Assembly: GCF_030852425.1 (NCBI RefSeq) | Contig: NZ_NSDM01000004.1 | Location: 186,001 to 250,000, forward strand | Direction: 5' to 3' | DNA: 64,000 nucleotides | Source: Saccharothrix longispora | GTDB taxonomy: Bacteria; Actinomycetota; Actinomycetes; Mycobacteriales; Pseudonocardiaceae | In this document: piece by piece, positions 1-64,000 of the stretch | Position numbering within the stretch: position 1 is the first letter of the stretch | Layout of the letters: every line of letters begins with the position of its first letter | Made by a program: the position numbers and the translations under genes | The notes under the pieces: generated by a model | Database searches by the model: none | What the model saw: only the letters and a program-made list of their open reading frames with translations | What the model was told of the DNA's origin: nothing

Positions 1-88
1 GCCCGGGCAGGGCCGCGGCGCCCGCTCCGGCGAGGATCAGTCGCAGCAACGCCCGTCGGTTCGGCTGCGGGGCGTAGAACGTCGTCAT
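1..88 (-). CDS. N-terminus of a secreted protein (cut by window edge)
   Basis: Reading leftward from an ATG at 88, the first 29 residues are visible. They hold a twin-arginine pair (NRRALLRLI), a hydrophobic core (ILAGAGAAA) and a likely cleavage zone, so the product is probably exported by the Tat or Sec route. The gene is divergent from the beta-galactosidase gene, so it may belong to the same sugar-use locus, for example as a solute-binding protein or an extracellular hydrolase. Nothing in the visible part decides between these. The rest of the gene is outside the window. Confidence 0.6.
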   Translation of the reverse strand, partial: MTTFYAPQPNRRALLRLILAGAGAAALPG

Positions 89-190
89 TGTCGCTCCTAC
101 GGGTGACACTCGGCGGGGGGTGAAACGAACAGAGAGTCAACAGAAGTACGCACAATGTGGTGGGACCCACAGGCGCTGTCAAGGCTTGTC

Positions 191-240
191 GAGTGCTGTT
201 GTTTGACTGTGTTGACGTTCGCGTGCAACGTCGAGCACTC
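191..240. promoter_or_regulatory. Candidate operator in front of the galactosidase operon
   Basis: Just upstream of the ATG at 248 there is a perfect outer inverted repeat (GAGTGCT at 191-197, AGCACTC at 234-240). An inner one lies inside it (GACGTT at 214-219, AACGTC at 227-232). The segment GTTTGACTGTGTTGAC (201-216) also reads as two tandem TTTGAC/GTTGAC half-sites, the kind of site DeoR-family repressors tend to use. The DeoR gene lies two genes away from this site, in the same operon, so autoregulation is the simple guess. There is no direct proof of binding. Confidence 0.4.
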
Positions 241-247
241 TTGTGGC

Positions 248-2245
248 ATGACGACTTGGCCCACCGGTGTGGCAGGCCCGGCCTGGGGCGCGGACTACAA
301 CCCCGAGCAGTGGCCCGAGTCCGTGTGGGCCGACGACGTCGAGCTGATGCGGCGGGCCGGGGTCAACCTGGTGAGCGTCGCGATCTTCTCGTGGGCGCGG
401 CTGGAAGTGGAAGAGGGGCGCTACGAGTTCGGCTGGTTGGACCGGGTGCTCGACCGTTTGCACCAGGCCGGTGTGCGGGTGGACCTCGCCACCGCGACCG
501 CCGCGCCACCGCCGTGGCTCACCACCGCGCACGCCGACGAGGTGCTGCCGGTGACCGCCGAGGGCGTGCGCCTCTCGCACGGCTCGCGCCAGGCGTACTG
601 CCCCAGCTCGACCGTGTACCGCGAGAAGGCCGTCGCGCTGGCCCGCGCCCTGGCGGAGCACTACCGCGACCACCCCGCGCTGTCCGCGTGGCACGTCAAC
701 AACGAGTACGGCTGCCACGTGGCGCGCTGCTACTGCGACCGGTGCGCGGCGGCGTTCCGGGCGTGGCTCCGCGCCCGCCACGGCACGCTCGACGCGCTCA
801 ACGAGGCATGGGGGACCGCGTTCTGGAGCCAGCGCTACACGGCCTGGGAGCAGGTGCTGCCGCCGCGCGCCACGCCGTCGTTCGGCAACCCCGGCCAGCT
901 CCTCGACTTCGACCGGTTCTCCTCCGACGCCCTGCTGGAGCTGTTCAAGGCCGAGCGGGACGTGCTGCGCGAGGTGACCCCCGACGTGCCGGTGACCACG
1001 AACTTCATGGTGACGTGGACGTTCGGCGCGCTCGACTACTGGAAGTGGGCCGCCGAGGTCGACTTCGTGTCCAACGACCACTACACGCGCGCCGAGGACG
1101 ACGAGCGGCACGTGGAACTGGCGTTCTCCGCCGACCTCACGCGCGGGCTCGCGGGCGGCGCGCCGTGGCTGCTCATGGAGCACTCGACGTCCGCGGTGAA
1201 CTGGCAGGCCCGCAACGTCGCCAAGCTGCCCGGCGAGCTGCGGCGCAACTCGTACCAGCACCTCGCGCGCGGCGCCGACGGCACGCTGTTCTTCCAGTGG
1301 CGGCAGTCGAAGGCGGGCGCGGAGCGCTACCACTCGGCGATGGTGCCGCACGCCGGCCCGGACACCCGGGTGTTCCGCGAGGTCGCGCGGGTGGGGGACG
1401 AGTACGGCCGCCTCGCCGAGCTGCTCGGCTCCACCGTCGAGGCGCGGGTCGCGATCGTCTACGACTGGGAATCGCGGTGGGCGCTCGGGCAACCCGCCCA
1501 CCCCACCTCGGACTTCGACTACCAGGCCCACGCGCTCGCCCTGTACCGCTCGCTGTGGCACGCGGGCGTGACCGTCGACTTCGTGCGACCCGGCGCCGAC
1601 CTGGCGGGGTACCCGTTGGTCGTGCTGCCCGCCCTGCACCTCGTCGACGACGCCTCGCCGTACGAGGAGCACGTCGCCGGCGGCGGTCACCTGCTCGTCA
1701 CCCACCTGACCGGCACCACCGACACGCGCGGCCACGTGCACCTCGGCGGCTACCCCGGCCCGTTCCGCCGGCTGCTGGGCGTGCGGACCGAGGAGTTCCA
1801 CCCGCTGCGCGCCGGGCAGGTCGTGACGCTGGACGACGGGTCGACGGCCGCCGTGTGGACCGAGCACCTGCACGTCGAGGGCGCGGAGGTCGTCGCCTCG
1901 TACGTCGACGGCCCGCTGCCCGGCGTGCCCGCCGTGACCCGCCACGAGCACGGGTCCGGCGTCGCCCGCTACCTCGCGTGCGGCCTGACCGGCGACGGGC
2001 TCGACCGGCTGGTGCGCGCCGCCCTCGCCGACGCGGGCGTGCCGCCCGGCGTGCCCGGCGTCGAGGTCGTGCGCCGGCGCGGTGAACTGTCCGGGACGCC
2101 CGTATCGTGGCTGATCGCGGTCAACCACGGAGGCTCCGACGCGGAGCTGCCCGCCACCGGGGTCGAACTGCTCACGGGCGCACGCGCGTCCGGTCGCCAG
2201 GTCGTCCCCGCCGGCGGCGTGGTCGTGGTCAGGGAAGAGGTGTGA
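248..2245 (+). CDS. Beta-galactosidase, glycoside hydrolase family 42
   Basis: This 665-residue enzyme hydrolyses terminal beta-galactosides. The N-terminal half is the GH42 TIM barrel and opens with the typical GADYNPEQWP segment. The expected acid/base glutamate is Glu153 in HVNNEYGCH, and the expected nucleophile is Glu311 in LLMEHSTSAVNW. A Cys-rich stretch after Glu153 (HVARCYCDRC) resembles the metal-binding cluster of many GH42 enzymes. The C-terminal third matches the trimerisation and beta-sandwich domains. No signal peptide is seen, so it should act on imported sugars. The ATG at 248 fits the family; an in-frame upstream extension to 155 looks unlike the family and is rejected. The stop overlaps the DeoR start by 4 nt, indicating translational coupling. 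Confidence 0.92.
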   Translation: MTTWPTGVAGPAWGADYNPEQWPESVWADDVELMRRAGVNLVSVAIFSWARLEVEEGRYEFGWLDRVLDRLHQAGVRVDLATATAAPPPWLTTAHADEVLPVTAEGVRLSHGSRQAYCPSSTVYREKAVALARALAEHYRDHPALSAWHVNNEYGCHVARCYCDRCAAAFRAWLRARHGTLDALNEAWGTAFWSQRYTAWEQVLPPRATPSFGNPGQLLDFDRFSSDALLELFKAERDVLREVTPDVPVTTNFMVTWTFGALDYWKWAAEVDFVSNDHYTRAEDDERHVELAFSADLTRGLAGGAPWLLMEHSTSAVNWQARNVAKLPGELRRNSYQHLARGADGTLFFQWRQSKAGAERYHSAMVPHAGPDTRVFREVARVGDEYGRLAELLGSTVEARVAIVYDWESRWALGQPAHPTSDFDYQAHALALYRSLWHAGVTVDFVRPGADLAGYPLVVLPALHLVDDASPYEEHVAGGGHLLVTHLTGTTDTRGHVHLGGYPGPFRRLLGVRTEEFHPLRAGQVVTLDDGSTAAVWTEHLHVEGAEVVASYVDGPLPGVPAVTRHEHGSGVARYLACGLTGDGLDRLVRAALADAGVPPGVPGVEVVRRRGELSGTPVSWLIAVNHGGSDAELPATGVELLTGARASGRQVVPAGGVVVVREEV

Positions 2246-3045
2246 CGGTGCTGGCGCGGCAACGACAAGCGGTGATCCTGGAAGAGGTCCGGCGCACGGG
2301 AGCGGTCCGGGTGAGCGACCTGGTCGTGCGGCTGGGCGTCTCGGACATGACCGTGCGCCGCGACCTGGACGTGCTGGCCGCGCGGGGCCTGGTGGAGAAG
2401 GTGTACGGCGGCGCCACGTCCGTGGTCGGCCGCAGCACCGACGAACCGGGCTTCGAGGCCAAGTCCGTCCGCCAGTTGCCGGAGAAGGAGGCCATCGCCG
2501 CGCACGCCGCCGGCCTGGTGCGCCCCGGCACGGCGATCGGCCTGTCCGCGGGCACGACCACGTGGACGCTCGCGCGGTTCCTCGACGACATCCCGGACCT
2601 GACCGTGGTGACCAACTCGATCCGGGTGGCCGACGTGCTCCAGCAGAGCGGGCGCACCGACCGCACGGTCGTGCTCACCGGCGGCGTGCGCACGCCGTCC
2701 GACGCGCTGGTCGGACCGGTGGCCGTGCAGGCGCTGAGATCGCTGCACCTGGACGTGGTGTTCCTGGGCGTGCACGGCATGGCCGAGCGCTCCGGCTTCA
2801 CCACGCCCAACCTGAACGAGAGCGAGACCGACCGCGCGCTGGTCGACGCGGCGGGTCGCGTGGTGGTGGTCGCCGACCACACCAAGTGGGGCACCGTCGG
2901 CATCTCCACGATCGCCGGGCTGGACGAGGCGGACGTGCTGGTGACGGACGAGGGGTTGGCCGAGCCCGCGCGCGCGGTGCTCGGGGAGCAGGTCGGGGAA
3001 CTGGTCCTGGCGCACGTGCCGGGGCGCGGAGAGGAACTGGCGTGA
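2242..3045 (+). CDS. DeoR-family sugar-responsive repressor
   Basis: A 267-residue regulator. The N-terminal winged helix-turn-helix (about residues 5-60) contains the DeoR signature VSDMTVRRDLDVL, and the rest is the DeoR C-terminal sensor domain that binds phosphorylated sugars (GLSAGTTTWTLARFL, VVLTGGVRTP, VVVVADHTKWG). The GTG start is chosen because it overlaps the galactosidase stop as GTGA and follows a strong AGGGAAGAGG ribosome site. Its place between beta-galactosidase and galT suggests it controls galactose use and senses a galactose-derived phosphosugar. That is inference from context; DeoR proteins of many sugar pathways look alike. Confidence 0.88.
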   Translation: MTVLARQRQAVILEEVRRTGAVRVSDLVVRLGVSDMTVRRDLDVLAARGLVEKVYGGATSVVGRSTDEPGFEAKSVRQLPEKEAIAAHAAGLVRPGTAIGLSAGTTTWTLARFLDDIPDLTVVTNSIRVADVLQQSGRTDRTVVLTGGVRTPSDALVGPVAVQALRSLHLDVVFLGVHGMAERSGFTTPNLNESETDRALVDAAGRVVVVADHTKWGTVGISTIAGLDEADVLVTDEGLAEPARAVLGEQVGELVLAHVPGRGEELA

Positions 3046-4124
3046 GGCGCACGGCGGGGGAACTTGCCGATGGTCGGGAGATCATCTACTTCGACGACAC
3101 ACCGGACGCGCCGCCGCGGCACGCCGTGGACACGCGTGACCTGCCTCGGACGCAGCCGCTGTCCGAGGTGCGGCGCGACCCGCTGACGGGCGAGTGGGTG
3201 GCCATGGCCGCGCACCGGCAGACCCGCACCTACAAGCCGCCGGCCGACCTGTGCCCGCTGTGCCCGTCCACCCCCGGCAAGCCGACCGAGATCCCCGAGT
3301 CGAGCTACGACGTGGCGGTGTTCGAGAACCGGTTCCCGTCGTTCGCGCAGGGCGTGCCGGACCTGCCGCCGACCGTGGACGGGATGCCGATGGTGGCCCG
3401 CGCGCCGGGGCGTGGCAGGGCCGAGGTCGTGTGCTTCACGTCGGACCACAACACCTCGTTCGGCCAGCTGCCCCCGTCGCGGGTGCGCACGGTCGTGGAC
3501 GTGTGGGCCGACCGCACCGCCGCGCTGTCCGGGCTGCCGGGCGTCGAGCAGGTCTTCCCGTTCGAGAACCGGGGCGAGGAGATCGGCGTCACCCTGCACC
3601 ACCCGCACGGCCAGGTCTACGGCTACCCGTTCGTGACGCCGAGGACCGAGCGGATGCTGGCGGTGGCCGCCGACTACCGGCGCACCCACGACCGCCCCGT
3701 CATGGGCGACGTCCTCGCGGCCGAGCGCGCCGTCGGCACCCGCGTGGTGGCCGAGGGCGAGCACTGGACCGCGTTCGTCCCCGCCGCCGCCCGCTGGCCC
3801 GTCGAGGTCCACCTGGTCCCGCACCGCCAGGTCCCCGACCTGCCGGCCCTGACGGACGCGGAGCGCGACGACTTCGCCGCCCTCTACCTGACGGTGCTGC
3901 GCCGCCTGGACGCCCTCTACGACCGGCCGCTGCCGTACATCGCCGCCTGGCACCAGGCCCCGGTCCGCACCGGCCGCGACCTGGCGTGGCTGCACCTGGA
4001 GGTCTTCTCCATCCTCCGCACCGCCGACAAGCTCAAGTACCTGGCCGGCTCCGAGTCGGGCATGGGCGTCTGGGTCAACGACGCCACCCCCGAACAGACA
4101 GCCGACCGCCTCCGCACCCCCTGA
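3042..4124 (+). CDS. galT: Galactose-1-phosphate uridylyltransferase
   Basis: A 360-residue Leloir-pathway enzyme that exchanges UMP between UDP-glucose and galactose-1-phosphate. The active-site HPHGQ motif is present (HHPHGQVYGYPF), as is the CPLCPS zinc-type pair near residue 70 and a C-terminal HAT-like half (EVHLVPHRQVPDLP, WHQAPV). The GTG start overlaps the DeoR stop by 4 nt, so three genes in a row (GH42, deoR, galT) are translationally coupled. In many actinomycetes galT is followed by galK or galE, but here a repeat array and a convergent gene follow, so the kinase must be elsewhere. Confidence 0.93.
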   Translation: MRRTAGELADGREIIYFDDTPDAPPRHAVDTRDLPRTQPLSEVRRDPLTGEWVAMAAHRQTRTYKPPADLCPLCPSTPGKPTEIPESSYDVAVFENRFPSFAQGVPDLPPTVDGMPMVARAPGRGRAEVVCFTSDHNTSFGQLPPSRVRTVVDVWADRTAALSGLPGVEQVFPFENRGEEIGVTLHHPHGQVYGYPFVTPRTERMLAVAADYRRTHDRPVMGDVLAAERAVGTRVVAEGEHWTAFVPAAARWPVEVHLVPHRQVPDLPALTDAERDDFAALYLTVLRRLDALYDRPLPYIAAWHQAPVRTGRDLAWLHLEVFSILRTADKLKYLAGSESGMGVWVNDATPEQTADRLRTP

Positions 4125-4144
4125 CCCGAGAGCCCGCCCCAACC

Positions 4145-4400
4145 AGGCGACCCGTACATCCAAACCGCGAGTCGTAAGTCCAGACCGCGCGAGTCGTAAG
4201 TCCAAGTCGCGCGAGTCGTACGTCCAGGACCCCTGAGTTCTATGTCCGGGCATACCGACCGGACCGCTCGGATGTAGAACTCACCAGGCCTGGGCGTTGG
4301 ACTCTCGGGGCTCGGGCTTACGACTCGCGGGGCTCGGGCTTACGACTCGCGGGGCTCGGGCTTACGACTCGCGGGGGTCGGGCTTACGACTCGCGGGGTG
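4145..4400. repeat. Palindromic array of 22-bp repeats between convergent genes
   Basis: Left half: several degenerate copies of a unit around GCGAGTCGTAAGTCCA (about 4145-4237). Centre: GAGTTCTATGTCC answered by GGATGTAGAACTC (about 4234-4281). Right half: at least four copies of the complementary unit, CTCGGGCTTACGACTCGCGG, spaced exactly 22 bp (about 4312-4396). The block could fold into a very long cruciform. It sits between convergent galT and the gene ending at 4384, where a bidirectional terminator would be expected. A sister array lies at 58292-58487. Confidence 0.85.
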
Positions 4401-5010
4401 GGGGAGTGCGGAAGCGGTGGGCCGCGGCGGCGCCGGCTGCCGGGTCCCAGCCCGGGCGGGCGCCGATCACGGCGGTCAGCAGGGGTTCGGTGATGTCGGC
4501 GTCGGCGGCGACGAGGGCGTCGACCGCGTCCGCCGGGGCGTGGGACCCGGTGAAGTCGGTGATCAGGTCCCGGCACCGGGCGTCGTCGGCGAACGGCGGG
4601 TTCAGCGAGTCGAAGCCGTCGTCCGCCTCGTACTCGGCACGCCGCCACGCGCCGTCCTCGAAGCCGTAGGCGAAGCCGACCCAGTACCCGGCCTCCTGGG
4701 CGGCGGCCACGGGCGGCGCCCACCAGTCGGGCGCGCCGGCCAGCAGGTCGGTCTCCTCCTCCTCGAAGTACTCGGCCGCGGGACCGTGGTACGTCTCGGA
4801 GTACTCGTGGTCGTGCCCGATCAGCACGGCCCGGCCGCCGTCGAGGTGGTGGAGGTCGGCCCAGTTGCCGCCGCCGTCGTCGTAGTGCCACACCGCGCCG
4901 TCCGCGCGGCAGCTGTCGCCCCACCCGCGCGCGGCGCACACCGCGGCGAACGCCGCCCACCTCGCCCGCATCCACGTCGGGTCCGGCAGTTCCACCTCGA
5001 CCAGTGCCAC
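4384..5010 (-). CDS. Conserved-looking acidic protein, function unknown
   Basis: A 208-residue soluble protein with no signal peptide or membrane segment. It is acidic and rich in aromatics (TWMRARW, CRADGAVWHYDDGGGNW, LIGHDHEYSETY, EEEETDLLAGAPDWW). I do not recognise a family with confidence. It has the look of the small cytosolic proteins of unknown function common in actinomycetes. The GTG at 5010 is preferred because GAGGAGG lies 6 nt before it; a longer reading frame exists upstream but has no better ribosome site. The 3' end runs into the palindromic array. Confidence 0.65.
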   Translation of the reverse strand: MALVEVELPDPTWMRARWAAFAAVCAARGWGDSCRADGAVWHYDDGGGNWADLHHLDGGRAVLIGHDHEYSETYHGPAAEYFEEEETDLLAGAPDWWAPPVAAAQEAGYWVGFAYGFEDGAWRRAEYEADDGFDSLNPPFADDARCRDLITDFTGSHAPADAVDALVAADADITEPLLTAVIGARPGWDPAAGAAAAHRFRTPPPRES

Positions 5011-5245
5011 GTCCGCCTCCTCGGGATCGCGCACATCGTCCCAGTCCCCAGGCGGTGACCGACCGTGACCCCGTCTCGGGTGGTCACCCGATCCGGGCAG
5101 CGGTCGGTCGGGCGTCCGGTCCGTGACGTGCGCTTCTCCGCCACGACGCGAAATCCGTCCGCTTTCCCCGATCGGCCGAGGACTCACAACTGATGCCCAG
5201 TTTCGTTTAAGGCTCTTCTCAGGCGGGCACCGCAGAGTGGTGGAC

Positions 5246-7039
5246 ATGACCGAGAGCGAGCAGCCGCACCAGCCGCAGGAGCCCCAGCACCGCAGCCCCT
5301 GGGCCCGTGGCGCCGACCAAGGTCACGAGTACGCCGGTCACCAGCAGCAGGGTGCTGGTCGGCCGGGTCCCGACGGATCGGCGGCAGGGGTCGATCGGTC
5401 GGGCACGGGGTCGGCGGGCGCTGTGCAGGGCAGCGCCGGCCGCCCCCACAACGATCCGGGTGCCGTCGGTAACGCGAACCCCGGCGCCGGCGACCCTGCC
5501 AACGAAGACGTCGACTCGCAGGCCGCCCCGCAGGGCGCCGCCGGCCAGTCGAGCCCCGGTGGGGCGGGCGCCGCGCAGGGCGGTGCCGGCCAGGCCGGGC
5601 AGGGTGTGACCGGTGCCGTGCAGGGCGGCGCCGGTCGGACCGACGACGGTGGGACGGGTGCCGTGCAGGGCGGCGCCCACCCCACCGCCGGCCAGGCCGG
5701 GACGGGTGGGTTCGGCGCCGTGCAGGGCGGCGCCGCGCTCCCCGGTCCCGGTCTGCCGGGAACCGGGTCGGGAGCCTGGCAGGGAGGCTTCCAGCGCCCG
5801 GAGCAGACCGGCCCGTTCGGCGCCGCGCAGACCGCCGTCCAGGGCCACCCCGGCCCGCCCGCCCCCTCCCCTTCGGGTGGGCGGCCGGACGGGCCCGGCG
5901 CACCGGGGATGCCCGGTCAGCCGGGCCCCTACTACGCACCGCCCGGATCGGTCGTCACCGCACCCCCGCGTCGGGGTCGGGGCAAGGTGGTCGCCGGGGT
6001 CGCCGCACTCGTGCTCGCCGTCGGAGGCGTCGCGGGCGGGGTCGGCGGCTACGTCGGCTACGAGGCGGCCGACCGGTCCGGGCCGGTGGCGAACGCGCTG
6101 AACCAGGCCCCGCCCGCCCAGCAGACGGGCTCGGCGCCCGAGGGCTCGATCGAGCAGGTCGCCCAGAAGGTGCTGCCGACCGTCGTGCAGGTGCAGGTGA
6201 GCGGCGGCGCCGGGTCCGGGTTCGTGCTCAGCTCCGACGGCCTCGTGCTGACCAACAACCACGTGGTCGAGTCGGCCGCGGGCGGCGGCCCCATCAAGGT
6301 GCAGCTCCAGGACGGCCGCTCGTTCGACGCCAGGATCGTCGGCCGCGACCCGTCGTCCGACCTGGCCGTGGTGAAGGCCGAGGACGTGCGGGACCTGCCG
6401 GTGGCCGAACTGGGCAACTCCGGCGACCTGAGGATCGGCCAGCAGGTCGTGGCGGTCGGGTCGCCGTTCGACCTCAACGGCACGGTGACCTCCGGCATCG
6501 TCAGCTCGCTGAACCGCCCCGTGCGGGCCGGCGGCGAGCAGGGCACCCAGGCGACCGTCCTGAACGCCATCCAGACCGACGCGGCGATCAACCCCGGCAA
6601 CTCGGGCGGCCCGCTGGTGAACATGCGGGGCCAGGTCGTCGGCATCAACTCCGCCATCTACAGCCCGAACTCCAGCCAGTCGTCGCAGGGCGGCTCGGTC
6701 GGCATCGGCTTCGCCATCCCGATCGACCAGGCCCGGCGGACCGCGAAGGAGCTGTCCGAGACCGGCAAGGCCACGCAGACCGTGCTGGGCGTGTCGGTGG
6801 GCGACTCGCAGGACGGCGGCGCGCTGGTCCGCGAGGTCACGCCGGGCAGCGCGGCCGAGGCCGCGGGCGTGAGGACCGGTGACGTGATCACCAGGTTCGG
6901 CGACCGCCCGATCGACAGCTCCGACGCCCTGGTGGCGGCCGTCCGGTCCCGCGCGCCGGGCGAGAAGGTGCAGCTCACCATCGGCGACGACCAGACGGTC
7001 GAGGTGACGCTGGGCAGCCAGCCCGTCGAGACCCGCTAG
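5246..7039 (+). CDS. htrA: HtrA/DegP-type membrane-anchored serine protease (PepD-like)
   Basis: A 597-residue trypsin-like protease for envelope protein quality control. Residues 1 to about 245 are a disordered cytoplasmic tail rich in Gly, Ala, Gln and Pro with imperfect repeats of GAVQGGA. One membrane helix follows (about 250-275, VVAGVAALVLAVGG). The extracytoplasmic protease domain has the full triad: His339 (TNNHVVE), Asp372 (SSDLAVVK) and Ser453 (NPGNSGGPL). A PDZ domain fills about residues 510-595 (GVSVGDSQDGG, GDVITRFGDRPI). In mycobacteria the matching gene pepD is next to moaB and mscL, as here apart from inserted genes. A GTG at 5240 is an alternative start. Confidence 0.93.
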   Translation: MTESEQPHQPQEPQHRSPWARGADQGHEYAGHQQQGAGRPGPDGSAAGVDRSGTGSAGAVQGSAGRPHNDPGAVGNANPGAGDPANEDVDSQAAPQGAAGQSSPGGAGAAQGGAGQAGQGVTGAVQGGAGRTDDGGTGAVQGGAHPTAGQAGTGGFGAVQGGAALPGPGLPGTGSGAWQGGFQRPEQTGPFGAAQTAVQGHPGPPAPSPSGGRPDGPGAPGMPGQPGPYYAPPGSVVTAPPRRGRGKVVAGVAALVLAVGGVAGGVGGYVGYEAADRSGPVANALNQAPPAQQTGSAPEGSIEQVAQKVLPTVVQVQVSGGAGSGFVLSSDGLVLTNNHVVESAAGGGPIKVQLQDGRSFDARIVGRDPSSDLAVVKAEDVRDLPVAELGNSGDLRIGQQVVAVGSPFDLNGTVTSGIVSSLNRPVRAGGEQGTQATVLNAIQTDAAINPGNSGGPLVNMRGQVVGINSAIYSPNSSQSSQGGSVGIGFAIPIDQARRTAKELSETGKATQTVLGVSVGDSQDGGALVREVTPGSAAEAAGVRTGDVITRFGDRPIDSSDALVAAVRSRAPGEKVQLTIGDDQTVEVTLGSQPVETR

Positions 7040-7101
7040 CACCCCGGCTCTTCCGGCCGACGTGCCCCGGGCCGGTGACGAGGCCGCGCAGGCGAGTCCC
7101 C

Positions 7102-7436
7102 TCACTCGCCGGCGCGGCCTCTCGCACGGCGTCGCCGACCAGCCCACCAGCCCGCCGCCGCCACGCCCGGCCAGACCGCGGCGACGGCCACCAGCACCCC
7201 CGACAGCACCCCGCCGACGACCACCGGCGTGCGCCGCGGCGCCGGCACCCACCGCGCGACGGCCAGGCCCACCCCGCCGAACGGCGGCGCGAGCAGCGCG
7301 TCGTGGACGACCGGCCCGGCGAGGAACCACACCGCCAACCCGACGTCGACCAGCGGCAGCAGCAGGACCGCGCCCCACAGCCCCACAGCCCCGCCGCGAC
7401 GCCGACCGCGCCGAGCACCCACCTGACCGCCGTCAC
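7102..7436 (-). pseudogene. Small membrane protein broken by an 8-bp tandem duplication
   Basis: Two frames read well only when joined. The start (GTG at 7436, VTAVRWVLGAVGVAAGLWG) continues after a frame change as AVLLLPLVDVGLAVWFLAG through PVVVGGVLSGVLVAVAAVW to a stop at 7102. The switch falls exactly on a tandem duplication of CCCCACAG (7373-7380 and 7381-7388). Removing one copy restores a 108-residue protein with about three membrane helices. The start overlaps the stop of the oxidoreductase remnant upstream, so the two were probably one operon. A sequencing error cannot be excluded; the family is not recognised. Confidence 0.7.
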
Positions 7437-7945
7437 GCCGCCACCCCCGGCTCCACGACCCACTTGGTCTGGAGCACGCCCGGTCGGCCGGGCGCGATGA
7501 TCCGGCACGGGTAGCCGTGGTCGAGCGGCAGCGGCTCGCCGTCGAGGCAGCGCGAGCAGGGTCAGCGGTCGCGGACGTGGCGGGCCGGGAACGTCGAGGT
7601 CCGGTGGAGCCCGTCGCGCTCCAGGGACTCGATCACGACGTCGGCGGGGTCGTGCCCGGCCAGGCTGAAGCGCCGGTCGCCGACGGCGAGCCGCCGGCCG
7701 TCACCCGCGGCGGTCACGCCGCCCGCCCGCGCCGTCCGGTTGACCGGCAGCCGGGTGGACCGGGCCCCGAGCACCGACACCCGCCGCAGCCACGGCACCG
7801 TGCCGCCCGCCGTGGCCGGCGGGAGCGCCGTCGCCTCGTCCGGACAGGGGAGCACCACGTCCACGTCGTCCACGTATCGAGCATCGGTCCGCTGTGGAGT
7901 GTCCGGAAGGCTTGTGGCTCTTACCGAATCCTGACGCGCCGCCAC
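7433..7945 (-). pseudogene. 3' remnant of a molybdopterin-dependent oxidoreductase
   Basis: The visible protein pieces match the C-terminal part of sulfite-oxidase-like molybdopterin enzymes: DVVIESLERDG, HRTSTFPARHVRDR, then in another frame LDGEPLPLDHGYPCRIIAP and PGVLQTKWVVEP. A stop and two small indels separate HVRDR from the last segment. Only about 160 codons are present, against 400-500 for the family. The large N-terminal part with the cofactor cysteine is missing. It ends in GTGA overlapping the start of the downstream membrane-protein remnant. The true 5' limit is unclear. Confidence 0.65.
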
Positions 7946-8014
7946 TCCTTACGGACCGCTGACGGATGCCGCCGGACACCTCCCGCGGGGCCGCCGGGGC
8001 CCTACGGTGGGGCC

Positions 8015-8920
8015 GTGCCCCGTGTCCTGGCCGCCGTGGCCCTGGTCGTCCTGGCCGCCGTGGTCGGGGCGGACCTGGACCCCCGCCTGACGTTCGCGGG
8101 CGCGCCGCCGCTGTTCGCGACCTGGCTGCCGCACGTCGGCGTCGGCACGCCCCTCGCCGTGCTGGTCGCCGTCGCCGTGGTGGTGTGGGGGCCGGACCTC
8201 GCCGCGCGCCTGCCATGGCGGGGCGCCCTCGGCGCGGGCTACGTGGCGGCGGTGGCCGTGCCGGTGACCGTGCGCGCCGTCGCCTCCGAGGCCACGCCCG
8301 CGCGGTGCTGCCGTTCGTGGCGCTGTTCCCCGGCGCGGTGTGGTCCGGGGTGTCGGCGGACGACCTGTTCGCGGGCGTCGCGGCGTGCGGGCCGCGCTGC
8401 TCGCGGCCGGCCGGCCGCTGCTCGGCGGGGTCGTGCTCGGGTTCGCGGTGTTCCTGTCCTGCGGGCTGGTGCTCATGGGCGTGCTCGCGCTGACCGTGCC
8501 GTGGCGGCGGTGGCGCGAGGTCGGCCTGGCCGTGGCGGGCGCTGACCGTGGTGGCGGTGTTCGCGGCCCTCGGGTTCTGGTGGCTCGACGGGTACCACCT
8601 GGTCGTCGACCGGTACCACCGGGGCATCGCCTCCTCCCGCCGGTACGGCTACTGGGTGTGGGCGAACCTCGCGGCGGCCGTCCTGGCCCGCGGGCTCGCC
8701 CCGTTCGCGGCGCGGCGCGGCGTGCGCCCTGGCGGGCGCGGCGCTCGTGATGGTCCTGCCGGCCGACGCGTCGGGACTGGGCAAGGTCGAGGTCGAGCGC
8801 ATCTGGCTGCCGTTCACCGTGTGGCTGGTGGTGCTGGTGCCCGATCGGCGACGACCATGGCTCGCGGTGCAAGCGGTGACCGCGCTCGCGGTCAACCACC
8901 TCCTGCTGACCGACTGGTGA
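8015..8920 (+). pseudogene. Decayed multi-pass membrane protein gene (glycosyltransferase-like)
   Basis: The reading frame changes at least four times but the peptide is continuous in character. It runs VPRVLAAVALVVLAAVVGA, LFATWLPHVGVGTPLAVLV, then AVLPFVALFPGAVWSGVSAD, GGVVLGFAVFLSCGLVLMGV, FAALGFWWLDGYHLVVDRY, ASGLGKVEVERIWLPFTVW and ends ALAVNHLLLTDW. These segments resemble a polytopic actinomycete membrane protein of the glycosyltransferase type. Between residue 80 and the AVPVTVRA segment about 100 residues of the expected protein seem to be missing, so a deletion joined with frameshifts is likely. A TACGGT box (8003-8008) six bases before the GTG suggests the promoter survives. Confidence 0.65.
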
Positions 8921-8927
8921 GGCTGCT

Positions 8928-9611
8928 GTGGACAGGGTGCTCGTCGTGGACGACGACGTGGTGGTGCGGGACGTGGTCCGCCGCTACCTGGAGCTGGCCG
9001 GGCACGAGGTCGAGCTGGTCGGCGACGGCGAGGCCGCGCTGCGCCGGTTCGCCGAGCGGGAACCGGACCTCGTGGTGCTCGACCTGATGCTGCCCGGTGT
9101 CGACGGCCTGGAGGTGTGCCGCAGGCTGCGGCAGCGCAGCGCCGTGCCGGTGGTGATGCTGACGGCGCTGGGCGAGGAGGAGGACCGCATCGCCGGGCTC
9201 CGGCTCGGCGCGGACGACTACGTGACCAAGCCGTTCAGCCCGCGCGAGCTGGCGCTGCGCGTCACGTCCGTGCTGCGGCGGTCCAAGGCGGCGGCCGTGC
9301 GGTCGCCGTCCGTGCTGGCGGACGGCGGGCTGCGGGTCGACGTGGGCGCCCGGTCCGCCTCGCTCGACGGCGTGGAGCTGGCGCTCACCACCCGCGAGTT
9401 CGACCTGCTCGCGTTCTTCCTGGCCCACCGGGGCACCGCGTTCTCGCGCACCGACCTGCTGTCGCGGGTGTGGGGCTGGGAGTTCGGCGACCAGTCCACG
9501 GTGACCGTCCACGTGCGGCGGTTGCGGGAGAAGGTGGAGGCCGACCCGGCGCGGCCGGTGCGCATCGCGACCGTGTGGGGCGTCGGCTACCGGTACGACG
9601 GGGGCGCGTGA
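8928..9611 (+). CDS. OmpR/PhoB-family response regulator
   Basis: A 227-residue two-component regulator. The receiver domain (1-115) has the acidic pocket Asp8-Asp10, phospho-acceptor Asp52 (VVLDLMLPG), Thr79 and Lys101 (YVTKPF). The C-terminal winged helix (about 135-225) has [16 protein letters not shown] and [12 protein letters not shown]. The GTG start lies 8 nt after the stop of the decayed membrane gene and has GAGG upstream. The kinase gene follows with a 1-nt overlap. The pair may therefore depend on transcription that enters through the decayed gene. The regulated process is unknown. Confidence 0.93.
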
Positions 9612-10621
9612 TGCTGGTCGAGATCGGGCACATCCTCCCGTACGCGGTGCTGTTCTCGCTGCCGCTGGCGCTGCTGGGCGTGCTCCTGCTGCGGCGGTCG
9701 TCGGACGGGTCGCTGGCGCGGGCGATGACCGTGCTGGCGATCGTGCCGGTGGTGGCGACCATCGGCGGGGTGCTCGCGGTGAGCGGGTTCATGTTCACCC
9801 CGATCCTGATGACGACGCTGCTGGTGTGCGTGCTGGTGGCGCTGGTGACGGTGCCGGCGGCCGTGCTGTCGGGGCGGGCGCTGGCGCGGCGCAGCGTCTG
9901 GGAGCGGGAGGCGCGGGAGCGGGAGCGGGCGGCCGAGGCGTCGCGGCGCGAGCTGGTGGCGTGGATCAGCCACGACCTGCGCACGCCGCTGGCCGGCATC
10001 CGGGCGATGGCCGAGGCGCTCGCGGACGGGGTCGTCGCGCGGCCGGACGAGGTCACCGATTACGCGGGCCGGATCTCCGCCGAGGCGGAGGCGCTGTCCG
10101 GGATGGTGGACGACCTGTTCGAGCTGTCCCGGATCACGGCCGGCGCGCTGCGGCTGACGCTCTCCGACGTGCCGCTGGCGGACGTGGTGAGCGGGGTCGT
10201 GGCGGCGGAGGCACCGGTGGCGTCCCGCAAGGGCGTGGTGCTGCGGGCGGATGCGGCGACGTGGCCGGTGGTGCCGGGGTCCGACCCGGAGTTGGCGCGC
10301 GTGGTGCGCAACCTGCTGTCCAACGCGATCCGGCACACCCCGCCCGACGGCACGGTGGCCGTGCGGGTCGACGTGGACGGTCCGTCGGCGCTGCTGCGGG
10401 TCGACGACGCGTGCGGCGGCATCCCGGACACCGACCTGCCGCGCGTGTTCGACGTGGCGTTCCGGGGGGCGCCGCACCGCCGTCCCGTGGGAGGGGGGCT
10501 GGGCCTGGCCATCGCGCGCGGCCTGGTGGAGGCGCACCGGGGCACGATCACCGCCCTCAACCACGGCCCCGGCTGCCGCTTCGAGGTACGCCTCCCCCTG
10601 ACCACCGCCGACCGTCCCTGA
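9611..10621 (+). CDS. Membrane sensor histidine kinase
   Basis: A 336-residue partner of the regulator just upstream. About three hydrophobic segments occupy residues 8-95 ([47 protein letters not shown]) with almost no external loop, so it likely senses the membrane or an intramembrane partner. The HisKA phospho-site is His121 ([13 protein letters not shown]). The ATPase domain shows the N box [12 protein letters not shown], the G1 box [12 protein letters not shown] and the G2 box [18 protein letters not shown]. It lacks the large periplasmic domain and HAMP of MprB, so it is not a simple MprB orthologue despite the pepD neighbourhood. Confidence 0.92.
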
Positions 10622-10690
10622 CCCACGCCCCTTGGTACCCGACCCCTGCCCCCCGGTCCCTGGTACCCGACGCCTGGCCGCCGTCCCGTC

Positions 10691-10730
10691 GGGGGTCAGC
10701 GCAGGGGGTCAGCGCAGGGGATCAGCACAG
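10691..10730. repeat. 13-bp tandem repeats at a convergent gene end
   Basis: Three tandem copies of a 13-bp unit (GGGGTCAGCGCAG on the + strand; the third copy has two changes) cover the last codons and stop of the epimerase reading frame. A separate imperfect direct repeat, TGGTACCCGACCCCTG / TGGTACCCGACGCCTG, lies in the gap at about 10632-10680. Together they fill the space between the kinase gene and the convergent epimerase remnant. Confidence 0.7.
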
Positions 10731-11744
10731 GGGGGTCGGTCGCGAACCGCTCCACCCCGTCCGCGAACGACGTGCCGGCCCGGAAGCCGAGCAGCTCCCA
10801 CGCCCGCGCCGGGTCGGCCACCACGTGCCGGACGTCCGCCGGGCGCGCCCCGCCGAGCACCCTCGGCTCCGGTCCGCCAAACGCTTGCGCCAGGTGTCCG
10901 GCCAGCTCGCCGACCGTGCGCGGCTCGCCCGAGCAGACGTTCACCGGCGTCAGCGCACCCGGCTCGCCGGGCCGCTCGACCGCGAGCACGTTGGCCCGGG
11001 CCACGTCCGAGACGTGCACGAAGTCCCGCCGCTGCCGCCCGTCCTCCAGCACGGTCGGCGCCTCGCCGCGCTCCAGCGCCGACCGGAACAGGCTCGCCAC
11101 GCCCGCGTACGGCGTGTCCCGGGGCATCCGCGGGCCGTAGACGTTGTGGTAGCGCAACGCCCACACGTGCCCGCCGGTCTGCCGCGCCCACGCCGCCGCG
11201 TAGTGCTCCTGGGCGAGCCGCGCTCGCGGCGTACGCGCTGCGCGGGTCGAGCGGCGCGTCCTCGGGCACCAGGCGCGGCTCCAGCGGCGCGCCGCACCGC
11301 GGGCACGGCGGCTCGTACCGGCCCGCGTCCACATCGGCCCGTCGTCGCGGCACCGCCCGCACCACGCCGTGCTCGGCGCACTCGTAGCGGCCCTCGCCGT
11401 AGACCACCATGGACGACGCCAGGACCAACCGCCCCACCCCCCGCCCGGTGCATCGCGGCCAGCAGCACGGCCGTGCCGAGATCGTTGTTGCGGGCGTACA
11501 GCGGGGCGTCGGACGGGTCGAGCCCGTGCCCGACGACCGCCGCCTGGTGGCACACGACGTCCACACCGGCCAGCGACCGCCCGACCGCGTCCGGGTCGGT
11601 CACGTCGCACACCGGCCCGGTCGGAGCCGGGTGCGCCTGGGGCAGGTAGGCGTCGAGGGCGACCACCTCGTGCCCGGCCGGGCGCGCCGAGTCGGCGACG
11701 TGTGATCCGATGAACCCGGCTCCGCCGGTGAGGAGAACGCGCAC
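10696..11744 (-). pseudogene. dTDP-rhamnose 4-epimerase-like gene with two frameshifts
   Basis: An extended short-chain dehydrogenase for nucleotide sugars. It starts MRVLLTGGAGFIGSH (Rossmann GxxGxxG), then a second frame carries LVLASSMVVYGEG and a zinc-like insert PPCPRCGAPLEP, and a third frame carries LAQEHYAAAW, LRYHNVYGPRMPRD and RQRRDFVHVSDVA. The insert is typical of WbiB-type dTDP-L-rhamnose 4-epimerases. The first break is one extra base in a C run near 11438-11443; the second is a +1 change near 11222. Both are single-base gains, so sequencing error is possible; otherwise the gene is inactive. Confidence 0.75.
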
Positions 11745-11838
11745 GTCACCGAAGTCGGGGGCGCCCCGGCGGGAACGCGCGCCCCCGCAGCGTCATGTCA
11801 CGGAACCGTCGGATCCGTCGATTGGCTACGGTTGCCGC

Positions 11839-12339
11839 ATGGAACGCAGCGCGCAGCGCCTGGGACGCGCCCTCGTCGTGATCGTCGACGACAGGGTGGC
11901 GCACGGGGAGCACGACGACAGCACGGGCCCGCTGGTCACCGAGCTGCTGGAAGAAGCGGGGTTCATCGTCGACGGCACCGTCGCGGTGGAAGGCGAGATC
12001 GTGGACATCCGCGCCGCCCTGAACACGGCCGTGATCGGCGGTGTCGACCTGGTGGTCACCGTGGGCGGCACGGGCGTGTCCCCCCGCGACGTCACACCGG
12101 ACGCCACGCAGGGCGTCCTCGACCGGCCGATCAGCGGCATCGCGGAGGCCCTCCGCGCCTCCGGCCTGGCGGCGGGCGCCGTGGACGCGGGCATCTCCCG
12201 CGGCCTGGTCGGCATCTCCGGCAGCACCCTCGTGGTCAACCTCGCGGGCTCCCGCTCGGCGGTCCGCGACGGCATGGCCACCCTCTCCGCCCTCGTGCCG
12301 TACGTGATCGAGCAGATCTCCGGCCTAGACGAATCGTGA
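11839..12339 (+). CDS. moaB: MoaB/Mog-family molybdopterin biosynthesis protein
   Basis: A 166-residue MoCF-domain protein that adenylylates molybdopterin before metal insertion. It has the family core VVTVGGTGVSPRDVTPDA and GISGSTLVVNLAGS. The start ATG is six bases after TACGGT (11827-11832), so the mRNA is probably leaderless. The stop overlaps the next small gene by 4 nt. The gene is in the conserved actinobacterial order htrA - moaB - mscL - galU - moeA, which supports the call over a generic MogA. Confidence 0.9.
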   Translation: MERSAQRLGRALVVIVDDRVAHGEHDDSTGPLVTELLEEAGFIVDGTVAVEGEIVDIRAALNTAVIGGVDLVVTVGGTGVSPRDVTPDATQGVLDRPISGIAEALRASGLAAGAVDAGISRGLVGISGSTLVVNLAGSRSAVRDGMATLSALVPYVIEQISGLDES

Positions 12340-12530
12340 CCGCACCACGGGACGACACCCCGTCGGACGACGACGTCGAGGCCGCCCGCGCCCGCGAGGC
12401 GGCCCGGCGTCGTCGTCTGGCCGAGGTCTTCGGCGACGTCCTCCCCGAGGACACGTCGGACAGCCCGCGCCCCACCCCCCGGGACGAGGACTGGTACCGG
12501 GAGAACCGCCCCCCGCACCACGGCGGCTGA
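12336..12530 (+). CDS. Small charged protein coupled to moaB
   Basis: A 64-residue, highly charged protein starting at a GTG that overlaps the moaB stop (GTGA). It has an Arg/Ala-rich helix (EAARAREAARRRRLAEVFG) and a C-terminal DEDWYRENRPP motif. No membrane segment or known domain is seen. The 4-nt overlap and clean reading frame support a real gene made together with MoaB, but its function is unknown. Confidence 0.7.
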   Translation: MTAPRDDTPSDDDVEAARAREAARRRRLAEVFGDVLPEDTSDSPRPTPRDEDWYRENRPPHHGG

Positions 12531-12575
12531 CGGGGCGCGGGTCCGGCCGACGCGGAGACCGCACCGCCGGCGTGG

Positions 12576-12839
12576 TCACCGCACCATCAGCCGCCAGGCG
12601 GCCGGCTTGCCGTTGACGTGCACGTAGGCGGTGCAGCCCTGCACGATGGTCCACCCGGCGCGGGCGTGGTTGAGCTGCGCGACCCGGCACTTGTCCAGGT
12701 CGCTGAACCGCAGCACGCGCGGTGCCGTCGAGGCGGCCGGCGCGGCGACGAGCGTCAACCCGCCGGCGACGACCAGGACCGCCGCGGCGGCCCTGACGCC
12801 GGTTGTGACGCGGGCACGGGCATGAGCGGCGTTCGACAC
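12576..12839 (-). CDS. Small secreted protein, function unknown
   Basis: An 87-residue product starting at GTG 12839, chosen because GGAGGT lies 8 nt before it. The N-terminus is a Sec-type signal (RAAAAVLVVAGGLTLVAAPA) with a likely cut after the Ala-rich tail. The mature part of about 55 residues holds two cysteines (DKCRVAQLNHARAGW, QGCTAYVHVNGKP) that could form a disulfide. It lies between convergent moaB and the mscL gene. No family is recognised. Confidence 0.65.
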   Translation of the reverse strand: MSNAAHARARVTTGVRAAAAVLVVAGGLTLVAAPAASTAPRVLRFSDLDKCRVAQLNHARAGWTIVQGCTAYVHVNGKPAAWRLMVR

Positions 12840-12980
12840 GGACGCACCTCCGGGCATTCGGCTCGATGACCGGGCGATGCCAAGCGCGTCCGGTCACGTC
12901 CCGCGTCGGTCGGACGACCCCTCCGGCCGCACCACGCCGTTGCGCCTGCCCCGGTCGCGGACCGCAGCGCGACGCGAGCC

Positions 12981-13409
12981 TCAGGCGTTGTCGTCGTAGC
13001 GGCGCTGGAGCGGCGTCTGCGTCTTCCGCTCCGAGGCCAGCAGGTCGCGGATCTCCTTGAGCAGCTCCACGTCGGTCGGCTCGTGCGGGCCGGCCTCCTC
13101 ACCGCGCTTGCGGCGTTCCTTGATCTTGTTCATCGGCAGCACGAGGATGAAGTAGACGACGGCCGCGACGATCAGGAAGTTGATCACCGACGTGATGATC
13201 GCGCCGAAGTCCAGGATGGTCTTCTCGTTGTCGCCGAGCCGCACCGCGAGCCCGTTGACGTTGGCGCCGCCGAACGACGCGATGATCGGGTTGATCAGGT
13301 ACGACGTGAACGCTTTCACGATGTCGTTGAACGCGGCGCCGATGACCACGGCCACGGCCAGGTCGATGACGTTGCCGCGCATCAGGAAGTCCTTGAAGCC
13401 CTTGATCAC
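12981..13409 (-). CDS. mscL: Large-conductance mechanosensitive channel
   Basis: A 142-residue MscL that opens under membrane tension during hypo-osmotic shock. The N-terminal amphipathic helix and TM1 read VIKGFKDFLMRGNVIDLAVA and VVIGAAFNDIVKAF, and TM2 reads ITSVINFLIVAAVVYFILV. The cytoplasmic helix (ELLKEIRDLLASE) closes the protein. The GTG start has GGAGGAG about 7 nt upstream. The position next to moaB and upstream of the zinc-ribbon gene is the conserved actinobacterial order. Confidence 0.95.
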   Translation of the reverse strand: MIKGFKDFLMRGNVIDLAVAVVIGAAFNDIVKAFTSYLINPIIASFGGANVNGLAVRLGDNEKTILDFGAIITSVINFLIVAAVVYFILVLPMNKIKERRKRGEEAGPHEPTDVELLKEIRDLLASERKTQTPLQRRYDDNA

Positions 13410-13704
13410 TGCAGGCTCCTCCGCTCGGGGGGTGTTCGGGCCAGCGGAGGGTAACGGCTCGGGAGGGCCCGGCCGGCACGTGCGTCGTGGGCGGCCGGGC
13501 GACCCGGACACCCGCGAACCGGACCTGGTGATCTCCGTGATCTCCACGCCCTCTACCCGCGGGACGCCGAGCTTGAACGCCCGGAACAGCACATCGGCTC
13601 CAGCGCCTCCCGCTCCAGCGCCTCCCGCGCCACGGCCATCACGCCCGGCCTGCGCGACCTGGTCGCCGAGCGGCTGTGGTCACCGGGCGGCCGTGGTGGC
13701 CGGA

Positions 13705-14211
13705 TCAGCGCAGGGTGAGGGCGACCGGCGCGGCCAGCGACTCGGCGGCTATCCGCCTGGCCGCCGCGCGGTCCGCCGAGACGACCACCACCTCGCCGTC
13801 GCGCACCGCCACCACGGACGCGTCCGACGCCAGCACGTGCGCCCCCGCGCCCACCACGTCGACCCGGCTCCCCGGTCTCAGCAGCCCGACCACGCCCGGG
13901 TCGGCCAGGCGCACCGCCACCGAGGACGTCTCCGGCGACCCCGGTGCCAGCCGGGCGTCGGTCAGCGGCTCGCCCGACCTCGCCGCGCTGACCAGCGCCC
14001 GACCCACCGCCTCCGCCCGCGACACCGCCCCGGACGGCGCCAGCGGCGGTGGCAGGGACGCCACCCGGACGTCGTCACCGGTCAGCGGCACGCCGGGGGG
14101 CAGGTCGCGCGCCGCCACGACCACGTCGACCGAAGGGCCCGCCGGCAGCACGGCCAGGACGACCGCCAGCAGCACCAGCACACCCGCCAAGATCCTTCTG
14201 ATGAGCACCAC
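13705..14211 (-). CDS. SAF-domain membrane protein (CpaB/RcpC-like)
   Basis: About 168 residues. An N-terminal membrane helix (IRRILAGVLVLLAVVLAVLP) is followed by a SAF domain (VVVAARDLPPGVPLTGDDV, GEPLTDARL), the fold of CpaB/RcpC pilus-assembly proteins and AFP-like domains. It ends SLAAPVALTLR. Known CpaB proteins work in Flp pilus assembly, but no pilus genes are near, so the role here is open. Two adjacent GTG codons (14211 and 14208) are both possible starts; neither has a strong ribosome site. The 295 bp between this gene and mscL show no gene I can support. Confidence 0.75.
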   Translation of the reverse strand: MVLIRRILAGVLVLLAVVLAVLPAGPSVDVVVAARDLPPGVPLTGDDVRVASLPPPLAPSGAVSRAEAVGRALVSAARSGEPLTDARLAPGSPETSSVAVRLADPGVVGLLRPGSRVDVVGAGAHVLASDASVVAVRDGEVVVVSADRAAARRIAAESLAAPVALTLR

Positions 14212-14296
14212 GGGATCGACGGTAGGGACGGGAAAGGGTCGGGGACAGCACGAACCCCCGAGCTGTGGACAACTCGGGGGCCTGTGGACAACTACC

Positions 14297-14611
14297 TCAG
14301 GACGCGGCGGCGGCCGGCGTCGAGGAGGAGGAGGACGAAGACGAGGACGACGAGCCGGACGAGGTCGACGGCGTCGCGGGGGTGGAGGTCGACTCGCCCT
14401 TCGACGAGGACGGGGACTCGGACGACGAGGACGAGGACCGGCTGTCGTTCCGGTAGAAGCCACTGCCCTTGAACACCACGCCGACCGCGCCGTACAGCTT
14501 GCGCAGCCTGCCCGAGCACTCGGGGCACTCGGTCAGCGCGTTGTCGGAGAAGGCCTGCACGGCTTCGAACCGGTGGTCGCACTCGGTGCAGGCGTACTGG
14601 TAGGTCGGCAC
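14297..14611 (-). CDS. ruc: FmdB-type zinc-ribbon protein, Ruc-like redox chaperone
   Basis: A 104-residue protein. Residues 1-45 are the FmdB zinc ribbon with two CxxC pairs (YACTECDHRFE, ECPECSGRL). From about residue 55 to the end it is a low-complexity tail made mostly of Ser, Thr and Pro, certainly disordered. This is the plan of M. tuberculosis Ruc (Rv0991c), a chaperone that becomes active when its cysteines are oxidised. Three facts support orthology: domain layout, the neighbouring cyclo-ligase and galU genes, and a CIRCE operator just upstream, as HrcA controls the mycobacterial gene. The GTG start has GGAGGGG upstream. Confidence 0.85.
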   Translation of the reverse strand: MPTYQYACTECDHRFEAVQAFSDNALTECPECSGRLRKLYGAVGVVFKGSGFYRNDSRSSSSSSESPSSSKGESTSTPATPSTSSGSSSSSSSSSSSTPAAAAS

Positions 14612-14634
14612 GGTCAGCCCCTCCAACGAGTCCT

Positions 14635-14665
14635 GGTTGGCACTCAGACGTCACGAGTGCCAACC
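14635..14665 (-). promoter_or_regulatory. CIRCE element (HrcA operator)
   Basis: TTGGCACTC (14637-14645), exactly nine bases, then GAGTGCCAA (14655-14663), with two more pairing bases on each side. The HrcA/CIRCE consensus is TTAGCACTC-N9-GAGTGCTAA, so one base per arm differs and the symmetry is perfect. It lies 26-52 bases before the start of the zinc-ribbon gene, right for repression by the heat-shock regulator HrcA. Confidence 0.88.
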
Positions 14666-14714
14666 AAGATGATGGGGCATGCATTCCACGTGATGCAAAC
14701 ACCACAGGTCAACG

Positions 14715-15296
14715 TCACAGCGGACGCCGCGGCGGACCGGACCGCAGCGGCAGCCGGACCAGGCCCGACGGCGTCAGCACCGCGTCCACCCGGACGTCGT
14801 GCGGCTCGGCCGGCAGCACCGGCACGAACTCCTCGTCCCGCACCACCGCCACCTTCGGCGCCGCGCACGACGCCAGCGCCCGGTCGTAGTACCCGCCGCC
14901 CTTGCCCAGCCGCACCCCGGCGTGGTCCACGGCCAGCGCCGGCACCAGCACCAGCGCGACCCCCGCGGGCAGGGCCGAAGCGGTCCCCACCGGTTCCGGC
15001 AGCCCGAACGCCCCCGGCCGCAGCCGGCCGTCGTACGGGGCCCACGCCAACCCGTCCCCCACGACCACCGGCAGCAGCACCCGGTACCCGGCCCCGACCA
15101 GCGCGTCCAGCATCGCCACGGACCCCGGCTCGCGCGCCGACGCCGCGTACGCGCACACCAGCCGACCCGGCCCGACGCCGAACGCCGCGACCGCGCGCGG
15201 CGCCTCGGACGCCATCGACGGCATCACCGCGCCGCGCCGGAGGGACCGCAGCCGTGCGCGGAGCGTCGCCTTCCCGTCACGTTCACCGGACGTCAT
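14715..15296 (-). CDS. 5-formyltetrahydrofolate cyclo-ligase
   Basis: A 193-residue enzyme that converts 5-formyl-THF to 5,10-methenyl-THF using ATP, returning stored folate to one-carbon metabolism. The family signature is present near the C-terminus: VPALAVDHAGVRLGKGGGYYDRAL, quoted here only as its two key parts LVPALAVD and RLGKGGGYYDR, followed by VVRDEEFVPVLP. It is divergent from galU with 38 bp between starts. The ORF start is a GTG or ATG at 15296 near the galU promoter, so the two genes may share control DNA. Confidence 0.9.
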   Translation of the reverse strand: MTSGERDGKATLRARLRSLRRGAVMPSMASEAPRAVAAFGVGPGRLVCAYAASAREPGSVAMLDALVGAGYRVLLPVVVGDGLAWAPYDGRLRPGAFGLPEPVGTASALPAGVALVLVPALAVDHAGVRLGKGGGYYDRALASCAAPKVAVVRDEEFVPVLPAEPHDVRVDAVLTPSGLVRLPLRSGPPRRPL

Positions 15297-15334
15297 CGCG
15301 GATCACCCCGAGCACGCCGTTACCCTCGCATTTC

Positions 15335-16216
15335 ATGAGCGCCTTCCAGACAGCAATCGTGCCCGCGGCGGGGTTGGGCACGCGCTTCCTCCCGACCACC
15401 AAGGCGGTGCCCAAGGAGTTGCTGCCGGTCGTCGACACCCCCGGTATCGAACTCGTCGCCACCGAGGCCGCCGAGGCCGGCGCGACCAGGCTCGTGATCG
15501 TGACCTCGCCGGGCAAGGACGCGGTGGCCGAGTACTTCCGACCGCAGCCCGAACTGGAACAGACGCTCGAGGCCCGCGGCAAGTCGGACCTGCTCGACAA
15601 GGTCCGCCGCGCGCAGAACCTGCTCACCGTGGAGACCGCGATCCAGGACAAGGCCCTGGGCCTCGGCCACGCGGTCGGCTGCGCCGAGGGCAACCTGACC
15701 GGTGACGACGAGGCCGTGGCCGTCCTCCTCCCGGACGACCTGGTGCTGCCCACCGGCGTGCTGTCGACGATGGCGGCGGTCCGCGAGGAGCACGGCGGCA
15801 GCGTGCTGTGCGCGTTCGACATCCCCCGCGAGCAGATCTCCGCCTACGGCGTCTTCGACGTCGAGGAGATCGGCCACGACGACGTGAAGCGGGTCGTCGG
15901 CATGGTCGAGAAGCCCAAGGCCGAGGACGCGCCGTCCACGTTCGCCGCGGCCGGCCGCTACCTCCTCGACCGGGCGATCTTCGACGCCCTCAAGCGCATC
16001 ACGCCGGGCGCGGGCGGCGAGCTCCAGCTCACCGACGCCATCGCGCTGCTGATCAACGAGGGCCACCCGGTGCACGTCGTCGTCCACCGGGGTGGGCGAC
16101 ACGACCTGGGCAATCCCGGGGGATTCCTCAAGGCTGCGGTTGACTTCGCCCTCGAGCACCCGGACTACGGGCCCGAGCTGGGGGAGTGGTTGCGGGAACG
16201 CCTCGGCAACTCCTGA
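15335..16216 (+). CDS. galU: UTP-glucose-1-phosphate uridylyltransferase
   Basis: A 293-residue nucleotidyltransferase that makes UDP-glucose for glycans and for the Leloir pathway (its product is the substrate of GalT in this window). The N-terminal motif AAGLGTRFLPTTKAVPKE binds the nucleotide. Also visible are VLLPDDLVLP, MVEKPKAEDAP and GGELQLTDAI. A TACCCT box (15321-15326) eight bases before the ATG suggests a leaderless transcript. It is followed 12 nt later by moeA, so galU - moeA - rimJ look like one operon. Confidence 0.95.
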   Translation: MSAFQTAIVPAAGLGTRFLPTTKAVPKELLPVVDTPGIELVATEAAEAGATRLVIVTSPGKDAVAEYFRPQPELEQTLEARGKSDLLDKVRRAQNLLTVETAIQDKALGLGHAVGCAEGNLTGDDEAVAVLLPDDLVLPTGVLSTMAAVREEHGGSVLCAFDIPREQISAYGVFDVEEIGHDDVKRVVGMVEKPKAEDAPSTFAAAGRYLLDRAIFDALKRITPGAGGELQLTDAIALLINEGHPVHVVVHRGGRHDLGNPGGFLKAAVDFALEHPDYGPELGEWLRERLGNS

Positions 16217-16228
16217 ACGAGGACACAC

Positions 16229-17452
16229 ATGAGGTCAGTGGAAGAGCAGCTCGCCAGGGTCGTGGCCGCCGCCGTGCGCCCCGCCCCGGTGCGGGTGGCG
16301 ATCTCCGAGTCGCAGGGCCTGCTCTGCGCGGAGGAGGTCGTCGCCGAGCGCGCGTTGCCCGGTTTCGACCAGGCCGCCGTGGACGGCTACGCGGTGCGCA
16401 GCGTCGACGTGCAGGCCGCCAACGAGGAGCCGGTGAAGCTCCCCGTGGTCGGCGAGATCCCCGCCGGGTCGCGCCAGCCCAGACGGCTGCAGCCCGGCCA
16501 GGCGGTCCGGGTGGCGACCGGCGCGCCCCTCCCCACGCTGGCCGACGCCGTCGTGCCCCTCGGCTACACCGACGGGCACGCGGCGAAGGTGACCGTGCAG
16601 CGGTCCGTGCCGTCGGCGGCGTTCGTCCGCCGCACCGGCGAGGACGTGCAGACCGGTGACGTCGCGGTCCGCCGGGGCTCGGTCATCGGTGCGGCCCAGG
16701 TCGGCCTGCTGGCCGCCGTCGGCCGCAACAAGGTGCTGGTCCACCCCCGGCCGAGGGTGTCGGTGGTCTCCGTGGGCGAGGAGCTCGTGGACGTCGACCG
16801 CACGCCCGGCCAGGGGCAGGTCTACGACGTGAACAGCTACGCGCTCGCCGCGGCGGCCCGGGACGCGGGCGCCGAGGTCAGCCGGGTCGGCATCCAGTCC
16901 GCCGACCCGCGCCGGCTGCGCGAGGTCGTCGAGGGCAGGCTGCTGCTGTCCGAGATCGTGGTCGTCGCGGGTGGCGTCGGGGGCGTCATCGGCGACGAGG
17001 TCCGCGCGGCCCTGGCCGACCTCGGGGACGTCGACGTGACGCGCGTGGCCATGCACCCCGGTTCGGTGCAGGGCTTCGGCCGGCTCGGGCCGGACGCCGT
17101 GCCCACGTTCCTGCTGCCGTCGAACCCGATGAGCGCGCTCGTCGTGTTCGAGGTGCTGGTGCGCCCGCTGATCCGGGCCGCGCTGGGCAAGCGCAACCCG
17201 TACCGCCGGGCCGTCACCGCGCGCCTGCTGTCGCCGTTGACCTCCACGAAGGGACGGCGCGGGTTCCTGCGGGGCCAGCTGCTGCGCGACGCGGACAGCG
17301 GCGAGTACCTGGTGCAGCCGCTCGGCACGTCCGGCTCGCACCTGCTGGCCTCGCTGGCCGAGGCGAACTGCCTGGTCATGGTGGAGGAGGACGTGACGGA
17401 CGTGGCGGTCGGCGACGAGGTCACGGTGAGCTTCCTGGCGCAGAGGGGATAG
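16229..17452 (+). CDS. moeA: MoeA/gephyrin-family protein (possible Glp cell-division factor)
   Basis: A 407-residue four-domain MoeA protein (AVDGYAVRS, EIPAGSRQPRRLQPGQAVRV, VSVGEELVDVD, LPSNPMSALV). Classical MoeA inserts molybdate into molybdopterin-AMP. Two active-site segments depart from the common form: AGGVGGVIGDE where GGVSVGD is usual, and LPSNPMS where LPGNPVS is usual. In Corynebacterium the operon-borne MoeA homologue Glp binds FtsZ and a membrane receptor instead of acting mainly as an enzyme. The layout here (galU, this gene, rimJ, membrane protein) matches that operon from memory, so a division role is plausible. Confidence 0.85.
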   Translation: MRSVEEQLARVVAAAVRPAPVRVAISESQGLLCAEEVVAERALPGFDQAAVDGYAVRSVDVQAANEEPVKLPVVGEIPAGSRQPRRLQPGQAVRVATGAPLPTLADAVVPLGYTDGHAAKVTVQRSVPSAAFVRRTGEDVQTGDVAVRRGSVIGAAQVGLLAAVGRNKVLVHPRPRVSVVSVGEELVDVDRTPGQGQVYDVNSYALAAAARDAGAEVSRVGIQSADPRRLREVVEGRLLLSEIVVVAGGVGGVIGDEVRAALADLGDVDVTRVAMHPGSVQGFGRLGPDAVPTFLLPSNPMSALVVFEVLVRPLIRAALGKRNPYRRAVTARLLSPLTSTKGRRGFLRGQLLRDADSGEYLVQPLGTSGSHLLASLAEANCLVMVEEDVTDVAVGDEVTVSFLAQRG

Positions 17453-18109
17453 ATGAGCCTGGCCTGGGAAGGCGGTCGTCACCCCGGCTGGCCCGCGCGG
17501 CTCGGCCCGCTGCGGGTGGACGCGGGGCTCGTGGCGCTGCGCCCGCCGAGGCTGCGCGACGCCTCCGCGTGGTCCGCCACCCGGCTGCGCGACCAGGCCT
17601 ACCTGGAGGACTGGGAACCGACCGCGTTCGACGGCTGGCACGAGCGCAACGCCGTGCTCGCGTGGCCCGCGCACTGGTCGTCGCTGAAGTCGATGGCCCG
17701 CCGCGGCCACGCCCTGCCGTTCGTGATCACGGTGGACGGCGAGCTGGCCGGCCAGATCACCGTCGGCAACATCGTGCGCGGGTCGCTGCGCTCCGCGTGG
17801 GTCGGCTACTGGGTCGCCGCGGACCGGGCGCGGGGCGGCGTGGCCACGGCGGCGTTGGCGCTGGTCGTCGACCACTGCTTCGGCGAGGCCGGCCTGCACC
17901 GGCTGGAGGCGACCGCGCGGCCGGAGAACGCGGCGTCGCTGCGCGTGCTCGCGAAGGTCGGCTTCCGGCAGGAGGGCCTGTTCCGGCGGTACCTGGACGT
18001 GGCCGGCGACTGGCGCGACCACGTCTGCTTCGCGATGACCGCGGAGGAAGCGTCACCCGAAGGGGTTGTCCGCCGAATGGTTGCACAGGGGTACGCCCGA
18101 ACTGCCTGA
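17453..18109 (+). CDS. rimJ: RimJ/RimL-type GNAT acetyltransferase
   Basis: A 218-residue N-acetyltransferase. The core motifs are VGYWVAADRARGGVATAAL (acetyl-CoA loop), HRLEATARPENAASLRVLAK and GFRQEGLFRRYLDVAGDWR, typical of RimJ-like enzymes that acetylate protein N-termini. The ATG follows the moeA stop without any gap, so translation is coupled. The gene order moeA - rimJ - membrane protein is conserved in actinobacteria. The true substrate is unknown. Confidence 0.9.
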   Translation: MSLAWEGGRHPGWPARLGPLRVDAGLVALRPPRLRDASAWSATRLRDQAYLEDWEPTAFDGWHERNAVLAWPAHWSSLKSMARRGHALPFVITVDGELAGQITVGNIVRGSLRSAWVGYWVAADRARGGVATAALALVVDHCFGEAGLHRLEATARPENAASLRVLAKVGFRQEGLFRRYLDVAGDWRDHVCFAMTAEEASPEGVVRRMVAQGYARTA

Positions 18110-18267
18110 TCAGGAGGCCGAGCGGCTTATTGGTATCCCCCGAAAGTGGGTGATAGACCACACTTCGGTACCTGTGTCGGTCGGCGAGCCTCCGACACTG
18201 GTGTGACTGTTGTGACTAGCGTGGCGTGCGCACCGAGCGCGCCGCGGGGTAGGGGGAGGTGACGGGG

Positions 18268-18954
18268 ATGCCGAGCTCGCTGATCGTCGTGGGACTGGTC
18301 GTGGCCTGGTTGGTCGTCCTCGTGCCGATGGTCGCCCGCAAGCGTGCCGACGCTTCGCGCGGGAGCATGGAGGAGGAGTACGACGCCATGCCCGACGCCG
18401 AGTTCGACGACGACGAGTACGACGAGTACGACGAGCCGGAGGCGGACTTCGGGCACCGCCCGTACCGCCCGGGCCGGGGCGGCTTCGACCCCGAGACCGC
18501 GGCGATCCTGGCGCAGGCCAAGTACGCGTTCCGCCGCCGCGTCGTCGGCACCCTGTTCCTGAGCGCCCTGGTGACCGGCGTGGTCGCCGGCTTCGTCCAC
18601 CCGCTCGTGTGGTGGGCCCACGCCGCCGTGGACGTGACACTCGTCTCCTACCTCGTGTACCTGCGCATCCAGGTGCGCGTCGAGGAGGACGTCCGCGCCC
18701 GCCGCCAGGCCCGCCTCGGCCGCTCCCACCGCCGCCCCGCGCGGCACGTGGGCGAGGGCGCCGAGCGGTCCGCCGCGCACCACCCGCACGACGAGGCGGA
18801 GGTCACCGACCAGCACGGACTGGCCCCGCGCCCGCGCTTCCAGCACCAGGTCCGCCCCGGCACGGTCGTGGTGGACGCCGACGACGAGGACCCGGTGTTC
18901 GTCGAGCTCGACGGCCCCGAGGCCCTCCCGTACCGGCGGGCGGTGGGCGAGTAG
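18268..18954 (+). CDS. Membrane protein, candidate GlpR receptor
   Basis: A 228-residue protein with an N-terminal membrane helix (SSLIVVGLVVAWLVVLVPM), a very acidic linker rich in Asp/Glu/Tyr, two more helices (about residues 90-135, VVGTLFLSALVTGVVAGF and WWAHAAVDVTLVSYLVYL), and a charged C-terminal tail. It lies behind moeA-rimJ, the position of Rv0996 in mycobacteria and, from memory, of GlpR, the membrane receptor of the MoeA-like Glp in Corynebacterium. The ATG has GGGGGAGG about 8 nt upstream. The 158 bp before it hold no gene. Confidence 0.75.
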   Translation: MPSSLIVVGLVVAWLVVLVPMVARKRADASRGSMEEEYDAMPDAEFDDDEYDEYDEPEADFGHRPYRPGRGGFDPETAAILAQAKYAFRRRVVGTLFLSALVTGVVAGFVHPLVWWAHAAVDVTLVSYLVYLRIQVRVEEDVRARRQARLGRSHRRPARHVGEGAERSAAHHPHDEAEVTDQHGLAPRPRFQHQVRPGTVVVDADDEDPVFVELDGPEALPYRRAVGE

Positions 18955-18987
18955 AGGGGGGTGGCGGAACCACCCCCCGGCTACTGA

Positions 18988-18993
18988 TATGCT
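18988..18993 (+). promoter_or_regulatory. Likely -10 box of the tRNA-Ala promoter
   Basis: TATGCT sits 24 bases before the mature 5' end of the tRNA, in a short gap with no gene. It fits a vegetative -10 element with a start point near 19000. No clear -35 box is visible. Confidence 0.45.
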
Positions 18994-19016
18994 TCCCCCG
19001 CACGACAACGGAACAC

Positions 19017-19092
19017 GGGGCTGTAGCGCAGTTGGTAGCGCGACTCGTTCGCATCGAGTAGGTCAGGGGTTCGATTCCCCTCAGCTCCACCA
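19017..19092 (+). tRNA. tRNA-Ala (anticodon CGC)
   Basis: A complete cloverleaf: acceptor GGGGCTG pairs with CAGCTCC and includes the G3-U70 wobble that identifies alanine tRNAs. The D arm is GCGC/GCGC, the anticodon stem ACTCG/CGAGT closes loop TTCGCAT (anticodon CGC, codon GCG), and the T arm AGGGG TTCGATT CCCCT is standard. The CCA end is encoded (19090-19092). Confidence 0.97.
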
Positions 19093-19116
19093 GAGGTCAA
19101 GCTGTACGAACACCGC

Positions 19117-19150
19117 GGAGGCGGATTCCGGTAACACGGAATCCGCCTCC
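19117..19150 (+). terminator. Hairpin terminator behind tRNA-Ala
   Basis: A perfect 14-bp stem: GGAGGCGGATTCCG (19117-19130), loop GTAACA, CGGAATCCGCCTCC (19137-19150). It begins 25 bases after the tRNA. No long T run follows, as is common in high-GC actinomycetes. The rest of 19151-19548 contains no gene I can support; part of it (about 19360-19510) is less GC-rich than its surroundings. Confidence 0.8.
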
Positions 19151-19548
19151 GTCGCGTTGGGGGCGGCGCGACCGTCACGGCAGTGCGCGCAGGTCGCGCC
19201 GGGAAGCCCCGGGTCGACCGGTCCGCCCTCGGCCGATCATTCTCGATGACCACCCCGCGGTCGCGGGCTCCCCGGGTCGTCGTGGCGGCGGCGACTGGAC
19301 GCGGGATCGACCCCGGCGTCCGGGCGGTTCGCGTGGAACATCCCTCACGCGGGTGACGTCAGGGTCGAATCATTCCACCCATCCACCGCTTCAATTCTTT
19401 CATTCCGCACGATTGCGGATCTGCACTCGTGCGTTGACCGTGGGTATTTGCACGAAAGCCGTGCGTGTGATTGTCCGTTCGGCTACTCGGAAGAAGGCGG
19501 AGAAGGTAATTTGGAGTTGGCTCGTCCCGCTGATTCGGAGGTGTCCGA

Positions 19549-20234
19549 GTGATCTCTCGAAGAGGACTGTTGGTGGCTGCCGGGTCGGGTTTGGCGACGA
19601 CCGTCGTGGGCTGCGGCATCGCCGCCAGGACCGCTGCGACAGAGCCGGTGAGGTCGTGGTTGGTCGAGTTGGGCACGTCGCTGTTAGGCGAGGTCGCGGG
19701 AGAGTTGGTGGAGGGTGGGAAGTGGGTCTTCCGGGAAGCGTGGGCGCAGTGGGCGGAGCCCTCGAAGACGGTGGCGGGGCAGCAGGCTGATGAGGGGTAC
19801 GGATTCGTCGACCCGTCGGTGTACGGGCACATCGTCCCGGAAACGACCCTGATCGCTTTTCCAAGACCGCCAACCGCGACCGTGCCACGGATCGGCTCGG
19901 CTGCGTTCGCGCCACGGGCGAGGCGATCGTCCTGGAGAACTGGGCCTGGCGCGGGCTCATGGCGTTCATCAGGGCCGAGGTCGAGGGCAAAGAGGAGAAG
20001 GATCGCGTCCATTTGCTGCAGTTGCTGGCGAAGACGGTGATGCCGCACGGTGCGGCGGTGCCCGCCAAGACCCCGATGGAGACGTTCGAGTACGTGAACT
20101 ACCCCGCCCGGGATGGTGGCGTGGAGATCGTCAAGTTCATCGACGCGGGCAAGGCCAAGGTGACGGTGACCGCGTCCGGGTACCACAGCACCGCCGCCGG
20201 ATCGCCTACTTCGCTGACCTTCGAACTGGCTTAG
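19549..20234 (+). pseudogene. Tat-type lipoprotein-like gene with one frameshift
   Basis: The first frame starts at GTG 19549 with GGAGGTG upstream and encodes SRRGLLVAAGSGLATTVVGC, a twin-arginine signal ending in a lipobox-like VVGC. It continues to ETTLIAF. The protein then continues in another frame as KTANRDRATDRLG, AIVLENWAWRGLMAFIRAEV, KDRVHLLQLLAKTVMPHG to FELA. Adding one T to the TTTT run at 19857-19860 joins both halves into about 228 residues. No family is recognised. The break may be real or a sequencing slip in a homopolymer. Confidence 0.65.
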
Positions 20235-20419
20235 CGGTCTTCGGGCGGGACGCCCTCGCTCGTTCGCGGCCGGGACGGGGCGCGCCCTCCCGCACGATCA
20301 GGTCGGACACCGGTTCGTCGGGACGGCGGTCACGCGGGCCGGAGGGCGTACCGCCGTGGCGTCGAGGCCGGCGGACGTGTGCGCGAAGCCCTACCCGTTG
20401 GTGTGACTAGGATCGCGCG

Positions 20420-23452
<3,033 letters not shown>

Positions 23453-23985
23453 GGTGCCGGGGACGGGCGCTGGGCCTGCACGATCAGGTGATCATGGCCC
23501 TGGACATGTACGTGAACGGGTCCCGCCCCTCGGTTGACCATGACGAAACCCCGAGCGACCACCCCCGACCACGGCGAACCCCGGGAGGACGGACCACCGG
23601 CACCCGCCGCACCCGCGCGCACGGCCCCCGACGCCGCGACCGGTGGCGACGGTGGTGGGCGGAGCGGGAGCGGGGTGCCGGGGCACCGGCGGGAGCCGCG
23701 GGTGGGGCGGCGGGCGCGGTGGTCCTGGTGCCCGGTGGGGTAGCGGGGCGGGTGCGCTGGGCGGGGGTGCACCGGACGGGGAGCGGACGGGCGCGCGGTG
23801 CGGCGTCGATCACGGTGTGGCCCCGCGGCGTCGATGGTGGTGCTGAGCGTGGTGCTGACCCTTGATTGGTATGGACCATAACGCGGCGGTATGACCAGGT
23901 CGGCATATCCGCTGTCGTCCCGCGCCGGCTAGCGTCGGTGGCACGGCCCCGCACCCCGTGTCACCACCCTGCAAGGAGACAGCGG
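23453..23985. other. Intergenic stretch without a supported gene
   Basis: A 533-bp gap. The + strand is C-rich to about 23640 and then strongly G-rich to about 23800, with many GGG runs. Short open frames exist on both strands but none has a ribosome site, domain or normal codon pattern. The last 120 bp hold the DasR-like palindrome and the ribosome site (AAGGAGA) of the protease gene. Confidence 0.6.
23865..23880. promoter_or_regulatory. DasR-like operator before the chitin-binding protease
   Basis: ATTGGTATGGACCATA centres on the dyad TGGT-N4-ACCA. The DasR consensus of Streptomyces is close to ACTGGTCTAGACCACT, so both half-sites match at their core four bases while the flanks differ. It lies about 105 bases before the ATG of a secreted protease with a chitin-binding domain, the kind of gene DasR controls through N-acetylglucosamine. 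Confidence 0.5.
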
Positions 23986-25305
23986 ATGACTCGACGCACC
24001 GTCGCCGCCGTCGCCGTGGCTGTCCTGGGCGCTGCTGGAACCGCAGCGGCGCTGGCCACCACGGCGACCGCCGGTCCACCCCCGTCGCCACCGGCCGTGG
24101 ACGGCGGCCTGGTCGCCGCCATGGCCCGCGATCTGCACATCACGCCCGACCAGGCGATCGTCCGGATCGGCCGGGAGGCTGCCGCGTCCCGGACCGAGAG
24201 CGCGCTGAGGGCGCGGCTCGGCCCGGCGTTCGCGGGGGCCTGGTTGAACGCCGACGCCACGCGACTGGTGGTCGGCGCCACCGACCCGTCGCAGGTCCCG
24301 GCCATCGAGGCGGCCGGGGCGGAGGCCCGGGTCGTCACCCTTTCGGCGGGCCGGCTCGACGCGCTCAAGGCCGTGCTCGACGACAACGCGCGCAACGCCC
24401 CCGACACGGTGCCCGGCTGGTACGTCGACGTGCCCACCAACACCGTGGTGGTGCTGGCTCGGGACGTGGCGCACGGTCGGGCGTTCGCGCGGGCGAGCGG
24501 CCTCGCGGAGGGCGACGTGCGGGTCGAGCGGTCCACCGAGGACCCGCGCCCGCTGATCGACGTCATCGGCGGCAACGCCTACTACATCGGCAGCGGCTCG
24601 CGGTGCTCGGTCGGGTTCGCGGTGGAAGGCGGGTTCGTCACCGCCGGGCACTGCGGGCGGACCGGCGCCGCCACGACCCAGCCGAGCGGCACGTTCGCCG
24701 GCTCCAGCTTCCCCGGCAACGACTACGCCTGGGTGCGCACGGCGGCCGGCAACGCCGGGCGGCCCCTGGTCAACCGCTACCCGGGCACGGTGCCGGTGGC
24801 CGGGTCGACCGAGGCCCCCGTCGGCGCCTCGGTGTGCCGGTCCGGCTCCACGACCGGCTGGCGCTGCGGCACCATCCAGCAGAAGAACGCCTCCGTGACC
24901 TACCCCGAGGGCACGATCACCGGCCTGACCCGCACGAACGCGTGCGCCGAACCCGGCGACTCCGGTGGGTCGTGGTTGACCGGCGACCAGGCGCAGGGCG
25001 TCACCTCCGGCGGCTCCGGGAACTGCACGTCCGGCGGGACGATCTACTTCCAGCCGGTCAACGAGATCCTCCAGGTCTACGGCCTCCGGTTGGTCGTCAG
25101 TGGCGGCACACCCCCGACCGGCACCACCTCGCCGACCACCACGACCACGAACCCGGGCCAGACCACCTGGCAGCCGGGCGTCGCGTACTCGGCCGGTGCC
25201 CTCGTGGCCCACGACGGCGTCGGGTACAGGTGCTTGCAGGGGCACTCGTCCCAACCGGGCTGGGAGCCGCCGGCGGTGCCGGCCCTGTGGCAGCGCGTGG
25301 ACTAG
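23986..25305 (+). CDS. Secreted S1E-type serine protease with chitin-binding domain
   Basis: A 439-residue preproprotein. The order is: signal peptide (VAAVAVAVLGAAGTAAALA), a pro-region of about 165 residues like those of streptogrisin and alpha-lytic protease, then the mature protease from about residue 195 (VIGGNAYYIGSGSRCSVGF). The triad is visible as His in TAGHCG, Asp in GNDYAWVR and Ser in EPGDSGGSW. A Thr/Pro linker leads to a C-terminal CBM5/12 chitin-binding domain (WQPGVAYSAGALV, YRCLQGHSSQPGWEPP). It probably digests proteins embedded in chitinous material. AAGGAGA precedes the ATG. Confidence 0.93.
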   Translation: MTRRTVAAVAVAVLGAAGTAAALATTATAGPPPSPPAVDGGLVAAMARDLHITPDQAIVRIGREAAASRTESALRARLGPAFAGAWLNADATRLVVGATDPSQVPAIEAAGAEARVVTLSAGRLDALKAVLDDNARNAPDTVPGWYVDVPTNTVVVLARDVAHGRAFARASGLAEGDVRVERSTEDPRPLIDVIGGNAYYIGSGSRCSVGFAVEGGFVTAGHCGRTGAATTQPSGTFAGSSFPGNDYAWVRTAAGNAGRPLVNRYPGTVPVAGSTEAPVGASVCRSGSTTGWRCGTIQQKNASVTYPEGTITGLTRTNACAEPGDSGGSWLTGDQAQGVTSGGSGNCTSGGTIYFQPVNEILQVYGLRLVVSGGTPPTGTTSPTTTTTNPGQTTWQPGVAYSAGALVAHDGVGYRCLQGHSSQPGWEPPAVPALWQRVD

Positions 25306-25324
25306 CGGCGGCGTCCGCGCGCGT

Positions 25325-25355
25325 GGGGGGTCCGGCTCCGGCCGGGCCCCCCTTT
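25325..25355 (+). terminator. Rho-independent type terminator after the protease
   Basis: GGGGGGTCCGG (25325-25335) pairs with CCGGGCCCCCC (25342-25352), an 11-bp stem with one G-T pair, followed by TTT. It starts 20 bases after the protease stop. Confidence 0.75.
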
Positions 25356-25510
25356 CCTCGTTCCGGGGAATCGGGCGCGCATGACCAGGGCGTACCCCGC
25401 GGGCGACCGTTCGGGGACCTGTCCGCCACACCGCCACTCGGGCAGAACCGGCCGGACAGCGCCGGTGGCGGGGTCCGCACCCGTACCCTGAGGGGCGACG
25501 AGAAGGGGCG

Positions 25511-27517
25511 GTGCGCGTCGTGGAGCTGGCCGGGTCGCTGTTGGCGTGGCTGCACGGCTGGGTGGGCGTGTCCCTCTGCCCGGGTGACTGGGCGTGGACC
25601 GTGACGGCGTTCGGCGCGCTGGTCGGCGCGCTGCCCACCCTCGCCGCCCTGCTGTCGATCACCGTGCGCCGGGTCGTCGGCAACTCCTACGGGCCGGTCA
25701 CCGGCGCGATCTTCGCCGTGGTGGGCGTGACCAGCACGTTGGCGTTGCCGTGGGTGGCGTTCTCGGCGGCGTTCACGTTGCTGCGCACCTCGGCGCTGCC
25801 GGGCACGGCCTCGCTGGCCGGCTCGCCGTGTCGGGCGTTCACGCAGTTCGACTACCTGGTCGGCGCGCCGTCGATCATCGAGGCGTTCAGCGGCGGCCGG
25901 GTGTTCTTCCTGGTCGCGGCGTGCGTGACGGCGCTGCTGGCGCTGCTGTGCCTGCTGTTCGTGATGCTCCAGGCCGGTTCGGCGTTCCGCCTCGGCCCGA
26001 ACTGGCCGCGCCGCGTGTTCTGGCCGCCGTTCGTCGTGTTGCTGCTGGCCACGTCGGCGCTGCCGGTCACGCTGGTCGGCCACCTGCTGCTCGGGTTCTT
26101 CCCCGTCGCGCTCGTCGGCTCCCTGGTGGTGCGGGTTTTCGGGTTGACTACCGCCATGCTCAACCGCCCCGGTCGCGATCGCGGGAACCCGACCCCGCAG
26201 CCCGCGGTGTCCAGAACGCCGCCGCCCCACCAGTCGTCGAACCAGCCGATCGGCCAGCAGCCGTCGGGCCGGCAGTCGGCGAACCACCAGCCGTCGAACC
26301 ACCACTCGGCGGGCCACCACTCGGCGGGCCGGCTGCCGTCCGGTCACCAGTCGTCCGGTCACCAGCCCCAGAAGCCGCCGCCGTACCAGGTGGAGAAGCC
26401 GCCGCCCTACCAGCCGGCGCAGATCCCGCCCTACCAGCCGCACGGCGCGCCGCCGAAGCCGCCGCCGTACCGGCCGACCCCGCCGCAGCGGCAGTACCCG
26501 CCCACGCGGATCGCCGAGGTGCCGCCGGAGCCGCCGAAGCCGACCCGCGTGGAACAGCCGGCGCAGCTGGCCGACACGCCGGGCCCGCTGCCGTTCGGCC
26601 CCGGCGCGTCGTCCGCGTCCAACCCGGCCCCGGCACAGGACTCGGGCAAGGTGTGGAACCCGGCGGGCGGCCGGTTCCGGCGCATCCGCCAGCTCGGCCG
26701 GGGCGGGTTCGGCACGGTGTGGCTGGCCGTGGACGAGCAGCTCGCGCGCACCGTCGCGGTGAAGCTCGCGCACGCGCCCGACAACGACACCGAGCAGCGC
26801 ATGGTGCGCGAGGCGCGGGCCCTGGCGGCCGTGCGGCACCCGAACTGCGTGCGCGTGTTCGACATCGTCCAGGACCCGGACGGCCTGGCGATCATCATGG
26901 AGTACATCGACGGCCGGCCGCTGTCGGACGTGGTGCTCAAGAGCGGCCTCCTCGCCGACACGCTCGCCGCGCGGCTGTGGGTGAACATGGCGGACGCGCT
27001 GGTCGCGGCGCACGAGCAGGGCGTGCTGCACCGCGACGTGAAGCCGTCGAACGTCATCGTCGACACCTCCGGCACGGCGCACCTGATCGACTTCGGCATC
27101 GCCCGCTCCAAGGGCGACAGCACGCTCACCGCGACCGGGATGATGGTCGGCACGCCCGACTTCCTCGCCCCGGAAACCGCGCGCGGCGAGGCCGCGAGCC
27201 CCGCGTCGGACGCCTGGCAGCTGGCCGCGACGGTCAGCTACGCGCTCACCGGCCACCCGCCGCGCGGGTCGCGGGAGAACCCGATCTCGTCGCTGATGGC
27301 CGCCGCGCAGGGCGAGCCGTGCGTGAAGCTGCCGCAGCGCAGCGCCCACACCCGCCTGCTCACCAGCGCGCTGGACGCCGACCCGGCCAAGCGCCCGTCG
27401 CTGACCGCGATCAGGGCCGAGCTGAGCACGTGGATGTCGCAGGCCGGCCTGAGCAAGGAAGGGCCGGTCACCAGGATGATCGACCGGCCGGAGCCGCCGA
27501 CCCGACCCGTGCGCTGA
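25511..27517 (+). CDS. Membrane-anchored serine/threonine protein kinase, C-terminal kinase
   Basis: A 668-residue kinase with the domains in unusual order. Residues 1-215 carry about five membrane helices (VTAFGALVGALPTLAALLS, LVAACVTALLALLCLLFVM, VVLLLATSALPVTLVGHLL). Residues 215-375 are a disordered Pro/Gln/His-rich linker with short repeats (HQSS, KPPPYQ). The kinase domain is C-terminal (about 385-645): GRGGFGTVW, VAVKLA, HRDVKPSNV, DFGIARS and GTPDFLAPETA are all intact, so it should be active. Usual actinobacterial kinases place the kinase first and an external sensor last; here there is no external domain. GTG 25520 is an alternative start. Confidence 0.88.
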   Translation: MRVVELAGSLLAWLHGWVGVSLCPGDWAWTVTAFGALVGALPTLAALLSITVRRVVGNSYGPVTGAIFAVVGVTSTLALPWVAFSAAFTLLRTSALPGTASLAGSPCRAFTQFDYLVGAPSIIEAFSGGRVFFLVAACVTALLALLCLLFVMLQAGSAFRLGPNWPRRVFWPPFVVLLLATSALPVTLVGHLLLGFFPVALVGSLVVRVFGLTTAMLNRPGRDRGNPTPQPAVSRTPPPHQSSNQPIGQQPSGRQSANHQPSNHHSAGHHSAGRLPSGHQSSGHQPQKPPPYQVEKPPPYQPAQIPPYQPHGAPPKPPPYRPTPPQRQYPPTRIAEVPPEPPKPTRVEQPAQLADTPGPLPFGPGASSASNPAPAQDSGKVWNPAGGRFRRIRQLGRGGFGTVWLAVDEQLARTVAVKLAHAPDNDTEQRMVREARALAAVRHPNCVRVFDIVQDPDGLAIIMEYIDGRPLSDVVLKSGLLADTLAARLWVNMADALVAAHEQGVLHRDVKPSNVIVDTSGTAHLIDFGIARSKGDSTLTATGMMVGTPDFLAPETARGEAASPASDAWQLAATVSYALTGHPPRGSRENPISSLMAAAQGEPCVKLPQRSAHTRLLTSALDADPAKRPSLTAIRAELSTWMSQAGLSKEGPVTRMIDRPEPPTRPVR

Positions 27518-27644
27518 CCCGGCGGCACGCCGGGAACGCGGGCGCCACCGCCGTGGAGCCCCGGGCGTGCGCGTCGGTCGGATCGCGAGGAGTTCGATGT
27601 CGGTTCCCGGACATCGACCACTTCCGAGCTTCCCGCGGCCCTGG

Positions 27645-27694
27645 CGTGATCGGCGCCGCGCTGCCGGTCGAGCGGCAGCGCGGCGCCGATCACG
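27645..27694. terminator. Perfect 22-bp hairpin, bidirectional terminator
   Basis: The left arm (27645-27666, from CGTGATCGGCGCC) and the right arm (27673-27694) are exact reverse complements over 22 bp, with loop GTCGAG. It sits between the kinase gene and convergent PMT, three bases from the PMT stop, and can serve both. Confidence 0.88.
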
Positions 27695-27697
27695 GCG

Positions 27698-29269
27698 TCA
27701 GTTCCAGGACGGCAGCCACTTCTGGGCTTCCCACATCTCCGGGGTGATCGGTGTGCCGTTGAGGATCGGCCACAGCCACACGAAGTTCGCCACCACGAGG
27801 CCCACGTAGAGGGCCACGGCCAGGCGGCCCGTGCCGCGGCGCTCGGGGCCGTCCGTGCGGCGGCCCAGGACCTCGCCGAGGGCCAGCGCGATGCCCAGCA
27901 CCAGGAACGGGGCCATCGGCATCGCGTAGAAGTAGTACATCTGGCGGTCGACGTTGATGAACCACGGGAGGAAACCCGCGCCGTAGCCGACGAGCACGGC
28001 GGCGTAGCGCCAGTCCAGGCGGGCGATCGACTGCCACAGCGCCCAGGCCAGCACCGGGAACGCCAGCCACCACAGGGCGGGCGTGCCGATCAGCATGATC
28101 GCGCCCACGCACGTCGCCGCGCCGCAGCCGGTGACCGCGCCCTCGAAGTAGTAGAGCATCGGGCGCAGGCCCATCGGCCACGTCCACGGCTTCGACTCCC
28201 ACGGGTGGCGGTTCGTCTCGGACGTCACCAGGCCGGTGTGGAAGTCGTACACGTTGGTGGTGTAGTACCAGAGCGCCCGCAGCGGGGCCGGGACGATGCC
28301 GTCCTCGGGGATCTTCACGCCCGCCACGTGCCGGTCGATCGCGGTCTCCGAGGCGAACCAGGACCACCACGTCGCCAGGTACGCCAGGACCGGCACGAGC
28401 AGCAGGGCGAACAGCGACGGCAGCAGGTCCTTGGCCGCCGCGCCCAGCCACGGCCGCTCCACGCCCGCCGCGCGCCGCGCCGTCGCGCTCCACACCACCG
28501 ACAGCACGCCGAAGAACGCGATGTACCAGAGGCCCGACCACTTCACGCCGCACGCCAGCCCGAGCGCGATGCCGCCCGCGAACCGCCACCAGCGGAAACC
28601 GAGCCACGGGCCGTAGGGGGACGCCGTCGCCCACCCCTCGCGCACCGCCACCGCCAGCCTGGCGCGCACCTGGTCCCGGTCGACGACCAGGCACGCGAAC
28701 GCCACCACCACGAACAGCGTCAGGAAGGCGTCGAGCATCCCCATCCGGGACTGCACGTGGCTCATGCCGTCCGCGATCAGCAGCACGCCCGCGAGGGCGC
28801 CGACCAGGTCGGACCGGGTCAGCCTGCGGGCGATGCGCACCACCAGCAGGATCGTGATCGTGCCCGCGAGCGCCGCCGTGAACCGCCAGCCCACGCCGTC
28901 GTAGCCGAACAGCCACTGGCCGACGGCGATCAACTGCTTGCCCAGCGGCGGGTGCACGATCAGCTCGTACCCCGGGTTGTCCTCGTACCCGCCGTTGCGC
29001 AGCACCTGCGCCGCCTGCGGCACGTAGTGCTTCTCGTCGAAGATCGGGGTGCCCTTGTCGGTCGGGAACCCGAGGTTCCAGAACCGCACCACCCCGCCGA
29101 TCAGGGCGACGGTCAGCGTGACGAGCCAGCCGCGCAGGGCCGTGCTCAGCGGGCCGGGTTCGAGCAGGCGCGCCCGCGTCTCGCGGTCGTTGCCCGGTGG
29201 CGGGCTCGCCGGCGGTACCTCGCCGGCGGTGACCACGTCGTCTGCGGACTGCGGTGCGATCAGGCTCAC
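27698..29269 (-). CDS. Polyprenol-phosphate-mannose protein O-mannosyltransferase
   Basis: A 523-residue GT39 enzyme (the actinobacterial PMT, Rv1002c in mycobacteria) that moves mannose from polyprenyl phosphate to Ser/Thr of exported proteins. After a cytoplasmic tail it has about ten membrane helices (WLVTLTVALIGGVVRFW, LAGTITILLVVRIARRL and others). The first external loop carries the catalytic acidic pair in PIFDEKHYVPQA, then ELIVHPPLGKQLIAVGQWLFG. The GTG start has a TACGAT -10 box seven bases before it, indicating a leaderless mRNA. It diverges from rsmI, as in mycobacteria. Confidence 0.93.
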   Translation of the reverse strand: MSLIAPQSADDVVTAGEVPPASPPPGNDRETRARLLEPGPLSTALRGWLVTLTVALIGGVVRFWNLGFPTDKGTPIFDEKHYVPQAAQVLRNGGYEDNPGYELIVHPPLGKQLIAVGQWLFGYDGVGWRFTAALAGTITILLVVRIARRLTRSDLVGALAGVLLIADGMSHVQSRMGMLDAFLTLFVVVAFACLVVDRDQVRARLAVAVREGWATASPYGPWLGFRWWRFAGGIALGLACGVKWSGLWYIAFFGVLSVVWSATARRAAGVERPWLGAAAKDLLPSLFALLLVPVLAYLATWWSWFASETAIDRHVAGVKIPEDGIVPAPLRALWYYTTNVYDFHTGLVTSETNRHPWESKPWTWPMGLRPMLYYFEGAVTGCGAATCVGAIMLIGTPALWWLAFPVLAWALWQSIARLDWRYAAVLVGYGAGFLPWFINVDRQMYYFYAMPMAPFLVLGIALALGEVLGRRTDGPERRGTGRLAVALYVGLVVANFVWLWPILNGTPITPEMWEAQKWLPSWN

Positions 29270-29276
29270 GGGGCCG

Positions 29277-29286
29277 ATCGTAGGGT
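29277..29286. promoter_or_regulatory. Overlapping divergent -10 boxes for PMT and rsmI
   Basis: On the + strand TAGGGT (29281-29286) ends seven bases before the rsmI GTG. On the - strand TACGAT (29282-29277) ends seven bases before the PMT GTG. The two hexamers share the central TA pair, so the starts are mirror images and only one polymerase can use the site at a time. The gap between the two start codons is only 24 bp. Confidence 0.65.
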
Positions 29287-29293
29287 GAGCGGT

Positions 29294-30139
29294 GTGAGTC
29301 CTGTATCTGGATCAGGCCGTTTGGTGCTCGCGGCTACGCCGCTCGGCGACGTCCGAGACGCATCGCCTCGGCTGGTCGACGCCCTGGCCACCGCCGACGT
29401 CGTCGCGGCCGAGGACACCCGGCGGCTGCGCTCCCTGGCGGCGGCCCTCGACGTGACCCCGGCGGGACGCGTCGTCAGCTTCTACGACCAGGTGGAGACG
29501 GCGCGGCTGCCCGGCCTGCTGGAGGCGCTGCACGCCGGGCAGACCGTGCTGCTGGTGACGGACGCCGGCATGCCCAGCGTGTCCGACCCCGGCTACCGGC
29601 TGGTGGCGGCGTGCGTCGAGGAGGACGTGCGGGTCACCTGCCTGCCCGGCCCGTCCGCGGTGACGACGGCGCTGGCGGTGTCGGGGCTGCCGTCGGACCG
29701 GTTCGCGTTCGACGGCTTCCCGCCCCGCAAGGGCGGTGAGCGGCAGCGCTGGTTCGCCGGGCTGCGGAACGAGCCGCGCACCGTCGTCTTCTTCGAGTCG
29801 CCCCACCGGCTCGCGGCCACCCTGGCGGACGCGGTGACCGTGCTGGGGGCGGAGCGGCGGGCGGCGGTGTGCCGGGAGCTGACCAAGACCTACGAGGAGG
29901 TGCGGCGGGGGACGCTGGCCGAGTTGGCCGAGTGGGCGGAGGGCGGTGTGCGCGGCGAGGTCACGGTGGTGCTGGCGCCCGGTGAGCCGAGCGCCGCGCC
30001 GTCGGTGGAGTCGCTGGTGGCCGAGGTCAAGCAGCGGGTGGCCGACGGGGAGCGGCTCAAGGCGGTGGCTGCCGAGGTGGCGGAGGCGGCGGGCGTGAGC
30101 AAGAAGGCGCTCTACGACGCCGTGGTCAGCGGGGGCTGA
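29294..30139 (+). CDS. rsmI: 16S rRNA 2'-O-methyltransferase (C1402), RsmI
   Basis: A 281-residue SAM-dependent tetrapyrrole-methylase-fold enzyme that methylates C1402 of 16S rRNA. Family motifs: LVLAATPLGDVRDASPR, AEDTRRLRSL, TDAGMPSVSDPGYRLVAAC, GPSAVTTALAVSGL, FDGFPPRKGGER and FFESPHRLAATL. The C-terminal 50 residues are a small helical domain (EVAEAAGVSKKALYDAVV). The GTG at 29294 is chosen because of the -10 box seven bases upstream. A weak hairpin (30142-30162) follows the stop. Confidence 0.94.
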   Translation: MSPVSGSGRLVLAATPLGDVRDASPRLVDALATADVVAAEDTRRLRSLAAALDVTPAGRVVSFYDQVETARLPGLLEALHAGQTVLLVTDAGMPSVSDPGYRLVAACVEEDVRVTCLPGPSAVTTALAVSGLPSDRFAFDGFPPRKGGERQRWFAGLRNEPRTVVFFESPHRLAATLADAVTVLGAERRAAVCRELTKTYEEVRRGTLAELAEWAEGGVRGEVTVVLAPGEPSAAPSVESLVAEVKQRVADGERLKAVAAEVAEAAGVSKKALYDAVVSGG

Positions 30140-30181
30140 CCGCCCGCACCGCGACGGCGGGCAGTTCGCCGGTGTTCGGGA

Positions 30182-30433
30182 TCAGCCGCGCCACGGATCC
30201 TCGTCCCACGTGCCGCTGACGGCGTCGCGGGCCGCGGCGACGCTCGCCTCGAACTCCGCGTCGAGCCCGGGGCGGCCGTGCCGGCGCCGGAACACGTCGA
30301 GCACCGCCCTGCCGCCGGCCCTCGGAGCCGGGCCGATCGTCGACGCTGCGCGGCCGTTGCCGGTGACGAGGACCGTCTCCTCGGCCTCGTCCGGCACGGC
30401 CGAGGAGTGCCGCGAGGCTTCGGAGGCCGACAC
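30182..30433 (-). CDS. Orphan Phd/YefM-like antitoxin remnant
   Basis: An 83-residue frame that reads like a Phd/YefM antitoxin (compare SASEASRHSSAVPDEAEETV and VLVTGNGRAASTIGPAPR with the usual ASRNFSALLDEVE..GETVVVTRNGR pattern). It is followed by a variable acidic tail ending GTWDEDPWRG. No toxin gene follows: the next thing downstream is the rsmI 3' end. The frame stays open into the upstream gene, and where relatives would begin with Met it has Trp (30454). The GTG at 30433 has GAGGAGG too close for good initiation. It may be a dying gene. Confidence 0.45.
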   Translation of the reverse strand: MSASEASRHSSAVPDEAEETVLVTGNGRAASTIGPAPRAGGRAVLDVFRRRHGRPGLDAEFEASVAAARDAVSGTWDEDPWRG

Positions 30434-30446
30434 CCCCTCCTCGATG

Positions 30447-30752
30447 TCAGACCACCTGATCGCGGACGTCGGACACCCCTGGACGGGGCACCGGTCCGGT
30501 CGTGGTCGGCGGGGGCTGGTCGAGCCAGACCAGCTCGGTGTCGCCGAACGCCCGGTGCGCCTCGGCGACCTGCTCGGCCGAGTGCGCGATGTGGGTGCCG
30601 GTCGAGCCCCACAGGTACGCCTTGTCCGGGCCGGCGAGCTGCACGCCCCAGCCGACGAACGTGATCGCGGGTTCGCGGCGGAACGCGCCGTAGAGGGCGA
30701 ACATCCTGGGCTCGGCCGCCATGACCTGGTCAAGCAAGTCGTCCTTGGTCAT
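30447..30752 (-). CDS. Small protein of unknown function
   Basis: A 101-residue protein (MTKDDLLDQVMAAEPRMFAL, GWGVQLAGPDKAYLWGSTG, VAEAHRAFGDTELVWLDQPP). No signal, membrane segment or known domain is seen. It is divergent from the XRE regulator gene, with 87 bp between starts, and its last codons overlap the open frame of the antitoxin-like ORF. Position suggests it may be regulated by, or work with, one of these neighbours. An in-frame start at 30785 is also possible. Confidence 0.6.
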   Translation of the reverse strand: MTKDDLLDQVMAAEPRMFALYGAFRREPAITFVGWGVQLAGPDKAYLWGSTGTHIAHSAEQVAEAHRAFGDTELVWLDQPPPTTTGPVPRPGVSDVRDQVV

Positions 30753-30839
30753 GCCGCGAACGCTAAGGCTAGAAAGCTCGCGCATAAGTACACCTTCGAG
30801 TGATCGTCTTCGTGGGTCGGGGCGGCCAGGATCTCCGGC

Positions 30840-31682
30840 ATGACCCGCAACGACCCGTCGGCCCTGCGCTGGCTCGTGGGCGTCGAACTGGCGCACTACC
30901 GGAAGCTCAGCGGCGTGACGCTCGCCGGGGCCGCGGCGGCGGCCGGCATCACGCGCGCCAAGGTCGGCCACATGGAGACCGGCCGCCACCAGCAGTTCCC
31001 CGACGACGTCGCCGCGCTCATGGAGGTCTACGGCGCGGACCGGAAGGACGTCGACCGGCTCGCCTCGCTCGCGGGCAGCTCGACCGGGCGGAGCTGGTGG
31101 GCGCCGTGGTCCCACCTCCTGCCGGACTGGTTCAAGACCTTCGTCGGGTTGGAGGGACTGGCCGAGGCCGAGCTCTGCTTCGAGCCGATGGTGCTGCCGG
31201 GGCTGCTCCAGACCGAGGAGTACGCCCAGGCGATCACCGAGGCGACGGGCTTCGTCCGGCGGGACCACAGCGAGCGCTTCGTGTCGTTCCGGGTCGCGAG
31301 GGCGAAGCGGCTCACCGACGACCACCCCCTCGAACTGCACGCGGTGATCGGCGAGGCCGCGCTCCGGCTGGAGGTCGGGTCGCCCGAGGTGCGGCGGGAG
31401 CAGTACGCACACCTGGTGGACCTGGCCGAGCGGCCCAACATCACCGTCCAGGTGCTGCGTCCCGAGGACGGGCCGCACGCGGCGACGACCGGGCACCTGG
31501 TGGTGCTCGACTTCGAGCGGGCGCAGTCGATCGCCTACGCCGAACGCCTCGACGGTGCCGTCTACGTGCAGGACCAGGACGACGTGCGGACCCATAAAAT
31601 GGGGGTGGACGACCTGCGATCGGTGGCGTTGTCCGCTCAGCAGTCCCTCACGTTGATCCGGTCGTTGATCGACGGCGGATAG
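30840..31682 (+). CDS. XRE-family regulator with DUF5753 domain
   Basis: A 280-residue actinomycete-type transcription factor. The N-terminal helix-turn-helix (about 10-70: VELAHYRKLSGVTLAGAAAA, ITRAKVGHMETGRHQQFP) is followed by the DUF5753 ligand/partner domain (ELCFEPMVLPGLLQTEEYAQ, HAVIGEAALRLEVGS, ITVQVLRPEDGPHA). Such proteins (WhiJ type) normally come with a small DUF397 partner, and one follows 13 bp downstream. They often control development or antibiotic genes in streptomycetes; here the target is unknown. Confidence 0.9.
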   Translation: MTRNDPSALRWLVGVELAHYRKLSGVTLAGAAAAAGITRAKVGHMETGRHQQFPDDVAALMEVYGADRKDVDRLASLAGSSTGRSWWAPWSHLLPDWFKTFVGLEGLAEAELCFEPMVLPGLLQTEEYAQAITEATGFVRRDHSERFVSFRVARAKRLTDDHPLELHAVIGEAALRLEVGSPEVRREQYAHLVDLAERPNITVQVLRPEDGPHAATTGHLVVLDFERAQSIAYAERLDGAVYVQDQDDVRTHKMGVDDLRSVALSAQQSLTLIRSLIDGG

Positions 31683-31695
31683 CCAGGGAGGCTCC

Positions 31696-31866
31696 GTGTC
31701 CGAGCCGCGGTGGTTCAAGAGCAGTCACAGCGCGAACAACGGTTCGTGCGTCGAGGTGGCGTTCGCCGGGGCCGGGGTCCTCGCGCGCGACTCCAAGAAT
31801 CCCGCCGCCGGGCACCTGCGCTTCCCGCGCACCGCCTGGGCGAGGCTGCTCCGCACGACCGGATAG
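31696..31866 (+). CDS. DUF397 protein, partner of the XRE regulator
   Basis: A 56-residue DUF397 protein starting at GTG 31696 with GGGAGG upstream. The domain signature is clear: RWFKSSHSANNGSCVEVAF, VLARDSKNPAAGHL, FPRTAWARLL. In WhiJ-type loci the DUF397 protein modulates the neighbouring XRE regulator, so this pair is likely one functional unit transcribed together. Confidence 0.88.
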   Translation: MSEPRWFKSSHSANNGSCVEVAFAGAGVLARDSKNPAAGHLRFPRTAWARLLRTTG

Positions 31867-31918
31867 GGGTGTCCCCACCCGCGAAAACCCGCCGGCGGGG
31901 CCTCCGTAGGCTTAGCAC

Positions 31919-33709
31919 ATGAGTGCCTCCGTGTTGACCGCGGTGGCGTGGCCGTACGCCAACGGCCCCCGCCACATCGGTCACGTCTCCGGTTTCGGTG
32001 TCCCCTCCGACGTGTTCTCCCGCTTCATGCGCATGTCGGGGAACCGGGTGCTCATGGTCTCCGGCTCCGACGAGCACGGCACCCCGATCTCCGTCCAGGC
32101 GGAGAAGGAGGGGCTGACCACGCGCGAGCTCGTCGACAAGTACCACCGCGTCATCGCCGACGACCTGCACGGCCTGGGCCTCTCCTACGACCTCTTCACC
32201 CGCACGACCACCGGCAACCACTACAAGGTGGTCCAGGAGCTGTTCCTGGCCCTGTGGCGCAACGGCTACGTCGTCCCCAGGACCGAGATGGGCGCGATCA
32301 GCCCCTCCACGGGCCGCACGCTGCCCGACCGCTACATCGAGGGCACCTGCCCGATCTGCGGCTACGACGGCGCGCGCGGCGACCAGTGCGACAACTGCGG
32401 CAACCAGCTGGACCCCGTGGACCTGAAGAACCCGCGCTCGCGGATCAACGGGGAGACGCCGAAGTTCGTCGAGACCGAGCACCTGTTCCTCGACCTGCCG
32501 CAGTTCATCGACGCGCTGGGCTCCTGGCTCCAGACGCGCACCGAGTGGCGGCCGAACGTGCTCAAGTTCAGCCAGAACCTGATCGGCGACCTGCGCCCGC
32601 GCGCCATCACCCGCGACCTGGACTGGGGCATCCCCATCCCGCTCGACGGCTGGCGCGACCAGCCGATGAAGCGCTTCTACGTGTGGTTCGACGCGGTCAT
32701 CGGCTACCTGAGCGCGAGCGTCGAGTGGGCGCGCCGCAGCGGCGACGACGACGCCTGGAAGGAGTTCTGGACGGGCGACGCCCAGGGCTACTACTTCATG
32801 GGCAAGGACAACATCGTCTTCCACTCGCTGATCTGGCCGTCGCTGCTGCTCGGCCAGAACGGCCAGGGCGCGAAGGGCGGCGAGCCGGGCGCGTTCGGCG
32901 CGCTCAACCTGCCCACGGAGGTCGTCTCCAGCGAGTTCCTGACGATGAGCGGGTCGAAGTTCTCGACCTCGCGCGGCACCGTCATCTACGTCACGGACTT
33001 CCTCAGGCAGTTCGGGCCGGACGCGCTGCGCTACTTCATCTCGGTCGCGGGCCCGGAGAACCAGGACACCGACTTCACCTGGGAGGAGTTCGTCCGCCGG
33101 ACGAACTTCGAGCTGGCCAACGAGTGGGGCAACCTGGTCAACCGGTCCGTCTCCATGGCCCACAAGAACGTGGGGGCGGTGCCGCGGCCGACGAGCCCCA
33201 CCGCCGCCGACCACGAGCTGCTGCTGCTGTCGAACAAGGCGTTCGACGTCGTGGGCTCGAACCTGCGCCGCTCCCGGTTCAAGCAGGCGTCCGGCGAGGC
33301 GATGAAGGTGGTCGCCGCGGCCAACCGGTACCTGTCGGACCAGGAGCCGTGGAAGCTCAAGGACGACCCCGAGCGCCGCGACACCGTGCTGCACACCGCG
33401 CTGCAGGTCGTGCAGGACGCGAACACGCTGCTCACGCCGTTCCTGCCGCACTCCGCGCAGAAGGTGCACGAGCTGCTGGGCGGCACGGGCGTGTGGGCCG
33501 CGCAGCCGGAGCTGACCGAGGTGGCCGACCTGGACGTGCCCGACCGCGAGTACCCGGTGCTGACCGGCGACTACGCGGCCGAGCAGGCGGAGTGGCGGTC
33601 CACGCCGATCGAGGTCGGCCGCCCGCTGGCCAAGCCGGCGCCGCTGTTCGCCAAGCTCGACCCGGAGCTGGGCGAGACCGGTCCGGAGTGGGCGCCGATC
33701 GTCAGGTGA
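31919..33709 (+). CDS. metG: Methionyl-tRNA synthetase
   Basis: A 596-residue class I synthetase. Visible are the HIGH motif ([12 protein letters not shown]), the zinc knuckle pairs CPICG and CDNCG in the connective insert, [15 protein letters not shown] core ([14 protein letters not shown]), [15 protein letters not shown], and the KMSKS-equivalent loop as [10 protein letters not shown]. The anticodon-binding helical domain is at the C-terminus ([15 protein letters not shown]). There is no C-terminal dimerisation EMAP domain. The ATG is six bases after TAGGCT (31907-31912), indicating a leaderless mRNA. tatD follows with a 4-nt overlap. Confidence 0.95.
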
Positions 33710-34542
33710 GCAAGCGCAGGGGTGAGCGACCGCCGGTGCCGGAAACCCTCCCGGCGCCGGTGGTCGACGCCCACACCCACCTCGACGCCTGTGGCGCGAA
33801 GACGCCGCGGGACGTGCGGGAGGTGCTGGACCGGGCGAACGCGGCCGGGGTCGACCGCGTCGTCACGGTCGCCGACGACCTCGACTCCGCCCGCTGGGCC
33901 GCCGAGGCCGCCACGTGGGACGAGCGGGTCTTCGCGGCCGTCGCGCTGCACCCGACCCGCACGTCGGACTTCGGCGACGACGTCAGGGCCGAGCTGACCC
34001 GGCTGGCCGGGCTGCCCCGCGTCGTCGCGATCGGCGAGACCGGCCTCGACTACTACTGGGACTACGCGCCCAGGGACGCCCAGCACGAGGCGTTCCGGTG
34101 GCACGTCGACCTGGCGAAGCGGGTGCGGAAGCCGCTGATGATCCACGACCGGGACGCGCACGACGACGTCCTCGCCGTGCTGGACTCCGAAGGCGCCCCC
34201 GACGAGGTGGTGTTCCACTGCTTCTCCGGCGACCTGGCGTTCGCGAGGGCGTGCGTGGAGCGCGGGTTCGTCCTGTCCTTCGCGGGCACCGCCACGTTCC
34301 GCAACGCCCACGCGCTGCGCGAGGCGGCCCGCTGGGTGCCCGGCGACCACCTGCTCGTGGAGACGGACGCGCCGTTCCTGACTCCGCACCCGTTCCGAGG
34401 TCGCCCGAACGAGCCATATTGCGCGGCCTACACCCTCCGCGACATCGCGACGCTGCGTGAGGAAGATCCGGCCGACCTGGCCACCATGATCACCCGAACC
34501 GCCGAACGGATCTTCGGGCTTCGTGACGTGGCGGAGTCGTAG
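33706..34542 (+). CDS. tatD: TatD-family metal-dependent DNase
   Basis: A 278-residue amidohydrolase-fold nuclease. Metal ligands are visible in order: [49 protein letters not shown] and [16 protein letters not shown]. TatD proteins are 3'-5' DNA/RNA exonucleases linked to repair and quality control. The GTG start overlaps the metG stop (GTGA). The order metG - tatD - rpfB - rsmA - ispE is conserved in actinobacteria. Confidence 0.93.
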
Positions 34543-34824
34543 CAGGCGCTACGACGAATGGACGACACACTTGCTCCGCTGACGGGGTGACTGAACTCAC
34601 AAGCTCCGCCGGGGTGTTGGCACAACCCCCGTCGACCCGTTACGGTCCCGTGACCGTGCCCCGTGTATCCCCCGTCAGGGGCACACCCGCAGTCGGGGCG
34701 GGTTGACACACACCAGAAGCGAGAAGCACCGAACAGCACGGGAGTTGCCGGAGATCACGAGTTGACCACCGACATCGCACGTGCGCGTGGCGGGACTTCG
34801 CGCCTTCAGGAGGTATGGAACCCC
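34543..34824 (+). other. Long 5' leader of rpfB, possible cis-regulation
   Basis: About 280 bp with no gene of its own. It is rich in complementary G and C runs (for example GGGGTGTTGGCACAACCCC near 34614-34632). In many actinobacteria rpf genes are controlled by a ydaO-type c-di-AMP riboswitch. I see isolated resemblance (CTGACGGGGTGACTGAACTC, 34579-34598) but not a full match, so no riboswitch is called. Confidence 0.4.
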
Positions 34825-36279
34825 GTGAACTCGTTCAACGAGGACACCGACTGGTTTACGCCCGTGAAAGCCACCCCGGTGGCGACCACGTCCGTGGACG
34901 TCCTGGACAGACCGGGACCGCTCTACGACGTGGACAACTCGGGCTGGGAGACCGCGGTCTTCAGCATCACGCCCGACGACGTGCTCGACGTCCTGGGCCC
35001 CGAGGCCGACGAGCTGCTGGCGAACGCCAACGTCGACGTCGACGAGCTGATCCGGCTCATCAACGCCGAGACCACGTTCCTCCCCCCGATCACCATCCCC
35101 GACGAGGTCTCCCAGGACCGGGTCGCGGGCGCACTGGCCGCCGAGCGGCCCGACGCCCCGCCGGCCGCCCTGGTCGAAGCCGCGGGGAAGTGGAAGCGGC
35201 GCTTCCTGAAGGCCGCGGTCGCCACCGTGCTGGTGACCATCTCCGGTGGCGGCGCGACCGCCATCGCCATGGACAAGTCCGTCACGGTCGACGTGGACGG
35301 CGAGGCCAAGACCGTGCGGACCTACGAGTCCACCGTCGGCGAGATCCTCGCGGACGAGGGCATCGTGGTGGGTGAGCACGACGCGCTGAGCCCCAGCCCC
35401 CAGGCCAAGGTCGGCGACGGCGGCAAGATCTCGCTGGACCGCGGCCGCCTGGTCAGGATGACCGTGGACGGCGAGCAGCGCGAGGGCTGGGTCCGCTCGG
35501 TCACCGTCGACGAGGCGCTCGACCAGATGCAGGTGGCCGACGAGGGCGCGTGGCTCTCCCACGACCGCGGCATGGACGTGCCGCTCCAGGGCCTGTCCCT
35601 GGAGGTCAAGAGCCTCAAGACGGTCACGCTCTACGACGGCGGCAACGAGCCCCGGCAGATCCGGACCAACGCCGTCACGGTCGAGGAGCTGCTGAAGGGC
35701 GAGAACCTCTCCCTGGGCGCCGAGGACAAGCTCGAAACGGCGCTGGACCTGCGCGTCACCAACGGCGCCGAGGTGCACATCACCCGCACCGGCGTGTCCG
35801 TGATCAACGCGACGGAGGCCATCCAGCCCCCCGTCGAGGAGGTCAAGGACGACACGATGATGAGGGGCCAGAAAGAGGTCCTGGAGCCGGGCGTGCCCGG
35901 CGAGCAGATCGTCACCTACCGCGTCACGCAGAAGAACGGCCAGGAGATCGCGCGCGAGAAGCTGGGCGCGAAGGTCACCAAGGAGCCGGTCGCCAAGAAG
36001 GTCAAGGTCGGCACCAAGCTGCCGCCCGACGGCGCGGTGTGGGACGCCCTCGCCCAGTGCGAGGCCACCGGCAACTGGGCCATCAACACCGGCAACGGCT
36101 ACTACGGCGGCCTCCAGTTCAACAAGAGCACCTGGGACGCCTACGGCGGCGCCCAGTACGCCGCGTACCCGCACCAGGCGTCCCGCGAGCAGCAGATCGC
36201 GGTCGCCACGAAGCTGCGCGACGCGCGCGGCGGCTACTCGGCGTGGCCCCACTGCCGCTCGAAGCTGGGCCTGCCGTAA
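34825..36279 (+). CDS. rpfB: Resuscitation-promoting factor B
   Basis: A 484-residue cell-wall muralytic enzyme that wakes dormant cells. After about 125 cytoplasmic residues comes one membrane helix ([20 protein letters not shown]), then three DUF348 repeats ([49 protein letters not shown]), a G5 domain ([19 protein letters not shown]) and the C-terminal lysozyme-like Rpf domain ([18 protein letters not shown]), with the catalytic Glu in CEATGNW. The GTG at 34825 follows AGGAGG at 10 nt; an overlapping ATG (34815) is out of frame. The long internal N-terminal tail is unlike lipoprotein RpfB of mycobacteria. Confidence 0.93.
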
Positions 36280-36289
36280 GAATGCACGC

Positions 36290-37168
36290 GTGACCAACGC
36301 TTCAGCGTCGACCGGCCCGGGGAGCTCGCTCCTCGGGCCGGCTGACGTTCGCCGGCTCGCCGCCGAGCTGGACGTCCGCCCCACCAAGAAGCTGGGGCAG
36401 AACTTCGTGCACGACCCGAACACGGTGCGCCGCATCGTGGCCGCGGCCGAGCTGACCGCCGACGACGTCGTGCTGGAGGTCGGGCCGGGCCTGGGGTCGC
36501 TGACGCTGGCCCTGCTGCCGTCGTGCCGGGCGCTGGTGGCGGTGGAGATCGACGGGAAGCTCGCCGAGCGGCTGCCGGTCACCGCGGCCGAGCGCGCCCC
36601 CGCGCTGGCCGACCGGCTCACCGTCGTGCACGAGGACGCGATGCGGGTCACCGCGGGCTCGCTGCCGCTGGCGCCGACCGCCCTGGTGGCGAACCTGCCG
36701 TACAACGTGGCCGTGCCCGTGGTGCTGCACCTGCTGGCCGAGCTGCCGTCGCTGCGCACCGGCCTGGTGATGGTGCAGTCCGAGGTCGCCGACCGGATGG
36801 CCGCGGGCCCCGGCAGCAAGGTCTACGGCGTGCCGAGCGTGAAGCTCGCCTGGTACGCCGACGCCCGGCGCGCGGGTCCGGTGTCGCGCGCCGTGTTCTG
36901 GCCGGTGCCCAACGTGGACTCCGCGCTGGTCGCGTTCACCCGCCACGAACAACTGTCCACAGTGGACAAGAAGTTGCTGTTCTCGTTGGTGGACGCCGCT
37001 TTCGCGCAGCGGCGCAAGATGCTGCGCGGCGCGCTGGCCGGCTGGGCCGGGTCGGCCGCGGCGGCGGAGCGGTTGCTCGTCGAGGCCGGGGTCGACCCCG
37101 CCGTCCGGGGCGAACAGCTCGCCGTCTCCGACTTCATCCGGATAGCCGAGGTCGCGTCCACCCGATAG
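36290..37168 (+). CDS. rsmA: 16S rRNA dimethyladenosine transferase (KsgA/RsmA)
   Basis: A 292-residue SAM-dependent enzyme that dimethylates A1518 and A1519 of 16S rRNA. Motifs: [64 protein letters not shown] (catalytic NLPY) and [14 protein letters not shown]. The GTG start lies 10 bp after the rpfB stop, so the two are likely cotranscribed. Confidence 0.95.
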
Positions 37169-37254
37169 TCGTTGATCTTTCGGCCGAACGTGTGATTTGC
37201 CGAACGATCCTGTTTCGGACTTGCGTCAGGCGCGGGTCGTCGGGTGTACTCGGT

Positions 37255-37350
37255 GCTGCCATCCCGAGCGGCCGAGAGACCTGGCTCTACGACGCCGCAG
37301 CAACCACTCCTCCACAGGGGCAGGTGCTTCAGCCAGGACCGATGGAGGAT
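37255..37350 (+). promoter_or_regulatory. SAM riboswitch (S-box, SAM-I type) upstream of metNIQ
   Basis: Core S-box features appear in order: the P1 strand CCATC (37259-37263), GAGCGGCCGAGAGACCTGGC, then ACGACGCCGCAGCAACC, then AGGTGCTTCAGCCAGGA, and the closing P1 strand GATGG (37341-37345). The GAGAGAC-CTGGC and GCAGCAACC blocks form the kink-turn and SAM pocket. The gene downstream is a methionine transporter, as expected. The 90 bases before it (37169-37254) hold no gene. Confidence 0.9.
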
Positions 37351-37353
37351 CAC

Positions 37354-37431
37354 ATGCCCAGGATGCTGCTCACGCGAAGGCGGGTCGTCGACCACGGCCG
37401 CCGCACGGCCTCGGGCTGTCGCAGCCTCTAG
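37354..37431 (+). CDS. 25-residue leader peptide with a C-terminal Cys codon
   Basis: A short ORF that begins right after the riboswitch (ATG 37354) and ends in a stop at 37429-37431. The peptide is Arg-rich (MPRMLLTRRRVVDHGRR) and ends SGCRSL. Its ribosome site GGAGG (37344-37348) overlaps the last strand of riboswitch helix P1. It resembles the LTRRR..VD..R..CR leader peptides I recall upstream of sulfur genes in actinomycetes, where slow reading of Cys codons changes downstream expression. That link is from memory and should be treated as inference. Confidence 0.65.
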   Translation: MPRMLLTRRRVVDHGRRTASGCRSL

Positions 37432-37442
37432 GAGAGCCACGC

Positions 37443-37464
37443 GCCCGGTCACCGGGCCGCTTTT
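37443..37464 (+). terminator. Attenuator-like hairpin with T run before metN
   Basis: GCCCGG (37443-37448), loop TCA, CCGGGC at 37452-37457 by reading 37441-37460 as GCGCCCGGTCACCGGGCCGC, followed closely by TTTT (37461-37464). It lies 11 bases after the leader-peptide stop and about 100 bases before metN, the right place for a transcription attenuator. Confidence 0.7.
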
Positions 37465-37563
37465 CGATCCTCGCCGTCCCCTCCGGGACGCCTTCCTGAG
37501 CTGAGCCCGCCGGTTGCCCGCGCCACGAGCGCGGGCCGCCGCACGCCTTCGTGGAGTGAAACC

Positions 37564-38574
37564 GTGATCACTGTCGAGAACCTCACCAAGACCTTCCCCG
37601 GGAGTACCGGCCAGGTCCGCGCGCTGGACGGCGTGAACCTCGACGTCGCGGCCGGCACCGTCCTGGGCGTCGTCGGCCCGAGCGGCGCCGGCAAGTCCAC
37701 GCTGGCCCGCTGCGTCGCCCTGCTGGAGCGCCCGGACAGCGGCGCGATCCGCGTGGACGGCACCGACCTCGTCTCCCTCGACGGCACCGCCCTGCGCGCC
37801 GCCCGCCGGCGGATCGGCGTGGTCCCCCAGGGCGACTCCCTGCTGCGCCAGCGCACCGCCGCGGGCAACGTCGCGCTGCCGCTGGAAGCCGCGGGCGTCG
37901 CCGGGCCGCAGCGCCGCAGCCGCGTCGCCGAGCTGCTCGACCTGGTCGGCCTGACCGACAAGGCCGGCTCGTACCCCGACCAGCTGTCCGGCGGCCAGCG
38001 CCAGCGCGTCGCCGTGGCCCGCGCGCTCGCCGCGTCCCCGTCGGTGCTGCTGGCCGACGAGCCGACCTCGGCGCTCGACCCCGACACCACCGGTTCCGTG
38101 CTGACCGTGCTGGACCGGGCGCGCGCCGAGCTGGGCGTGACCGTGCTCGTCGTCACGCACGACATGGGCGTGGTCCGCAGGATCTGCGACGACGTCGCGG
38201 TGCTGGAGGGCGGCCGGGTCGTGGAGCACGGCAAGGTGCTCGACCTGGTGTCCGACGCGGCCAGCCGCACGGCCGCCTCGCTGCTGCCCGCCGTGGACCA
38301 GAACCCGGGCGCGGAGGCCGCGTTCGACCGGGTCGCGGACGTGGTGCTCGTCGGCTTCGCGGCCGTCGGCGCCCTGCTGCCCGAGGCGACCAGCCGGTTC
38401 GGCGTCGACCTGAACCTCCTGGGCGGCGGTCTGACCCGCCTGGGCGAGACCCCGGTCGCGCGGTTCCGCGTCGGCCTGAAGGGCGAGCGCGCCGACTCGG
38501 CGCTGGAGTGGATCTCCGAGGCCGGGGGCTCCGTGCGCAGGACCCTCGCGGGTCCGCAGGGAGTGGCTGCGTGA
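37564..38574 (+). CDS. metN: Methionine ABC transporter ATPase
   Basis: A 336-residue ATPase of the MetNIQ importer. Walker A GPSGAGKSTLARC, signature SGGQRQRVAVARAL, Walker B VLLADEPTSALDP and the switch His (VVTHDMGVVRRICDD) are intact. The C-terminal 90 residues are the NIL domain that binds methionine and inhibits transport when methionine is plentiful. GTG start with GGAG upstream. The stop overlaps metI by 4 nt. Control is expected from the SAM riboswitch and leader upstream. Confidence 0.95.
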   Translation: MITVENLTKTFPGSTGQVRALDGVNLDVAAGTVLGVVGPSGAGKSTLARCVALLERPDSGAIRVDGTDLVSLDGTALRAARRRIGVVPQGDSLLRQRTAAGNVALPLEAAGVAGPQRRSRVAELLDLVGLTDKAGSYPDQLSGGQRQRVAVARALAASPSVLLADEPTSALDPDTTGSVLTVLDRARAELGVTVLVVTHDMGVVRRICDDVAVLEGGRVVEHGKVLDLVSDAASRTAASLLPAVDQNPGAEAAFDRVADVVLVGFAAVGALLPEATSRFGVDLNLLGGGLTRLGETPVARFRVGLKGERADSALEWISEAGGSVRRTLAGPQGVAA

Positions 38575-39254
38575 GGTCTGCGACACCCTGGTCCACCGTG
38601 TTCGACCACCTGCTCGTCGCGACCGGCGAGACGTTGTACATGGTGGCCGTCTCCACCCTGGTCGCCACCCTCCTGGGTGTTCCCGTCGGCGTCTGGTTGC
38701 AGCTCACCGCCCCCGGTGGGCTGCGCCCCGGGCCTCTGCCGCACAAACTGCTCGGCTTCGTGGTGGACCTGGGGCGGGCGATGCCGTTCCTGGTCCTGCT
38801 CGTGCTGCTGACGTCGTTGACGCGGCTGGTCATCGGCCAGTCGATCGGACCGACGGCGGCCATCGTGCCGCTGTCGGTCGGCGCCATCCCGTTCGTCGCC
38901 CGGCTCGTGCAGAACGTCCTGGCCGAGGTGCACGTGGCGGTCGTCGAGGCCGCCGTCACCACCGGCGCCTCGACGTTCCGCGTCGTGCGCAGCGTCCTGC
39001 TCCGCGAGTCGCTGCCCGCCCTGGTCAACGCCATCGGCGTCACCGCGATCGCCCTGCTCGGGTACTCGGCCATGGCCGGCGTGCTCGGCGGCGGCGGTCT
39101 CGGCGACCTCGCCGTGCGACTCGGCTACCAGCGCTTCGACGACCGCGTCCTGTGGTCGACGGTCGCGGTCCTCGCGGTCGTCGCGACGCTCATCCAGTTC
39201 TCGTTCAACCGCGTGGCGCGCGGTGTCGACCGCCGCCGCACGGCCTCCGTCTGA
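38571..39254 (+). CDS. metI: Methionine ABC transporter permease
   Basis: A 227-residue permease with five membrane helices (ETLYMVAVSTLVATLLGVPV, GRAMPFLVLLVLLTSL, LPALVNAIGVTAIALLGYS). It carries the EAA-type loop that docks on MetN (VHVAVVEAAVTTGASTF) and the family ending GGLGDLAVRLGYQRFDD. The GTG start overlaps the metN stop (GTGA). Confidence 0.95.
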   Translation: MRSATPWSTVFDHLLVATGETLYMVAVSTLVATLLGVPVGVWLQLTAPGGLRPGPLPHKLLGFVVDLGRAMPFLVLLVLLTSLTRLVIGQSIGPTAAIVPLSVGAIPFVARLVQNVLAEVHVAVVEAAVTTGASTFRVVRSVLLRESLPALVNAIGVTAIALLGYSAMAGVLGGGGLGDLAVRLGYQRFDDRVLWSTVAVLAVVATLIQFSFNRVARGVDRRRTASV

Positions 39255-39285
39255 GGCCCCCTCTCCTCCACATCCAAGGAAAGCC

Positions 39286-40095
39286 ATGCGTATTCGTGCT
39301 GCCCTGCTCGCCGTGCTGCTGACCGCGGTGGGCTGCGGAAGCGGCGCCCCGACCGGTGCCGCCTCGGACCCGGACGCGGCGCTCAGGGTCGGTGTGAGCC
39401 CCGTCCCGCACGCCCAGGTGCTGCGGTACGTGGCGGACAACCTCGCCGCGTCCAAGGGCCTGAAGGTCGAGGTCGTCGAGTTCACCGACTACGTGCAGCC
39501 CAACACGGCGCTGGTCGACGGCTCACTGGACGCCAACTACTTCCAGACCGTCCCCTACCTCGACACCTTCACGTCCGAGAGCGGCGCGGCCCTGGAGTGG
39601 ATCGGCCCGGTGCACGTCGAGCCGCTGGGCGTGTACTCGAACAAGCACGAGTCGCTCGCCGACCTGCCCGAGGGCGGCCGCGTGGCCGTCGCCAACGACG
39701 CCACCAACGAGGCCCGCGGCCTCACGCTGCTCCAGGACAACGGCCTGATCAAGCTCAAGGCCGGCACCGAGAAGACCGCGACCGTCCGCGACATCGAGGA
39801 CAACCCGAAGGACCTGGAGTTCGTCGAGCTGGAGGCCGCGCAGCTGCCCCGGTCCCTGGAGGACACCGACGCGTCCGTGGTGAACGGCAACTACGCCATC
39901 GACGCCGGCCTCAAGCCCGCCGAGGACGCCCTGGCGCTGGAGGCGGCGGAGGGCAACCCGAACGCCAACGGCCTGGTCACCCGCGCCGAGCTGAAGGGCG
40001 ACAAGCGGATCGCCGACCTGCTCGAACTGCTCCAGTCGCAGCAGGTCGAGGACTACATCCGGACCGAGTTCGCCGGTTCGGTCCTGGCGGTCTGA
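39286..40095 (+). CDS. metQ: Methionine-binding lipoprotein
   Basis: A 269-residue NLPA-family lipoprotein that delivers methionine to MetNI. The signal ends in lipobox LTAVGC (RAALLAVLLTAVGCGSG), so it is anchored outside the membrane. The binding domain shows LRVGVSPVPHAQVLRYVAD, NYFQTVPYLDTF, VEPLGVYSNKHESLADLP and VVNGNYAIDAGL. AAGGAAA precedes the ATG. It closes the metNIQ operon. Confidence 0.95.
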   Translation: MRIRAALLAVLLTAVGCGSGAPTGAASDPDAALRVGVSPVPHAQVLRYVADNLAASKGLKVEVVEFTDYVQPNTALVDGSLDANYFQTVPYLDTFTSESGAALEWIGPVHVEPLGVYSNKHESLADLPEGGRVAVANDATNEARGLTLLQDNGLIKLKAGTEKTATVRDIEDNPKDLEFVELEAAQLPRSLEDTDASVVNGNYAIDAGLKPAEDALALEAAEGNPNANGLVTRAELKGDKRIADLLELLQSQQVEDYIRTEFAGSVLAV

Positions 40096-40099
40096 CGGT

Positions 40100-40132
40100 G
40101 CGGCGCCCCCGCCCCCCGGTCGGGGGCGCCGC
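40100..40132. terminator. Bidirectional terminator after metQ
   Basis: GCGGCGCCCCCG (40100-40111) and CGGGGGCGCCGC (40121-40132) form a perfect 12-bp stem around a 9-base loop, five bases after the metQ stop and just before the stop of the convergent gene. Confidence 0.85.
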
Positions 40133-40138
40133 CGTGCC

Positions 40139-40591
40139 TCACCCGCAGGCGAGCGGCCCGCCGCTGTAGGAGAACCGGTCCACCGAGTACGGCCCCATCT
40201 GGAGCGACGCCGACAGGTACACGCAGGTGTTCGCGGTCCCGGTGACGGCCACCCCGCCCGCGTAGGTCGTGTACACGCCGGAGTCGCTGCCCGCGTACGA
40301 CAGGTTCGCCCGGCGCAGCGTCACGCTCATCTGGTGCGAGCCGGACGCGTTGTCGTACACCACCGCGCAGTTCGTGCCCCCGTTCACGCTGCTGTAGTAC
40401 AGGTGGACGCTGCCCTGCGTGTCGCCCAGCCGGTTGGTCAGCACCTTCGGGAAGCCGCTGACGGGCGAGCCGGGGCACGAGCTGACGAGCTTGTAGGGCG
40501 CGGGCGTGCTGGGCGCCGCCTGCGCCGTCGGCGTCACCAGCGCCACGCCGGCGAACGCCGCCAGGGCCGCGAGGCCAAGGGTCTTCTTCAT
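40139..40591 (-). CDS. Small secreted protein, function unknown
   Basis: A 150-residue protein with a clear Sec signal (MKKTLGLAALAAFAGVALVT, cut near TAQA-A). The mature part has four cysteines in two spaced pairs (VSSCPGSPV and TNCAVVYDN; TANTCVYLSA and GPLACG), likely two disulfides, and reads as beta-rich (VHLYYSSVNGG, MSVTLRRANLSYAGSDSG). Similar small exported proteins are common in Pseudonocardiaceae and Streptomyces, but I cannot assign a role. It is divergent from ispE. Confidence 0.8.
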   Translation of the reverse strand: MKKTLGLAALAAFAGVALVTPTAQAAPSTPAPYKLVSSCPGSPVSGFPKVLTNRLGDTQGSVHLYYSSVNGGTNCAVVYDNASGSHQMSVTLRRANLSYAGSDSGVYTTYAGGVAVTGTANTCVYLSASLQMGPYSVDRFSYSGGPLACG

Positions 40592-40721
40592 CGGGTCTCC
40601 CCCTCTTCGATCGGACCCGCACAGCCTGGCGAGGCCGTCTAACAACCCCCTAACAACCACGTCGCCGCAGGTGGGGCGTGGGGTGGCGCGGACGACCCGC
40701 AAACGCCCGTAGGCTCATGGC

Positions 40722-41687
40722 GTGCTCGCAGTCGTCCCGCCCCCGGTCACCGTCCGCGTCCCGGCCAAGGTCAACCTGCACCTGGCCGTCGGCGATCCCC
40801 GCGCGGACGGCTACCACGACCTGGTGACGATCTTCCAGGCCTTGTCGCTCACCGACGAGGTCACTGTCGCCACCGCCGACGACCCCGGGGTGGAGGTGCA
40901 CGGCGAGGGCGCCGACTCGGTGCCCACCGGGCCGTCCAACCTCGCGTGGCGGGCCGTGCGGGTGCTCGCCGAGCACGTCGGCCGCGACCCGGACGACCCG
41001 AAGGTCCGGATCGTCATCCGCAAGTCCATCCCCGTCGCGGGCGGCATGGCGGGCGGCAGCGCGGACGCGGCGGCCACCCTCGTCGGCCTCGCCTCGCTGT
41101 GGCGGCTGGAGGTCACCCGCGACGAGCTGGCCGACCTGGCCGGGAAGATCGGCGCGGACGTCCCGTTCGCCCTCTACGGCGGCACGGCCCTGGGCACCGA
41201 CCGGGGCGACCGGATCGTGCCCGTGCTGGCCCGGCACACGTACCACTGGGTGCTGGCGTTCGACCGGCGCGGCCTGTCCACGCCCGAGGTGTTCGGCGAG
41301 CTGGACCGGCTGCGCGCGGACGGCGACCCGCCCCGGGTGGGCGAGGCCGAGGCCGTCCTGGAGGGGCTGTCGTCCGGCGACCCGAGGCAGCTCGCGCTGC
41401 TGCTCGGCAACGACCTCCAGGCTGCGGCCGTGTCGCTGCGGCCCAACCTGCGGCGCACGCTGCGCGCGGGCGTGAACGCGGGCGCGCTGGCCGGCATGGT
41501 GTCCGGCTCCGGGCCGACCTGCGCGTTCCTGTGCACGGACGGTGACTCCGCGGTGCGCGTGGCGGCCGAGCTGGCGGGCGCCGGCGTGTGCCGCACGGTC
41601 CGCGTCGCGCAGGGACCCGTGCACGGGGCGCGCGTCGTGGGCACCGAGGAGGCGCCCAGGCCGGCGCCGCCCGAGGTGCACGCCTGA
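40722..41687 (+). CDS. ispE: 4-diphosphocytidyl-2-C-methyl-D-erythritol kinase
   Basis: A 321-residue GHMP kinase of the MEP isoprenoid pathway. Motif 1 [14 protein letters not shown], the ATP loop [17 protein letters not shown] and the C-terminal [12 protein letters not shown] are present. The GTG start is six bases after TAGGCT (40710-40715), suggesting a leaderless mRNA. Its position after rpfB-rsmA is conserved, though metNIQ is inserted between them here. Confidence 0.94.
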
Positions 41688-41690
41688 GGG

Positions 41691-42131
41691 CTACTCGTCG
41701 GTCTTCCGCGCCGCCAGGGTGATCTCCGTGTCGCACGCCACGACCTGGCCGGCGGCGACGCTCTGCGCCGTCGTGGTCCAGTTCCGGTCGACGATCAGCA
41801 TGCGGCCCCGACCGGTGGCGTCCTCCTCGCGCAGCTGGAACAGGCCCGCGTCCTGCATGGTGTCCTGGGCCTGCTGGTGCACCATGCCGACGACGTCCGG
41901 CACGGTGCACGTCTCCGGCGCCGTGTCCTGCCTGCCCGCGTCCTGCCTGCCCGCGTCCTGGCTGCCCTCGTCGGGCGGCACGGCGGTCGGTTCGCCCACG
42001 GCCGCGGTCGCGGTCGTCGTCGTCGCCGGCGGCGCGTCCCCCTGCCCGCTCCCGTCGTCGTTCACGACGCCGATGACGAACAGGACGGCCAGGCCGCCCG
42101 CGATCCACACCCACTTCGGTTGCGCCACCAC
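41691..42131 (-). CDS. Membrane-anchored single-PASTA-domain protein
   Basis: A 146-residue protein. One N-terminal membrane helix (WVWIAGGLAVLFVIGVV) is followed by a Thr/Asp-rich linker with a short QDAGR duplication, then one PASTA-like domain from about residue 78 (CTVPDVVGMVHQQAQDTMQD, QSVAAGQVVACDTEITL). PASTA domains usually bind peptidoglycan or muropeptides outside the cell. Two cysteines may form a disulfide bracket around the domain. It converges on ispE with a 3-bp gap. Confidence 0.8.
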   Translation of the reverse strand: MVAQPKWVWIAGGLAVLFVIGVVNDDGSGQGDAPPATTTTATAAVGEPTAVPPDEGSQDAGRQDAGRQDTAPETCTVPDVVGMVHQQAQDTMQDAGLFQLREEDATGRGRMLIVDRNWTTTAQSVAAGQVVACDTEITLAARKTDE

Positions 42132-42236
42132 CTGATTACAGCGCGTGAGGTGGCCGCGGGCACACCGCCGTTCCGGGAGCGCCGGCTAGGCTGGAGTGTC
42201 GCTGTGTCCTCGCGTTCCCGATGAAGGTGCTGGTAG

Positions 42237-44009
42237 ATGGCCAACTTGGTCAACTTGGAGAACGTCTCCAAGTCGTTCGGCGTTCGCCCGCTGCTCGACG
42301 GCGTGTCCCTGGGTGTCGGTGAGGGTGACCGCATCGGCGTCGTCGGCCTCAACGGCGGCGGCAAGACGACGCTGCTGGAGGTGCTGGCGGGCCTCGCCGA
42401 ACCGGACGAGGGGCGCGTCAGCCAGAACCGCGGGCTGCGCATGGCCGTGGTCACGCAGCGCACCGAGCTGGGCGAGGGGTCCACGGTGCGCAACGCCGTG
42501 CTCGACCCGCTCGGGTACGGCGCCGACGACCACGAGTGGGCCGCCGACGCGCGGGTCCGGTCCATCCTCGACGGCCTCGGCATCACCGGCTTCGGCCTGG
42601 ACTCGCCGGTCGCCACCATGTCTGGCGGCGAGCGGCGTCGCGTGGCCCTGGCGGCGGCGCTGGTGCAGGACCTCGACCTCGTGGTGCTGGACGAGCCGAC
42701 CAACCACCTCGACGTGGAGGGCGTGCGCTGGCTGGCCGACCACCTGCTGACCCGGCGCACGGCGCTCGTCGTCGTCACCCACGACCGGTGGTTCCTGGAC
42801 ACCGTGTGCACCCGCACGTGGGAGGTCGTCGGCGGGCGCGTCGAGCAGTACGAGGGCGGGTACGCCGACTGGACGTTCGCCCGCGCCGAGCGCGGTCGGC
42901 TCGCCGACACGCTGGAGGAGAAGCGCCGCAACCTGGCCCGCAAGGAGCTGGCGTGGCTGCGCCGCGGCGCGCCGGCCCGCACGTCCAAGCCGCGCTACCG
43001 CATCGAGGCCGCCGAGGCGCTGATCTCCGACGTCCCGCCGCCGCGCGACTCGGTCGAGCTGATGGCGTTCGCCAAGCGCCGCCTGGGCCGCACCGTGCTG
43101 GAGCTGGAGGACGCGACCCTCACCGTGCCGGACCGGGTGCTGGTGCGCGACCTGACGTGGCGGATCGGCCCCGGCGACCGGGTCGGCATCGTCGGCGTGA
43201 ACGGGTCGGGCAAGACGACGCTGCTGCGCGCGCTCGCCGGTGAGCGGGAGCTGGAGGCCGGCAGGCGCATCCAGGGCCAGACGGTGAAGCTCGCGCACCT
43301 GAGCCAGGAGCTGCACGACCTCGACCCGTCGCTGCGGGTGCTGGAGGCCGTGGAGGAGGTCGCCCGGCGGGTCGTGCTGGGCAAGCAGGAGATCTCGGCG
43401 TCGCAGCTCGCCGAGCGGTTCGGGTTCTCGTCGCAGAAGCAGTGGACGCCGGTCGGCGACCTGTCCGGCGGCGAACGGCGGCGGTTGCAGCTGTGCCGGC
43501 TGCTGATGGCCGAGCCGAACGTGCTGCTGCTCGACGAGCCGACCAACGACCTGGACATCGACACCCTCCAGCAGCTGGAGGACCTGCTCGACTCGTGGCC
43601 GGGGACGCTCGTCGTCATCTCCCACGACCGGTACCTGGTCGAGCGCGTGTGCGACCACGTGGTGGCCCTCTTCGGCGACGGCGGGCTGACCGACCTGCCG
43701 GGCGGCATCGACGAGTACCTGCGGCGGCGGGACGCGCAGAAGGAGGCGCAGGCCCCGGCCCCGGCGCAGAAGGCGGCGTCCACGTCGAACGCGGCCGACC
43801 AGCGCGCGGCGCGCAAGGAGCTGGCCCGGCTGGAGCGGCGGCTGGAGACGTTGCAGAAGAAGGAGAAGGACCTGCACGCGAAGCTCGCCGAGGCCGCCAC
43901 CGACCCCGACCGCCTGCTGGCCCTGGACGCCGAGCTGCGCGCCGTGCTGGCCGAGGCGGAGGACGTCGAGGGCCAGTGGCTGGCGGCCGCGGAGACCGCC
44001 GAGGGCTGA
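42237..44009 (+). CDS. ABC-F family ATPase (Uup-like)
   Basis: A 590-residue soluble protein with two ABC cassettes and no membrane part. Walker A motifs GLNGGGKTTLLEVLAG and GVNGSGKTTLLRALAG, signatures MSGGERRRVAL and LSGGERRRLQL, and Walker B VVLDEPTNHLD and LLLDEPTNDLD are all intact. A C-terminal coiled coil (about 525-585, LARLERRLETLQKKEKDLH) is like that of Uup. ABC-F proteins act on ribosomes; Uup-like members are linked to translation rescue and replication-linked stability. Antibiotic resistance is less likely given the domain layout. A TAGGCT box at 42185 may be the promoter. Confidence 0.92.
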   Translation: MANLVNLENVSKSFGVRPLLDGVSLGVGEGDRIGVVGLNGGGKTTLLEVLAGLAEPDEGRVSQNRGLRMAVVTQRTELGEGSTVRNAVLDPLGYGADDHEWAADARVRSILDGLGITGFGLDSPVATMSGGERRRVALAAALVQDLDLVVLDEPTNHLDVEGVRWLADHLLTRRTALVVVTHDRWFLDTVCTRTWEVVGGRVEQYEGGYADWTFARAERGRLADTLEEKRRNLARKELAWLRRGAPARTSKPRYRIEAAEALISDVPPPRDSVELMAFAKRRLGRTVLELEDATLTVPDRVLVRDLTWRIGPGDRVGIVGVNGSGKTTLLRALAGERELEAGRRIQGQTVKLAHLSQELHDLDPSLRVLEAVEEVARRVVLGKQEISASQLAERFGFSSQKQWTPVGDLSGGERRRLQLCRLLMAEPNVLLLDEPTNDLDIDTLQQLEDLLDSWPGTLVVISHDRYLVERVCDHVVALFGDGGLTDLPGGIDEYLRRRDAQKEAQAPAPAQKAASTSNAADQRAARKELARLERRLETLQKKEKDLHAKLAEAATDPDRLLALDAELRAVLAEAEDVEGQWLAAAETAEG

Positions 44010-44109
44010 CGCGCGGCCGGTGGCTCGCCCGGGCGGAGGTGCGGGCGAGCCGTTCGGTCGGTTCGGGCCGGTTGGGCCGGGTCGGTCCGGTTCGGTCGGG
44101 TCGGTCCGG

Positions 44110-45483
44110 TCAGACGCCCCGGCGGCGGAGTTCGGCGGCCAGGAGCGGCATCAGCTCGTCGACGAACGCGGTGTCGTAGCCCTGTCCCGCCATGATCGAC
44201 TGGGTGAACCTGGTCTTCGCCACCTCGGCCGAGGTCGCGCCGACCATGCCGTCCAGGGCGATGCCGACCTCCTCCAGCACCCGGTCCACCTGGGACGTGC
44301 GGTAACCGCGCGCCGCGGGGCCCGCCAGGGGGATCTTCAGCCGGCGCAGCTCCTTCCACGACGTGATCGGGGGCAGCGCGTCGGGCGGGAGGGGGCCGTC
44401 GCCCAGCTGCTTCTCCACCCGGGCCAGGAAGGCGTCGACCTCGGTCTCGTCGTAGCCGCGCCGGCCGAACATCGGGCGGCTGAAGCGGACCTCGCGGACC
44501 TCGCGGGCGGTCAGGTCGTCCTGGCCCAGGAGGGTGTTCTCGATGCGGTCCAGGAACCGGTCGACCTGCGACTCCTGGTAGCCGCGACGACCGCGGGGCG
44601 GTTTGCCGAACGCGGCGGTGCGGACGTCGCGCGCGGTCAGCGGGCGGGTTCCCGGACCCTGGCGGGGACGGGCGGGGATCGGCGGTGGCGGGGTGGTCGC
44701 CGTGGTCGAACCGGTCGGCGGGACCGACGTGACCGGTGGGACCCGGGCCGGGGTCGGGGCCGCCGTCGGGCCCGTCGTCGGCGGCGAGGCGGGCGGTGGG
44801 GTGCGGCCGGAAGGGGGGCGGTCGGAAGGGGTGCCCGCCGGCGGGCGGACCGCGGGGCGGACGGGCGGCGGGGTGCGCTCCAGGGTGACGACGACCAGGT
44901 CGAGGAACGTGTCCACGTCGTCCTCGTCGTACCCGATCCGACCGGGCGGGGCGTGCCTGAACTCCTGCTCCTGCACCTCCAGCGCGGTCAGTGTGTCGCG
45001 GCCCGCCAGGGTGTTCTCGATCCGGTCGAGGAACGCGTCGATCTCGCCCTCGTGGTAACCGCGGTTGCCCGGTCTGGGCTTGTGGAACCGCACGCCGCGC
45101 ACGTCCTGCGGGGTCAGCCGCGGCGCGGCGGGGCGCATCCCGGTCGACGTGGCGTGCGCGCCCTGCGCGGGCGCGGTGGCCTGCCTCCGCTGCGGGGTCG
45201 AGCCCAGGGTGTCCGCGACGAGGTCCATGAACGCGTCGACCTCGGCCGCGTGGTAGCCGGGCCGCGCGGGTCTGAACCGCGCCCGGCGCACGTCGTCCTC
45301 GGTCACGTCGTCCCGGCCCAGCAGCGTGTCCTCGATGCGGTCGAGGAAGGCGTCCACCTGCGCCTCGTCGTAGCCCGGCTGACCCGGGGGCGGGCGGTGG
45401 AAGGCGACCTGCCGCAGGTCTTGCGCGCCCACCAGCGGCGCCGGGTGTGCGGGGGTGTGCTGGCGCGCGTCGAACCCGGCCAC
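44110..45483 (-). CDS. Protein made of eight DivIVA-type repeats
   Basis: A 457-residue protein composed almost wholly of the short DivIVA-type motif, V(R)xVxFxxPxxGxxGYDExxVDAFLDRV. Eight copies are visible, arranged in pairs: for example [60 protein letters not shown] and [20 protein letters not shown], with the last two diverged ([40 protein letters not shown]). A Pro/Thr linker splits copies 4 and 5. Real DivIVA/Wag31 has one such N-terminal motif followed by coiled coil; here there is no coiled coil. AAGGAGG lies before the GTG. A role at curved membrane or in binding division proteins is only inference. Confidence 0.85.
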
Positions 45484-45589
45484 CCATTACCTCCTTCGTG
45501 TGGTGTACCGGGGAGTATCGCCGGATGGTGGTGTCGTTGTTTCGCCCTATCGGCTCAATGCTTCACGGGATCGCTCTACTCTGGCCCCC

Positions 45590-47242
45590 ATGAGCCGGTT
45601 CGTGGACACGATGGTGGCAACCGCTGTGGGTGCCGGAGGACGTGAGCGGGGCATGACCACGGGAGAGCCGGGTGAGCCGGTCCGCCGCACGTGGGCCGAG
45701 GTGCACGAGCGGGCGACCCGCGTGGCCGGGGCGCTCGTGGCCGGCGGGATGACGCGCGGCGCGTCCGTCGCGGTGCTCGCGGGCGACCCGGCGGCCATCG
45801 CGCCCGCCGTGCAGGCGGTGTGGCTGGCGGGTGGCAGCACGACGATGCTGCACCAGCCGACGGCCCGCACCGACCTCGCCGAGTGGGCCGAGGACACGCT
45901 GCGCGTGCTGCGCATGATCGACGCGGAGCTGGTGCTGCTCGGCACGCCGTTCGACGCCCTGTCCGCGGTGCTCGACCAGCACGGCGTGGCCTACCGCCGG
46001 CTCGACGAGCTGGACGGGGAGCCCCTGGCCGCGCCGGTCGAGGTCGACGAGGACATGCCCGCGCTGCTCCAGCTCACCAGCGGCTCCACCGCCGACCCGA
46101 AGGCAGTGCGCATCACCCACGGGAACCTCTGGTCCAACGCCGAGGGCATGCGGGTCGCCGCCGCGCTCGACCCGGGCAGCGACGTGATGGTGTCGTGGCT
46201 GCCGCTGTTCCACGACATGGGCATGGTCGGCTTCCTGACCGTCCCCATGCTGCTCGGCATCGAGCTGGTCAAGGTCACCCCGCCCGACTTCCTGGCCCGG
46301 CCCACGCTGTGGCCGGACCTGATCTCGCGCTACCGGGGCACCATCACCGCCGCGCCGAACTTCGCCTACGCCATCGTCGCCCGCCGCATGAACGGCGTGG
46401 ACGACGACGCGTTCGACCTGTCCGCGCTGCGCATCGCGCTCAACGGGGCCGAGCCGATCGACCCGGTCGCGGTGAAGGCGTTCACCGACGCCGGCGCGCG
46501 GTTCGGGATGCCCCCCGAGTGCGTGCTGTGCGCGTACGGCATGGCCGAGACGACGCTGGGCGTGGCGTTCGCGCCGCTGTTCTCCGGCCTCGCCGTCGAC
46601 TGGGTCGACCCGGGCGAGCTGGAGGCCGGCAAGCGGGCCGTGCCGGTCGCCCCGGACACCCCGAACGCGCGGGCGTTCCCGCTCAACGGACCGCCCCTGC
46701 CGGGCCTGGAGGTGCAGGTCGTCGACGAGTCGGGCGCGGTGCGCGGCGAGCGCGAGGTCGGGCAGCTGCGGGTGCGCGGCGAGGCGGTGACGCCCGGCTA
46801 CCTGACCGTGGACGGGCCGCTGGCCACGCAGGACGCCGACGGCTGGCTCGACACCGGCGACGAGGGCTACCTGGTGGACGGCCAGGTCGTCGTGTGCGGG
46901 CGGCGCAAGGACGTGATCATCATGGGCGGCCGGAACATCTACCCGACCGACATCGAGCGGGCCGCGCTGTCCGTGCCCGGCGTGCGCGCGGGCAACGCGA
47001 TCGCCGTGCGGCTGGACGCGGGCACCCGGCGCGAGCGGTTCGCCGTGGTCGTCGAGTCGAAGCTGGCCGGCGAGGACGACGCGGTGAAGGCGCTGTCCAA
47101 GGAGATCAGCGCGCGGGTCGTGGACGCGGTCGGGCTGCGGCCGTTCTCCGTGGTCGTGCTGAAGCCCGGCAGCCTGCCCAAGACGCCGTCCGGCAAGCTG
47201 CGCCGCTCGTCCGCCGCGTCCCTGGTGCCCGCCGCGGGGTGA
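45590..47242 (+). CDS. Fatty-acyl-AMP ligase-like adenylating enzyme
   Basis: A 550-residue ANL-superfamily enzyme, the counterpart of Rv1013 (pks16) by position. The P-loop-like motif LTSGSTADPKAVRITHGNL, SWLPLFHDMGMVGFL (a FAAL hallmark), CAYGMAETTLGVAFAP and GRRKDVIIMGGRNIYPTDIE are present, with the C-terminal Lys region KTPSGKLRRS. FAAL enzymes activate fatty acids as acyl-AMP for transfer to a carrier protein; no carrier or PKS gene is adjacent. The ATG is seven bases after TACTCT (45577-45582), suggesting a leaderless mRNA. Confidence 0.9.
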   Translation: MSRFVDTMVATAVGAGGRERGMTTGEPGEPVRRTWAEVHERATRVAGALVAGGMTRGASVAVLAGDPAAIAPAVQAVWLAGGSTTMLHQPTARTDLAEWAEDTLRVLRMIDAELVLLGTPFDALSAVLDQHGVAYRRLDELDGEPLAAPVEVDEDMPALLQLTSGSTADPKAVRITHGNLWSNAEGMRVAAALDPGSDVMVSWLPLFHDMGMVGFLTVPMLLGIELVKVTPPDFLARPTLWPDLISRYRGTITAAPNFAYAIVARRMNGVDDDAFDLSALRIALNGAEPIDPVAVKAFTDAGARFGMPPECVLCAYGMAETTLGVAFAPLFSGLAVDWVDPGELEAGKRAVPVAPDTPNARAFPLNGPPLPGLEVQVVDESGAVRGEREVGQLRVRGEAVTPGYLTVDGPLATQDADGWLDTGDEGYLVDGQVVVCGRRKDVIIMGGRNIYPTDIERAALSVPGVRAGNAIAVRLDAGTRRERFAVVVESKLAGEDDAVKALSKEISARVVDAVGLRPFSVVVLKPGSLPKTPSGKLRRSSAASLVPAAG

Positions 47243-47248
47243 TGCGGG

Positions 47249-48052
47249 GTGCTCGGCGCCGCGGCGCGCGCACTCGCCTTCGTGACCGCGCGGTCGACCG
47301 GTCCGCCGCTCGACCGCGCGGTGCGCGTCACCCTGAACTTCCACCCCGGACGAGTGGTTCCCGGGTTGGTGGACGGTGGCGCGTACGTGTCGCAGTTCGT
47401 GACCGGGACGAGCGGCGGCGGCCTGACCGCGTTCGAGGGCGGTGACCGGTGGCGGTGGGAGAGCCGCATGTTCGGCGGCGCCTACGACTCGGCCGCCGCC
47501 CACGAGAGACCGGTGTACGGGGGCCTGAACTTCCGGCTGAGTCAGTACGGCGCGTCACCACGTTTCGGATCGTCACACCTGCGGCTGAAACCTGACGTCC
47601 CGAGGCGTACTACGTTCTGCTACCCGGACAGCGTGACCGAGCCCGAGCACTTCGGCGTCGCCGACCGCATGCCGCTCGTCGCCGTCGCCCTGGCCGACCG
47701 CCGCGACCTCCTCGACGACTACGTCGAGGCCCACGTGCACGGCGGGGTGTCCGTCGCGATCGACGCGGAGGCCCTCGTGCTCGACCCGAGCTACCGGGGC
47801 ACGCCCGTCGAGGAGGCCGCGCTGCGCCTGCCCTGCCCGGTCGAGTGGCACCCCGGGTTCCACCTGCACGTGGACGAGCTGCGCCGCCACCCGGACTTTC
47901 GCGGTCCGGAGTCCGTGGCGCTGGGGGAGCGCATCGCCGTGGACGGCGTGCTGACGCCGGAGGTCATCGGCGACCACGCGGGCCGCCACCACCCGCAGGA
48001 CCTCAAGGAGGTCTGGCACCTGCTGGCCCGGTTCGGGCGGCGCGTCCCCTGA
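47249..48052 (+). CDS. DUF3626 protein
   Basis: A 267-residue protein that fits DUF3626: RVTLNFHPGRVVPGLVDGG, YVSQFVTGTSGGGLTAFEGG, RWRWESRMFGGAYDSAAAHE, YGGLNFRLSQYGASPRFGSS and FCYPDSVTEPEHFG. No signal or membrane segment. The biochemical role of this family is unknown; the many conserved His, Asp and Arg residues suggest an enzyme. The GTG lies 6 nt after the stop of the acyl-AMP ligase gene, so they are probably cotranscribed. Confidence 0.85.
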   Translation: MLGAAARALAFVTARSTGPPLDRAVRVTLNFHPGRVVPGLVDGGAYVSQFVTGTSGGGLTAFEGGDRWRWESRMFGGAYDSAAAHERPVYGGLNFRLSQYGASPRFGSSHLRLKPDVPRRTTFCYPDSVTEPEHFGVADRMPLVAVALADRRDLLDDYVEAHVHGGVSVAIDAEALVLDPSYRGTPVEEAALRLPCPVEWHPGFHLHVDELRRHPDFRGPESVALGERIAVDGVLTPEVIGDHAGRHHPQDLKEVWHLLARFGRRVP

Positions 48053-48071
48053 TCCGGGCACCACGGGTCGC

Positions 48072-48539
48072 GTGACGTCGATCGAGATCCGCCCCGCCCG
48101 CCCCGACGACCTGCCCGCCGTGGCCGAGCTGCGCTGCCGGTGGGAGCACGAGAGCCGGGGCACCCGGGTGACGCCCGTGGAGGAGTTCGCGCCCCGCTTC
48201 GCGCAGTGGGCCCGCGAGCACGAGTCGACCCACCGGTGCGCGGTCGCCGCCGTGGACGGGCGCGTCGTCGGCATGGCGTGGCTCGCGGTCCTGCCCAGGG
48301 TGCCCCGCGGGGCCGCGTCCGACCGGGCGAGCGGCGACGTGCAGTGCGTGTACGTGACGCCCGACCACCGCGGCGCCGGGCTCGGCGGGCGGCTCGTCGA
48401 CGCCGTCCTCGACCAGGCCCGCGCACTCGGGCTCGAACGGGTGACCGTGCACTCCGGGGAACGCGCCGTCACGGCGTACGCGCGCAGCGGCTTCGCGGTG
48501 TCCCCGCGCCTGCTCCAGGTCGAGTTCGGCCACCGCTGA
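48072..48539 (+). CDS. GNAT-family N-acetyltransferase
   Basis: A 155-residue acetyltransferase. IEIRPARPDDLPAVAELRCR opens the fold, CVYVTPDHRGAGLGGRLVDA is the acetyl-CoA loop, and LGLERVTVHSGERAVTAYAR with SGFAVSPRLLQVEFG closes it. Start at GTG 48072, 19 bp after the DUF3626 gene. Substrate unknown. It converges on pth with a tandem repeat in between. Confidence 0.88.
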   Translation: MTSIEIRPARPDDLPAVAELRCRWEHESRGTRVTPVEEFAPRFAQWAREHESTHRCAVAAVDGRVVGMAWLAVLPRVPRGAASDRASGDVQCVYVTPDHRGAGLGGRLVDAVLDQARALGLERVTVHSGERAVTAYARSGFAVSPRLLQVEFGHR

Positions 48540-48565
48540 CCACTGGTCAGGGCTCGGCGCGGAAT

Positions 48566-48677
48566 CGTGCCCAGTGGAACTCGTGCCCAGTGGAACTCGT
48601 GCCCAGTGGAACTCGTGCCCAGTGGAACTCGTGCCCAGTGGAACTCGTGCCCAGTGGAACTCGTGCTCAGTGGAACT
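48566..48677. repeat. 16-bp tandem array derived from the pth 3' end
   Basis: Six perfect head-to-tail copies of CGTGCCCAGTGGAACT (48566-48661) are followed by a seventh with one change (48662-48677) that contains the pth stop codon. On the pth strand each copy reads AGTTCCACTGGGCACG, the last codons of pth plus flanking bases. It fills the gap between convergent GNAT and pth genes. Confidence 0.93.
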
Positions 48678-49236
48678 TGTTCTGGGCGGCTTCCAGGCCC
48701 AGCTCCAGCAGCGCCTCCACGGCGTCCGCCGCCCGGTCCAGCTCGAACGCCAACTCCTTGCGCTCCACCAGCGAGAAGTCCCGCAGCACGTAGTCGGCCG
48801 GGTCCATCCGGCCCGGCGGGCGGTCCACGCCGAAGCGCACCCGGTGGTAGTCCTTGGTGCCCAGCGACTTGGTGATCGAGCGCAGGCCGTTGTGGCCGTT
48901 CTCGCCGCCGCCCAGCTTCAGCCGCACGGTGGCGAACGGCAGGTCCAGCTCGTCGTGCACCACGACGATCGACGCGGGCGGCACCTTGTAGAAGTTCGCC
49001 GTGCCCGCCACCGGACCGCCCGAGAGGTTCATGTAGCCGCGAGGCTTGGCCAGCACGACCCGACGCCCGGCCAGGCGGCCCTCCAGCACCTCGGCGCCGC
49101 CCTTGTGGGCCTTGAACTTCCCACCAACGCGTGAAGCCAGCTCGTCGAGGACCATGAAGCCGACGTTGTGCCGGTTGCCCTCGTACTTGGGGCCGGGGTT
49201 GCCCACCCCGACGACCAGGGCCACGTCATCGCCCAC
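48667..49236 (-). CDS. pth: Peptidyl-tRNA hydrolase
   Basis: A 189-residue enzyme that frees peptide from dropped-off peptidyl-tRNA. Motifs: [20 protein letters not shown] (catalytic His in NRHNVGF), [31 protein letters not shown] and [15 protein letters not shown] start. It overlaps the end of the upstream repeat-protein gene by 11 bp. Its own 3' end is the founder of a 16-bp tandem array. Confidence 0.96.
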
Positions 49237-49741
49237 GGAACCGCAACTCCTGCTCCAGCTCGTCCAACAGGGTGTCGACCGCCCGCACCTGGTAACCGCG
49301 CCGGAGGCCCGACGTGGTGCTGAACCTGGTGTGGCGGACCTCGGCCGCGCTCATCCGCCCCCGGCCGTCCAGCGCCGCGGCGGCCCGGCCCAGGAAGGCG
49401 TCGACCTCGCCGCGATCGTAGCCGTTGGACGCCTTCGGCAGCTTCACCGCGAGCAGCGCGTCACCGGTCTGGAGCGTGGTCGGCGGCACGTGGCCGGAGC
49501 GCAGTTGGTGCTCCGCGGCGGTCAGGAACTCGTCCACGGCGCGCTGCTCGTAGCCGCCCGCGATCTCGGTGAACGCGACCGACCGCACCTGCTCGGGTCG
49601 CAGCACGAGCCGTCCGGCGAGGGCGTCCGCGATCTGCCGGGCGAACGCGTCGACCTGCGCCGGGTCGTACCCCCGGCCGCTCTTGCGGCGCGGGAACCGC
49701 AGGGCGCGCACCTGGGCGGGGCTCAGGTACGGGAACGGCAC
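49226..49741 (-). CDS. Second DivIVA-repeat protein, four repeats
   Basis: About 171 residues holding four copies of the DivIVA-type motif: [60 protein letters not shown] and [20 protein letters not shown], each closing with a (V)D-x-(F/L)-L helix. It is a shorter relative of the gene at 44110-45483 and likewise lacks a coiled coil. It lies between rplY and pth in one transcription unit. No strong start is visible; GTG 49741 is preferred because the frame upstream runs into rplY. Confidence 0.8.
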
Positions 49742-49799
49742 GCCACCCCAGCCGTGAGGCGGGGGAGGCGTGCCGTTCGAGTCGCCCGACGTGATGGGC

Positions 49800-50405
49800 T
49801 CAGCCTTCTTCGGTGGCCTCGGGCTCGGTGCCCTCGCCCGTGTCGCCCTCCATGGCGGCGGCACTCGGGGCCTCGTTCACCGCGAGCACCATGGCCTCGG
49901 GGTCGGTGGCGAGGGTCGAGCCCGCGGGGAGCACCAGGTCGGAGGCGTGCACCTGGGTGCCGGCCGCCAGGCCCTCGATCGAGTACTCGATCTGCTCGGG
50001 GATGTTCAGCGCGTCGGCCTCGACCTGGACCGTGGTGAGGTCCTGCGTGAGCAGGGTCGCCGAGGCGGGCTCGCCGGTGAGGACGATGGGCACCTCGACG
50101 GTGACCTTCTCGCCCCGCTGCACCAGCAGCAGGTCGACGTGCTCGATGTAGTTCTTGATGGGGTGGGTGGTGACGGTCTTGGTCAGCGCAAGCTCGCTGG
50201 ACGAATCGATGTCCAGGGCGATGACAGCGTTGTGACCGTGCTCGCGGACAACACGGGCGAACTCGAGCGCCGGCAGGGCCAGGTGCTTCGGGTCGGAACC
50301 GTGGCCGTAGAGCACCGCGGGGATCTTGCCGGCGCGGCGGGTGCGGCGGGCGGCGCCCTTGCCGAACTCGGTGCGCTGCTCTGCGGCGAGACGGACCTCG
50401 GACAC
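49800..50405 (-). CDS. rplY: Ribosomal protein bL25 (Ctc form)
   Basis: A 201-residue long-form bL25. The N-terminal 5S-rRNA-binding domain (VRLAAEQRTEFGKGAARRTR, IPAVLYGHGSDPKHLALPAL) is followed by the Ctc/TL5 C-terminal beta domain (EKVTVEVPIVLTGEPASATL, LNIPEQIEYSIEGLAAGTQV) and an acidic tail rich in Glu. GGAGAG lies before the start. It heads the run rplY - DivIVA-repeat gene - pth. Confidence 0.95.
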   Translation of the reverse strand: MSEVRLAAEQRTEFGKGAARRTRRAGKIPAVLYGHGSDPKHLALPALEFARVVREHGHNAVIALDIDSSSELALTKTVTTHPIKNYIEHVDLLLVQRGEKVTVEVPIVLTGEPASATLLTQDLTTVQVEADALNIPEQIEYSIEGLAAGTQVHASDLVLPAGSTLATDPEAMVLAVNEAPSAAAMEGDTGEGTEPEATEEG

Positions 50406-50571
50406 GGTGGGGCTCTCCTAACGGTCTGGCCTGGTACGTCGGGCGGGGCGTAAGCGGGGTGGCGAGCCTGCGGCGGCCGGGCGGCGCGGAAGGTGAACAC
50501 GCGCGGCATCACAACCGCCGCGTCGATCACGCCGAGCGTGATGCTCGCCCTCGCCGAGGCAACCCGACCAG

Positions 50572-50577
50572 TGTAGG
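50572..50577 (-). promoter_or_regulatory. Likely -10 box of the rplY promoter
   Basis: On the - strand TACACT (50577-50572) stands about 165 bases before the rplY start in a gap with no gene. The resulting leader would contain a small hairpin, ATCACG (50525-50530) with CGTGAT (50536-50541). No -35 box is obvious. Confidence 0.4.
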
Positions 50578-50635
50578 CCGACCGCGGCGGAGCGGCCTAA
50601 TCGGGGGTTCGTTCCCCGCCCCGAACCCACCGAAA

Positions 50636-50735
50636 CCCGAGAGTTAAACCCCCAGCTCGCGAGGGTCCAACCCCCGTTTCGACGCTCGCGACCTGGGGGG
50701 TGGACTCCCGCGACCTGGGCGTGGACTCCCGGGGT
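50636..50735. repeat. Dyad repeat related to the 22-bp arrays
   Basis: Units on the right half (TGGACTCCCGCGACCTGGG at 50701 and again at 50722, 21-bp spacing) face an inverted unit on the left (CTCGCGAGGGTCCAACCCC, near 50656-50674), flanked by GAGAGTTAAAC. The layout and the core words (GCGAG / GACTC / GAGTT) recall the arrays at 4145 and 58292. It lies between prs and the rplY leader. Confidence 0.65.
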
Positions 50736-51718
50736 CAGGCGTTGCCGTCGAACAGGGAGGTCACCGAGCCGTCCTCGAAGACCTCCTGGATGACGCGGGC
50801 CAGCAGCGGGGCGATCGGCAGCACGGTCATCGCCTCGAAGCGCTTGTCGGCCGGGATCGGGAGGGTGTCGGTGAACACGACCTCGCGGGCGCCGCAGTCC
50901 TGCAACCGCTCCACGGCCGGGCCGGACAGCACCGGGTGGGTGGCCGCGATGACGACGTCCGACGCGCCCTCGGCGAGGAGCTGCTCCACGGCCTTGGTGA
51001 TCGTGCCGCCGGTGTCGATCATGTCGTCGATGACCACGCACAGCCGGTCCTGGACCTGGCCGACCACGCGGTTCGCGACGACCTCGTTCGGACGCAGCGG
51101 GTCGCGGGTCTTGTGGATGAACGCGATGGGCGTGCCGCCCAGCGTGTCGGCCCACTTCTCGGCGAGCTTGGTGCGGCCCGCGTCCGGCGACACCACGGTG
51201 ATGTCGTGGCCCGCGTACTTGGCGCGGATGTGCTCCGCGAGCAGCGGCATGGCCCACAGGTGGTCCACCGGGCCGTCGAAGAAGCCCTGGATCTGGGCGG
51301 TGTGCAGGTCGACCGCGACGAGGCGGTCGGCCCCGGCGGTCTTGAACAGGTCGGCGACCAGGCGCGCGGAGATCGGCTCGCGGCCCCGGTGCTTCTTGTC
51401 CTGCCGCGCGTACGGGTAGAACGGCATGATCACGGTGATGCGCTTGGCCGAGGCGCGCTTCAGCGCGTCCACCATGATCAGCTGCTCCATCAGCCACTGG
51501 TTGATGGGCGCGCAGTGCGACTGGATGACGAACGCGTCGCAGCCGCGGACGCTCTCCTCGAACCGCACGAAGATCTCGCCGTTGGCGAAGTCGTACGCCG
51601 ACTGCGGCGTGACGGAGACGTTCAGGTGCTTGGCGACCTGCTCGGTCAGCTCGGGGTAGGCGCGACCGCCGAAGAGCATCAGGTTCTTCTTGGGTGTCCC
51701 GGCCATCGTGGGGTTCAC
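50735..51718 (-). CDS. prs: Ribose-phosphate pyrophosphokinase
   Basis: A 327-residue PRPP synthase for nucleotides, His, Trp and arabinan precursors. Motifs: NLMLFGGRAYPELTEQVAKH, FANGEIFVRFEESVRG, MPFYPYARQDKKHRGREPIS, VDLHTAQIQGFFDGPVDHL and the PRPP loop CVVIDDMIDTGGTI. The GTG at 51718 is preferred: it starts two bases after the last base of the glmU stop region and has GAAGGG about 7 nt upstream, inside glmU. An ATG at MAGTPKKN is the alternative. Confidence 0.95.
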   Translation of the reverse strand: MNPTMAGTPKKNLMLFGGRAYPELTEQVAKHLNVSVTPQSAYDFANGEIFVRFEESVRGCDAFVIQSHCAPINQWLMEQLIMVDALKRASAKRITVIMPFYPYARQDKKHRGREPISARLVADLFKTAGADRLVAVDLHTAQIQGFFDGPVDHLWAMPLLAEHIRAKYAGHDITVVSPDAGRTKLAEKWADTLGGTPIAFIHKTRDPLRPNEVVANRVVGQVQDRLCVVIDDMIDTGGTITKAVEQLLAEGASDVVIAATHPVLSGPAVERLQDCGAREVVFTDTLPIPADKRFEAMTVLPIAPLLARVIQEVFEDGSVTSLFDGNA

Positions 51719-51719
51719 G

Positions 51720-53219
51720 TCAGCGCCCTTCATCGGTTGTGCCATTCCCATTCTCGGACGCCAGTGCCCGCTCCGCCGCCTCCGCCGATGCGGTGCCGGC
51801 CCGACGGGACAGCACCCAGCCCTCCAGGTTGCGCTGGGGACCACCCGACACGGCCAGCGCGCCCGGCGGCACGTCGCGCCGCACGACGGTCCCGGCGCCG
51901 GTGTAGGCGCCGTCGCCGACGGTCACCGGCGCCACGAACATGTTGTCCGAGCCGGTGCGGCAGTGGGACCCGATCGTGGTCCGGTGCTTGTTCACGCCGT
52001 CGTAGTTCACCGTGACGCTCGCCGCGCCGACGTTCGAGTGCTCGCCGACCGTGGCGTCGCCGAGGTAGCTCAGGTGGGGGACCTTCGAACCGGCGCCGAT
52101 GTCCGAGTTCTTCACCTCGACGAACGTCCCGATCTTGCCGTTCTCGCCCAGCCGCGTGCCCGGCCGCAGGAAGGCGAACGGGCCGACGGACGCGCCCTCG
52201 CCGATCTCCGCGCCGGAGCCGTGCGTGCGCACCACGGACGCGCCCGCGCCGACCGCGCACCCGCTCAGCGTGGTGTCCGGCCCCACGACCGCGCCCTCGC
52301 CGACGACCGTCCCGGCGCGCAGCTGCACGCCCGGCTCGATCAGCGCGTCCCGGCCCACCCGCACGTCCGCGTCCAACCACGTGGTGGCCGGGTCGACCAC
52401 GGTCACGCCGGAGCGCATGGCCCGCTCGACGAGCCGCCGGTTCAGCTCCGCGCCCAGCCTGGCCAGCTGCACGCGGTCGTTCACGCCCTCCACGAGCCAG
52501 GCGTCGGGCGTCACGAGCGCGCCCACGCGCCTGCCGTCCGACCGCGCGATGGTCAGCACGTCGGTCAGGTACAGCTCGCCCTGCGCGTTGTCGGTCGACA
52601 GCCGCGACAGCCCGTCGCGCAGCACCGCCGCGTCGAAGGCGTACACGCCCGAGTTGACCTCGGTGATCGCGCGCTGCTCCTCGGACGCGTCCTTCTGCTC
52701 GACGATCGCCTCGACCTCGCCCGAGGCCGACCGCACGATCCGCCCGTACCCGGTCGGGTCGTCCACCACGGCGGTCAGCACGGTCACCGCGTTGCCCTGC
52801 CCGCCGTGCTCGGCCAGCAGCGCGCGCAGGGTGTCGGCGTCCAGCAGCGGCACGTCGCCGTAGGTCACCACGACCGTGCCGCCCGGGTCGTCGGACGTGC
52901 CCGTGACCTCGGCCAACGCGTCCAGGCCGCAGCCCACCGCGTGGCCGGTGCCCTTCTGCTCCTCCTGCACCGCGACGGTGACCTTGCGGTCCAGCGCGGT
53001 CGAGAGGCCGTCGAGGTGGTCGGCGACCGCGGCGCGGCCGTGGCCGACCACGACGGCCAGGTGGTCCGGATCGGTTCCCGCGGCCGCGCGCACCGCGTGC
53101 TCCACGAGGGAGCGACCGGCGATGCGGTGCAGGACCTTGGGGGTGGCGGAGCGCATGCGGGTGCCTTCACCCGCTGCGAGGACGATCGTGCTGACCGGGG
53201 TGGGGACACCCTCAAGCAT
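51720..53219 (-). CDS. glmU: Bifunctional GlcNAc-1-P uridylyltransferase / GlcN-1-P acetyltransferase
   Basis: A 499-residue enzyme for the last two steps to UDP-GlcNAc. The N-terminal pyrophosphorylase begins [20 protein letters not shown] and has [16 protein letters not shown] and [16 protein letters not shown]. The C-terminal left-handed beta helix carries the acetyltransferase ([60 protein letters not shown]). It is followed directly by prs with translational coupling, the conserved actinobacterial pair. Confidence 0.96.
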
Positions 53220-53287
53220 CAGCGCTCTCCCTAGCTCGGTGCGTGCCTTGCAGCGGGAGGGGCCTGGCTTCCCGCCAGGTGCCGATA

Positions 53288-54934
53288 CTAAGCCTCCGGG
53301 TCGGGCTCGCCTTCCACAGCCGCAACCCGGCAGCCACCCCCGCGCTTCGCCGCGTACATCGCCGAGTCGGCTCGCGCGAGGGCCGCGTGCGCCGTCTCGC
53401 GGGGGCGCGCGGAGATCACGCCGACCGACAGCGTGACCCCGCGCGACAGGTCGGAAGGCAAGGCCGCGACGGCTTCCACGGCGCGTGCCAGCGCCGCCTC
53501 GGCCGCGTGCAGCGGCGCACCCGGCAGCAGCACCACGAACTCGTCGCCGCCGTACCTGGCCACCAGGTCGTCACCCCGCAGGGCCTGCCGCAGTGTGCTG
53601 GCAATCACGCGCAGGACGTCGTCGCCCTCGGCGTGCGAGTACTTGTCGTTGACCACCTTGAACCCGTCGAGGTCCACCAGCGCGATGGCCATCGGGTGGG
53701 TCTGGGCGCTGATCAGCGCGGCCAGCCGGTCGTCGAGCGCGCGGCGGTTCGGCAGGCCCGTCAGCGGGTCCTGCAACGCCTGCTGCGCGATGGCGCCGTG
53801 CGCGCGGGTCAGCCGTTCGTGGTCGCGGCGGGTGAGCAGGGTGGCGGTGCGGGCCTCCTGCATCAGCCACAGCTCGGTCTCCAGGGCGGTCGCGTAGGTC
53901 TCCAGCGCGCTGATCGTGCGCTCGTTCTTCGGACCGGACATGCGGGCGAACTCGCGGGTCAGGCACAGCATCAGCGTCGGCTCGGACGTGTCGCGCTCCA
54001 GCCGCTCGCGGGCGCCGTGCAGCACCTGGAGCGCCTGCTGCGGCAGTTCCTCCATCTCCAGGCAGCGGGCCAGCGCGATCGACACGATGATCAGCTCGCG
54101 GGCGTACATGGACATCTCGCGCAGCGACCACAGCCGCGAGATGTGCCCGGCGCCCGGTTTCGCCAGCGCGTGGGCGGCCCCTATCACCGGCACCTGCTCG
54201 GCGGCGGTGCGGTCGCGGCGACCGGGGTGCAGGGACTCGCGGAACGCGCCCTCGACGGCGGTGGCGATGGCCGACGCGGTGGCGAACCGCTCGGCGGCCT
54301 CCTCGAAGTTGTCCACCCGCTCCAGCCGCAGCCCCCAGCCGATGAGCATGCGGGTCCGGTTGAGCAGGTGCACGTAGATCAGGTGCGGGTTGGCGCTCTC
54401 CCGGATGGCGTTGTGCGCGCGGGCCAGCACGTCGTCGGCCATCTCGTAGACGCCCAGCTGGGTGAGCACGAGCCCGGTCGACTGGAGCGCGGACGCCAGC
54501 AGGCGGTCCCACGTGCGCTTGTCGAGCATGGGGTCGGGGGCGAGGTCCTCCTCCAGCATCGCCAGGCCGCTCGCGACCTCGGTCAGCGCCTTGTCCTCGA
54601 ACCCGCCGAGCAGGTAGCGGCGACCGCGCAGCGCGTGCGCCTCGGCCTCCAGCACCAGCAGGCCGTGCCGCCGGCAGTGGGCGAGCATCTCGTCGAGCAC
54701 GGAGTCGGAGAGGTCGACCAGGCCGGGGGTGACGATCCGGACCACGGCGGCGGCGCGGAGCAGCTGGCCGACGATCCGCGGCTCGCCGCGGCCCTGCGCC
54801 TCGGCGAGGATCTCGTCGACCTCGTGCGCCGCGTCGAGCTGCTCGGACAGGTGGCTGCTCTGCGCGACGGCCACGAGTTCACTCGCGCGGCCGACCAGCC
54901 ACGCGTCGGACATCTCGTGGAGCACCGGCGCCAC
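53288..54934 (-). CDS. GGDEF diguanylate cyclase with long helical N-terminus
   Basis: A 548-residue cytoplasmic protein. The C-terminal GGDEF domain (about 370-535) is intact: [53 protein letters not shown] and [13 protein letters not shown], so it should make c-di-GMP. The first 360 residues look all-helical and TPR-like ([40 protein letters not shown]), with no membrane helix, PAS or GAF motif, so the signal may be protein-based. The GTG start has only a weak ribosome site. The gene lies downstream of tRNA-Gln on the same strand. Confidence 0.88.
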
Positions 54935-55025
54935 GTTGCCCTGCTCGTCGACCGCTTCCTCGCGCAGCGACTCACACCCCCATGCAGACGCAGGGCGACC
55001 GGGCCCGGGCGGCCCGACCGGCTCG

Positions 55026-55096
55026 CTCCGCCACCAGGATTCGAACCTGGACCATCGGAACCAAAATCCGAGGTGCTGCCTTTACACCATGGCGGA
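55026..55096 (-). tRNA. tRNA-Gln (anticodon TTG)
   Basis: Read on the - strand: acceptor TCCGCCA pairs with TGGCGGA, anticodon stem TCGGA/TCCGA closes loop TTTTGGT (anticodon TTG, codon CAA), and the T arm CCAGG TTCGAAT CCTGG is standard. The discriminator base is G, as in other bacterial tRNA-Gln. CCA is not encoded. The rest of 54935-55332 has no gene. Confidence 0.95.
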
Positions 55097-55295
55097 ACGG
55101 TCGAGGCGGACCCCGACCGCGCGAACACATGTTGTCACGAGTGCCCCCCGTAGGTCAGCACCACCACTCAAGTGGCGGCAACCCGTGGGTGATTGGATCA
55201 TGACACACCGTGTTGTGGCTGGTCAGCGCAGGGATGTAGACAGTGCGCGCGGAGCGTCCGGCGTGCCGCGGCGGGCGGAGAACAATCATGTACAC

Positions 55296-55312
55296 AACTA
55301 CCGTCGGTAGTT
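55296..55312. promoter_or_regulatory. Perfect 17-bp palindrome, possible TetR-type operator
   Basis: AACTACC-GTC-GGTAGTT is an exact inverted repeat with a TACCGTCGGTA core, a form often bound by TetR-family repressors. It lies between the hydrolase 3' end and tRNA-Gln, about 200 bases upstream of the tRNA, without an obvious target gene. Confidence 0.4.
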
Positions 55313-55332
55313 AATCGAACACCTGACAGGGT

Positions 55333-56478
55333 TCAGCGGATGGTCTCGACCGAGTCGAGGAACTCGGTCACCGCCTCCTCGTACGCGTCCGGGTCCACGT
55401 TCCACGCCGCGGTGTGCTCGGCGGCGGGCACCTCGACGTAGCGCATCGGCCAGTCCAGCCGCGGCGCGGCCGCGGCCAGCTCGCGCGACGACCCCACGGG
55501 CACGGTGCCGTCCGCGCCACCGTGGAACAGCAGCGTCGGCGGCCGGTGCGCGGGCGGGTGGTCGGCCAGGTCGAACCGGTCGAAGTCCAGGTCGGCGCGC
55601 CAGTCCGACACCAGCTCCGCGATCGGCACGAGCTGCTCGGGCACGCCCCGGTTGCGCGACTGGAGTTCGAGCGTGTCCGTCCAGCTCACCACCGGCGCGT
55701 CCAGCACGACCGCCCGCACCAGCGGCGCGTCGGCGGACCGGGTCAGGAACTGGCCGACGATCGCCCCGCCCATCGACCAGCCGTACAGCACGACGTCGCG
55801 CGCGCCCCGGTCGCGGGCGAACCGCACGGCCGCCTCCACGTCACGCCACTCGGTGTCACCCAGGTGGTACAAGCCGTCCGGCGAACGGGGGGCTTCCTCG
55901 TCGTTGCGGTAGGTCACGGCGAGAACGGGTAGCCCGAGGTCGTGCAGAGTCGGCGCCACCCGCAGCGCCTCCGCCCGGGTGCCACCCCGGCCGTGCACCG
56001 CGACGACCCACGTGGACGACGTCGCGGGCACGAGCCACGCGGGCGCGTCCCCGAGTTCCGTGGGCACGCGCACGTCCTCGTGCTCCAGGCCGAGGGCGGT
56101 GCGCGGGTCGGTCGTCCACACGGAGGTCTCCAGCCGCACGCGCGTGCCGTCCGGGGGCGCCTGGCCGACCAGCTCGCGCACCACCGAGCCCTGCGACCGC
56201 CGCGTCACCGGGCCCACCTCCGCCCCGCCGCCGGGCCACACGAGACCCCACCTCCCGGGCAGGGCGCTCACCCGCGATTCCGCCAGCGTGACGGTCCCCG
56301 CGGCGGACGAGGTGACGGTGTCGCGGTAGCCGGGGCGGGAGTTCTCCGGCTCCAGCAGCTGCCCGCTGTAGTACCAGCCGAAGCCGACGACACCCGCGAC
56401 GAGCAGCGCGAACACCGTGACGAGCGAGATCAGCGCGATCCGCAGGCGACGCCTGCCGCGAACGTTCGGGGACGACAC
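55333..56478 (-). CDS. Membrane-anchored alpha/beta hydrolase
   Basis: A 381-residue hydrolase. One N-terminal membrane helix (IALISLVTVFALLVAGVVGF) holds it with the catalytic domain outside. The nucleophile elbow is GWSMGG (VVLYGWSMGGAIVGQFLT), the oxyanion region is VVAVHGRGGTRAEALR, an acidic residue is likely in HGGADGTVPV and the catalytic His in PAAEHTAAWN. It resembles peptidase S9/BAAT-type esterases; the substrate is unknown. GTG 56478 is preferred; a longer frame upstream reads like noncoding DNA. Confidence 0.85.
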   Translation of the reverse strand: MSSPNVRGRRRLRIALISLVTVFALLVAGVVGFGWYYSGQLLEPENSRPGYRDTVTSSAAGTVTLAESRVSALPGRWGLVWPGGGAEVGPVTRRSQGSVVRELVGQAPPDGTRVRLETSVWTTDPRTALGLEHEDVRVPTELGDAPAWLVPATSSTWVVAVHGRGGTRAEALRVAPTLHDLGLPVLAVTYRNDEEAPRSPDGLYHLGDTEWRDVEAAVRFARDRGARDVVLYGWSMGGAIVGQFLTRSADAPLVRAVVLDAPVVSWTDTLELQSRNRGVPEQLVPIAELVSDWRADLDFDRFDLADHPPAHRPPTLLFHGGADGTVPVGSSRELAAAAPRLDWPMRYVEVPAAEHTAAWNVDPDAYEEAVTEFLDSVETIR

Positions 56479-56573
56479 CCCCGAATGATGCACCGGCGTT
56501 GATCGACACGCCCGGCTTCCTGAGAACACGCCGTGATTTTGAGCCGCCACCCTGGCGGCATCCGCAGGACCTA

Positions 56574-56606
56574 ACCTACGGTGTCGTAAGTTACGGTTCC
56601 GTAGGT
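56574..56606. promoter_or_regulatory. Candidate operator of the desaturase gene
   Basis: ACCTACGG (56574-56581) and CCGTAGGT (56599-56606) are exact inverted repeats, and between them GTCGTAAGTTACGGTT adds related half-sites. The element is 27 bases before the desaturase ATG. A TetR gene follows the desaturase and is the natural candidate to bind it. Confidence 0.6.
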
Positions 56607-56632
56607 AGTCCCCGAGCGACGAGGTATCACGT

Positions 56633-57592
56633 ATGACCAGCACCCTTGAGAGCAGGTCCACGCCGCAGGGCCCGGACGACAAGGGCCCCAAGCCGATCAT
56701 CGAGGGGCGGCGCGGCCACGTCGAGCAGTTCAGCGTGTACGTGTTCGTCATCGTGCCGTTCCTGGCTCTGCTCGCGGCCGTTCCGCTCGCCTGGGGCTGG
56801 GGGCTGGGCTGGGTCGACGTCGCGCTGTTCGTCGTCTTCTACTACCTGGCCGGCATGGGTGTGACCGTCGGTTACCACCGCTACTTCACGCACGGCTCGT
56901 TCAAGGCCAACCGCGGGCTCAAGATCGCCCTCGCCATCGCCGGCGGCATGGCCCTCCAGGGCCCGGTCATCGTGTGGGTGGCCGACCACCGGCGCCACCA
57001 CGCGTTCTCCGACCGCGAGGGCGACCCGCACTCGCCGTGGCTGTTCGGCTCCGGCCCCGTCGCCCTGGCCAAGGGCTTCTGGCACGCCCACATGGGCTGG
57101 CTGTTCGACCGCGACCAGACCAACGCGCGCCGCTTCGCCCCCGACCTGCTCGCGGACAAGGACCTCGTCCGCATCGACAAGCTGTTCCCGCTGTGGACCA
57201 CGATCAGCCTGCTCGCCCCCGCCCTGCTGGGCGGCCTGATCACGATGTCCTGGTCCGGGGCGCTCAGCGCGTTCTTCTGGGCCGGTCTCGTCCGGGTGGC
57301 GTTCCTGCACCACGTGACCTGGTCGGTCAACTCCATCTGCCACATGGTCGGCGACCGCCCGTTCGCCGCCCGCGACCGCTCCGCCAACGTGTGGGCGCTC
57401 GCGATCCTCAGCTTCGGCGAGTCGTGGCACAACCTGCACCACGCCGACCCGACGTGCGCCCGGCACGGCGTGAAGCGCGGTCAGATCGACATCTCCGCGC
57501 GGGCCATCTGGCTGTTCGAGAAGTTCGGCTGGGCGACCAACGTGCGCTGGCCGAACGAGCAGCGCCTGGCCCGGATCAGCGCCAAGAAGTAG
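56633..57592 (+). CDS. Acyl-CoA desaturase (stearoyl-CoA delta-9 type)
   Basis: A 319-residue membrane di-iron desaturase. The three histidine boxes are present: HRYFTHGSF, DHRRHHAFSD and HNLHHADPT. Membrane helices include VYVFVIVPFLALLAAVPLAW and VALFVVFYYLAGMGVTV. It introduces a double bond into C16-C18 acyl chains for membrane fluidity. An inverted-repeat operator precedes it, and a TetR gene follows 57 bp downstream. GAGG stands about 8 nt before the ATG. Confidence 0.94.
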   Translation: MTSTLESRSTPQGPDDKGPKPIIEGRRGHVEQFSVYVFVIVPFLALLAAVPLAWGWGLGWVDVALFVVFYYLAGMGVTVGYHRYFTHGSFKANRGLKIALAIAGGMALQGPVIVWVADHRRHHAFSDREGDPHSPWLFGSGPVALAKGFWHAHMGWLFDRDQTNARRFAPDLLADKDLVRIDKLFPLWTTISLLAPALLGGLITMSWSGALSAFFWAGLVRVAFLHHVTWSVNSICHMVGDRPFAARDRSANVWALAILSFGESWHNLHHADPTCARHGVKRGQIDISARAIWLFEKFGWATNVRWPNEQRLARISAKK

Positions 57593-57597
57593 CCGAC

Positions 57598-57637
57598 CAC
57601 CCGCCCCCCTCGCAGTTCGCGCGGGGGGCGGGTGTTT
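57598..57637 (+). terminator. Hairpin terminator between desaturase and TetR genes
   Basis: CACCCGCCCCC (57598-57608) pairs with GGGGGCGGGTG (57624-57634), then TTT. It separates the desaturase transcript from the TetR gene, which has its own -10 box right behind it. Confidence 0.85.
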
Positions 57638-57649
57638 AGGGTGGCTGGG

Positions 57650-58291
57650 ATGGCGGGGAGACGGCGCGACGACGAGACACCGGTGCCGCGTGTGCGGATG
57701 ACGGGCAAGGAGCGGCGCGAGCAGCTGCTCGACGTGGCCCGGGCGCTGTTCGCGGAGAAGGGCTTCGAGGTCACCTCGGTCGAGGAGATCGCGCACCGGG
57801 CGGGCGTGTCCAAGCCGGTCGTCTACGAGCACTTCGGCGGCAAGGAAGGCATCTACGCCGTCGTGGTGGACCGCGAGATGCAGCACCTGATGGACCACAT
57901 CGTCAACGCCCTGTCCGGCGGGCACCCGCGTGAGCTGCTCGAACAGGCCGCGACGGCGTTGCTGGACTACATCGAGGGCTCGACCGACGGGTTCCGCATC
58001 CTGGTGCGCGACTCACCCGTGGCCTCCTCGACCGGCACGTTCTCGTCCCTGCTGAACGACATCGCGTCCCAGGTGGAGTCGATCCTGGGGCTGCACTTCT
58101 CGCGGCAGGGCTACGACCGCAAGCTCGCGGCGCTGTACTCGCAGGCACTCGTGGGGATGGTCGCGCTGACCGGCCAGTGGTGGCTGGAGGTGCGCAAGCC
58201 GAAGAAGGACGAGGTGGCCGCGCACCTCGTCAACCTGGCCTGGAAGGGCCTCTCCCACATGGACCACAAACCCCGCCTCCGCATCCGCTGA
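57650..58291 (+). CDS. TetR-family regulator
   Basis: A 213-residue repressor. The N-terminal helix-turn-helix (about 20-65) reads LLDVARALFAEKGFEVTSVE and IAHRAGVSKPVVYEHFGGKE, a typical TetR motif. The C-terminal helical ligand domain includes EQAATALLDYIEGSTDGFRI. TAGGGT seven bases before the ATG suggests a leaderless mRNA made separately from the desaturase. By position it matches Rv1019 near mfd. It probably controls the desaturase through the inverted repeat at 56574-56606, sensing a fatty-acid derivative. Confidence 0.92.
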   Translation: MAGRRRDDETPVPRVRMTGKERREQLLDVARALFAEKGFEVTSVEEIAHRAGVSKPVVYEHFGGKEGIYAVVVDREMQHLMDHIVNALSGGHPRELLEQAATALLDYIEGSTDGFRILVRDSPVASSTGTFSSLLNDIASQVESILGLHFSRQGYDRKLAALYSQALVGMVALTGQWWLEVRKPKKDEVAAHLVNLAWKGLSHMDHKPRLRIR

Positions 58292-58487
58292 CCCGCGAGT
58301 CGTAAGCCCACCCCGCGCGAGTCGTAAGTTCAAGCCCCGCGAGTCGTACGTCCACCCCGCGCGAGTCGTACGCCCAGGTCGCGCGAGTCCAACACTCAGT
58401 CACTCTGAGTTCTTCACTCACGAGTAAAGAACTCACGGTGCCTGAACGTACGACTCGCGCGACCTGAACGTACGACTCGCGGGGTGG
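58292..58487. repeat. Second palindromic array of 22-bp repeats
   Basis: The left half has five degenerate units of the GCGCGAGTCGTACGTCCA type (58297-58390). The centre is a perfect 8-bp dyad GAGTTCTT ... AAGAACTC around CACTCACGAGTA (58408-58435). The right half has complementary units (CTGAACGTACGACTCGCG, twice at 22-bp spacing). It lies between convergent TetR and dehydrogenase genes, same design as 4145-4400. Confidence 0.88.
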
Positions 58488-59621
58488 TCAGGGGGTTCGG
58501 GTGATTCTCAGGATCTTGTCGTCCTCGCCGTTCGACGTGGTCACGTAGAGGGCGTTGTCCGGACCCAGCTCGGCGCCGCGCAGGCGGCCGTGGGTGCCGT
58601 CCAGTTCGACCGGGATGGACACCGAGTGGACGCCGCCCTCGGGGGTGACGGTGAACAGCAACACCTTCGAGCCCTTCAGGGCGGTGACGGCCAGTACGCC
58701 CTCCATGCCGCCCCACTGCTCGCCGGTCAGGAACGCGGCGTCGCAGATCGCCTCGGTCGGGTCGCCGGACGACCACACGGCCTCGACGGCGTCGGGGAAC
58801 CGCTCCAGGTCCGTCATCGGCACGCTCTCGTCGTAACCGCCGGCCGTGCCGCCCCGCGACGGGTCCCACCCGTAGTTCGCGCCGGGGCGCAGCAGGTTGA
58901 CCTCGTCGTCCACGCCCGGGCCGTGCTCGGCGGTGAACACCAGGCCGTCCCGCCGCACGGCGACGCCCTGCACGTTGCGGTGCCCGTAGGTGTAGATCCG
59001 GTCCCCGAACGGGTTGCCCTCGACGCCCTCGCCGGTCGCCAGGTCGACGCGCAGCACCTTCCCGCCGAGGCTCGACCTGTCCTGGGGCACGGTGCCGACC
59101 GCAGTGTCGCCGGTGCCGACGAGCAGTCGCCCGTCGCCGTCCAGCGCCATCCGGCAGCCCGAGTGCCGCCCGCTCGGGTTGTTCGGCAGGCCCGCGAGCA
59201 GCGGGTCCTCCACCCGGGTGGCCTTGGCGCCGTCGAGCCGCCACGTCACCAGCCGCACGTCCTCGGCCGTGTTGAAGCAGGTGGTGAACTGCTTCGAGGT
59301 CTCGAAGTCGGGGTGCACGACGAGGCTCATCAAGCCGCCCTCGCCGCGGACCGCCACGTCACCGAGGTCGGCCTCCACGTCGGTGGCCTTCCCGTTCTCG
59401 ACCAGCGCGATCCTCGCCGGGCGCTGCGGCACGAGCATCCGCCCGTCGGGCAGGAACCCCACGTCCCACGGGTGGCTCAACCCGCCGACGACGACCTCGA
59501 CCCGCAGCCCGTCCGGGTCCGTGGTGGCGGGCGCGTTGCCGCCCGGCGCGGCGGACGAGCACCCGGCCGCCGTGCTCGCGGCCAGCAGGGCAACGGCGGC
59601 AAAACCGGTGATCCGACGCAT
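58488..59621 (-). CDS. PQQ-dependent glucose/sorbosone dehydrogenase-type lipoprotein
   Basis: A 377-residue beta-propeller of the soluble aldose dehydrogenase family. The signal ends in lipobox AAGC (AVALLAASTAAGCSSAAPG), so it is a surface lipoprotein. Family motifs: LSHPWDVGFLPDGRMLVPQR, GEGGLMSLVVHPDFET, GRHSGCRMALDGDGRLLVGT, GHRNVQGVAVRRDGLVFTAE and RPGANYGWDPSRGG. Whether it carries PQQ in this organism is not visible. The ATG at 59621 gives the best signal peptide; one more ATG lies four codons upstream. The 3' end abuts the palindromic array. Confidence 0.9.
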   Translation of the reverse strand: MRRITGFAAVALLAASTAAGCSSAAPGGNAPATTDPDGLRVEVVVGGLSHPWDVGFLPDGRMLVPQRPARIALVENGKATDVEADLGDVAVRGEGGLMSLVVHPDFETSKQFTTCFNTAEDVRLVTWRLDGAKATRVEDPLLAGLPNNPSGRHSGCRMALDGDGRLLVGTGDTAVGTVPQDRSSLGGKVLRVDLATGEGVEGNPFGDRIYTYGHRNVQGVAVRRDGLVFTAEHGPGVDDEVNLLRPGANYGWDPSRGGTAGGYDESVPMTDLERFPDAVEAVWSSGDPTEAICDAAFLTGEQWGGMEGVLAVTALKGSKVLLFTVTPEGGVHSVSIPVELDGTHGRLRGAELGPDNALYVTTSNGEDDKILRITRTP

Positions 59622-59657
59622 GCCGCCCAGCATCCCAAGCCGGGTGTGTGGTCGTGA

Positions 59658-60182
59658 TCAGGCGCGGGGGTAGGGGCGTTCCTCCGGGAGCAGGGCGCGG
59701 GCCGCGTCGAGGTCGCCCGCGCGCACCAGGTCGCGCACCTCGTGCGCGAGCGGCGTGACGTCGGTGATCGACCCGGTCCACTCCTCGACGTAGCGGCGCG
59801 ACGCCTCGCCCGCCAGCCCCAGCTGGAGCGAGCGGTGGGGGAGGGGGCTCAGGTGGAGGTCGCGCTCCGGGTCCCACTGGACGCGCACGTCCGGCCGCGA
59901 GCCGACGCCCGCGTCGCTCGGCACGGCCCGGTCCAGCGCCCAGTCGAACCCCGATCGGGTGATCCTGACGGCCAGCACGCACTCCTGGTCCGGCTTCGCG
60001 CCCCACCCGGAGCGGTACATCATCCACAGGAACGAGGGCTTGACCCAGGTCATCCGGCCGGGCTTGAACGGCGGCACGAACCGGCCCGCGGCCAGCGCCG
60101 CACGGGCGATCGCGGCCGGGTAGGCCTGGTAGACGGTGACGTGCCGATCGTCGTAGTCGGCCCTGATCCGCCTGTGCTCCAC
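59658..60182 (-). CDS. DUF4291 protein
   Basis: A 174-residue protein that fits DUF4291 closely: IRADYDDRHVTVYQAYPAAI, FKPGRMTWVKPSFLWMMYRS, GWGAKPDQECVLAVRITRSG and VQWDPERDLHLSPLPHRSLQ. The family is widespread in bacteria and has no established function; the dense conserved Trp, Arg and Asp residues suggest an enzyme. No signal or membrane segment. It is divergent from mfd. Confidence 0.9.
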   Translation of the reverse strand: MEHRRIRADYDDRHVTVYQAYPAAIARAALAAGRFVPPFKPGRMTWVKPSFLWMMYRSGWGAKPDQECVLAVRITRSGFDWALDRAVPSDAGVGSRPDVRVQWDPERDLHLSPLPHRSLQLGLAGEASRRYVEEWTGSITDVTPLAHEVRDLVRAGDLDAARALLPEERPYPRA

Positions 60183-60327
60183 ACCTCCAGGGTGATCACC
60201 CCGTCAACCGGTAATCCGCGCGCAGCCCGCGTCGGCGGCACGTAGGCTTGGTGGCGAGAACCCCTCCCGAGGCCGTTCCGAGGTCCCGGGCAGGGGTCTG
60301 TCCGCGTCTTCCCCGGGAGCCATCGCA

Positions 60328-63882
<3,555 letters not shown>

Positions 63883-63907
63883 CGGGCGTCGTGAGAAGGT
63901 ACCGGTC

Positions 63908-64000
63908 GTGAGGACTGCACAGAGGCGCTCCACCCTGATCGCTGCGGCCGTCGCACTGCTGGTCGCGGGCTGCGGAACCGGCCCGGCCAAGGTCGGCTCG
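63908..64000 (+). CDS. N-terminus of a lipoprotein (cut by window edge)
   Basis: Starts at GTG 63908, 25 bp after mfd. The 31 visible residues form a lipoprotein signal, TLIAAAVALLVAGCGTG, with lipobox LVAGC. In related actinomycetes the gene after mfd often encodes a lipoprotein with a SurA-like foldase domain, and the visible start fits that memory, but the domain itself is outside the window. Confidence 0.65.
   Translation, partial: MRTAQRRSTLIAAAVALLVAGCGTGPAKVGS

What the first reader, a model, noticed from the sequence alone, without database searches (positions are those of the whole stretch)
37255..37564. Three-layer control of metNIQ: SAM riboswitch, Cys leader peptide, attenuator
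A SAM-I aptamer, a 25-codon ORF ending in Gly-Cys-Arg-Ser-Leu and a GC hairpin with TTTT stand in series before metN. The aptamer would sense SAM, while reading of the Cys codon could sense cysteine. Together they would let the operon answer both methionine-cycle and sulfur supply, a combination I do not recall as described.
Basis: partly seen in the sequence, partly recalled or inferred. Interest (0 to 1): 0.75.

Follow-up and report, generated by a model that had tools for sequence, protein, structure and literature searches.

The report
SAM riboswitch gating a cysteine leader
In this soil actinomycete and many relatives, an RNA sensor for S-adenosylmethionine appears to control not the methionine-transporter gene itself but a tiny leader peptide of the cysteine-sensing kind placed before it, so that one messenger RNA could check two sulfur nutrients in sequence.

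Summary
The aptamer and the leader ORF are real; the "attenuator" is not a conserved part. A SAM-I aptamer (RF00162, 57.3 bits) lies at 37256-37348. Its P1 3' strand overlaps the Shine-Dalgarno of the 25-codon ORF (37354-37431), not that of metN (GTG 37564). All 81 distinct metN leaders compared (18 genus codes) keep aptamer, P1-overlapping Shine-Dalgarno and an ORF with the core L-x-x-RR-x-[VI]-D-x-x-[RL]-R-[TS]-x-x-[AG]-C. The core is conserved as peptide (78% of single-base codon differences synonymous; 30% at random) and is homologous to actinobacterial cysteine leader peptides (profile-profile E 5e-9). The other, higher-scoring SAM aptamer runs straight into a long ORF (thrC in the own genome) in 45 of 45 pieces. 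Most likely: low SAM opens P1, the leader is translated, and slow reading of its Cys codon keeps metNIQ on; the last step (Rho?) is inferred. The Cys nine codons after the Asp is TGT in 81 of 81 metN leaders and 40 of 41 of a wider set, although TGT is 12.5% of Cys codons in long ORFs; unexplained. Nine paper searches found no such SAM/cysteine-leader combination; the nearest relay is B12-riboswitch/uPPE2. No expression evidence exists here.

The parts
37256..37348 (+). SAM-I riboswitch aptamer (RF00162)
   Evidence: cmscan 57.3 bits, E 1.3e-10. Possible pseudoknot CCTGGC 37280-37285 with GCCAGG 37332-37337 (read); GCCAGG is present in 81 of 81 leaders, with CCTGGC (63), CCTGGA (10) or TCTGGC (8) in the loop.
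37259..37263 (+). P1 5' strand CCATC
   Evidence: Pairs with GATGG 37341-37345; these five pairs never vary in 26 distinct arm pairs, so they are conserved but give no covariation evidence.
37341..37348 (+). P1 3' strand overlapping the leader ORF Shine-Dalgarno GGAGG (37344-37348)
   Evidence: At least 2 bases of the Shine-Dalgarno fall on standard pairs of P1 in 81 of 81 leaders, 3-4 in 74 of 81; the start is preceded by GATGGAG, GATGGAGG or GATGGGAG in 81 of 81.
37354..37431 (+). leader ORF (uORF), 25 codons, MPRMLLTRRRVVDHGRRTASGCRSL
   Evidence: 81 of 81 distinct metN leaders; synonymous excess; homologous to cysteine leader peptides (weak NCBIfam hits of relatives).
37390..37392 (+). invariant Asp codon (GAC) of the leader peptide core
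   Evidence: Asp in 81 of 81.
37417..37419 (+). putative control codon TGT (Cys, nine codons after the Asp)
   Evidence: TGT in 81 of 81 metN leaders and 40 of 41 peptides of a wider set, against 195 of 1560 Cys codons in long ORFs of the 119 named loci.
37432..37563 (+). 132-nt stretch between leader stop and metN; as a class C-rich and G-poor just after the leader stop
   Evidence: Over 75 distinct leaders the first 50 nt average C-G +0.22, Y 0.66; C-G>=0.22 in 57% against 7% of 414 post-ORF controls. This is a class average, not a statement on the own stretch.
   Evidence: 1 of 81 leaders; 1 found, shuffles 0.2 sd 0.5.
37553..37556 (+). metN Shine-Dalgarno GGAG
   Evidence: Read; contexts listed.
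37564..38574 (+). metN, ATPase of the methionine transporter
   Evidence: Best NCBIfam hit TIGR02314 MetN, 279.3 bits, below its cut-off 499.7.
38508..39254 (+). metI, permease (start codon uncertain; the listed ORF overlaps metN)
   Evidence: NF008049 MetI 174.6 bits, below cut-off 212.
39223..40095 (+). metQ, substrate-binding lipoprotein (start codon uncertain)
   Evidence: NF008285 MetQ 192.8 bits, below cut-off 374.

Best explanation
A two-input, SAM-gated leader peptide. When SAM is plentiful it binds the aptamer, P1 closes and hides the Shine-Dalgarno of the leader ORF; the leader is not translated and metNIQ is off. When SAM is scarce P1 opens and ribosomes enter the leader. Shown by sequence: aptamer, overlap of P1 with the leader Shine-Dalgarno, conserved peptide, conserved TGT, no conserved terminator. 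Inferred: ligand binding, gating in the cell, Cys sensing, and the final step. I prefer Rho loading on the exposed C-rich stretch, in the manner of E. coli tnaC (recalled; suggested for mycobacterial cys leaders in PMC1262725), because it explains why both an untranslated and a finished leader would mean off.
For: SAM-I model match. In 81 of 81 distinct leaders an in-frame start of the leader ORF (47 GTG, 28 ATG, 6 TTG) follows GATGG(G)AG(G) of P1. The higher-scoring SAM aptamers of these genomes carry GAGGA(G) in the same place and a long ORF (415-430 codons) starts 7-13 nt on, in 45 of 45 pieces; in the own genome it is threonine synthase, the rest are alike by their first residues. In the named scan 25 of 120 placements run straight into an ORF of 75 codons or more by the same geometry. 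So P1 occlusion looks like the ordinary output, and before metN its object is the leader. Peptide: 14508 synonymous against 4038 non-synonymous single-base codon differences over pairs of 67 distinct cores, 78% against 30% expected; the pairs are not independent. Homology to cysteine leaders: profile-profile E 5.2e-9, probability 95.9; NF042933 (Ms5788A Cys-rich leader) matches 7 of 15 A1 members weakly, best E 0.0061. The own genome has two more such peptides, before a symporter and before DUF4395 plus a rhodanese; its only two RF00162 hits are elsewhere. C-rich, G-poor start of the intercistron: 57% of leaders against 7% of 414 controls.
Against: No expression, ribosome-footprint or ligand data. 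NCBIfam's cut-offs for cysteine leaders are not reached (16.2 against 45 bits) and the own peptide matches neither model. It has one Cys codon, not a run. P1's five core pairs never vary; beyond them pairing is kept in only 13 of 26 (position 6) and 9 of 26 (position 7) distinct arm pairs, so only the GG of the Shine-Dalgarno is firmly in P1. The ligand-free fold of the own leader does not free the Shine-Dalgarno: UGGAGGA pairs with UCCUCCA in P3; CCTCC is in P3 of 18 of 24 leaders of this genus but 0 of 57 others. The pair is not universal: in genera g3, g5 and g42 the peptides looked at have no aptamer and no metN, and 10 of 110 genomes gave no peptide hit. Link from leader to metN: no shared fold by eye in 6 RNAalifold groups; core/start-region pairing is a little better than shuffled (mean z -1.17, 39 of 72 below -1) but beats the mean of other stretches in only 7 of the 15 loci printed; predicted exposure of the metN Shine-Dalgarno is the same on average with the leader untranslated, stalled or finished (0.30, 0.31, 0.30 over 79 leaders). 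Other cysteine leaders show the C-rich feature less (28% of 25), so the Rho step is weak.
Confidence: 0.6

Rival explanations
1. The cysteine leader works by translational attenuation: the leader RNA pairs with the metN start region and a ribosome stalled at the Cys codon frees it, as citing papers describe for M. smegmatis cysteine leaders; the SAM aptamer gates the leader as above.
For: Homology to that leader kind; translation attenuation is how a later paper describes the M. smegmatis cysteine leaders (passage). No conserved terminator. Core/start-region pairing is slightly better than shuffled (mean z -1.17). In the own leader predicted exposure of the metN Shine-Dalgarno rises from 0.01 (untranslated) to 0.15 (stalled) and 0.27 (at stop).
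Against: Over 79 leaders the mean exposure does not change (0.30, 0.31, 0.30), 20 rising and 19 falling by more than 0.1 between untranslated and stalled; no shared fold. Fold predictions of GC-rich RNA are weak evidence.
Confidence: 0.26
2. Classical transcription attenuator with an intrinsic terminator.
For: Hairpin plus TTTT in the own sequence.
Against: 1 of 81 leaders has it; 1 site against 0.2 (sd 0.5) in shuffles.
Confidence: 0.05
3. Termination-reinitiation relay: ribosomes that finish the leader re-start at metN, as uPPE2 to PPE2 in M. tuberculosis; the leader is only a ribosome carrier.
For: A riboswitch-gated uORF that is needed for the next gene is shown there.
Against: Stop-to-start distance is 132 nt here and 75-147 nt in the 70 of 81 leaders where that call found the start, not an overlap; metN has its own Shine-Dalgarno; it would not explain the conserved peptide and TGT.
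Confidence: 0.08
4. The leader ORF is a nascent-chain arrest peptide whose conserved Arg-rich body, not tRNA-Cys charging, senses a metabolite or antibiotic.
For: The body (RR-x-[VI]-D-x-x-[RL]-R-[TS]) is conserved beyond what a Cys counter needs; one Cys position only is invariant.
Against: Members of the wider family carry more Cys, up to runs, and one stands before a rhodanese gene in the own genome; the synonymous constraint on TGT points to decoding.
Confidence: 0.1

Closest known systems
B12 (ppe2) riboswitch and uPPE2 of Mycobacterium tuberculosis (PMC11260477)
   Same: A riboswitch masks the Shine-Dalgarno of a uORF, and the downstream gene depends on translation of that uORF (abstract, outline and two sections read).
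   Different: Ligand B12 not SAM; the uORF stop overlaps the next start and works mainly by termination-reinitiation; no amino-acid sensing by uPPE2 is mentioned in what I read. Here 132 nt separate the two and the uORF is of the cysteine-leader kind.
Cysteine-responsive leader peptides of mycobacteria (Ms5788A; Canestrari et al. 2020) and NCBIfam NF042933/NF042934
   Same: Homologous core with Cys nine codons after the Asp.
   Different: Those are called leaderless and polycysteine-encoding in the title; here the peptide has a Shine-Dalgarno inside an aptamer, and the own one has a single Cys. Paper not held; known through citing passages, the earlier proposal and recall.
metL leader peptide before metNIQ of Streptomyces lividans (PMC8079986)
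   Same: Leader peptide with Cys and Met codons before the same operon (passages).
   Different: Leaderless; the SAM riboswitch listed there is before threonine genes; the peptide MSTTSDRTPATEATTTPGARCMCRRMCAF lacks the core.
Cysteine leader ORFs predicted before actinobacterial cys operons (PMC1262725)
   Same: Leader ORFs with Cys codons near the stop, no conserved terminator, pyrimidine-rich motifs and Rho suggested (first of three parts read).
   Different: No riboswitch is mentioned with them in the part read.
SAM-I riboswitch before thrC in the own genome
   Same: RF00162 with the Shine-Dalgarno in P1.
   Different: Stands directly before thrC, no leader ORF; longer aptamer (115 against 93 nt).

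Membership tests
SAM-I riboswitch (RF00162) | Match to the covariance model above gathering score | tested here: met
   57.3 against 44.4 bits.
SAM-I riboswitch (RF00162) | SAM binding | not testable with these tools
   Needs in-line probing or ITC.
SAM-I riboswitch (RF00162) | Expression platform linked to P1 | tested here: inconclusive
   Overlap of P1 and leader Shine-Dalgarno in 81 of 81, but pairing beyond the five core pairs is kept in half or fewer of the arm types, and the ligand-free fold does not show switching.
SAM-I/IV variant (RF01725) | Model match | tested here: not met
   No match at E<=10 in the own genome.
NCBIfam NF042933 / NF042934 cysteine leader peptides | Curated score cut-off | tested here: not met
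   Best 16.2 bits against 45 for a relative; NF042934 in 1 of 15 members at E 1.7; the own peptide matches neither.
Actinobacterial cysteine leader peptides (homology, wider sense) | Shared sequence profile | tested here: met
   hhalign E 5.2e-9, probability 95.9; both alignments hold 15 peptides that I chose and trimmed.
Actinobacterial cysteine leader peptides (homology, wider sense) | Cys codon near the stop, before a sulfur gene | tested here: met
   TGT has 1-9 codons between it and the stop; metN follows in 50 of 50 aptamer-peptide pieces of a second set.
Actinobacterial cysteine leader peptides (homology, wider sense) | Expression responds to Cys | not testable with these tools
   Needs reporters.
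Intrinsic-terminator attenuator | Conserved hairpin followed by a T-run | tested here: not met
   1 of 81 leaders.
Riboswitch-uORF relay of the ppe2 kind | uORF stop overlapping or next to the downstream start | tested here: not met
   75-147 nt apart in 70 leaders measured.
Rho-dependent attenuator (tnaC kind) | C-rich, G-poor stretch after the leader | tested here: inconclusive
   Composition fits; Rho action untested.

The most novel reading that the evidence does not exclude
A natural RNA logic device in which one metabolite sensor (SAM aptamer) has as its output the translation of a second sensor (a cysteine leader peptide), kept before metN in most genera of a family (41 of 46 sampled) and paired again before sulfone-monooxygenase-type genes in other actinomycetes; and the wider cysteine-leader family reads Cys through one nearly invariant, disfavoured UGU codon at a fixed distance from an invariant Asp, which implies a decoding-level sensor not yet described.
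Probability: 0.5. Interest if true: 0.77.

Novelty: new variant of a known kind. Interest (0 to 1): 0.62.

Why it matters
Tandem riboswitches and leader-peptide attenuators are each well known; a riboswitch whose object is an amino-acid-sensing leader peptide would be a serial two-input gate made of RNA and ribosome alone. It makes biological sense: methionine uptake feeds both SAM and, by reverse transsulfuration (established pathway, recalled; not checked in this genome), cysteine. The UGU codon gives a sharp, testable handle on how slow decoding is sensed in high-GC bacteria, in a leader family with a hit in 68 of 79 class genomes at E<=0.01, 57 of 79 above the cut-off.

Tried and rejected
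Intrinsic attenuator: rejected as a conserved part. SAM-I/IV: no match. Leader-to-metN base pairing as the switch: RNAalifold by group and mean Shine-Dalgarno exposure in three ribosome states gave no signal; duplex energies gave a weak one against shuffles, none clear against other stretches. A wider RNA motif around the TGT: neighbouring codons vary, so the constraint looks specific to the codon, but I found no cause. Pfam has no match for the 15 peptides. A regex for the aptamer failed for wrong spacing and was corrected; the core regex missed the LTQRR/LTERR leaders and was widened after I had seen them, so 81 of 81 was not counted blind. Of 95 pieces 13 were dropped as duplicates (same from aptamer to 100 nt beyond) and L094 because its leader lay outside the piece; fetched again as L368 it has both aptamer and leader ORF. 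In one search two opposite-strand echoes (L293, L295) are not peptides and are not counted.

Full report
What is there. Rfam's SAM-I model matches 37256-37348 + with 57.3 bits (gathering 44.4). Five bases further on, ATG 37354 opens a 25-codon ORF that ends at TAG 37431. Its Shine-Dalgarno GGAGG (37344-37348) is part of GATGGAGG, the 3' strand of the aptamer's closing helix P1. metN begins 132 nt after the leader stop with its own GGAG. Upstream is rsmA (equivalog hit above cut-off). metN, metI and metQ are named from best NCBIfam hits that stay below the curated cut-offs.

Relatives. The window lies in an 8.28-Mb genome. RF00162 is found in 200 of 200 sampled genomes of the family and in 25 of 25 of the genus, there twice each. 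In the own genome the second copy stands before thrC (threonine synthase TIGR00260 above its cut-off). In 45 of 45 pieces around high-scoring copies GAGGA(G) sits in the same P1 place and a long ORF starts 7-13 nt after the aptamer; only the own product was tested.

metN leaders. From the own genome, the genus and family genomes with a close MetI (115 of 200 genomes at E<=1e-25) I took 95 pieces. After 13 duplicates and one piece that ended short, 81 distinct leaders remained, from 18 genus codes by my count; all 81 have the aptamer, the P1-overlapping Shine-Dalgarno and an ORF with the same C-terminal core. Leader length is 23-55 codons by the Shine-Dalgarno-preceded start, the N-terminal part varying; the core does not. 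A second set of 61 pieces, chosen by the peptide model A1, has 50 with aptamer plus peptide, all 50 with metN behind (43 by motif, 7 by tblastn), 9 with a peptide but no aptamer, and 2 that the pattern missed; on reading, L368 has aptamer and peptide, L355 a peptide without aptamer. The sets overlap in genomes and are not to be added. Together they show the arrangement in 41 of 46 genus codes by my count. Against universality: in g3, g5 and g42 the peptides looked at have neither aptamer nor metN, and for g12 and g37 no peptide was found. A1 itself hits 100 of 110 family genomes, 44 of 46 genera, at E<=1e-4.

Peptide, not only RNA. Over pairs of 67 distinct 18-codon cores, differences per site are 0.16, 0.12 and 0.51 at codon positions 1, 2 and 3; single-base codon differences are 14508 synonymous to 4038 not (78%; random change 30%). 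The pairs share ancestry, so this is a direction, not a p-value.

Kin of the peptide. Profile comparison with 15 peptides of the NF042934 kind gives E 5.2e-9. NF042933, Ms5788A Cys-rich leader peptide, matches 7 of 15 members of A1, best E 0.0061, well below its cut-off. So I call it homologous to cysteine leader peptides, not a member of an NCBIfam family. The own genome has two further copies: MNELLTRRRHIDYGRRTTASCRG before a sodium:dicarboxylate-family symporter, and MTTLLTKRLAVDLCRVRSSLCRATS before a DUF4395 protein and a rhodanese; neither is at one of the genome's two RF00162 hits.

The TGT codon. The Cys nine codons after the Asp is TGT in 81 of 81 metN leaders, 79 of 79 pattern matches of the named scan, the 50 aptamer-linked leaders of the second set and 40 of 41 pattern matches in 51 pieces, 14 of these 41 aptamer-linked and 27 not (checked; the exception, L339, is a marginal hit of 27.9 bits, cut-off 27). 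It is also TGT in the own rhodanese leader L340, which that pattern missed. The sets overlap in part. Other Cys codons in the 41 peptides are 57 TGC and 19 TGT (Fisher p 1.7e-15). TGT is 195 of 1560 Cys codons in long ORFs of the named loci and 12 of 114 in the window. Neighbouring codons vary. A slow, wobble-read codon that makes the sensor sensitive is the simplest idea; it is not tested.

Spread. 79 have the core leader ORF by pattern and L273 has it on reading; 25 run straight into an ORF of 75 codons or more; 4 were classed as other short ORFs (L273 among them); 12 could not be assigned. Of 81 titled placements 50 have the core; by genus name (family membership recalled, not looked up) these are Pseudonocardiaceae in GTDB's sense except an Actinomycetales MAG (L162) and Ornithinimicrobium sediminis (L203). 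These two, with L268 and L276, have RR-x-[VI]-DLMRRAV-[ST]-AC with TGT before a flavin reductase (Pfam hit for L276; the others by reading) and, in L162 and L276, a monooxygenase; for L276 the best hit is dimethylsulfone monooxygenase SfnG, on a partial sequence. In the order, an exact pattern is found in 23 of 29 family genomes and 2 of 171 others; both of the latter carry aptamer, DLMRR leader with TGT and a flavin-reductase-like frame, one also an SfnG-like frame, by reading. Two further short ORFs, without the core but with several Cys codons, follow SAM aptamers in Streptomyces sp. NP160 (before metQ-like and metN-like frames) and Actinomyces haliotis (before a metE-like frame) (gene names by reading).

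The last step. Hairpins followed by TTTT: 1 of 81. C exceeds G in 77 of 77 distinct intercistrons, and C-G>=0.22 holds in the first 50 nt of 57% of 75 leaders, against 3% of 20,000 random windows, 7% of 414 stretches after other ORFs and 28% of 25 other cysteine leaders. The control codon lies 1-9 codons before the stop, so a stalled and a finishing ribosome cover nearly the same RNA; duration rather than position would be the signal. This favours shielding of a Rho site over a choice between hairpins, but it is inference. Tests for leader-metN pairing were negative on average, with a weak signal against shuffles; in the own leader taken alone, predicted exposure of the metN Shine-Dalgarno does rise with a ribosome on the leader (0.01 to 0.15 and 0.27).

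P1 gating. The five core pairs CCAUC/GAUGG are invariant; outer pairing is kept in half or fewer of the 26 arm types at positions 6 and 7. Without ligand, the predicted fold of the own leader buries the Shine-Dalgarno against P3; a CCTCC in that place is present in 18 of 24 leaders of this genus and 0 of 57 others. Gating thus rests on geometry and on the ordinary behaviour of SAM-I riboswitches, not on a switching calculation.

Literature. Nine searches of the held open-access library listed no paper that I recognised as describing a SAM riboswitch gating a cysteine leader; most subscription papers are not held, among them the key mycobacterial paper. Nearest: uPPE2 (abstract, two sections); S. 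lividans metL (passages); actinobacterial leaders (first of three parts); mycobacterial uORFs (passages); a Rhodobacterales cysS uORF motif in which UGC dominates (passages), which contrasts with the UGU rule here.

Judgement. The aptamer and the leader ORF are as good as certain, gating of the leader is likely, Cys sensing is probable by homology, and the final mechanism is open.

Noticed in passing
37417-37419 and homologous codons in L142, L309-L317, L340 and others: Across the cysteine-leader peptides examined the Cys nine codons after the invariant Asp is almost always TGT (40 of 41) although TGC is the usual codon (195 TGT of 1560). No explanation found.
   Followed up: partly
L142 1489-1572 (own genome C3): A second leader peptide of this kind (MNELLTRRRHIDYGRRTTASCRG) without riboswitch, before a sodium:dicarboxylate-family symporter; like symporters follow in L355, L356, L358, L371 and L372. 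The link suggests that the symporter may carry cystine or another sulfur compound.
   Followed up: partly
L162, L203, L268, L276, L373, L374: SAM-I aptamer plus a leader ORF with a Met codon in the core (DLMRR) and TGT Cys, before flavin-reductase-like and, where seen, SfnG-like genes: same device, other operon, with Met and Cys codons together.
   Followed up: partly
L167 and L177: Cys-containing short ORFs without the core directly after SAM-I aptamers (before metQ-like and metE-like frames by reading), possibly independent inventions of the same combination.
   Followed up: no
metN leaders, e.g. 37564-37580: The first codons of metN (GTG ATC AC[TA] GTC GA) are nearly invariant in DNA, with a seldom used Thr codon ACT/ACA in most; this may be a codon-level constraint at the start.
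   Followed up: no
L123, L126, L127, L132: These leaders carry an extra Cys codon (TGC) two before the TGT; others have a Cys two codons after the Asp (DQC), so Cys number varies while the TGT stays.
   Followed up: no
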